This document shows positions 1-32,995 of a stretch of DNA of 32,995 nucleotides, in pieces (the first letter of the stretch is position 1; each line of letters opens with the position of its first letter). Source of the stretch: Acidimicrobiales bacterium. Lineage in GTDB: Bacteria > Actinomycetota > Acidimicrobiia > Acidimicrobiales > SZUA-35. The notes under the pieces were generated by a model. That model saw only the letters and a list, made by a program, of their open reading frames with translations. It was not told the DNA's origin and did no database searches. Position numbers and translations under genes: made by a program. Location: NCBI GenBank assembly GCA_024644005.1, contig JAHELU010000021.1:1-32995 (forward strand). Direction: 5' to 3'.

Positions 1-965
1 TCGGCCAGTGCGGTGAGGGCGCTGGCATCGAAGACCGTGGGCACCGTCGTCTCGGCCCGGTAGCGGACCACCTCGTCGGCGGCGGCGGCGCCCACCGGCA
101 GGCCAGGACCGACGACGGCGGCGCCGAAGCGGTCCACGTCGGCCAGCACGTCGGCGACCCAGCTGTCGGGCACCGGGTACTCGACCGTCTCGACCGAGCC
201 GATCCGCCCCGATCGGTGCGGATCACGACCAGGAACCGACAGCGCGACATAGCCGGCGCCGGCCCGGAGGGCAGCGGTGGCGGTGAGGGTGGGGGCTCCG
301 GTCATTCCCGGGCTGCCACCCACCAGCCGGACGGCATGGCGCCACTTGTGATCATCGGCCGACCGGCGGGGCCAGCGTCGACCGACGTCGGCCGGCCCGA
401 CGAGGTGGATCGTGGCTCGAGAGCAGTCGAGCCCGATGTCGGCCACCCTGATCTCCCCGGCGTGGGACCGGCCGGGCCCGAAGAGCAGACCCGGCTTCCG
501 TGCGGCGAACGTGACCGTGGCATCGGCTCGCAGCGGGCGACTCCTCAGCTCCCCGGTCAGCCCGTCGACACCGGATGGGATATCCACCGCCAGAACGGGG
601 GTGTCGCCGACATCGAGCGGCAGCCGCCGGCAATCGAAGTCGCTCCGGAGCCCGGTCCCGAAGCAGGCGTCGACGACCAGGTCGAAGTCGGTTCGGGCCT
701 CGGTGGTGTCCCCCTGCCGCCCGATGTCGTACACCGAGCAGCGGGCCCCCCGCCGCTCCAGGTGACGGACCGCGGCGCGACCGTCTGCGCCGTTGTTGCC
801 GGGACCGGCCAGCACCGCGATCCGCTTGCCGTACAGGGACCGCCCGAGCAGGTCGATGGCGGCTCGGGCCGTGGCCCAACCGGCCCGCTCGATCAGCTCG
901 GCCACTGGTTCGGGGGCGTCGGCGTCGATGGCCGCCATCTCGGTGGGGGTGACGATGGGCTCCAT
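1..965 (-). CDS. nnr: Bifunctional NAD(P)H-hydrate repair enzyme Nnr (partial, 3' end beyond window)
   Basis: The minus frame from ATG at 965 is open to the window edge, giving about 321 residues. Residues 1-200 form a YjeF-N type NAD(P)HX epimerase domain, with the nucleotide-binding motif GPGNNGADG (res 54-62), DACFGTGL (99-106) and DIPSGVDG (128-135). From HKWRHAV (206) and VGGSPGMTGA (215-224) the sequence continues into the ribokinase-like ADP-dependent (S)-NAD(P)HX dehydratase domain, which the window edge cuts. The family epimerises and dehydrates hydrated NADH and NADPH, a housekeeping metabolite-repair role in the cytosol. The start overlaps the stop of the upstream gene by one base (TGATG), suggesting translational coupling. 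Nnr often sits near acpS in bacteria, which fits this context. The usual GG of the loop is GA here. Confidence 0.93.
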   Translation of the reverse strand, partial: MEPIVTPTEMAAIDADAPEPVAELIERAGWATARAAIDLLGRSLYGKRIAVLAGPGNNGADGRAAVRHLERRGARCSVYDIGRQGDTTEARTDFDLVVDACFGTGLRSDFDCRRLPLDVGDTPVLAVDIPSGVDGLTGELRSRPLRADATVTFAARKPGLLFGPGRSHAGEIRVADIGLDCSRATIHLVGPADVGRRWPRRSADDHKWRHAVRLVGGSPGMTGAPTLTATAALRAGAGYVALSVPGRDPHRSGRIGSVETVEYPVPDSWVADVLADVDRFGAAVVGPGLPVGAAAADEVVRYRAETTVPTVFDASALTALA

Positions 966-1582
966 CAGATCAGCCGGTCGAGCACGTCGCCGAGGACGCC
1001 GTCTTCGAGGTGGGTGGCGCCGATCAGTGTCAGACCGTTGATCACCGTCTCGGTCCTGGCCCATGCCAGCACCTGCTGGGCCTGATCTCGCTTCCCGGCC
1101 CAGGCCGGCCCGTCCAGACCGTGGACCACCACGGTTGCGAGGTGGGCTGCGCCAGGGCCGTCGAGCTCGGCCAGCCACGGTTCCAGCCAGCGGACCATCG
1201 GGGCGCGATAGCCGACGAGCACGCCCAGCACCACCTCCGGCGTGAACGGCGAAGGGTGCTCCCCCGGGCTGCGCATCAGCGTCTCCAGCCACCAGGCGTC
1301 CAGCACCTCCTCGATGGCGGCCAACCGCTTCGACGACCACCGGTGCCGGCCGAGCCGCTCGGTCACCGACGCCGCATCCTCGACCGTCAGCCGATGGTCG
1401 ACGGTCAGCTCGAGCAGGCGAGGGGTGGCAGCGGCGAGCTCCCCACGATCGGCTCTGGCGATCACGGCGTCGAACGCCAGCTCCGGGAACAGCCCGTAGT
1501 CGTCGGCCAGCACTCGCCAACTGGCGACCAGGGCCCGGTCGAGTCGGATGCTGCGAACCGGGGGCGGGGACGTGTCGCTCAC
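965..1582 (-). CDS. Hypothetical protein between acpS and nnr
   Basis: A 205-residue protein with a GTG start (1582), 18 nt downstream of the acpS stop and overlapping the nnr start by one base, so it is almost certainly cotranscribed with both. I do not recognise the family. It looks soluble and mostly helical, with no signal peptide or membrane segment. It is rich in Leu, Ala and Trp (WSSKRLAAIEEVLDAWW around residues 82-98; VRWLEPWLAEL around 130-140). No catalytic motif or metal-binding cluster is evident. The tight gene packing on both sides supports that it is real. A lineage-specific protein is likely; its position alone does not assign a function. Confidence 0.8.
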   Translation of the reverse strand: MSDTSPPPVRSIRLDRALVASWRVLADDYGLFPELAFDAVIARADRGELAAATPRLLELTVDHRLTVEDAASVTERLGRHRWSSKRLAAIEEVLDAWWLETLMRSPGEHPSPFTPEVVLGVLVGYRAPMVRWLEPWLAELDGPGAAHLATVVVHGLDGPAWAGKRDQAQQVLAWARTETVINGLTLIGATHLEDGVLGDVLDRLI

Positions 1583-1600
1583 GGGCGGCTGCCCGATCGG

Positions 1601-2056
1601 CTAGTCGGACGGGGCCGCCGGCCCCGCATCGTCCTGCCGGCCATCAGTCGGTTCACCGGTTGCGTCACCAGTCGGTCCCTCCTCGGTCCCGAGACCTGCC
1701 ACGAAGACCTGTGCGAGGTGCTCGCTGTGGCTCATCGTAATCAACCAGCTGTGGATTCCCCGTTCCCGGGCTCGGACGGCGGCCCGACCGGTCAGATGGA
1801 GCGTGGGCTGGCCGGACGGGAGCCGGACCACCTCGATGTCGGTGAAGTCGGCGCCGCCGAGACCCGTCCCGAGCGCCTTCAGCACCGCCTCCTTCGCTGC
1901 GAACCGGGCTGCGTAGCGCTCGGCCGGATCGCGACGCCGCTCGCAGTACGCTTGCTCGCTCTCCGTGAAGACCCGGTGGACGAGACGGGGCTGGCGATCG
2001 ATGACGGTCCGCATCCGGTCGATGTCGACCAGGTCGTTGCCGATGGCCACGACCAC
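1601..2056 (-). CDS. acpS: Holo-[acyl-carrier-protein] synthase AcpS
   Basis: AcpS transfers the 4'-phosphopantetheine arm of CoA to the conserved serine of acyl carrier protein, activating fatty acid synthesis. The protein shows the family's N-terminal strand and Mg-binding motif IGNDLVDIDR, then FTESEQAYC and the signature RYAARFAAKEAVLKALGTG, where the Glu of AAKEA is the second metal ligand. The frame is open further upstream, but homology begins at VVVAIGNDLV, so I chose GTG at 2056 (alternative GTG 2050). The protein is 151 residues against about 120-130 usual. The excess is a Gly/Asp/Glu-rich C-terminal tail (about 27 residues) with no recognised domain. It lies 62 nt after the glmS-like stop in the same operon. 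Confidence 0.93.
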   Translation of the reverse strand: MVVAIGNDLVDIDRMRTVIDRQPRLVHRVFTESEQAYCERRRDPAERYAARFAAKEAVLKALGTGLGGADFTDIEVVRLPSGQPTLHLTGRAAVRARERGIHSWLITMSHSEHLAQVFVAGLGTEEGPTGDATGEPTDGRQDDAGPAAPSD

Positions 2057-2118
2057 CCGACCGAGCAGCCCGGGATCGCGGTCGCCGGGGTCCCCAGCGG
2101 GATCGGCCGGTTCCGGGG

Positions 2119-5100
2119 TCAGCGCTCCATCCACCGTTCGGCAACGTCGGAGATGGGGGCGGTCAGCAGGTCGACGGTGGTGATCTCGGCCAGCAGGTCC
2201 TCCCGGAAGCTCGGCTCCCGCTCGGTCACCACGGCCACCAGCTGCCGGTAGCGGTTCCGGTAGCCCTGGAGCACCGTCCTGGCCACTGCCGCCCCGAGGT
2301 CGTCGTTGAGCCGGACGTGGCACAGGGTCAGCCCGGTGGTCTGGGCGTCCTTGACCTCGGGCACGATCAGCACCACCCGCCCGTCGGTCCCGACCGTGAC
2401 GAACGGCTCCCGCTCCACCGCCACCCTGCGCTTGGTGCCCCGCAGGGTCGGGTCCCTCTCGACCCGGGAGGCGATACCGGCGGCGACGCCGCCCTTGTCG
2501 ACCACATGGAGCTGGGCCCCGTTCTCGGGGTTGCCCTGGAGCCGGTAGCGGGTGTAGCCGGTGACCTCGGCCACCGCCGGGGTGATGGCGGCGAGGGTCC
2601 GAAGCGCCGGGTAGCTCAGCCGGTCCCGGGGGCACCCGGTGGCCAGCACGTCCTGGATCAGGCCGGCCTGGAGCAGGCTCTCGTCGGCCCGGCTGATCCC
2701 GACGGTGACCGTCTTGGCCTGGTGCTTGATCGCGTCCACCGGTCTCGTCAGCTCCTCGATCGCTGCGGTCAGGGCGAGGGCCAGGTCGTCGACGACGACA
2801 CCGGGGGTACCGACCTTGCCGAACTCCTGCTGGTAGGCCTCGATGGGGACCGCCCCGGTGGCGAACCGGAGCAGGGCCGACACACGGGTGGCGGTCGATG
2901 CGTCGAGGTGACCGTTGTAGGAGCCGGCCCGCAGCCCGTCGAAGAACTGACCAGCGTGGGGCGAGAGATCTCGTCCGAAGCGCTCGAACCAGTCGTCGGT
3001 GGTCTGGCCCACGTAGCTCTCGATCCGCCCCCTGGCCTCCCGCAACGGGCGGGCCGAGCCGTCGATGGCCAGCGCGGCCTCGTAGCCGAACAGGTGGCCG
3101 ACGACGGTGGACAACACGAAGGCCAGCTCCGGGTGGACCTCCGGGACGGCGATGACGTCCAGGGCGGCCGAGAACCGGTTCTCACCCTCGGTGGCGACGA
3201 CGACGGGAGCCGCCTTGTGGGCCCGGAAGATCGCCACCTCCTTGGCGACGTCGTCCGCATTGGAGCCGACCAGCCCGGCGGCGCAGACCAGGATCAGCGG
3301 CTCGGAGGAGAGGTCGATGTGCTTCTTGTCCTCGGTCACGTCGCAGGCGATCGACTTGTAGCACAGCTCGGAGAGCTTGATCCGCAGCTCCTTGGCCGCG
3401 ATGTGGTTCGTCCCGTTGCCGACGATCGCCCAGTACCGGCGGCTCGGCGCGTGGCGGCCGGCCGCCGCCGCGATCTCCGGCCGCTTGGCCAGCGTGGCCA
3501 CCATCGCGTCCGGCAGGTCTCGCAGCCCGGCCAGGATCGCCTGCCGCTCGTGGTGCTCGACGGTCGCCCCGGGGACGAGCTGGGCGAGGCCGTCCGCCAG
3601 CAGGAACCCCGCCGCGATCTGGGCGTAGAACGCCTTGGTGGAGGCCACACTCATCTCCACATCACGCCCGTCGGACGTGTAGAGCACACCGTCCGACTTG
3701 TCGACCAGATCGCTGCCCCGGCGGTTGACGATGGCGATGACCCTGGCCCCTCGGGAGCGACACAGGTCGATCGTGCGGTTGGTGTCGGTGGTGGTACCGG
3801 ACTGGCTGACCGCCACCACCAGGGTGTCCGACATGTCGTCCCGCAACCCGAATCCCGACAGCTCCGTCGCCGTCCTGGCGTCGACTCTGACCGGGGCGTC
3901 GCCGAGGGCGGCGTCGATGGCGGCGGCGATTGCCAGGCCGGCCACCGCTGCTGTTCCCTGGCCGATCACGTGGATCTTGGTCACGTGCCCTGCCTCGAGC
4001 GACTTGCCGACAGCCTCCGAGATCGTCTCGACCGGCAGGTGGACCGTCAGCTCACCCTCCTGCTCCACGAGCCGACCCCGCAGCGTCTTGCGGAACGACG
4101 TCGGTGATTCGCTGATCTCCTTGAGCAGGAAATGCGGAGCGTCACCCCGGTCGATGTCCCGGGTGGTGACCGACGGCTTCTTCCACTCGTCGTCGCCGAT
4201 CGGCAGGACCGTGCCGTCGTAGGCGATCCGGGTCACGCCGGTGCGGTCTCCGGCCAACCTGCCGCTGAGGCGGATGATCTGGCCCTGGCTGGCAGTCGGG
4301 TTGTCCGGGTCGGCCGGGGTCTCGCCGTCCATGCGGAAATAGACGTCGGAGTCCTCGACCACGCCGTATGGCTCTGAGGCCACCACGAAGCAGTCCTCGG
4401 CAAGGCCGACGTAGACCCCCTGGCCACTCCCCCGGAGGGCCAGATGGACGTCTTCGGGCTCCCGGGCGGTGCTGATGCCGATGGCCACCGAGCCCTCGAA
4501 CTGGGCGACGGAGGAGCGGACTGCCTCGTCGAGATCGAGCCCGCTGGCCAGACCCCGGCTGACCAGGGTGGGGATGACCTTGGCGTCGGTGGTGATCTCG
4601 GCCGCGATCGACAGGCCGTCGGCGGCGATGAGGTCGGCGAAGTTGTCGACGTCGCCGTTGAGGGCGGCGGTCACGTATGGCCCGGGCTCGCCAGACACCT
4701 CGTCGCTGTTGACCGGATGGGCGTTCGGCTCACTGATGATGCCGACGGAAGCCCAGCGGGTGTGAGCCAGAACGGTGGCCTGGGCGGTGTCGGCCGTCAA
4801 CGCCCGATGCAACAGCTCGTCGGCGGCGATCGCGGTCCGCATCGCTGCGGTGTTGTCGCCGAGCTCACCGATCTCGGCCGCCGCCTTGTAGACGAAGCCG
4901 AGGTTGCCGTTGGCCACACGGACCGACCGGTCGACGAACAGCGGATCGCCGATCCTGCCCGCGAGCAGGCCCCTCACCGCTTCGGTATCGAGGTCGAGGC
5001 CGTGATCCCGGACCAGGACGTGGAGGCCGGCGGAGTCACGGCCCCGGACCTCCAGGCGGTCGAGGTTGCTCAACGCCTGCTGGATGCTGAACATGGCGGC

Positions 5101-5541
5101 CAGCCTGGCGCCCGAGATGTCGGAACCGCCGAGCTCGACCACCTCCCGAGCGGCCCGGAGCCGGTCGCGATCCAGGGCCCACAGCGCGTCCTTGAGCTCG
5201 ACCAGCGCGCCGTTCACCGCTTCGAGCGCCGGCTGGTCGTCACCCTGCGATTCGAGATGGGCCTCGACGAGGTCGACCCCGGCGCCGAGGGCGTCCACCG
5301 TCGCGGCCACGGTGGTGACGAAGGCGGGGGCCGACAGCATGGCTCGCAGCCCCGCCTCTCCTCGCAGCTCCCGGTCGATGGCGGCCAGCGCGACCCCCGT
5401 GGCGTGGAGGCTCTCGGCCAGGTCGGGCTGGCCGGGCTCGGGGAATCCGGCGTGGATCCGCTCGAGGTCGGCGGACAGCCGATGGACGTCGGGCAGGGCA
5501 CGCTCGGTGCGCTGTCTGACGATGGCGATGATTCCACACAT
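2119..5541 (-). CDS. glmS: GlmS-like glutamine--fructose-6-phosphate aminotransferase, greatly enlarged (1140 aa)
   Basis: It probably makes glucosamine-6-phosphate from fructose-6-P and glutamine. The N-terminal nucleophile Cys2 is present (MCGIIAIV), but residues 9-155 are a helical insertion before the usual segment RLEVRGRDSAG (162-172). Further glutaminase motifs are AHTRWASVGIISEPNAHP (259-276), LNGDVDNF (294-301) and ITTDAKVIP (316-324). The first SIS domain (about 469-660) has HFLLKEISESP, AVSQSGTTTDT and SVASTKAF. The second (about 695-835) has VGNGTNHIAAKELRIKLSEL. Residues ~840-1140 are an unassigned extension. Typical GlmS is about 610 residues. SD GGAGGGAG lies upstream of ATG 5541. 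Adjacency to glmM supports an amino-sugar role. The usual HNG of the glutaminase is LNG here. Confidence 0.85.
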   Translation of the reverse strand: MCGIIAIVRQRTERALPDVHRLSADLERIHAGFPEPGQPDLAESLHATGVALAAIDRELRGEAGLRAMLSAPAFVTTVAATVDALGAGVDLVEAHLESQGDDQPALEAVNGALVELKDALWALDRDRLRAAREVVELGGSDISGARLAAMFSIQQALSNLDRLEVRGRDSAGLHVLVRDHGLDLDTEAVRGLLAGRIGDPLFVDRSVRVANGNLGFVYKAAAEIGELGDNTAAMRTAIAADELLHRALTADTAQATVLAHTRWASVGIISEPNAHPVNSDEVSGEPGPYVTAALNGDVDNFADLIAADGLSIAAEITTDAKVIPTLVSRGLASGLDLDEAVRSSVAQFEGSVAIGISTAREPEDVHLALRGSGQGVYVGLAEDCFVVASEPYGVVEDSDVYFRMDGETPADPDNPTASQGQIIRLSGRLAGDRTGVTRIAYDGTVLPIGDDEWKKPSVTTRDIDRGDAPHFLLKEISESPTSFRKTLRGRLVEQEGELTVHLPVETISEAVGKSLEAGHVTKIHVIGQGTAAVAGLAIAAAIDAALGDAPVRVDARTATELSGFGLRDDMSDTLVVAVSQSGTTTDTNRTIDLCRSRGARVIAIVNRRGSDLVDKSDGVLYTSDGRDVEMSVASTKAFYAQIAAGFLLADGLAQLVPGATVEHHERQAILAGLRDLPDAMVATLAKRPEIAAAAGRHAPSRRYWAIVGNGTNHIAAKELRIKLSELCYKSIACDVTEDKKHIDLSSEPLILVCAAGLVGSNADDVAKEVAIFRAHKAAPVVVATEGENRFSAALDVIAVPEVHPELAFVLSTVVGHLFGYEAALAIDGSARPLREARGRIESYVGQTTDDWFERFGRDLSPHAGQFFDGLRAGSYNGHLDASTATRVSALLRFATGAVPIEAYQQEFGKVGTPGVVVDDLALALTAAIEELTRPVDAIKHQAKTVTVGISRADESLLQAGLIQDVLATGCPRDRLSYPALRTLAAITPAVAEVTGYTRYRLQGNPENGAQLHVVDKGGVAAGIASRVERDPTLRGTKRRVAVEREPFVTVGTDGRVVLIVPEVKDAQTTGLTLCHVRLNDDLGAAVARTVLQGYRNRYRQLVAVVTEREPSFREDLLAEITTVDLLTAPISDVAERWMER

Positions 5542-5592
5542 AGGTACTGCTCCCTCCGATTCGGAGCTCGGCCCGGCCAGGGCGGATCAAGA

Positions 5593-5859
5593 CTACCGGA
5601 CAGATCTCGACCGTTGAGCGGCGGCTCGGTCGACGGTGACCGCGGTGGGCGGCGTGTCGCCCTCCCAGTGTAGGGACCACCGGGCTGCCGACCCCGGCGT
5701 GAAATCTACCCATGCCGCCCGACAAGCAGCATGCTGTCCGGTCCCCCACGGCACGCCATGGTGTCCGTTCTTGTGGTGTCCGTGGCCTCCGTGGCCTCCG
5801 TGGCCTCCGTGGCCTGTGGCCGATGAGCGGCCTGCGAGGCCGACCCAGCGACCGGTCAC
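5593..5859 (-). CDS. Possible small His/Gly-rich ORF between glmM and glmS (doubtful)
   Basis: An 88-codon frame begins with GTG at 5859, overlapping the glmM stop as GTGA, the pattern of a translationally coupled gene. It runs through a 9-bp tandem repeat that codes GHGGHGGHGGHGHH, a His/Gly-rich stretch of the kind that can bind metal ions. The rest resembles no family I know. It ends only 51 nt before the glmS-like start, and a candidate promoter for glmS lies inside it. The opposite strand is also open here, so the frame may be a by-product of GC-rich repeat DNA. Confidence 0.2.
   Translation of the reverse strand: MTGRWVGLAGRSSATGHGGHGGHGGHGHHKNGHHGVPWGTGQHAACRAAWVDFTPGSAARWSLHWEGDTPPTAVTVDRAAAQRSRSVR
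5667..5672 (-). promoter_or_regulatory. Candidate -10 element upstream of glmS-like gene
   Basis: Minus-strand hexamer TACACT, the same sequence as the candidate -10 of rplM, lies 126 nt upstream of the glmS-like start. I find no good -35 at 16-18 nt, so this is only a possible internal promoter. Confidence 0.2.
5781..5815. repeat. 9-bp tandem repeat (about 3.9 copies) in glmM-glmS intergenic region
   Basis: The unit CGTGGCCTC is repeated three times perfectly (5781, 5790, 5799), followed by a partial fourth copy. It lies in the 314-bp gap after the glmM stop, which otherwise holds the doubtful His/Gly-rich frame, a candidate -10 and a 10-bp palindrome CAGCATGCTG near 5727-5736. Copy number could vary between strains by slippage. 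Confidence 0.9.
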
Positions 5860-7187
5860 GCTGTGTCGAGCGCCTTCCTCGCGGCCTCGACCAGTTGAAC
5901 ACAGGCCTGCTGGGCGACGTCGGCGTCGACGTGCTCGACCATGACCCGCAGGAGCGGCTCGGTGCCCGAGGCCCGCACGAGGACCCGGCCGTCCGACCCG
6001 AAGCCGGCCTCGACCCGCTCGACCTCGTCGGCGATGGCGGCGGCGGGATCGGCCTCGCGGCGAGCCAGGCGGACGTTCTCGAGCACCTGGGGGACCCGGG
6101 TCATGATCCCGGCCGCCAGCTCCGAGAGCGGCCGGCCCGAGCGGACCACCACGTCGAGCAGTTGGACCCCGGTCAGCACGCCGTCACCGGTCGACGCCAG
6201 ATCGCGACAGATCACGTGCCCGGACTGCTCGCCCCCGAGCGACAGTCGGCGATCGTCGAGCGCCTCGAGCACGTAGCGGTCGCCGACGGCAGTCGACACG
6301 ACGTCGATGCCCCGCTCGGCCATCGCCCGGTGGAAGCCGAGGTTCGTCATCACCGTGACCACCACCGTGTCGTCCCGGAGCCGGCCAGCGGCCGACCAGT
6401 CCGCAGCCAGGATGGCCAGGACCCTGTCGCCGTCGACCACTCGACCGTTGTCGTCGACGGCGATCAGGCGGTCGGCATCGCCATCGAAAGCAAGACCAGC
6501 GCTGGCCCCGACCTCGACGACGCTGGCCTGCAGGGCCGCCGTATCGGTCGAGCCGAAGCCATCGTTTATGTTGGTACCGGTCGGCCGGTCGCCGATCACG
6601 ATCACGTCGGCTCCGAGGCGACGGAACGGTTCGGGGCCGAGCTCCGACGCGGCGCCGTTGGCGCAGTCGATGACCAGCCGGGTGCCGGCCAGGGCCTCAG
6701 CGCCGACCGATCCGGTTATCAGGTCGATCCAGCCGTCGACGCCACCCGATGGCCGGCGTCCGCCCACTCGATCGGCGACACCGGGGGCGTGGAGCTCGAG
6801 CTGCTCCAGGTACCGCTTCTCGATCGTGGCCTCCACGTCGTCCCGCAGCTTGCGCCCACCGGCCGCGAACAGCTTGATGCCGTTGTCGGCATACGGATTG
6901 TGGGAGGCCGAGATCATCGCCGCCGGTGCGTCGCGGTCGACGGAGGCCCAGGCCACCGCCGGGGTCGGCACGACGCCGAGATACTCCACGTCCGCCCCGG
7001 CCGAACAGATGCCGGCGGTCAGGGCCCCTTCGAGCATCGGGCCGGAGCGCCGGGTATCGGCGCCGATCACGAACAGCTCGCCGCCGAGCACCTCGACAGC
7101 GGCCCGACCGAGCGCCACGGCCACCTCTGCGGTCAGCTCGGTATTGGCCACGCCCCGGATGCCGTCTGTGCCGAAATGGAGCGCCAT
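5856..7187 (-). CDS. glmM: Phosphoglucosamine mutase GlmM
   Basis: It interconverts glucosamine-6-phosphate and glucosamine-1-phosphate, the step after GlmS toward UDP-GlcNAc and peptidoglycan. At 443 residues it has normal family length. The four alpha-D-phosphohexomutase domains are visible: FGTDGIRGVAN (5-15), the catalytic phosphoserine loop ISASHNPYADNGIK (Ser95), the Mg-binding loop AFDGDADRLI, and the C-terminal phosphate-binding RASGTEPLLRVMVE. It starts with ATG 38 nt after the rpsI stop and is followed, after 314 nt, by the enlarged glmS-like gene. This pairing couples amino-sugar synthesis to the rplM-rpsI ribosomal unit. Confidence 0.97.
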   Translation of the reverse strand: MALHFGTDGIRGVANTELTAEVAVALGRAAVEVLGGELFVIGADTRRSGPMLEGALTAGICSAGADVEYLGVVPTPAVAWASVDRDAPAAMISASHNPYADNGIKLFAAGGRKLRDDVEATIEKRYLEQLELHAPGVADRVGGRRPSGGVDGWIDLITGSVGAEALAGTRLVIDCANGAASELGPEPFRRLGADVIVIGDRPTGTNINDGFGSTDTAALQASVVEVGASAGLAFDGDADRLIAVDDNGRVVDGDRVLAILAADWSAAGRLRDDTVVVTVMTNLGFHRAMAERGIDVVSTAVGDRYVLEALDDRRLSLGGEQSGHVICRDLASTGDGVLTGVQLLDVVVRSGRPLSELAAGIMTRVPQVLENVRLARREADPAAAIADEVERVEAGFGSDGRVLVRASGTEPLLRVMVEHVDADVAQQACVQLVEAARKALDTA

Positions 7188-7224
7188 GCGGTAGAAGCGA
7201 TGCCGGGCAGCAGGATCTCGGCGA

Positions 7225-7611
7225 CTACCGCTTGCTGTACTGGGGAGCCTTGCGGGCCTTCTTCAAGCCGTACTTCTTCGATTCCTTCTTGCGGGGATCC
7301 CTGGTTAGCAGGCCGGCCGACTTCACGTTCGGGCGATCCTCGGGATTCGCCTCGACGAGGGCCCGGGTGATGCCGAGGCGGAACGCACCAGCCTGCCCGG
7401 ACAGCCCGCCACCGGACAGGGTCACGGCGATGTCGTAGCTCTCCTCGTTGCTGGTCAGCCGGAGGGGCTCGGTGATCAACGTGCGGTGGACCGCGGACGG
7501 GAAGTAGTCGTCGAACTCCCGGCCGTTGGCGGTTATCTTGCCGGTCCCTGGGGTCATGCGGACCCGGGCGATGGCCTGCTTGCGGCGACCGGTGGCTTGA
7601 ACGGTTGACAC
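7225..7611 (-). CDS. rpsI: 30S ribosomal protein S9
   Basis: S9 binds the 3' major (head) domain of 16S rRNA, and its C-terminal tail reaches the P-site tRNA. The 128-residue protein carries the family hallmarks: [19 protein letters not shown] near the N-terminus, [19 protein letters not shown] (about 78-96), and the invariant basic tail ending [12 protein letters not shown] with terminal Lys-Arg. Start is GTG (7611) with AAAGGA about 10 nt upstream. It follows rplM by 24 nt, the near-universal bacterial L13-S9 pair. Confidence 0.98.
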
Positions 7612-7635
7612 GGTGATCGGATCCTTTGCGTCTCT

Positions 7636-8088
7636 CTACTTCGTCTCTCGACGAGCGCCGGCAATCTCCAGCGGCTTGGGTTGCTGGGCCGCGTGGGGGT
7701 GGGTACCACCGGCGTAGATCTTGAGCTTGCGAGCCTGCTGGCGGCCGAGCCGGTTCTTCGGCAACATGCCGACGATCGACTGGCGGACGGCGTCGGCCGG
7801 GCGTCGGCTCAGCATCGCGGCGTAGCTCTGGCTCTTCAGACCACCGGGGTAGCCGGAGTGCCGGTAGACCTGCTTCCGCTCGGCCTTGTTCGACGACAGG
7901 ACGACCTTGTCGGCGTTGATGACGATCACGTGGTCACCGGTGTCGATGTAGGGGGCGAACGTCGGCTTGTGCTTGCCCCGAAGGACCCGGGCGACCTCGG
8001 TGGCCATCCGACCGAGCGTCATGCCCTCGGCGTCGACGACGAACCAGTCGCGCTGGATCTCTGATGCTTTCGGTGCGTACGTCTTCAC
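7636..8088 (-). CDS. rplM: 50S ribosomal protein L13
   Basis: An early-assembling 23S rRNA-binding protein of 150 residues, as expected. Recognised from DWFVVDAEGMTLGRMATEVA, LRGKHKPTFAPYIDTGDHV, VYRHSGYPGGLKSQ and the GMLPKNRLGRQQARKLKIYAG motif. The GTG start (8088) has SD GAGGATCACC directly upstream. It is the first gene of the rplM-rpsI unit and has a ~240-nt leader containing short repeats and a good candidate promoter. In several bacteria L13 controls this operon through its own mRNA leader; whether that holds here cannot be read from the sequence. Confidence 0.98.
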   Translation of the reverse strand: MKTYAPKASEIQRDWFVVDAEGMTLGRMATEVARVLRGKHKPTFAPYIDTGDHVIVINADKVVLSSNKAERKQVYRHSGYPGGLKSQSYAAMLSRRPADAVRQSIVGMLPKNRLGRQQARKLKIYAGGTHPHAAQQPKPLEIAGARRETK

Positions 8089-8115
8089 GGTGATCCTCGG
8101 GACTACTGTCTGCGG

Positions 8116-8170
8116 TGTCCGGCTTCTGTGTTCGGCTTACTGTGTCCGGCTTGGTGTGTCCGGCTTGTTG
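8116..8170. repeat. 14-bp quasi-tandem repeat (4 copies) in rplM leader
   Basis: Copies of TGTCCGGCTT (one reads TGTTCGGCTT) begin at 8116, 8129, 8143 and 8157, a period of 13-14 bp. Immediately beyond, around 8181-8212, TTGCTGTGTTCTG occurs twice. All lie between the candidate rplM promoter and its start codon, so they would be in the 5' untranslated RNA. Apart from these repeats, the candidate promoter and the HNH gene's RBS, I see nothing in the 8089-8733 gap. Confidence 0.8.
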
Positions 8171-8328
8171 GTGCTGCTCTGCGTTGCTGTGTTCTGCCGT
8201 TGCTGTGTTCTGGTCTGCGCTGCTGCGGGGGGCCGTGCTCGGCGCTCGCCGTCCCCGAGTCCCCTGATCGGGACGGGGCCTGCGGGCAACGTCGGCCACC
8301 CGAACAGGCGGAAATGGGCCGACCAGGT

Positions 8329-8358
8329 AGTGTACGGCGGTAGCTCGGCGGCCTCCAA
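8329..8358 (-). promoter_or_regulatory. Candidate promoter for rplM-rpsI
   Basis: On the minus strand, TTGGAG (-35, 8353-8358) and TACACT (-10, 8329-8334) are separated by 18 nt, close to the housekeeping sigma consensus. It would give a leader of about 235 nt before rplM. Confidence 0.45.
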
Positions 8359-8733
8359 CGTCGCCGTGGGAGAACCTGGCCGGGGTCGGCGTGACGTCGA
8401 GAAGTGGCCGCTCGGCGGCCCGGCCGCAGCCCCGGTCGGACCCCGGCGGGCTCGTGCGGGCTCGTCGATCGGCGCAGCGCGTGGCCAGTGGTGGGTGGCG
8501 TCGGGGCCGCTACTCGTCGCCGCGCATGGGCCGGCCGACCCGACGCTGACGCGTCCACGGCCGCTTGCCGGCCTGTCGAGCCGGGCGCAGGACCAGTGCG
8601 GCGGAGCTGGGCGTGTCACCGGGCTTGGGTAGGCTTGGTCGCACGGAGTTCGACTGGGCCCCTCCGCTTCGGGATCAACCGAAGAGCACGCCTCGGGCAG
8701 TCCCCCTCGACGGAGATTCATCGGGAGACGCTC

Positions 8734-9786
8734 ATGACCATCCGGCTCGTCGACCAGCCGCCACATCGACTCTGCGATCAGCTGAGACACATCGCTGCCA
8801 CCTGGGCCAGAAGCCAGCACCAGCTCGTGTTGCTCGCAGCACGGTTCGCCGACTCGTCGGAATGGGCGCTCGAAGGCGCCCCGACCGCCGCCCACTGGCT
8901 TGCCCAGGTTGCCGACGTCGAACCGTGCACCGCCCGGGAGTGGATCCGGATCGGACGACGGCTCCGGGATCTGCCCGCTACCGCGGACGCGTTCGCCGAC
9001 CGGCGGCTGTCGTATTCGAAGGTGCGAGCGCTCACCCGTATCGCCATGCCAGACAACGAGGCCGAACTCGTGCGGCTGGCCGAGCGCGTGCCGGCGGGGG
9101 CGTTGCGCCGGGCCCTCGGCGCATGGTTGACCGAGAACAGCTCTCCTGAGGAGCTCGACGCACACCATCAGCGGCAGCGCTCGGTGAAGTGGCGGAACGA
9201 AGCCGACGGCATGGTCACGTTCACGATGCGGCTCCCGCCGCTCCTCGCAGGCAACTTCATCGCCGCGCTCACCGCTGCCGTCACGCGACGTCGATTGGCA
9301 ATCACGGAGCGTGGGAATCACGCGTCCGCGGGCGGTTGGCCAACGCTGGCACAACAGCAGGCCGACGCGCTCGCCGCGTTGCTCGCAGACGGGGCGGGTG
9401 ACATCAAGACCGAGATGATCGTGCACCTCCGGGGCGACGGCGCCACCCTCGACGACGGGACGCCGATTCCCGGCAGCGTGGTCGAGCGCATCGCCCCTCG
9501 GTCGTTCCTCAGAGTCCTGCTCCACGACTGTGAGCGGCGGCCGATCAACGCCTCCTACCGCCGCCGCCATCCCAGCGATCGCCAGAAGCGGGTGGTCAAG
9601 GAGCGAGACCAGGTGTGCGTCGATTGCGGCCGGGACCAGTTGCTCGAGTACGACCACAATCCACCGTTCAGCCAATCGAGGCGAACCATCGTCCAAGAGC
9701 TGCAGCTGCGATGCGCACCCTGCCATCAGCGACGGCACGACGGCGACGGGACTCCGGCAGGCGCTCAGTCAGACGACGAGTCGTAG
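8734..9786 (+). CDS. DUF222 / 13E12-repeat family protein with C-terminal HNH endonuclease domain
   Basis: A 350-residue protein of the DUF222-HNH type, abundant in actinobacteria and present there in many divergent copies; its biological role is unsettled. The helical DUF222 region covers about residues 10-270. The HNH fold follows: CVDC (295-298), YDHNP with the putative catalytic His308, and CAPCH (327-331) completing a four-Cys zinc site. I chose ATG 8734 because GGGAGA precedes it and family similarity begins there; the frame stays open to 8404 but that part looks non-coding. It is the only plus-strand gene between truA and rplM, and its last 22 bp overlap the convergent truA. That suggests a gene inserted into a conserved housekeeping cluster. 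Confidence 0.88.
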   Translation: MTIRLVDQPPHRLCDQLRHIAATWARSQHQLVLLAARFADSSEWALEGAPTAAHWLAQVADVEPCTAREWIRIGRRLRDLPATADAFADRRLSYSKVRALTRIAMPDNEAELVRLAERVPAGALRRALGAWLTENSSPEELDAHHQRQRSVKWRNEADGMVTFTMRLPPLLAGNFIAALTAAVTRRRLAITERGNHASAGGWPTLAQQQADALAALLADGAGDIKTEMIVHLRGDGATLDDGTPIPGSVVERIAPRSFLRVLLHDCERRPINASYRRRHPSDRQKRVVKERDQVCVDCGRDQLLEYDHNPPFSQSRRTIVQELQLRCAPCHQRRHDGDGTPAGAQSDDES

Positions 9787-10547
9787 TCGACCTGCCAGAG
9801 GGTCAAACCGTGCGGTGGGGCCGGTTGCTCGGCGACGGCTCGATCCCGTGCGGCCAACACAGCCGGTAGCTCGTCGGCCGATCGCTTGCCGGTTCCAACC
9901 GCAACCGTGAAACCGACGATGCTCCGCACCATCTGGTGACAGAACGCCGATCCTTCTATCTCGAACCGAACAACGCCCTCGCCCAGATCGAGCCATCGAG
10001 CACCGGTGACCCGGCGCACGAGTGAGACCTCGAGGACCTGTCCCGACGCATCTGGCGCCGGCCGCGGTCGGCGGCAGAACGAGCTGAAGTCGTGCTCGCC
10101 GATCAGGTGGAGGCACGCACGATCCATGGCGTCGAGCGCGAGTGGCGACGGCACCCACCATGCCGTACGGGCCAGAAAGGGATCGGGAACGTCACGATTC
10201 ACGATCAGATAGCGGTATCGACGGCCCGTCGCCGAGAACCGGGCACTGAACCCCGGCGCGGCCAGCGAGACCTCCCGGGCGACTATCTCGGGGCCCAGTC
10301 TCGCGTTGATGGACCGCTGTATCCGCTCGCAGTCGACCGAGCCGTCCGGAGCCTCGAACGAGAGGACCTGACCCCAGGCATGCACGCCCGCGTCCGTACG
10401 GCCGGACATGACGATGTCGGGGACCGTGCCGATCAGGGGCTCCAGGACTCTCTGCAACTCGCCGACGACCGTGCGAACCTCGGTGTTGGGGGCCAACCCC
10501 CGAAAGTCCGTGCCGTCGTAGGCGACGAGGAGCTTGATCGTGCCCAG
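9765..10547 (-). CDS. truA: tRNA pseudouridine(38-40) synthase TruA, apparent CTG start
   Basis: TruA isomerises uridines 38-40 in the anticodon stem-loop of many tRNAs. The catalytic Asp lies in the signature SGRTDAGVHAWGQV, and the C-terminal part has FCHQMVRSIVG and HGLTLWQVDYD. The N-terminus must include KLLVAYDGTDFRG (the family's first strand and YDG motif). In that frame there is no ATG, GTG or TTG between an in-frame TGA inside rplQ and this motif. CTG at 10547 is the most plausible start, 4 nt after the rplQ stop, with no clear Shine-Dalgarno, so reinitiation after rplQ is possible. A TTG at 10496 would remove 17 conserved residues. Length from CTG is 260 residues, normal for TruA. 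Confidence 0.9.
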   Translation of the reverse strand: MGTIKLLVAYDGTDFRGLAPNTEVRTVVGELQRVLEPLIGTVPDIVMSGRTDAGVHAWGQVLSFEAPDGSVDCERIQRSINARLGPEIVAREVSLAAPGFSARFSATGRRYRYLIVNRDVPDPFLARTAWWVPSPLALDAMDRACLHLIGEHDFSSFCRRPRPAPDASGQVLEVSLVRRVTGARWLDLGEGVVRFEIEGSAFCHQMVRSIVGFTVAVGTGKRSADELPAVLAARDRAVAEQPAPPHGLTLWQVDYDSSSD

Positions 10548-10551
10548 ATGT

Positions 10552-10905
10552 CTAGACCAGTTCGATCCGGGCCATGGGAGCGTTGTCGCCCTTGCGGGGA
10601 CCCAGCTTCAACACCCTCGTGTAGCCGCCGGGTCGGCTCTCGTACCGCGGCCCCACCTCGTCGAACAGCTTCGTGGTCATCTCGACATCGCCCAGATAGG
10701 CCAGAACCTGCCGAAAGTTGTGCAGACCCCCCTTGCGGGCCTTGGTGATCAGCTTCTCGGCCACCGGCCGCATGGCCTTGGCCTTGGCCTCGGTGGTCAC
10801 GATCGACTCGGCGGCGACGAGCGAGGCGACGAGGTTGGCCATCATCAGCTTCTGGTGCTGGGCAGAACCGCCGAACCGGCGAGCCTGACGTGGACGTCCT
10901 GGCAT
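10552..10905 (-). CDS. rplQ: 50S ribosomal protein L17
   Basis: L17 sits on the large subunit near the exit tunnel surface. At 117 residues it is the compact form. Recognised from the N-terminus [22 protein letters not shown], followed by [20 protein letters not shown] and the C-terminal [15 protein letters not shown]. It follows rpoA by 8 nt and directly precedes truA, the standard end of the alpha operon. Confidence 0.98.
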
Positions 10906-10913
10906 GACTGCTC

Positions 10914-11855
10914 CTAGCGCGCGCCGCGCAGCGTGAGGCCGCGCTCGTCGAGCTTGGCGATGACTTCGTCGAGCGACTTCTGGCCGAAGTTGGTGATGGC
11001 CAGCAGATCGTCCTGGTTCTTCGTCAGCAGCTCGCCGATCGTGTTGACCTGGGCACGCTTCAGACAGTTCCGGGGTCGCTCCGACAGATCGAGATCCTCG
11101 ATCGGGAGGTCGAGATCGGGAGAGCCGGACGCAGCGGCCGGGGCCTCGCCGAGCGTGAGGCCCTCGGGCTCCTCGCTCATCTCCTCGACCAGCTGGAACA
11201 GGGACCGAACGGTCGCACCCGCCGATGCCAGGGCGTCCCGCGGTGTGATCGAGCCGTCGGTCTCGATGTCGAGGACCAGACGGTCGAAATCGGTGGACAT
11301 CTCGACCCGGGTGGGCTCGACCGAGATGGCGACCCGCCGGATCGGGCTGAAGATGGCATCGATGGGAATGATGCCGATCGTGGTCGATTCGTTGGCCCGC
11401 TTGCTGGCGGGCAACCAGGCCCGACCACGCTCGACGGTCAGATCCATGGCCAACCGACCCTGGTCGTTGAGGGTGGCGATGAGGGCATCTCGGTTGAGGA
11501 TCTCGACCTCGGGCGGGCAGGAGATGTCGCCAGCGGTGACCGATCCCGGACCGCGTGCGTCGAGGCGCAGGACGACCGGCTCCTCGCTCTCGCTCGTGAG
11601 GACGATGTCTTTCAGGTTCAAGATGATGTCGGTGACGTCCTCGAGCGCACCGGCGATGGTGTCGAACTCGTGGAGGGCGTCGTCGAATCGAACCGAGACG
11701 ATTGCCGCACCTGGCACCGACGAGAGCAGGGCCCTCCGCAGCGACGTGCCGAGCGTGTGGCCGAAACCAGGCTCCAAGGGTCCGATGGCGAACTTGCCGC
11801 GCGCCGACTCGCCGTCGTCGAGCTGTTCAACTGTGGGGCGCTGAATAACCAGCAT
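10914..11855 (-). CDS. rpoA: DNA-directed RNA polymerase subunit alpha
   Basis: The alpha dimer starts RNA polymerase assembly, and its C-terminal domain contacts UP elements and activators. The 313-residue protein has the N-terminal dimerisation domain ([27 protein letters not shown], about 26-52), a flexible Gly/Ala/Pro-poor acidic linker around 225-250, and the alpha-CTD with its helix-hairpin-helix ([16 protein letters not shown], then [15 protein letters not shown]). It lies between rpsD (86-nt gap) and rplQ in the alpha operon. Confidence 0.98.
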
Positions 11856-11941
11856 GAAACGCTTCCTTGTGTCTCGATGTAGTCGAGTGGCCCGTTGTCC
11901 GACGGGTCACACCGGCATGGGATGTGGGGGTGACGGTTGGC

Positions 11942-12562
11942 TTACTTGGAGTAGAGCTCGACGATCAGCTGCTCCCGCAGCGGGACGTCGATCTGCTCAC
12001 GGACCGGCTCCGAGTAGACCTTGATGGCGAACTCGTTGTCGCCTCGGTCCAGCCAGGCCGGAGGGGTTCGATCGAGCACGTCCTTGTTCCACTGAACGAT
12101 GGGATTGGTCCGGGTCTTCTCACGGATCTCGATTACGTCGCCCTTGCGCACACGGTAGGACGGGATCGAGACTCGCTTGCCGTTGACGTTCACATGGCCG
12201 TGCGACACGAACTGCCGAGCCTGGGGCCTGGTGGAGGCCCAGCCGCTGCGGTAGATGACGTTGTCGAGCCGGAGCTCGAGCGAGGTGAGCATGTTCTCAC
12301 CGGTCACACCGCCCTTGCGAGAGGCTTCCTCGTAGACCCTGCGGAACTGGCGCTCGTTCAAGCCGTAGGTGAAACGAGCCTTCTGCTTCTCCTGCAGCTG
12401 CAACAGGTACTCGGTGTTGGCGTTGCCCCGGCGACGGGTGCGGCCGTGAATCCCAGGAGGGTAGGGCCGCTTCTCGAGTGCATTGGTCTCGCCCCTGGTG
12501 CCGAAGATGTTGGTGCCGAGGCGGCGGGAGATGCGGGCCCGGGGGCCGGTGTAGCGAGACAT
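11942..12562 (-). CDS. rpsD: 30S ribosomal protein S4
   Basis: A primary 16S rRNA binder that nucleates small-subunit assembly; in some bacteria it is also the translational repressor of the alpha operon. The protein is 206 residues, and the N-terminal domain has no zinc-binding Cys cluster (the C-minus form). The S4 RNA-binding domain is clear: LTSLELRLDNVIYRSGWAS and ARQFVSHGHVNVNGKRVSIPSY (about 91-135). It starts 1 nt after the rpsK stop. An 86-nt gap follows before rpoA, holding a small possible hairpin CCCGT-N6-ACGGG. Confidence 0.98.
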   Translation of the reverse strand: MSRYTGPRARISRRLGTNIFGTRGETNALEKRPYPPGIHGRTRRRGNANTEYLLQLQEKQKARFTYGLNERQFRRVYEEASRKGGVTGENMLTSLELRLDNVIYRSGWASTRPQARQFVSHGHVNVNGKRVSIPSYRVRKGDVIEIREKTRTNPIVQWNKDVLDRTPPAWLDRGDNEFAIKVYSEPVREQIDVPLREQLIVELYSK

Positions 12563-12563
12563 G

Positions 12564-12962
12564 TCAGACCCTCCGACGCTTCGGTGGCCGGCATCCGTTG
12601 TGGGGTACCGGCGTGACGTCCTTGATCCCGGTCACCTCGATGCCGGCGTTCTGGAGCGACCGGATCGCCGTCTCGCGACCGGACCCGGGACCCTTGACCT
12701 GCACGTCGACCTTCCGCACACCGTGCTCCATGGCCCGGCGGGCTGCTGCTTCGGCCGCCATCTGGGCGGCGAACGGCGTGGACTTCCGTGAGCCCTTGAA
12801 CCCGACGTTGCCGGCAGACGACCAGGCCAGGATGTGGCCCTCCTGATCGGAGATGGCGATGATCGTGTTGTTGAAGCTCGACTTGATGTGGGCGATCCCG
12901 TACGTGACGTTCTTCCGCTCACGCCTGCGGGGCCGGCGGCCCCCTGGGCTTGGCTTGGCCAT
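12564..12962 (-). CDS. rpsK: 30S ribosomal protein S11
   Basis: A platform protein of the small subunit contacting 16S rRNA near the mRNA exit. The 132-residue protein has the conserved ITYGIAHI-like segment ([21 protein letters not shown]), [37 protein letters not shown] and the C-terminal [18 protein letters not shown]. Its start overlaps the rpsM stop by one base (TAATG). Confidence 0.98.
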
Positions 12963-13339
12963 TACTTGGTCACCTTCTTCTTGCCGGCCACCGTCTTCTT
13001 CGGGCCCTTGCGAGTACGAGCATTGGTCTGGGTGCGCTGGCCCCGAACCGGGAGACCCTTGCGATGACGGATGCCCTGGTGGCAGCCGATCTCCATCTTG
13101 CGCTTGATGTCCTGGGAGACCTCCCGGCGCAGGTCGCCCTCGGTCTTCAGGTTCGAGTCGATCCAGGCCCTGATCCGCATCACCTCGTCGTCCGTCAGGT
13201 CCTTGACCCTGGTGTGGGGATCGATGCCGGTGGCATCGGTGATGGCCCGAGATGTCGACCGACCAACGCCATAGACGTAGGTCAGGGCGATCTCGGTCCG
13301 CTTGTCTCTGGGGATGTCGACGCCGGCGATACGAGCCAT
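12962..13339 (-). CDS. rpsM: 30S ribosomal protein S13
   Basis: A head protein of the small subunit bridging to L5 and tRNA. It is 125 residues from ATG 13339, where family similarity starts ([14 protein letters not shown]); the frame is open 12 codons further upstream but that part overlaps rpmJ. The helix-hairpin-helix region [13 protein letters not shown], the motif [22 protein letters not shown] and the basic C-terminus [12 protein letters not shown] are present. One base separates it from the rpmJ stop. Confidence 0.98.
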
Positions 13340-13340
13340 G

Positions 13341-13454
13341 TCAGCCTTGCCTCTGCTTGTGTCGAGGGTTCTCACAGATGACCCGGATCGTCCGGTTTCG
13401 GCGGATCACCTTGCATTTTTCACACATCGGTCTGACGCTTGGGCGAACCTTCAT
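13341..13454 (-). CDS. rpmJ: 50S ribosomal protein L36 (zinc-binding form)
   Basis: A 37-residue protein, [20 protein letters not shown] at its start and [10 protein letters not shown] at its end. It is the zinc-ribbon (C+) form, with Cys11, Cys14, Cys27 and His32 as the expected ligands. It lies between infA and rpsM exactly as in the usual alpha operon. The 133-nt gap upstream contains the inverted repeat GGCGCA-N10-TGCGCC near 13499-13520. Confidence 0.96.
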
Positions 13455-13587
13455 CGTTGATCCTGTTGGTCGTGAGAGATGGTTGGTCGGGGTTTCGGGC
13501 GCAGGCATGGTCATGCGCCACGCAGTGGGGTGGTGGTCGGGGTATCCGTTTCGGCTGGCGAGCCGCCGGGAGCTGACTGGGCCGGGC

Positions 13588-13812
13588 CTACTTGTATCGG
13601 TAGGTGATGCGGCCTCGGGTGAGGTCGTAGGGAGTGAGCTCGACCTGGACCTTGTCACCGGGGAGGATGCGAATGTAGTGGCGCCGCATCTTGCCCGAGA
13701 TGTGGCCCAACACGTTGTGACCGTTCTCGAGCTCGACGCGGAACATCGCGTTCGGCAGTGACTCGGTGATGGTGCCTTCGAGCACAATCGCATCTTCTTT
13801 ATGCTTTGGCAG
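13588..13812 (-). CDS. infA: Translation initiation factor IF-1, apparent CTG start
   Basis: IF-1 binds the 30S A site during initiation. The OB-fold protein is unmistakable: [40 protein letters not shown] and the C-terminal [13 protein letters not shown]. Family members begin MAKxxx- or MPKKEDAI. In this frame that segment reads [12 protein letters not shown], preceded by CTG at 13812. There is no ATG, GTG or TTG before it. An AAAGGG Shine-Dalgarno sits about 7 nt upstream of the CTG, which supports it as the start (74 residues, normal). The only conventional alternative, GTG at 13785, would delete nine residues including the conserved KEDAI. Confidence 0.93.
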
Positions 13813-13861
13813 GACATGCCCTTTCGTTCGGTGCCGACGCTAGCGGCCGGCATTTCGCTGT

Positions 13862-13891
13862 GCCGATCGCTCAGGCGATCGGCGGGTTTTT
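13862..13891 (+). terminator. Intrinsic-terminator-like hairpin (plus strand) in the infA leader
   Basis: A perfect 9-bp stem GCCGATCGC / GCGATCGGC with TCAG loop is followed by GGGTTTTT, the textbook layout of a rho-independent terminator read on the plus strand. No plus-strand gene ends here, so it would block antisense transcription entering from the alpha operon side. The same sequence also folds in the infA mRNA leader. Confidence 0.6.
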
Positions 13892-13896
13892 CGGTT

Positions 13897-13914
13897 CCGG
13901 TCGCAAGCGACCGG
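13897..13914 (-). promoter_or_regulatory. Second stem-loop in infA leader
   Basis: The stem CCGGTCG / CGACCGG with a 4-nt loop lies six bases from the neighbouring terminator-like hairpin. Both would be in the infA 5' UTR if the promoter at 14001-14029 is used, so they may form a paired leader structure. Confidence 0.45.
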
Positions 13915-14000
13915 GTTGGCAAGCAGTGCTAGCGGACGATCTGCTCCCCGCCCCCCACGCAGCCGAGACGGACAGGGGTGCAGCGGCAGGCCAATGTTCT

Positions 14001-14029
14001 ATGCTAGTGCTCCCCGAAACCGCTCCCAA
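14001..14029 (-). promoter_or_regulatory. Candidate promoter for the infA (alpha) operon
   Basis: On the minus strand, TTGGGA (-35, 14024-14029) and TAGCAT (-10, 14001-14006) are spaced by exactly 17 nt. Transcription would start near 13994, giving a leader of about 180 nt to the infA start. This would make infA-truA a separate unit from the secY-adk block. Confidence 0.5.
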
Positions 14030-14130
14030 CGTACAAACCTGACCCGACGTGACCGATTTCGCACGGACCGAGGCCATTTTCCCGGTCTGAAGCCCCGGCG
14101 CACCGCAGTCTGCACAAAACCGCCACATCA

Positions 14131-14147
14131 CAGCCGAGTCTCGGCTG
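14131..14147. promoter_or_regulatory. Inverted repeat upstream of the response regulator gene
   Basis: CAGCCGA-GTC-TCGGCTG is a perfect 7-bp inverted repeat ending 27 bp before the response regulator start. Its position would suit an operator, possibly for autoregulation, but it is equally a short hairpin in the leader. The start codon itself has only GGCAGG abutting the ATG, so the RBS is poor. Confidence 0.3.
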
Positions 14148-14174
14148 CCGACCACCGCCTACCGTAGTGGCAGG

Positions 14175-14963
14175 ATGAACGGGACCGAACTGATACTCGT
14201 GGTCGAGGACGAGCCGACGATCGCCGAGGCGGTAGCGTCGAGGCTCCGCAGCGAAGGCTACGAGGTGGCGCTCGCTGCCGACGGCCCGTCGGCCGTGGAG
14301 CGTTGCACCGCGCTGGCCCCCGATCTCGTTGTCCTCGATCTCAATCTGCCGGGTTTCGACGGCATCGAGGTCTGCCGCAGGATCCACACCTATCGGCGGG
14401 TCCCGGTGGTGATGCTGACCGCACGGGACGACGAGACCGACATGCTGGTCGGGCTCGGCGTCGGGGCCGACGACTATCTCACGAAGCCGTTCTCACCTCG
14501 GGAACTGGTGGCCAGGATCAAGGCCGTCCTCCGTCGAGCCCGGTCGGCCGGTAACGCCGGCCCGTCGCTGCTGGTCGAGGCGGGGCCCGGCGTCATCGAG
14601 ATCGATCCGACCACCAGGCGGGTGAGCGAGGACGGCGGCGACGTCCACCTGACGCCGACCGAGTTCGATCTCCTCCGAGCGCTTGCAGAGGCCGGTGGCG
14701 CGGTGCTCAGCCGGGATCAGTTGCTGGCCATGGTCTGGGGCTATCGCGACGGGTCGGGCGCCCGTACGGTCGACAGCCACATCCGGTCGGTCCGAGCCAA
14801 GCTGGCGACCGATGTGATCCGAACGGTCCATGGCGTTGGCTATGCGCTCCAGACCGACACCATCCGGCCGACCCAACGCATCGGCAGCCCGGGCAGCCCC
14901 GGCGGCCCAAGCGGGGAGACGGCCGGAGCACTGCCGACGTCACGCTTCGGCGGCCAACGGTGA
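14175..14963 (+). CDS. OmpR/PhoB-family two-component response regulator
   Basis: A DNA-binding regulator of 262 residues. The receiver domain (about 5-120) has the acidic pair ED in VVEDEP, the phosphoacceptor Asp55 in VVLDLNLPG, the Thr switch in VVMLTARDD and the Lys in YLTKPFSPREL. The winged-helix effector (about 135-230) has HLTPTEFDLLRALAE, LSRDQLLAMVWG, RTVDSHIRSVRAKL and RTVHGVGYAL. A ~33-residue Gly/Ser/Pro-rich tail follows the last strand and is unusual for the family. Its TGA overlaps the GTG of the histidine kinase gene (GTGA), so the pair is coupled. It interrupts the usual adk-to-infA region. Target genes cannot be told from the sequence; the adjacent MFS gene is a candidate. 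Confidence 0.94.
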   Translation: MNGTELILVVEDEPTIAEAVASRLRSEGYEVALAADGPSAVERCTALAPDLVVLDLNLPGFDGIEVCRRIHTYRRVPVVMLTARDDETDMLVGLGVGADDYLTKPFSPRELVARIKAVLRRARSAGNAGPSLLVEAGPGVIEIDPTTRRVSEDGGDVHLTPTEFDLLRALAEAGGAVLSRDQLLAMVWGYRDGSGARTVDSHIRSVRAKLATDVIRTVHGVGYALQTDTIRPTQRIGSPGSPGGPSGETAGALPTSRFGGQR

Positions 14964-16372
14964 TCGGCCGCAAGGATCGCCGAGCCCTCGGGCTGCAGGG
15001 CCGCTCCGAGTCTGTCACCGACCGGCGCCGGGCTGAGCCAGAGACCGCGCTCAGGGCTGGCCGCGCCGAATCATGCCTCGAACCGGCGCACCCCCATCGC
15101 CCGAGCGTGATCCCGGCCGACCCCCATCGCCCGAGCGTGATCCCATCCGACCGACATGGTCTGACCGCCTTCTCAGCCGACCCGCATCACCCGAGCGCGA
15201 TACCAGCTGCCGGGATCGACCACAGCCACGATCGACCGATCGGGCGCGGACCCGCTGCGCCGGGTCCCGACGGCGGCCCGGGCGGCACCGATGGCGCGGT
15301 CGACGACCGAACGAGCGGCAGGCTCCGGGTGCCACGTCCGCTCGACGGCATCTCGTCGATCAAGGTCAAGCTGTCGATACTGATCGTGGCTGCGGTCGCC
15401 ATGACCGCATCGACCTCCCAGATCGGTGTCTGGCTCGGCTGGCCGGTCTGGGTCCGGCCGATCGTCTCAGGGGCAGCGGCCCTGCTGATGGTCCAGTTCC
15501 TGGCCAGGGGCATGACCAAGCCGCTGCGGCGCATGGCCGACGCCACGACGGCGATGGCCAGGGGCGACTACTCCAGACGCATCGACAGCAACGGACGGGA
15601 CGAGGTGGCACAGCTCGCCCGGTCGTTCAACGCCATGGCCGCCGAGCTGGCCGAGACCGATCGGCTCCGCAAGGAGTTCGTGGCCAACGCCTCCCACGAG
15701 CTGCGGACCCCCGTGGCTGCGCTCCGCAGCACCCTGGAGAACCTGGTCGACGGGGTCGGTCGACCAGATCAGGACACCTTGGCCCGCATGCTGGCCAGGG
15801 CAGAGCACCTGTCGACACTGGTCGGTCAGCTCCTCGATCTGTCCCGGCTCGACTCCGAGACCGATCTCGGCGAGACCCATCCGGTGGATCTGGGCGATCT
15901 CGTTCACGACGTGGCCGACGAGCTCACGCTGGTCGATCCTCGCTGTCGGATCACGGTTCGGGCCCCGTTCGACCTGAAGGTCGATGGCCAGACCGACCGG
16001 CTCCGGCAGGTCTTCGTCAACATCATCGGCAACGCGGTCCGGTTCTCCCGCCCGGGGGAGCCCGTCCTGGTGACGGTCACCCAGAACAACGGTTCGGCCG
16101 GGGTGGCCGTGCGGGACACCGGTCCGGGCATCCCCGCCCAGGAGCGGCACAAGGTGTTCGAGCGGTTCTGGCAGGCCGGCGGGATGGCCAGGACCGGCTC
16201 GGGGGGAGCCGGCCTCGGCCTGGCGATCAGCAAGCAGATCGTCGACCAGCACGGTGGCACCATCGACGTACGTGAGAACAAGCCTTGCGGGGCATGCTTC
16301 GTGGTGACCCTGCCCCGTCGCCAGCGAGCCCCGAGCTCGACCGAGGGCGACACCAGCCCACCGATCCACTGA
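14960..16372 (+). CDS. HAMP-domain sensor histidine kinase with proline-rich N-terminal extension
   Basis: The cognate kinase of the preceding regulator, up to 470 residues. Two membrane segments (about 138-158 and 165-182) enclose a very short outside loop, so there is no periplasmic sensor domain. HAMP follows (about 183-232), then the HisKA box FVANASHELRTP with His246, and the ATPase domain with NIIGNAV, DTGPGIP, FERFW and GGAGLGLAI. Residues 1-130 are Pro/His/Arg-rich and partly coded by 30-bp tandem repeats. GTG 14960 overlaps the regulator stop and is the default start. GTG 15329 would give a conventional ~347-residue kinase beginning VPRPLDGISSIKVKLS. Confidence 0.93.
   Translation: MIGRKDRRALGLQGRSESVTDRRRAEPETALRAGRAESCLEPAHPHRPSVIPADPHRPSVIPSDRHGLTAFSADPHHPSAIPAAGIDHSHDRPIGRGPAAPGPDGGPGGTDGAVDDRTSGRLRVPRPLDGISSIKVKLSILIVAAVAMTASTSQIGVWLGWPVWVRPIVSGAAALLMVQFLARGMTKPLRRMADATTAMARGDYSRRIDSNGRDEVAQLARSFNAMAAELAETDRLRKEFVANASHELRTPVAALRSTLENLVDGVGRPDQDTLARMLARAEHLSTLVGQLLDLSRLDSETDLGETHPVDLGDLVHDVADELTLVDPRCRITVRAPFDLKVDGQTDRLRQVFVNIIGNAVRFSRPGEPVLVTVTQNNGSAGVAVRDTGPGIPAQERHKVFERFWQAGGMARTGSGGAGLGLAISKQIVDQHGGTIDVRENKPCGACFVVTLPRRQRAPSSTEGDTSPPIH
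15090..15209. repeat. 30-bp tandem repeat (4 copies) within histidine kinase 5' region
   Basis: Four 30-bp units begin at 15090, 15120, 15150 and 15180. The first two are nearly identical (ACCCCCATCGCCCGAGCGTG at their start), the third is diverged and the fourth intermediate. They code a 10-residue motif resembling PHRPSVIPAD. The period is a multiple of three, so copy changes keep the frame. Confidence 0.88.
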
Positions 16373-16412
16373 CCGGCCCGACGCCGACCGGCCGCCGACC
16401 GGCCCGACGCCG
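16371..16412. repeat. 16-bp direct repeat between histidine kinase and MFS gene
   Basis: GACCGGCCCGACGCCG occurs at 16371-16386, where it includes the last bases of the kinase gene, and again at 16397-16412. The copies are 26 bp apart. I see no terminator here. Confidence 0.7.
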
Positions 16413-16476
16413 CACACGCCGCGCCCCCGCGGGACTTGTCACCGGGCCGGTGTTTGGCTAGCCAGGGAGATCACCG

Positions 16477-17787
16477 ATGATCGACCCGGCCGACACCCCA
16501 GGTCACGAGCCCCGAACCGAGTTGCGAACGGGGGGCAGACGGCCGCCCGTCTTCCGCGGCTGGTACATCGTAGGCGCCGGGTTCCTCGTGCTGTTCGTCG
16601 TCTACGGCCTGCAGTTCAGCTTCGGCGAGTTCCGGTTGGCGGCCACCGAAGAGGAGGGCTGGTCCCAGACCTCACTTTCGCTGATCTTCGCGATCTACGT
16701 TGCGGTCTACAGCCTGTTGTCGGCCGGATCGGGCTGGGCCACCGACCGCTTCGGCCCCCGTAGGACCGTGGCGGTCGGATCGGTGCTCCTGTGCGGCGGC
16801 TACGCCCTATGGGCGTCGGCTGACAGCCTCCTGGCGGTGGTGATAGCCCTGGCCGTGATCACTCCGATCGGGATGAGTTGCTCGTGGGTGCCGGTCAACG
16901 CCACCGCCGTGCGATGGTTCATCCGCCGCCGAGGCATCGCCAGCGCGATCGTCACCACCGGCGGCTCGGTCGGCAACATCGTGGGCCCACCAGTGGCCGC
17001 CACGCTGATCGCGCTCTACGGCTGGCGGGCCGCACTGGCCGTCATGGCAGGCATCGGCCTCGTGATCCTCCTGATCGCGGCGGCGATGCTGGCCCGCAGC
17101 CCGGAGTCGGTGGGTCTTCACCCGGATGGCGACGATCGACCTCGGACCGCAGCCCTCGACGAGGAAGATCTGAGCCCGCCCCAGGCCTTCAGGTCGTCGA
17201 CCTATCGGATCATGTGGGCGATGTACTCGTTGACGTTCGTGGTGGTGTTCGTCCCCTTCGTCCACGGGTCGGCTTTCGCCGTCGGGTTGGGGGTTCCTGC
17301 GATCGCGGCGTCGACGGTCATCAGCTCGATCGGCATCGGCGGACTGAGCGGCCGCCTCCTGGTGGGGGCGTTCTCCGATCGGATCGACCGCCGGAGGGCG
17401 GTGGTGTTCTCGTTGGCCCTCCAGACGGCGGCGTTCGGCGGTCTGGCCGGGGCGGGCGGGCTCGGGTTGCTGTATCCGTCCGCGGTGGCGTTCGGGTTCG
17501 GCTACGGCGGGGCGGTGGCCGTCTTTCCGGCCCTGGTGGCCGACTACTTCGGTCGAACCCACGCCGGCGCCATCGTCGGGCGGATGTTCGCCTCGGCCGG
17601 GACGATGGCGGCCGTCGGACCGTATGTGGCGGCCCTCATCTTCGACGGTACGGGCAGCTATCGCATGGCCTTCGTGATCGCCGCCGGGCTCAATGCGCTC
17701 GCCCTCGTCCTGGCGATCCTGCTACCGCCGATCGCAACCCAGTTGCAGCGAGCGACGCCATCGACCACGGCGACGACGTCACCGTGA
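16477..17787 (+). CDS. Major facilitator superfamily transporter
   Basis: A 436-residue inner-membrane protein with about 12 predicted membrane helices. The first begins at FRGWYIVGAGFLVLFVVYG (about 26-44). The loop 2-3 motif is GWATDRFGPRRTV (about 88-100), the MFS motif A, with a second copy LVGAFSDRIDRRRAVV between helices 8 and 9. The sequence resembles MFS members of the oxalate/formate and monocarboxylate group (GWxxV first helix, GGSVGNIVGPPVAATLI), but the substrate cannot be assigned. ATG 16477 has SD AGGGAG at a good distance. It lies 104 bp after the kinase gene in the same direction, so it may be regulated by that two-component system. Confidence 0.92.
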   Translation: MIDPADTPGHEPRTELRTGGRRPPVFRGWYIVGAGFLVLFVVYGLQFSFGEFRLAATEEEGWSQTSLSLIFAIYVAVYSLLSAGSGWATDRFGPRRTVAVGSVLLCGGYALWASADSLLAVVIALAVITPIGMSCSWVPVNATAVRWFIRRRGIASAIVTTGGSVGNIVGPPVAATLIALYGWRAALAVMAGIGLVILLIAAAMLARSPESVGLHPDGDDRPRTAALDEEDLSPPQAFRSSTYRIMWAMYSLTFVVVFVPFVHGSAFAVGLGVPAIAASTVISSIGIGGLSGRLLVGAFSDRIDRRRAVVFSLALQTAAFGGLAGAGGLGLLYPSAVAFGFGYGGAVAVFPALVADYFGRTHAGAIVGRMFASAGTMAAVGPYVAALIFDGTGSYRMAFVIAAGLNALALVLAILLPPIATQLQRATPSTTATTSP

Positions 17788-17838
17788 CGACCGTCGCCCC
17801 ACCGGCCGTCATGACCGGCGCCGACCGCCGATCAGGGT

Positions 17839-19059
17839 TCAGCCCTCGCCAGCCGACAGCTGTCTCTGCAGGGGGGTCGGAAAGCTCGGCCTGACCACGA
17901 CGTCCCCGACGAAGGCCGCAACCCGCTCGGCCTCGGCGCCGATCAGGGCCCGGTGCTCGGCCCCCACCGGTTCGAGCAGCTCGGTGACGAGCTCACCGTC
18001 AGGACGCTGCGACCAGCCACCCACGATCCGACCGTCGACCCACACCGTCGGCCCGATGTTGCCGCTCCGGTCGTACAGAGGTCCCCCGTGATCGCCCAGG
18101 AACCACCCTCGCTGCTTCCACCCCATCGGCGTCGGATCGAGCGATGGGAGCAACGCCGCCCACGGGTCGGGCTTTGACACCGGCTCTTCGTCGACCCGCA
18201 GCACGAAGCCGGTCTCCCCGGAGAGGTCGCCATCGAGCCCGACCTCGACCACATCGATGTCGGCCAGGGCGTGCCTTGTCTTGGTCATCGTCCACCCGGT
18301 CCACCACTTCATGTCGGTCAGGGTGGCGGGGCCGAATCGATCCAGCCAGTGCTCCAGCAGCCGAGCTGCGGCCCCGGACTCGTCGAGCTCGACCGCACTC
18401 GGATCCCGGCCGTCCGGCCACCAGCGGTCCCGCCGGTGCCACCGGTACTGCCTCGTGGTCCAGTCGCCGGTCGGGCGACCGCGGATGATCCGTCCCTCGA
18501 CCGCGAGCTGTCCGAGCAATCGTGACGTGACGCCGGCTTCCACGGGGTTGCTCGTGCCGGCCCCCATGACGATCCTCGTCGCCAGTCGAGGCACCGCCTT
18601 CGTGAGCGCACGAGCTGTCAGACCGTCGGGGTGGTCGTCGAGCACGGCCAGCACCTCGCCGGTCGCATGGGCCAACCACCGGGTCGGGTCGGCGATGTCG
18701 GAGTCGACGAGGAACTGCTCGAGGCGCTTCCGCTCGGTCGAGGCCACCTTGGTCGAAGACGAGTGCTCCACGGCGGGTGCCAGCTCGGAGGTGACGACGA
18801 ACAGCGTCCGACGCATGGCCAGGGTCCGGTGCATGGTCCGACGCTCGAACAGCGCAGCCTCGACATCGGCGACCGAGACGTCGGCCATCCTGGCCGACAC
18901 CGAGAGGAACACCGTCGCAGGGTCGGTGGCATGAAGAACCACCAGATCGTTGCTCACCGCCTCCACCGGCTTCGATCCCCGCTCGGCCAGCCCGTGTCGT
19001 CGACCGAGGCGGGCCCGTCGCTCGTCGGCGGTGATGATGCGTGGCGACGGGGACGTCAC
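17839..19059 (-). CDS. Winged-helix DNA-binding protein of the HTH_42 (AlkZ/YcaQ-like) family
   Basis: A 406-residue protein with the architecture of the HTH_42 family, whose studied members AlkZ and YcaQ are DNA glycosylases that remove bulky or crosslinked bases. The N-terminal region LVVLHATDPATVFLSVSAR (about 39-57) corresponds to the place where glycosylases carry a QxQ or QxD catalytic motif, but here reads HAT-D (res 43-46). Downstream signatures are TMHRTLAMRRTLFVV, VTSRLLGQLAVEGRIIRG, YRWHRRDRWWP, WLDRFGPATLTDMKWWTG and the C-terminal LGDHGGPLYDRSGNIGPTVWVDGRIVGGW. GTG start, weak RBS. It converges with the MFS gene (51-nt gap) and follows adk by 37 nt. The active-site change makes glycosylase activity uncertain. 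Confidence 0.85.
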   Translation of the reverse strand: MTSPSPRIITADERRARLGRRHGLAERGSKPVEAVSNDLVVLHATDPATVFLSVSARMADVSVADVEAALFERRTMHRTLAMRRTLFVVTSELAPAVEHSSSTKVASTERKRLEQFLVDSDIADPTRWLAHATGEVLAVLDDHPDGLTARALTKAVPRLATRIVMGAGTSNPVEAGVTSRLLGQLAVEGRIIRGRPTGDWTTRQYRWHRRDRWWPDGRDPSAVELDESGAAARLLEHWLDRFGPATLTDMKWWTGWTMTKTRHALADIDVVEVGLDGDLSGETGFVLRVDEEPVSKPDPWAALLPSLDPTPMGWKQRGWFLGDHGGPLYDRSGNIGPTVWVDGRIVGGWSQRPDGELVTELLEPVGAEHRALIGAEAERVAAFVGDVVVRPSFPTPLQRQLSAGEG

Positions 19060-19096
19060 CGGTCGGGGGCCGGCAGCCGATCTGGTCGACGGTCGG

Positions 19097-19693
19097 TCAG
19101 GGGGTGGCGGCCAGGACGGAGTCGATGGCGTCGAAGATCCTCACCGTGACCTCGTCCTCCGTGCCGAGCCCGTCGATGTTGACGAGCAGGTCCCGCTCCC
19201 GGAACCACTCGATCGTCGGCACGGTCTGCATGTCGTAGAGCGCCAGGCGCTTGGCGATGCCGTCGTCGGTGTCGTCCTCCCGACCCCGGGCCTTCATCCT
19301 GGCCGTGACCTCCTCGAGCGGAACGTCGAGGTTCAGTACGGCATGGAGCCGATCGTCACCGAGCATCTCCAGCAGGGCCGCGGCCTGGGCCGGGGTCCTG
19401 GGGAAGCCGTCCAGCACGAAACCACGCTCTCGAACGTCGGGTTCCGCCAGCCGCTCCCTGACGATGGCAATGGTCAGCTCGTCGCTGACGAGGCCGCCGG
19501 AAGCCATGATCGGTGCCACCTGCCGACCGAGCTCGGTTTCGGCGTCACGGGCTGCTCGGAACATGTCGCCGGTGCTGAGATGAACGACGCCGTAGTGCTC
19601 GACGATCCGGTTGCACTGCGTGCCCTTCCCGGCTCCTTGTCGCCCGAATATGACGAGTCGAGTTGCCGGGCTGTGGGTGTGATTGTCGTTCAT
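19097..19693 (-). CDS. adk: Adenylate kinase, short-LID form
   Basis: It interconverts 2 ADP with ATP plus AMP. The P-loop is FGRQGAGKGTQ (res 16-26), followed by STGDMFR (AMP binding), GFVLDGFPRTPAQA, and a short LID around KARGREDDTDDGIAKRL with no zinc cysteines, as in actinobacteria. From ATG 19693 (SD GAGGA 5 nt upstream) it is 198 residues. The frame extends 29 codons to GTG 19780, which also has an AGGA just after the secY stop; that extension (LARFRSWLAAAIRTSRPE) is not part of the fold. It is the last gene of the S10-spc block; methionine aminopeptidase, which often follows, is absent. Confidence 0.95.
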   Translation of the reverse strand: MNDNHTHSPATRLVIFGRQGAGKGTQCNRIVEHYGVVHLSTGDMFRAARDAETELGRQVAPIMASGGLVSDELTIAIVRERLAEPDVRERGFVLDGFPRTPAQAAALLEMLGDDRLHAVLNLDVPLEEVTARMKARGREDDTDDGIAKRLALYDMQTVPTIEWFRERDLLVNIDGLGTEDEVTVRIFDAIDSVLAATP

Positions 19694-19786
19694 GTGATCC
19701 TCATCGACAGGGTCTTGGGGTGGCTCGGGCCTCGATGTCCGGATCGCCGCGGCGAGCCAGCTCCGGAACCTGGCGAGCACCGGATC

Positions 19787-21124
19787 CTACTTCAGGAAGC
19801 CTTCGTAGTTACGGGCCATCAACTGCGAGTTGATCTGCTTCATCAGCTCCAGCGAGACGCCGACACCGATCAGGATCGAGATGCCGGAGAAACCGAGGAG
19901 GCCGACGTTGTTGCCGCCGCCACCGAGCAGCTGGAAGAGCAGCGCGGAGGGAATGAGGGCGATGGCTGCCAGGAACAGCGATCCGGGCAGGGTGATCCGG
20001 TTGAGGATCTTGGCGAGGTGCCGCTCGGTCTGTGGGCCCGGCCGGACGCCGGTGATGAAGCCGCCCGACTTGCGGAGCTCGTCTGCCCGCCGGGCCGGAT
20101 CGAAGGCGATGGCATTGTAGAAGTAGGCGAAGCCGATGATCAGCAGACCGAAAACCAGGAGATAGGCGGGATCGGTGGGGCTGAACAGGCGGTCCTGGAT
20201 GAATCCGCGGACGCTGTCGCCCCAGTTCGGGTCGAGCTCGTTGCCGCTGGTCGGCAGGCTGGTGGCGACCAGGCTCGGCAACTGCAGGAGCGAGCTGGCG
20301 AAGATGACGGGGATGACGCCGGCCTGGTTGACCTTGAGCGGGATGTAGGTCTTGTTGCCGCCGTACTGCTTGCGGCCGACCACCCGCTTCGGGAAGTTGA
20401 TCGGGATCCGGCGCTGGCCCTGCTCGATGAAGATGATCCCCAGGCACAACGCCACGAGCACGAGCAGAGCGATGACCAGCCACACCCAGCCCCGGAGCTG
20501 GAAGATCTGCACGCCGAGCACCGGCAGCCCGGCCACCACCGACGCGAAGATCAGGACCGACATGCCGTTGCCGATCCCCTTCTCGGTGATCAGCTCCCCC
20601 ATCCACATCAGGATCGCGGTCCCGGTGGTCACGCACATGATGGACAGCAGCATCCTGCCGATCGAGCCGTCGGGGAACAGGCCGGGGTCATAGCCGAAGA
20701 TCTGCTCGGGGCTGCGGCTGATGAGGAAGGTGAGGCTGGCGCTCTGGATCAGGGCGAGCACGATCGTGACGTAGCGGGTCCACTGGGTGATCTTGCGCTG
20801 ACCGATCGCCCCCTGGGACTGCCACTCCTCGAGCTTCGGAACCGCGACGGTGAGGATCTGGATCACGATCGACGAGGTGATGTACGGCAGGATGCCGAGA
20901 CCGAACAGGTTCAGCACACCGCCGTTGCCGGTGAAGAGCGTGAGGTACCCGAAGACGCCGCCCTGGTTCTCGTCGGCCCGATCGCGGAGGGTCTCGATGC
21001 CATCGAGGCTGACGCCGGGGGCCGGGATCTGCGCCCCCAGCCGGTACAGCACGATGATGAAGATCGTGAACAGGATCTTGTTCCGGAGTTCCGATGTTCT
21101 CAGGACGTTGAGGAGTGTTTGCAC
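19787..21124 (-). CDS. secY: Protein translocase subunit SecY
   Basis: The pore of the SecYEG translocon, which exports unfolded proteins and inserts membrane proteins. The 445-residue protein has ten membrane helices. Landmarks are the N-terminal helix LFTIFIIVLYRLGAQIPAPGV, the plug-region FGLGILPYITSSIVIQ, the cytosolic loops with GQRKITQWTRY and RRIPINFPKRVVGRK, KVNQAGVIPVIFASSLL and the C-terminal FVP-type segment ITGVRPGPQTERHL. GTG start with GAGG upstream. It is separated from rplO by 81 nt that hold a strong hairpin, and is followed by adk. Confidence 0.98.
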   Translation of the reverse strand: MQTLLNVLRTSELRNKILFTIFIIVLYRLGAQIPAPGVSLDGIETLRDRADENQGGVFGYLTLFTGNGGVLNLFGLGILPYITSSIVIQILTVAVPKLEEWQSQGAIGQRKITQWTRYVTIVLALIQSASLTFLISRSPEQIFGYDPGLFPDGSIGRMLLSIMCVTTGTAILMWMGELITEKGIGNGMSVLIFASVVAGLPVLGVQIFQLRGWVWLVIALLVLVALCLGIIFIEQGQRRIPINFPKRVVGRKQYGGNKTYIPLKVNQAGVIPVIFASSLLQLPSLVATSLPTSGNELDPNWGDSVRGFIQDRLFSPTDPAYLLVFGLLIIGFAYFYNAIAFDPARRADELRKSGGFITGVRPGPQTERHLAKILNRITLPGSLFLAAIALIPSALLFQLLGGGGNNVGLLGFSGISILIGVGVSLELMKQINSQLMARNYEGFLK

Positions 21125-21147
21125 GAGGTGCCTCGCTGGATTCCGTC

Positions 21148-21185
21148 GTAGGGAGGGACCGGATTCGGCCGGACCGTCTCCCTAC
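21148..21185 (-). promoter_or_regulatory. Strong hairpin in the rplO-secY gap
   Basis: The outer stem GTAGGGAG / CTCCCTAC (8 bp) encloses an inner CCGG-ATTCGG-CCGG stem flanked by GG/CC. No T-run follows on the minus strand, so it is not a simple terminator. It could be a processing site, a stability element or a regulatory leader for secY. Confidence 0.5.
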
Positions 21186-21205
21186 AGGCTATGTGACAGC
21201 TTCGG

Positions 21206-21691
21206 TCACCGGTTGGTCAGGGCGTTGCCCTTGGCCGCCGGCCGGACCTTGAACGGCAACGGCAGCTTCTCGACGGTGCCGCCTGCGTTGGTGATCGCCG
21301 CCTCTGCCGACTTCGAGAAGGCATGGGCCTTGACGCTCACCGGACCGGAGAGCTCGCCCCGTCCGAGCACCTTGACCAGTGCGCCCTTGCTGACCAGCCC
21401 GTTCTCCAGGAGGGTCTCCGGCGAGACGTCGCTCAATCCGGACTCGGCGATCGTGTCGAGGTTGATCGCCTGGTACTCGACCCGGAACGGGTTGTTGAAC
21501 CCCCGCAGCTTCGGCATGCGCTGCTGCAGCGGGAGCTGGCCGCCCTCGAAACCGACTGGGACGGTGCCACGGGCTCGTTGGCCCTTGTGGCCGCGGCCGG
21601 CGGTCTTGCCGCCTTTGCCGCCGATACCGCGACCCTTCCGCTTGCGGCGGGTCCGGGAGCCTTCTGGGGGCTTCAGATCATGGATTTTCAT
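21206..21691 (-). CDS. rplO: 50S ribosomal protein L15
   Basis: A late-assembly large-subunit protein of 161 residues. The glycine-rich basic N-terminal extension ([20 protein letters not shown], about 16-35) that threads into 23S rRNA is clear, as is [19 protein letters not shown] and the C-terminal [17 protein letters not shown]. Its ATG overlaps the rpmD stop by 4 nt (ATGA). Confidence 0.98.
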
Positions 21692-21900
21692 CGTTCCTGC
21701 GCTCCTGCGGCGGTGCTGTCCGCCGGGTCCGAGACCTCGACCAGATGTGGTACCCGGGCGATCATGCCCCGGATCTCGGCCCGGTCGGGGAGGGTGTTCG
21801 ATTGCCCGATGCGGCCGAGGCCGAGAGCCCGCAGCGTGCCCCGCTGCTTGGGCTTCGAACCGATCGCCGACCGGGTCTGGGTTACGAGGATTTCGCTCAT
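21688..21900 (-). CDS. rpmD: 50S ribosomal protein L30
   Basis: A small 70-residue large-subunit protein recognised from [29 protein letters not shown] and [17 protein letters not shown] chose ATG 21900 because family similarity starts at MSEILVTQ; the open frame goes eight codons further. A 97-nt gap separates it from rpsE upstream, holding GGAGG-AGCG-CCTCC, a possible small hairpin near 21969-21982. Confidence 0.96.
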
Positions 21901-21997
21901 GGCACGATTCCTTCTGTCCTGCACGGGGGCTGCGGCGAGCGACGCACCGCCGCCAGGTGGAACCCGGGGAGGAGCGCCTCCGGTTGTCCGGCGCTCA

Positions 21998-22588
21998 TCA
22001 GACCGACTCCACGGAGCCGGCCTTGAGGGACCGCTCGCGTTCGGAGTAGGCCTCCAGCATGCCCTTCGGGGTGAACTCCGAGGCGTCCAGCCCTCGCAGT
22101 CTCGCCACCTCGTCCGGCCGCTTCAGGCCCTGGAGCGCGTTGATGGTGGCCCTCGCGACGTTGATCTGGTTGGCGGAGCCGAGCGACTTGCACAGCACGT
22201 CACGGATGCCGGCTTCTTCGAGGATGGCCCGAGCCGCACCGCCGGCGATCACGCCGGTACCGGGTGCGGCCGGCTTGATCAGCACCCGACCAGCCCCCTG
22301 CTCGCCGATGATCTCGTGGGTCACCGTCCCGGCCGCCATCGGCACGTCGAACATCAGCTTCCTGGCCTCCTCGGTTCCCTTCTGGATGGCCAGTGGGACC
22401 TCCTTGGCCTTGCCGTAGCCGAGCCCGACCCGTCCGTTGCCGTCGCCCAGCACGACCAGGGCGGTGAAGGCGAAGCGCCGCCCACCCCGGACCACCTTGG
22501 CCACCCGGTTGATGGCGATCACCCTGGACTCGCGGCCGTCTCCCGGCCCGCCGCCCCGGCCGCCTCGATCGTTTCGTTCGTTAGCCAT
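21998..22588 (-). CDS. rpsE: 30S ribosomal protein S5
   Basis: Part of the mRNA entry region and decoding-fidelity centre. It is 196 residues with the double-stranded RNA-binding fold: [40 protein letters not shown] (about 26-65) then [31 protein letters not shown]. The N-terminus carries a Gly/Arg-rich extension and the C-terminus about 15 extra residues. Start ATG 22588 with AGGA 8-9 nt upstream. Confidence 0.98.
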
Positions 22589-22606
22589 CTACTCGTTCCT
22601 CATGTC

Positions 22607-22638
22607 GTTCTTCCGGCGGTCAGTTCTTCCGGCGGTCA
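22607..22638. repeat. 16-bp tandem duplication across the rplR stop
   Basis: GTTCTTCCGGCGGTCA occurs twice head to tail (22607-22622 and 22623-22638). The right copy holds the rplR stop codon. The duplication lengthens the rplR-rpsE spacer and creates a second TGA. Confidence 0.9.
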
Positions 22639-23007
22639 AAACTTCAGCCCGGCCTCGCGGGCGGCCTCGGCCAGCGCCGCCACTCGGCCGTGATAGCGAT
22701 TGCCACCCCGGTCGAAGACCACGGTGTCGATCCCGGCTGCCGTGGCCCGCTCGCCGATCAGCCGCCCGACAACCTGGGCCGCCGCAACCGAGCCGCTGCC
22801 ACCATCGCTCAAGGCGGCCGCCGACTCGTAGGTCGACGCCGCAGCGAGGGTGTGGCCCTTCGAATCGTCGACGAGCTGCACGCTGGTGTGCTTGTTGGAG
22901 CGGAACACCGCCAGCCGGGGCCGTTCGGTGGTGCCGATCACCTTCTTCCGGACCCGCCGCTGGCGGCGGGACCGGGCGGCCTGTCGGCCTGCTGTCCTGG
23001 TGGCCAT
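22636..23007 (-). CDS. rplR: 50S ribosomal protein L18
   Basis: L18 binds 5S rRNA and the central protuberance. It is 123 residues: a basic N-terminus ([38 protein letters not shown]) and the C-terminal [44 protein letters not shown] segments are diagnostic. It starts 26 nt after the rplF stop. Confidence 0.98.
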
Positions 23008-23033
23008 CTACTTGCCAGCCTTTCCGACGATCA

Positions 23034-23573
23034 TCATTTCCCGGCCTTTCCGGCCTTGCGGATCACTCGCTCCCCGACATAGCGGACGCCCTTGCCCTTG
23101 TACGGCTCCGGCTTGCGGTAGGCCCGGATCTCCGCCGCCACCTGGCCGACCACCTGCTTGTCGATGCCGATCACACCGATCTTGGTCGGCTCGGGGACGT
23201 CGAACTCGATGCCGTCCGGTGCCTGCACCGTGACCGGGTGGCTGAACCCGAGGGCCAGCTCCAGGGTGTTCTTGCCCCTGGCGTTCGCCCGGTAGCCGAC
23301 GCCGATGATCTCGAGGTCCTTGCGAAAGCCCTCGCTGACGCCGATGACCATGTTGTTGATGAGCGACCGTGTCAGCCCGTGCAGGGCCTTCGACTGGCGC
23401 TCGTCGTTCTCCCTCGTGACCGACGCTTGGCCGTCACCGAGCTCGATCGAGATCGACTCGGGGATCTGGTGCTCCAGCGTCCCCTTCGGGCCGGTCACGG
23501 TCACGTCTGCGCCAGAGACCGAGATCTCGACTCCCGACGGGACGGTGATGGGGGTATTGCCGATTCGTGACAT
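23034..23573 (-). CDS. rplF: 50S ribosomal protein L6
   Basis: It lies near the factor-binding site and the sarcin-ricin loop. The 179-residue protein has two repeated domains: [18 protein letters not shown] at the N-terminus, [18 protein letters not shown] between, and [20 protein letters not shown] with [24 protein letters not shown] at the C-terminus. SD GGAGG lies 5 nt before ATG 23573. Confidence 0.98.
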
Positions 23574-23582
23574 CGCGACCTC

Positions 23583-23987
23583 CTACCAGACGTGGCAAAG
23601 GACTTCGCCACCGACCTTGGCCTTGCGGGCCGCGCGGTCGGTCATGAGTCCGTTGCTGGTCGAGAGAACGGCGACGCCGAGCCCGCCGAGGACGCGGGGA
23701 ATCTGGTCGGTCTTGGAGTAGACGCGGAGCCCGGGTTTCGACACCCGCTTCAGGCCGCTGATCACCCGCTGCCGCTCCGGCGAGTACTTCATGCTGATGG
23801 TCAGGGTGGAACCGGGCCCGTCACTGTTGTCGACGGCCTGGAACCCCTCGATGTAGCCCTCCCGCTTGAGGACCTCGGCCAGCGCGACCTTCAGCTTCGA
23901 CGACGGCATGCTCACCTCGTCGTGCATGGCGACGTTGGCGTTGCGAATGCGGGTCAGCATGTCGGCGATTGGATCTGTCATAGTCAT
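23583..23987 (-). CDS. rpsH: 30S ribosomal protein S8
   Basis: It binds the central domain of 16S rRNA and in enteric bacteria is the translational repressor of the spc operon. The 134-residue protein starts [18 protein letters not shown], where the first ATG is favoured by AGGTGA 9 nt upstream. The C-terminal RNA-binding signature [20 protein letters not shown] and terminal VLCHVW are present. It follows rpsN by 19 nt. Confidence 0.98.
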
Positions 23988-24006
23988 TTCAGCATCACCT
24001 ACCCAT

Positions 24007-24192
24007 TCACCAGCTGGCCTTGGTCACACCGGGTATCTCCCCCGCGTGCGCCATCGAGCGGAGGCAGACCCGGCACAGGTTGAACCGCCGGTAGACCGAG
24101 CGCGGCCGGCCACAGTTCACGCACCGGGTATAGGCCCGGACCTTGAACTTCGGCGTCTTCTTCTGCTTGTTCTTGAGTGCTTTCTTAGCCAT
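24007..24192 (-). CDS. rpsN: 30S ribosomal protein S14, zinc-binding type Z
   Basis: The 61-residue zinc form of S14, with CVNC and CRVC as the four-cysteine site, and [17 protein letters not shown] as the diagnostic stretch. ATG 24192 has GAGGG about 8 nt upstream and matches the family start MAKKALKNK; the open frame runs 12 codons upstream into the rplE end. Gram-positive and deep-branching bacteria usually place this form here between rplE and rpsH. Confidence 0.97.
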
Positions 24193-24208
24193 TACAGTGC
24201 CCTCTTCA

Positions 24209-24799
24209 TTAGGCAGCCTGCCCTTCACGCCGGAATGGGAACTTGAAGGCGTCGAGCAGCGCCCGGCCTTCCTCGTCGGTCTTGGCGGTGGTCACGATGG
24301 TGATGTCCATGCCGCGGGGTGAATCGACCGTGTCGTAGTCGATCTCGGGGAACACCAACTGCTCGGTGAGCCCGAAGGTGTAGTTGCCGTGCCCGTCGAA
24401 CGAGCGAGGGCTGAGGCCGCGGAAGTCGCGGATCCGGGGGATGGCCAGCGCCACCAGCCGATCGAAGAACTCCCACATCTGGTCGCCCCGCAGGGTCACC
24501 TTGCAGCCGATGGCGTTGCCCTGGCGGAGCTTGAAGCTCGCCAGCGACTTCTTCGCCCTGGTGATCACCGGTTTCTGACCGGCGATGATGGCGAGATCGT
24601 TGACCGCGGACTCCAGGTGCTTCGAGTTGAGCAGGGCCTCACCGACGCCGATGTTGACGACGATCTTCTCCATGCGGGGAACCTGCATGATGTTGTCCAA
24701 CCCCAGGTCGGCCTTGAGCTGATCCCGGATCTGGTCGTTGTACTGGGTCTTGAGCCGGGGGGTCGGCCGGTCGACCGTTCGGGTTGCGGTATCTGCCAT
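24209..24799 (-). CDS. rplE: 50S ribosomal protein L5
   Basis: It binds 5S rRNA and contacts P-site tRNA and S13. The 196-residue protein has [21 protein letters not shown] (about 36-56), [27 protein letters not shown] and the C-terminal [29 protein letters not shown]. The N-terminus bears about 15 extra residues ([13 protein letters not shown]). Its start overlaps the rplX stop by one base. Confidence 0.98.
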
Positions 24800-25116
24800 C
24801 AGTCGGCCTCCGGAATCTTCTCACCGGTTCGCTTGCAGACCCGGATCTTCTCGTCGCCGTCCATGGCGTAGCCGATCCGGGTGGGCTTTCCGTCCTTGGG
24901 GCTCAACACGGCCACGTTCGAGGCGTCCATCGGCATGTCCTTGTCGATGATGCCGCCCGGATCCTCGGCCGATCGGGCCTTGGTGTGGCGGCGGGCGACG
25001 TTGTAGCCCTCGACGATGACCTTGCCGGTTGCGGGGAACGCAGCGGACACGGTGCCCTCGGCCCCGCGGTCCTTGCCGGTCAAGATCCTGACCCTGTCAC
25101 CTTTGCGAATCTTCAT
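24799..25116 (-). CDS. rplX: 50S ribosomal protein L24
   Basis: An assembly initiator protein at the peptide exit side. It is 105 residues from ATG 25116; a longer open frame upstream belongs to rplN sequence. The KOW motif [20 protein letters not shown] (2-21) is followed by [14 protein letters not shown] and a C-terminal [18 protein letters not shown]. Single-base overlaps link it to both rplN and rplE. Confidence 0.97.
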
Positions 25117-25484
25117 CAGATCACCTCCGGGGCGAGGGAGACGATGCGCATGAAGCGCTTGTCCCGCAGCTCTCGACCGACCGGCCCGAAGATGCGGGTC
25201 CCTCGTGGTTCCCTGTTCTCGTTGATGAGCACCGCAGCGTTCTCGTCGAAGCGGATGTAGGAGCCGTCCGTTCGCCGACGCTCCTTGGCGGTCCGGACGA
25301 CGACGCACTTGACGACGTCGCCCTTCTTGACCGCGGCGCCGGGAATGGCGTCCTTGACGGTGGCGACGAAGATGTCGCCGATGCCGGCATACCGGGACCG
25401 GGAGCCGCCGAGCACCTTGATGCAGAGGACCTCGCGGGCGCCAGAGTTGTCGGCGATGCGGAGTCTGGACTCTTGTTGGATCAT
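25116..25484 (-). CDS. rplN: 50S ribosomal protein L14
   Basis: It takes part in inter-subunit bridges. The 122-residue protein from ATG 25484 is strongly conserved: [37 protein letters not shown] and the C-terminal [20 protein letters not shown]. Its start overlaps the rpsQ stop by 4 nt (ATGA). A longer open frame upstream is overlap with rpsQ, not coding for L14. Confidence 0.98.
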
Positions 25485-25816
25485 CGAGCCCGCTCCAGCA
25501 CTTCGAGCAGTCGCCAGCGCTTCTTGGCCGACAGTGGCCGGGTCTCGACGATCCGGACCCGGTCGCCCTCGGCGAGGTCGTTCTCCTCGTCGTGGGCGTA
25601 GTACCGCTTCGACTGCTGCACGGTCTTGCCGTACTGGGGATGGCGAGAGCGACGCACGACCTCGACCACCGCGGTCTTGTCCATCTTGGTGGACACCACG
25701 ATGCCCTCGCGGACCTTGCGGCTGCTCGCTCGCTCGGAGACGGCGCTGTCGCTGCCGGTGGCATTGCCCGTGCCGGTGTCGGTGCCGCTCTCGGCGACGG
25801 TGTGTTCGCTCATCAT
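25481..25816 (-). CDS. rpsQ: 30S ribosomal protein S17 with N-terminal extension
   Basis: An early-binding 16S rRNA protein. The OB-fold core begins near residue 33 ([19 protein letters not shown], then [21 protein letters not shown] and [21 protein letters not shown]). It is preceded by about 32 residues rich in Thr, Ser, Gly and acidic residues ([15 protein letters not shown]). Length is 111 against about 80-90 usual. No start codon lies between the first ATGs (SD AAGGAGAGG) and the core, so the extension is translated. Confidence 0.97.
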
Positions 25817-26052
25817 GCCTCTCCTTGGGCGCCGGAACCTGAGGCGGCCAGCGCTTCGGCCGCGGCGATCTCACGGCTCCGCATCTCGGTCTTGGCCCGT
25901 GCCACTTCCTTGCGGACCTGGGAGATCCGGGCGGAGTTCTCCAGCTGGCCGGTGGCGTGCTGGAATCGCAGGTTGAACAGCTCGCGCTTGGCGTCGTCGT
26001 GCATCTTCACCAGCTCGGCATCGGAGATGTCCGTAATCGCTGCATCAGCCAT
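25813..26052 (-). CDS. rpmC: 50S ribosomal protein L29
   Basis: A two-helix protein at the tunnel exit near L23, which helps form the docking site for nascent-chain factors. The 79-residue sequence has [46 protein letters not shown] as the core, plus a short Ala-rich tail. It overlaps rplP by 8 nt upstream and rpsQ by 4 nt downstream. Confidence 0.96.
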
Positions 26053-26467
26053 CGAAACCGTGCTCCCTCGTGATGATCCGGGCCTTGACCGGCAGCTTCT
26101 GGATGGCCCGGTTCATGGCCTGGCGGGCGGTCGTGTCGTCGGGGTAGGACAGCTCGAAGACCACCCGACCCGGCTTGACGACGGCCACCCAGTGCTCCGG
26201 GTTGCCCTTGCCGGAGCCCATCCTTGTCTCGGCCGGCTTCGCGGTGACCGGCTTGTCCGGGAAGACGTTGATCCAGACCTTGCCGCCCCGGCGGACGTGA
26301 CGGGTCATGGCAACGCGGGCCGCCTCGATCTGGCGGGCCGTGATCCATCCCGGCTCCAGGACCTGGATCCCGTAGTCGCCGTATGCGACCTTGTCGGCAC
26401 CCTTGGCCTGGCCGCCGGTGCGACCGCGGTGGTGCTTGCGATGCTTGACCTTCTTCGGCATCAACAT
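26045..26467 (-). CDS. rplP: 50S ribosomal protein L16
   Basis: It contacts A-site tRNA near the peptidyl-transferase centre. The 140-residue sequence has [26 protein letters not shown]-like [21 protein letters not shown]-type [44 protein letters not shown] and the [19 protein letters not shown] segment. ATG 26467 has GGAGG 6 nt upstream, which settles the start over the ATG two codons later. Confidence 0.98.
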
Positions 26468-26493
26468 GATCGGCCTCCGTCGTGGGACATTGC

Positions 26494-27414
26494 TCAGTCA
26501 CCATCCTCGGGTCGGAAGTGGAGGTCCTCGCCGCCCGGCTTCGACTTGAGCGATTCCTCGATGGCCTCCTCCTCGGCCAGGAGGCGCTCGAACTCGGGAT
26601 CGGCCTCCTTGACCAGTGGCGCCGGCTCCTCCTCGATCTCGGGCTCCTCGACCGGGGCGGGGGCCACTGCGGCCTTCGGCCGGCGGGAGGACGAGACGAC
26701 GGTGCGGGGGGCTTCGGCGGCGCCCGCAGCCTCGCCAACGGCCATCGCCGCTTCCTTCGCCGCCTTGTCGGTGGTGGCCTTGTAGGGCAGGATGTCGCCC
26801 TTGTAGAGCCAGACCTTCACCCCGATACGACCATAGGTGGTGTGGGCCTCCCGGAGGCCGTAGTCGATGTCGGCCCGCAGGGTGTGCAGCGGCACTCGGC
26901 CTTCGCGGTACCACTCGGTCCGACCCATCTCGGCACCACCGAGTCGGCCGGACGACTGGATCCTGATGCCCTTGGCTCCGGCCTTCATGGCGTTCTGCAT
27001 GGCCCGCTTCATCGCCCGACGGAACGCCATCCGACCCATCAGCTGGTCTGCGACGCCCTGGGCGATCAGTGCCGCGTCGAGCTCCGGTTGCTTGATCTCG
27101 ACGATGTTGAGCTTCACCCGGGGATTGCCGGTCAGCTTGGTCAGCCCGGCCCTGAGCCGGTCGGCCTCCGACCCCTTGCGGCCGATCACGATGCCGGGGC
27201 GGGCGGTGTGGACGTCGATCTGCAGCTTGTCCCGGGTTCGTTCGACTTCGATCCGGCTGATCGCAGCGTTCGGCAGTTGCTGCATGAGATACCGGCGGAT
27301 GCCGGCGTCCTCGGCCAGGTAGTCGCGGTACTCCTGTCGATCGGCGATCCAGCGGGACTTCCAGTCGGTGGTGATACCGAGTCGGAAGCCGTAGGGATGA
27401 ACTTTTTGACCCAT
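26494..27414 (-). CDS. rpsC: 30S ribosomal protein S3 with acidic C-terminal extension
   Basis: It lines the mRNA entry channel. The core (1-212) is standard: [20 protein letters not shown], the type-2 KH motif [10 protein letters not shown] (74-83), [46 protein letters not shown] and [13 protein letters not shown]. Residues ~218-306 are an Ala/Pro/Glu-rich extension with the acidic run [11 protein letters not shown] and [12 protein letters not shown]. The total is 306 residues against about 210-280 usual. It overlaps the rplV stop by one base (TAATG). Confidence 0.97.
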
Positions 27415-28241
27415 TACTGTTTCGCTCCAGCATCGTCGCCGGAACCCTCGTCGGTGGCCACCTCGTCGGCGGCTCCCTCCTCGGTGGTTGCAGCGTTGTC
27501 GGCCTCGGTTCGGTTGGTGGCGCCGGCCTCCGGCTCGTCGTCCTCGGTCTCGGCAGTCTCGGTCTCGATGTCCTCGGTCTCGGCCGCCTCGGCAGTCTCG
27601 GTCTCGGCCGCCTCGGCGGTCCCGGTCTCGGTGTCCTCGGTCTCGGCCGCTTCGGCAGTCTCGGTCTCGGCCGCTTCGGCGGTCTGGGCCGCCTCGACTG
27701 CGTCGGCCGTCACGTCTTCGGTTTCGGTGACCTCGTCGGTCTCCTCGGCGTCAACCTGCTCCGCCGCCGCCCGGGACTTGGCCACCCGCCTCGCCCGGTC
27801 GCCGCCGTCGCCTCGCGCTCGGCGGCTGGGGCGGCCGCCCTCGGCCTTGAGCTCGGAGCGTCTACGCAGCTCGTCGAGCTCGTCCTCGGTCAGTCGGCTG
27901 ACCTCGATCGTGATGTGACAGGTCTGCTTGTGGATCCGCCCGGCCCGGCCTCGGGCCCGTGGCCGGAACCGCTTGAGGGTCGGGCCCTCGTCGGCGAAGC
28001 AAGCGGAGATGAACAGCTCGTCGGCTGCGATGTCCTCGTTGTGCTCGGCGTTGGCCACCGCCGAGCGCAGGCACTTCTCGATCGGCTCGGAGGCCAGGCG
28101 CTGGGTGAACGCCAGGATCTCGGCCGCCTCGCCGACCTGCTTGCCCCTGATCAGGTTCAGCACCACCCTGGCCTTGGTGGCAGACATCCGGACGAAGCGG
28201 GTCTGAGCCCGGGTCCCGGGACGTGTCGCCGTGGTGGCCAT
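27414..28241 (-). CDS. rplV: 50S ribosomal protein L22 with long repetitive charged tail
   Basis: The L22 core lines the nascent-peptide tunnel. It covers residues 1-117 ([66 protein letters not shown]). A basic linker follows at about 125-158 ([28 protein letters not shown]), then about 113 residues dominated by Glu, Thr and Ala in repeats such as [16 protein letters not shown]. The total of 275 residues is more than twice the usual ~115. The start overlaps the rpsS stop by one base, and the frame is continuous to the rpsC start. Confidence 0.96.
27540..27700. repeat. Degenerate tandem repeats coding the L22 acidic tail
   Basis: On the plus strand the region is built from TCGGTCTCGG / TCGGCCGCCTCGGC elements. 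A block of about 50 bp around 27573-27622 recurs almost exactly at about 27638-27687 with third-position changes (CGCCTC versus CGCTTC). All differences keep the reading frame of rplV. Confidence 0.8.
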
Positions 28242-28519
28242 CAGCGTCGCCCTCCCCGCTCCTGGCCGGCATGGAACTTGAAGGTCCTGGTCGGTGAGAA
28301 CTCGCCGAGCTTGTGACCCACCATCGATTCGGTGATGTACACCGGCACGTGCTTGCGACCGTCGTGGACGGCGATCGTGTGGCCGACCATGTCGGGGATG
28401 ATGGTGGAGCGGCGGGACCAGGTCTTGATGACCCGCTTCTCGTTCTTGTCGTTCAGCGCGTCGACCTTCTTCAGGAGATGGTCGTCGACGAATGCGCCCT
28501 TCTTAAGACTCCGCGGCAT
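28241..28519 (-). CDS. rpsS: 30S ribosomal protein S19
   Basis: A head protein that forms a complex with S13 near the A site. The 92-residue sequence is canonical: [52 protein letters not shown] and [20 protein letters not shown]. It starts 2 nt after rplB and overlaps rplV by one base. Confidence 0.98.
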
Positions 28520-28521
28520 AG

Positions 28522-29358
28522 CTACCTCCGACCGCCACGCTTCCGCCGACGGCGGATGATGAGATCATCTGACTTCTTGCCCTTCTTCCGGGTCCGGCCC
28601 TCCGGCTGACCCCATGGGGATACCGGGTGGCGACCACCCGAGGTCTTGCCCTCGCCGCCACCGTGGGGGTGGTCGACGGGGTTCATGGCGACGCCCCTGG
28701 TCTGGGGACGCTTGCCCTTCCAGCGGGACCGGCCGGCCTTGCCGACCTTGATCAGCTCCGCTTCCGCGTTGCCGACCTCGCCGACGGTGGCCCGGCAGTC
28801 GATCGACACCCGACGCATCTCGGTGCTCGGCAGCCGCAGCGTCGCTGTCGTGCCCTCCCTGGCCACCAGCTGGACGCTGGTCCCGGCCGAGCGAGCCATC
28901 TTGGCCCCACCGCCCGGCCTGAGCTCGACGGCGTGGACGACGGTGCCGACGGGGATGTACCGCAGCGGCAGGGCGTTCCCCGGCTGGATGTCGGCGGTCG
29001 GACCGGACTGGACCCGGTCGCCCACCCTCAGATCCCGGGGGGCCAGGATGTAGCGCTTCTCACCGTCGTGGTAGTGGAGCAGGGCGATCCGGCAGTTGCG
29101 ATTCGGGTCGTACTCGATCGACGCCACGGTCGACGGGACGCCGTCCTTCTCGCGGCGGAAGTCGACCACCCGGTAGCGGCGCTTGTGACCGCCGCCGCGG
29201 TGGCGTGACGTCTTCCGACCGTGGTTGTTGCGACCGCCGGTGGCGTGCTGCTTGGCCAGCAGCGACTTCTCCGGGCTGCCGGTGGTGACATCGGAGAAGT
29301 CGGAACTGGTCTGGAACCGGCGACCGGGACTCGTTGGTTTGCGCTTGCGGATGGCCAT
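28522..29358 (-). CDS. rplB: 50S ribosomal protein L2
   Basis: A highly conserved 23S rRNA-binding protein required for subunit association and the peptidyl-transferase centre. It is 278 residues from ATG 29358, where [14 protein letters not shown] begins; the open frame goes 15 codons further upstream, overlapping rplW. The signature [16 protein letters not shown] with the conserved His is present, along with [22 protein letters not shown] and the C-terminal [22 protein letters not shown]. Confidence 0.98.
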
Positions 29359-29377
29359 GGCGGTGCTTCTTCCGGTC

Positions 29378-29671
29378 TCAGTTCGAGTACAGGTCGATCT
29401 CACCCTCGGAGAGGGTGACGATGGCCCGTTTGGTGGTCGGTCGGGAGCTCTGGGTGTTGTTCCGGCGGTTCCGGACCCGCTTGCCCTTGCGGTTCAGGGT
29501 GTTGACCTTGGCCACCTTGACCCCGTCGAACATGGCCTCGACCGCATCGGAGATCTCCGGCTTGCTGGCGCTGCGGGCGACGACGAACGTGTAGGCGTTG
29601 TGGTCCTCGGCGGCGACGAACGACTTCTCCGAGACGATCGGTTCGATGATGACGTCGTGGGGATCTCGCAT
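29378..29671 (-). CDS. rplW: 50S ribosomal protein L23
   Basis: It sits at the tunnel exit and docks trigger factor and SRP. The 97-residue sequence has [51 protein letters not shown], then the basic loop [10 protein letters not shown]. It overlaps the rplD stop by one base (TGATG). Confidence 0.97.
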
Positions 29672-30339
29672 CAGTCGCTCTCCTCTGTCGAATCGGCCGC
29701 CGGCTCCGCCGGTTTCGGAATCGGCCTCGGCAGGGCGCTCGGCACGGTGTGCTTGGCGAAGATCACGTAGTCGCTGACGAGGACGTCGTAGGCGTTCAGC
29801 TGGTCTGCCACGAGGGTGTGGACGTGGGGCAGGTTGCGGAAGCTGCGCACGGCGTTCTCGTCCTCCCGGCCGACCACCACGAGGGCCCGGCCCTCCACCC
29901 CGAGGGCCTCGAGGGCGGCCTTGGCCTGCTTGGTGCTCGGTTGCTCGAAGCTCCAGGAGTCGACCACCAGCACCTTGTCGTCGGCCGCCCGGTCCGACAG
30001 AGCCGAGCGCAGTGCCAGCTTGATCATCTTCTTGTTCGTCCGCTCGGCGTAGTCACGAGGCTTCGGGCCGTGGGCGATGCCACCGCCGATCCAGATCGGC
30101 GAGCGGATGGAGCCGGCCCGGGCCCGGCCGGTGCCCTTCTGCTTCCAGGGCTTGGCCCCACCACCCCGGACCTCCCTGCGGGTCTTGGTGCTGTGGGTGC
30201 CGGCCCGTCGCGCCGCCAGCTGGGCGGTCACCACCTGGTGCATGACCGCGACGTTCGGCTCGATGCCGAACAGCTCTTCGTCGAGGTCGACCGAGCCGGA
30301 GTCCGAGCCGGCGAGCGTCTTGACCGATACTGCAACCAT
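29671..30339 (-). CDS. rplD: 50S ribosomal protein L4
   Basis: It lines the exit tunnel; in gamma-proteobacteria it also represses the S10 operon. The 222-residue protein has HQVVTAQLAARRAGTHSTKTRREVRGGGAKPWKQKGTGRARAGSIRSP (the tunnel loop), HGPKPRDYAERTNKKM and LNAYDVLVSDYVIFAKHTV near the end. The last ~25 residues form a Pro/Ala/acidic tail (PKPAEPAADSTEESD). It overlaps rplC by one base. Confidence 0.98.
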   Translation of the reverse strand: MVAVSVKTLAGSDSGSVDLDEELFGIEPNVAVMHQVVTAQLAARRAGTHSTKTRREVRGGGAKPWKQKGTGRARAGSIRSPIWIGGGIAHGPKPRDYAERTNKKMIKLALRSALSDRAADDKVLVVDSWSFEQPSTKQAKAALEALGVEGRALVVVGREDENAVRSFRNLPHVHTLVADQLNAYDVLVSDYVIFAKHTVPSALPRPIPKPAEPAADSTEESD

Positions 30340-31025
30340 CAGGACTCACTCACCTTGTTGTCGGACGTGTTGTCGGATGTGCTGTCGGACGTGCGCTTGA
30401 TCGCGTCACGGATGATGACGGTGCCACCCTTCGGTCCGGGGATCGAGCCCCTGACCAGGACCACGTTCTTCTCCGGGTCGGCCTGCACCACCCTCAGGCT
30501 CTGGGTGGTGACCCGCTCCGAACCCATGCGGCCGGCCATCTTGGTGCCCTTGAAGACCCGGGCGGGGGTTGCGCACTGGCCGATGGAGCCAGGCATGCGG
30601 TGGACGAGGTGGGCACCGTGGGAAGCCCGCTGGCCCGAGAAGTTGTGGCGCTTCATGACGCCGGCGAAGCCCTTGCCCTTGCTGGTGCCGATGGCGTCCA
30701 CGGTCTCACCGGCCTCGAACGTGTCGGCCCCGAATTCGTGGCCGACCGAGTACTCCGAGACGTCGTCGAGGCGCAGCTCGACCAGCTCCGTTCCCGGCTC
30801 CACCCCGGCCTTTGCGAAGTGCCCGGCCTCGGGCGAGCTGAGCTTGCGGGCTTCGGTGTTGCCGATGGTGACCTGGATGGCGGCGTAGCCGTCGGTCTCC
30901 GGGGTCTTCACCTGCACGACGCGACACGGGGTCACCTTCACGACGGTGACCGGGACGATCTTGTTGTTCTCGTCCCATACCTGTGTCATGCCGACCTTCT
31001 CGCCGACAATCGCCTTCTGAGTCAT
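30339..31025 (-). CDS. rplC: 50S ribosomal protein L3
   Basis: A primary assembly protein whose loop reaches the peptidyl-transferase centre. The 228-residue protein has [77 protein letters not shown] and GSIPGPKGG. Residues ~212-228 are a Ser/Asp/Asn tail coded by a 12-bp tandem repeat. It is the first gene of the operon here; rpsJ, normally upstream, is not present. SD-like GGGGAAAGAAG precedes ATG 31025. Confidence 0.97.
30358..30393. repeat. 12-bp tandem repeat (3 copies) in the rplC 3' end
   Basis: TTGTCGGACGTG, TTGTCGGATGTG and CTGTCGGACGTG follow head to tail at 30358, 30370 and 30382. On the coding strand they give the Thr-Ser-Asp-Asn/Ser repeats that end L3. Confidence 0.9.
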
Positions 31026-31102
31026 TGTGGTCTTCTTTCCCCGTCAGAGGGCCGGTGCCGCAGTCCGAGACGGGTACCCGTTTGCGGTGATGTGCAGCCA
31101 GC

Positions 31103-31116
31103 CGTTCACGTGAACG
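31103..31116. promoter_or_regulatory. 14-bp perfect palindrome in rplC leader
   Basis: CGTTCACGTGAACG is a perfect palindrome 78 nt upstream of rplC and abuts the larger hairpin at 31116-31148. It resembles a dimeric-regulator operator, but it could also simply fold in the leader RNA. Confidence 0.4.
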
Positions 31117-31148
31117 CTCCGCTTGCGTTTCGTCACGCCGAGCGGAGC
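31116..31148 (-). promoter_or_regulatory. Hairpin in the rplC leader
   Basis: The outer stem GCTCCGCT / AGCGGAGC (8 bp) and an inner GCGT / ACGC stem give a long stem-loop. On the plus strand it is followed by GATTTT, weakly terminator-like. The 31026-31465 gap contains this, the adjoining palindrome and a weak candidate promoter; I find no rpsJ, tRNA or other gene in it. Confidence 0.5.
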
Positions 31149-31271
31149 GATTTTCGGTTGTGCCGTGCGGTTCTCCAGCCGGTGTGCACCCGAGCCTTCA
31201 CGGACGTCGATTACCGGTTCCAGCGATCCGGCAGGTACTGCTGACGGCCTGGCTGGAACCCAGACCGCATC

Positions 31272-31300
31272 AGCCTAACCGCCACACGATGCGCTTCCAC
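31272..31300 (-). promoter_or_regulatory. Weak candidate promoter for the rplC operon
   Basis: Minus-strand TAGGCT (-10, 31272-31277) is preceded at 17 nt by GTGGAA, a poor -35. It would give a leader of about 240 nt that includes the hairpin and palindrome above. Confidence 0.25.
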
Positions 31301-31465
31301 GCCTCATCGAGCGCCGATTCGATGATCGCGTCATCTCGCTTCGACTGGCCGGATCCGGCTCCCGATTGACGTCGGGGCGGGCGTCGGGTTCGCTTGGATC
31401 GTCCCGGCCGCGTGGTCGTCGACCGAGCGCATCGGCTCACACCGGGCCGATCGAGAGAGGAACCC

Positions 31466-32104
31466 ATGCAGATAGCCGTCGTGCTGTTCGATCGCCTCAC
31501 CGCTCTCGACGCGATCGGCCCCTACGAGACCCTGCAGCGGTTGCCCGGTGCCACCGTGACGTTCCTCGGCGAGCGGACCGGGGAGTACCGGACCGACAAC
31601 GGCTTTCTCGGCCTGACGGCCGACGCCACCTACGACGAGGTCCCCCACCCCGACGTGGTCGTCGTGCCGGGCGGGGTGGGCTGCCGAGCCCACCTGGAAC
31701 CGGGCCCGATGCGCGACTGGCTGCTCTCGGCCCACGCGACCTCCCGGTTCACCACGTCGGTCTGCACCGGCTCGCTGATCCTGGCCGCAGCCGGGTTGCT
31801 GGACGGCCTGACCGCCGCCACCCACTGGTCGGCCTACGACCTGCTGGCGAAGCTGGGAGCGGTCCCGACCGGGGACCGTGTCGTCGAGCACCTCGACGAG
31901 CGAATCATCACCGCCGCCGGGGTCTCGTCGGGGATCGACATGGCGCTGCGACTGTCCGAGCTGCTGGTCGACGACGTGGCGGCGAGGGCCATGCAGTTGA
32001 TGATCGAGTACGACCCCGAGCCGCCGTTCGATGCGGGGAGCACCGACAAGGCCGGTGAAGACGTGATGGAGCGGGTCATCGCCTACAGCGCAGACAAGGC
32101 CTGA
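31466..32104 (+). CDS. DJ-1/PfpI family protein, isonitrile hydratase-like
   Basis: A 212-residue protein of the DJ-1/PfpI superfamily (flavodoxin-like fold). The nucleophile is Cys100 at the elbow SVCTGSLILAAAGLL, followed by Thr101. Asp15 in LTALDAIGPYE, VVVPGG (65-70) and the ATHW motif (118-121) match the isocyanide hydratase-type subgroup, where the Cys, Asp and Thr positions are catalytic. Relatives also include protein and transcription-regulator branches, so isonitrile hydration is only a possibility. There is no AraC-type DNA-binding domain. ATG 31466 has GAGAGAGG upstream; the 24 codons of open frame before it are ignored. It is divergent from rplC and 52 bp ahead of the AEC-type transporter gene. 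Confidence 0.88.
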   Translation: MQIAVVLFDRLTALDAIGPYETLQRLPGATVTFLGERTGEYRTDNGFLGLTADATYDEVPHPDVVVVPGGVGCRAHLEPGPMRDWLLSAHATSRFTTSVCTGSLILAAAGLLDGLTAATHWSAYDLLAKLGAVPTGDRVVEHLDERIITAAGVSSGIDMALRLSELLVDDVAARAMQLMIEYDPEPPFDAGSTDKAGEDVMERVIAYSADKA

Positions 32105-32156
32105 GGCATATTGGGCCGGTCCGCCCCCCGGACCAACCACGGTTAGGCCGCTGCCG

Positions 32157-32995
32157 ATGTCCGTTGCCGGCGTGCTGTTCGACGTGCTCGGCCCGGTGGC
32201 CGTTCTGGTGGCGCTGGGGGGCGCTCTCGGCCCCCGTCTCGCCATCGACGCCGGATCGCTGTCCCGGTTGGCCTACTGGGTGCTGGGCCCGGCATTCGTG
32301 TTCGCGCTCCTGGCCGAGGCCGATCTCGAGCGGTCGGTGGTGACGAGGCTCGTCGTCGCCGCCGTGGCCGGCATGATGGCGGCGCTCGCGGTTGCGACGC
32401 TGTGGGCCAGGGCGGCCAGGGTCGACTACGAGCTGGGAGCGGCCGTGGCCATGACCAGCGTCTGGGGCAACGTCGGCAACGCAGGACTGGCCATCGTGGC
32501 GTTCGCCCTCGGCGAGGACGCGCTCCCCGTGGCCGGGGTGCTGATGGTGACCATCAACCTGCTCTCGCTCGTGCTCGGGGTCGGCATGGCCAAGGCGAGG
32601 ACGTCGTCGCTCGCTGCGGCGGGGATCCGGGCGCTGACGGCACCGATGTCGATCAGCGGCGGCATCGCCCTGGCGGTGAACCTGCTCGATGTCGACGTGC
32701 CCCTCCTGGCCGATCGCTCGATCGGACTGCTGGCCGACGCCCTCATCCCGGTGATGCTGTTCACCCTCGGCCTGCAGCTGGTCGGCGCCGGTCGACCGAG
32801 CTGGTCGAACGATCTCGTCGTTGTCCTGGTGGCCAAGCTCGCGGTGGCACCGCTGGCGGCCGGTGTCGTCGGCGCCGCACTGGCCCTCGAGGGTGACGTG
32901 CTCGCCGCCGTCGTCATCCAGTCGGCCATGCCACCGGCGGTGTTCTGTGCAGTGGTGGCGGCCGAGAACGACCTGCTCCCCGATCGGGTGACCGC
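32157..32995 (+). CDS. AEC (auxin efflux carrier) family transporter, partial
   Basis: The frame from ATG 32157 is open to the window end (about 279 residues, 3' end missing). The sequence is almost entirely hydrophobic helices. It has the AEC features VWGNVGNAGLAIVAFALG (about 104-121) and, before the cut, VIQSAMPPAVFCAVVAAEND, which corresponds to the conserved Ala-Met-Pro segment in the second half of the family. These permeases of the BART superfamily move small organic anions such as malate or malonate in bacteria; the substrate here is unknown. The upstream RBS is weak (AGG 12 nt before). It is probably cotranscribed with the DJ-1/PfpI gene. Confidence 0.82.
   Translation, partial: MSVAGVLFDVLGPVAVLVALGGALGPRLAIDAGSLSRLAYWVLGPAFVFALLAEADLERSVVTRLVVAAVAGMMAALAVATLWARAARVDYELGAAVAMTSVWGNVGNAGLAIVAFALGEDALPVAGVLMVTINLLSLVLGVGMAKARTSSLAAAGIRALTAPMSISGGIALAVNLLDVDVPLLADRSIGLLADALIPVMLFTLGLQLVGAGRPSWSNDLVVVLVAKLAVAPLAAGVVGAALALEGDVLAAVVIQSAMPPAVFCAVVAAENDLLPDRVT

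Follow-up and report, generated by a model that had tools for sequence, protein, structure and literature searches.

Synthesis of peptidoglycan and the amino sugars begins with a universal enzyme, glutamine:fructose-6-phosphate amidotransferase (GlmS). In the ordinary enzyme, the tail bearing Lys603 is a free C terminus that closes the sugar site; sugar binding orders this tail, which provides Lys603 and contributes to the ammonia channel. The subunit is 589–716 residues long, and its catalytic residues are Cys1 in the glutaminase half and Glu488, His504 and Lys603 in the isomerase half (PMC9272926). Inhibition by UDP-GlcNAc has been reported for eukaryotic but not for bacterial GFAT (PMC7000685), and the known control of bacterial GlmS comes from separate factors; in Bacillus subtilis, for example, the UDP-GlcNAc-binding protein GlmR has been proposed to control GlmS post-translationally (PMC7525490).

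Here we describe a GlmS of 1140 residues encoded in a window of 32,995 nucleotides, the whole stretch analysed, from an Acidimicrobiales genome (4.46 Mb, 314 contigs, 83% complete). Its sequence marks the gene product as a divergent GlmS in which all catalytic residues named for the enzyme are present, enlarged by three added modules (Table 1). The explanation that best fits the evidence overall is that this long form is probably a housekeeping glucosamine-6-phosphate synthase, an enlarged GlmS that occupies the usual genomic slot in roughly half of the class genomes sampled. In open-access papers, the literature covered here, we found no description of a long-form GlmS.

Results

A divergent GlmS with an intact catalytic core

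A first-pass annotation of the window had proposed a GlmS-like protein of 1140 residues in which Cys2, the glutaminase motifs and both SIS domains can be read. This proposal holds: the 1140-codon open reading frame is present on the minus strand, hmmscan against Pfam detects GATase_6 and SIS domains in it, alignments recover the individual motifs, and the nearest solved structures by sequence search are E. coli and human GlmS/GFAT. Identity to standard GlmS is only 28–30%, and the whole protein scores 211.7 bits against TIGR01135 (cut-off 418; other long forms about 190–240) and 227 bits against NF001484 (cut-off 381), so the curated criteria do not call the window's long form a GlmS.

Table 1. 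Features of the long-form GlmS locus; coordinates are those of the window
Feature	Coordinates	Strand	Evidence
acpS (holo-ACP synthase), downstream in long and standard operons	1601..2053	-	Pfam ACPS E 2.7e-20; synteny
Long-form GlmS gene, whole, 1140 aa	2119..5541	-	ORF and translation; GATase_6 and SIS; full-length homologues
Appended domain with likely PAS/GAF-like core, residues 949-1140	2122..2697	-	AlphaFold2 pLDDT 93; best fold match 7jsr
Putative internal catalytic C-tail with Lys943 (E. coli Lys603), residues 933-948	2698..2745	-	Motif, shuffles, structural alignment, invariance
Added helical module between SIS2 and catalytic tail, residues 829-932	2746..3057	-	Absent from standard GlmS; helices 831-932; conserved
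SIS domain 2, residues 656-828, Glu725 and His741 (E. coli Glu488, His504)	3058..3576	-	Alignments; invariant 60/60
SIS domain 1, residues 464-655, sugar-phosphate site SQSGTT, VAST	3577..4152	-	Pfam SIS E 1.7e-17; structural match to GlmS isomerase domains
Remaining glutaminase domain, residues 144-460	4162..5112	-	GATase_6 match 254-390; Arg73, Trp74, His86, Asn98, Gly99, Asp123 equivalents invariant
Added helical module after strand 1, residues 10-143	5113..5514	-	AlphaFold2 helices 19-138; family-conserved
Cys2 nucleophile and first glutaminase strand, residues 1-9	5515..5541	-	MCGI invariant 60/60; strand 3-9
glmM (phosphoglucosamine mutase), upstream	5856..7187	-	Four PGM_PMM domains; synteny with rpsI, rplM

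Conservation was counted in an alignment of 60 long-form sequences. Identical in all 60 are the equivalents of the E. coli glutaminase residues Cys1, Arg73, Trp74, His86, Asn98, Gly99 and Asp123, of Ser347, Gln348, Ser349, Thr352, Ser401, Glu481, Lys485, Glu488 and His504, and of the tail residues Ala602, Lys603, Val605 and Thr606. In long-form numbering, the residues by which we judged the glutaminase (Cys2, Arg262, Trp263, Asn295, Gly296 and Asp319) and the isomerase (Ser579, Gln580, Ser581, Thr584, Ser634, Glu725, His741 and Lys943) are each found in 60 of 60 sequences, and for the isomerase there is a fold match as well. Substitutions in sugar-binding residues and a second GlmS of standard length had been named beforehand as evidence against a GlmS role. 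The sugar-site residues are conserved throughout the 60-row alignment, and no such second GlmS was found in the source genome (83% complete), where the other match to an amidotransferase appears to be PurF.

Some positions do differ from E. coli GlmS in a fixed or nearly fixed way: Tyr28 has become Arg, Thr76 Ser, His77 Val or Ile, and His97 Leu. The last of these converts the glutaminase HNG into LNG, a change already spotted in the first-pass annotation and almost universal in the family (Leu in 59 sequences, Cys in one). The chain is also two residues shorter after the His504 equivalent, again in a fixed or nearly fixed way. Together these changes could mean that the substrate or the rate differs.

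An AlphaFold2 model of the full long form, built on the 60-row alignment, has a pLDDT of 86 and a pTM of 0.76. It aligns with human GFAT-1 over 595 residues (Z 39.5, rmsd 5.4), and its isomerase half alone aligns with GlmS isomerase domains at an rmsd of 2.3–2.9 over about 335–360 residues. We conclude that the long form very probably works like GlmS. The SIS region is also matched by NagB-II proteins, which would suit a glucosamine-6-phosphate deaminase, or another SIS isomerase, with a vestigial glutaminase. That reading is very unlikely: NagB-II reaches 57 bits against 227 bits for GlmS, and the N-terminal Cys and the glutamine-binding residues, unexpected in a vestige, are retained in 60 of 60 sequences.

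An internal catalytic tail

The annotation had further described about 300 residues after the second SIS domain as matching nothing recognizable. The extra residues are there, but they are not wholly without a match, as residues 935-948 correspond to the catalytic C-tail of GlmS. The internal tail, VDAIKHQAKTVTV, resembles the standard GlmS tail, VDKPRNLAKTVTV; in standard enzymes of the class the C terminus is VDKPRNLAKTVTVE or a similar sequence, and residues 935-948 of the long form are VDAIKHQAKTVTVG. A class-standard tail scores 31.7 at this site (the runner-up site in the long form scores 13.9), and only 7 of 20000 shuffled class-standard tails reach that score anywhere in the protein. 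The E. coli tail is a weak test as a query, with 110 of 20000 shuffles reaching its score. Within the C-terminal 300 residues, conservation is strictest around the internal tail.

The model agrees with this placement. In several structural alignments the last model residues aligned, 940-950, face residues 598-608 of the E. coli enzyme or 674-681 of the human one, which puts this region at the position of the GlmS C-tail; the structural alignment of the internal tail reaches GlmS residues 603-608. This is support rather than proof, because the loop at 939-952 is modelled with low confidence. Local hhalign stopped short of the tail and global hhalign set the end of the profile at 842, so the assignment draws on the MAFFT alignment, the motif test and the structural alignment. 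With the tail at 935-948, about 100 helical residues lie between it and the second SIS domain and about 190 follow it.

The long form thus has its tail at residues 933-948 of 1140, whereas GlmS has a free C-terminal tail and 589–716 residues in total. Because of this feature and a score below the cut-off, the long form is a separate branch of the GlmS type, outside the curated TIGR01135 equivalog.

Three added modules

A helical insertion directly after the first strand, put at about 145 residues by the first-pass annotation, is borne out by the AlphaFold2 model, with helices up to residue 138, and by the homologues, which share it. The model runs from strand 3-9 through the helical insertion to about residue 143 and then into the usual first helix (144-163), which gives an insertion of about 134 residues. 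This is the least conserved part of the long form, and most of its invariant residues (E107, D118, W121, D126 and R127) lie on a long helix at 106-138. The first-pass annotation had suggested that an insertion here could form a regulatory lid or a partner-binding module. Searches of Pfam, NCBIfam and PDB sequences returned no convincing family for it. Designed coiled coils were also matched, a similarity that we put down to helix content and set aside.

The C-terminal region (residues 839-1140), predicted separately with AlphaFold2, has a pLDDT of 93. A Foldseek search of this region against the PDB gave no match under E 0.001, the top entry being the 180-kDa glutamate dehydrogenase of Mycobacterium smegmatis. 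A second aligner placed the same structure, 7jsr, first (Z 8.8, rmsd 4.6 over 161 residues, chain 173-359, 12% identity). The matched segment is N-terminal in the dehydrogenase, where sensor domains have been proposed. Its score stands out from those of GAF, PAS, Cache and fRMsr chains, which level off at Z 5.6–7.0. The C-terminal domain is thus likely to hold a PAS/GAF-like core, and the modest fold match suggests that it may have a sensing role. The domain has no family match in Pfam, NCBIfam or PDB sequences, nothing meaningful appeared in a viral fold library, and no relative of the domain was found on plasmids or viral contigs. Open reading frames of 432–759 residues that weakly matched its profile read by sequence as methylmalonyl-CoA mutase, and we regard these matches as chance. 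R972, D973, R1026, K1037, D1053, R1055, R1097 and E1107 are invariant in the domain, and many of its invariant residues are charged or glycine.

The added modules could also be structural rather than sensory, with the protein making glucosamine-6-phosphate as usual and the extra parts helping the enzyme to oligomerise or to form a scaffold with GlmM or another partner. PAS/GAF folds are frequent dimer interfaces, no ligand is known here, and the N-terminal insertion is a poorly conserved helical bundle. The C-terminal domain, however, retains many invariant charged and glycine residues, and its direct tether to the catalytic tail exceeds what a scaffold would need. We regard a purely structural role as a serious possibility, although somewhat short of an even chance.

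Conserved operon position and gene exchange

Full-length relatives with 53–82% identity occur in most searched genomes of the same genus, family and order, and the same architecture recurs in dozens of genomes. A species-genome collection yielded 80 long-form loci, mostly from Acidimicrobiia or Actinomycetota; the long form is conserved across Acidimicrobiia and present in some other Actinomycetota. These relatives bear on the concern that a fragmented, 83% complete source assembly might have produced a misassembled fusion or a misread frame. An artefact is extremely improbable: misassembly is excluded by a homologue set that shares the full-length architecture and whose added parts also contain invariant residues.

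All 36 long-form loci of the class with long flanks show the order rplM-rpsI-glmM-[GlmS], 34 of them with acpS downstream, and the same order is seen in 17 of 20 standard-GlmS loci of the class. In three congeners, G008, G010 and G006, rplM-rpsI-glmM is followed directly by acpS and the GlmS slot is empty. In the 196-base glmM-acpS gap of G008, one frame gives MCGIVAVVRQRATRSQPTSEALLSAGESLGAVDAE and another gives PISEVAER-stop, corresponding to the start and the end of a long form whose middle is gone (compare MCGIIAIVRQRTERALP and PISDVAERWMER). Of the long-form codons, this deletion scar (L193:4635-4764) retains about 35 from the start and about 8 from the end; the corresponding gaps of G010 and G006 hold no long-form remnant. 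A standard GlmS is present elsewhere in both G008 and G010; the two copies are 93% identical to each other, about 42% identical to E. coli GlmS and 41–43% to the standard GlmS of the class, with the caution that the G010 copy lies on a 4.3-kb contig and that G008 has an estimated contamination of 7%. In G006, which is 88% complete, neither a long nor a standard GlmS was seen.

Other features of the locus are recorded here as observations. A 205-residue protein with no Pfam match (965-1582, minus strand) adjoins acpS, and relatives in the same family keep this neighbour, including those that lost the long GlmS. The gap between glmM and the long GlmS (5542-5855, minus strand) is 314 bases long and contains short GGCCACGGA repeats and matches no Rfam family; in most relatives this gap is 12–250 bases. 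No Rfam family reaches threshold anywhere in the window, so the glmS ribozyme is absent from it. The opposite (plus) strand carries an HNH endonuclease-like reading frame (CVDCG...CAPCH...) at 8404-9786, in the interval that separates rplM from rplQ.

Near-complete mutual exclusion with standard GlmS

Among 296 genomes of the class, all at least 90% complete except the source genome, 135 have only the long form, recognized by its C-terminal domain, at least 150 have only a standard GlmS above the cut-off and none has both, an exclusion to be read as a pattern rather than a probability because related genomes are not independent. Eleven genomes fall in neither group; since the standard genomes were tallied at 153, three further ones must be among these 11 or among unlisted genomes. 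Six long-form genomes from beyond the class were checked as well, and five of them lack a standard GlmS above the cut-off.

Both forms occur together in two genomes outside this sample. In G366, from another class (L158, L159), the standard GlmS adjoins glmM and acpS and the long form lies elsewhere, an arrangement that points to horizontal acquisition of the long form or to a mixed assembly. In the complete genome of Aquihabitans sp. G128, an extra standard GlmS lies between unrelated genes (L199:8720-10534), possibly as an intermediate of enzyme exchange.

Exclusion, synteny and exchange together point to the long protein doing the job of the standard GlmS, and as comparative evidence they argue strongly that it serves the cell as glucosamine-6-phosphate synthase. 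One could instead propose a GlmS-like amidotransferase acting on another keto-sugar phosphate, with glucosamine-6-phosphate coming from a different route; the fixed glutaminase-site substitutions, the shorter loop after His504 and the low identity to standard GlmS would fit such an enzyme. However, the sugar-phosphate residues are unaltered, sister lineages have a standard GlmS at this operon position, the two forms are mutually exclusive and a standard GlmS is found where the long gene was lost, all of which make a different substrate unlikely.

In a quick tree of the core, midpoint rooted and with the careful search unfinished, 26 long and 26 standard sequences are split by one fully supported, very long branch. 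The long form is therefore no recent, local offshoot of the standard enzyme, despite sharing its operon slot; its origin may lie either in ancient divergence at that position or in a replacement there.

Discussion

If the long form is the glucosamine-6-phosphate synthase of its host, as we favour, Cys2 would free ammonia from glutamine, and the double-SIS half would aminate and isomerise fructose-6-phosphate through Glu725, His741 and Lys943. The Lys943 tail would be held between modules 829-932 and 949-1140, tethered on both sides, such that a ligand or partner on the C-terminal domain could shift the ordering of the tail and change both activities. The position of this lid might in turn set the flux into UDP-GlcNAc from within the protein, and the N-terminal bundle may support oligomerisation or the same regulation. 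Allosteric control of an active-site lid is plausible, and we give the regulatory reading of the added domains slightly less than an even chance. Equally tentative is its fullest version, in which a PAS/GAF-like domain behind a Lys603-type lid opens and closes the sugar site and ammonia channel on a metabolite signal, as an independently evolved bacterial counterpart of eukaryotic GFAT feedback in the sole GlmS of about half of the class.

These findings have several implications. A long-form GlmS would account for many Acidimicrobiia genomes that score as lacking glmS. The genomes that carry the long form only, both forms, or a scar and a standard GlmS would make up a natural series of enzyme exchange in an essential pathway. 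The family also provides a concrete system for testing how extra domains bring an essential enzyme under control, here with the lid in mid-chain; built-in regulation of this kind, if true, has no description that we found in the open-access literature.

Compared with described systems, the long form shares with GlmS/GFAT (TIGR01135; E. coli 1JXA, human GFAT-1 6R4E) the N-terminal Cys glutaminase, the double-SIS isomerase, the equivalents of Glu488, His504 and Lys603, the C-tail motif and the operon place beside glmM. It differs in its 1140 residues, three added modules, internal C-tail and LNG in place of HNG. Like eukaryotic GFAT-1, it is an enlarged GlmS with added features on a common core fold; in GFAT-1, however, a UDP-GlcNAc site on the isomerase domain takes part in regulation together with the interdomain linker (PMC7000685), and there is neither a PAS/GAF-like domain behind the tail nor an insertion after strand 1. 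The M. smegmatis 180-kDa glutamate dehydrogenase (7jsr, PMC8175468) is likewise an enzyme of nitrogen metabolism enlarged by proposed sensor domains, but it is a different enzyme with no detected sequence similarity, and its sensor segment is N-terminal. Finally, whereas B. subtilis GlmR is a separate regulator protein, the long form carries its added domains within the enzyme.
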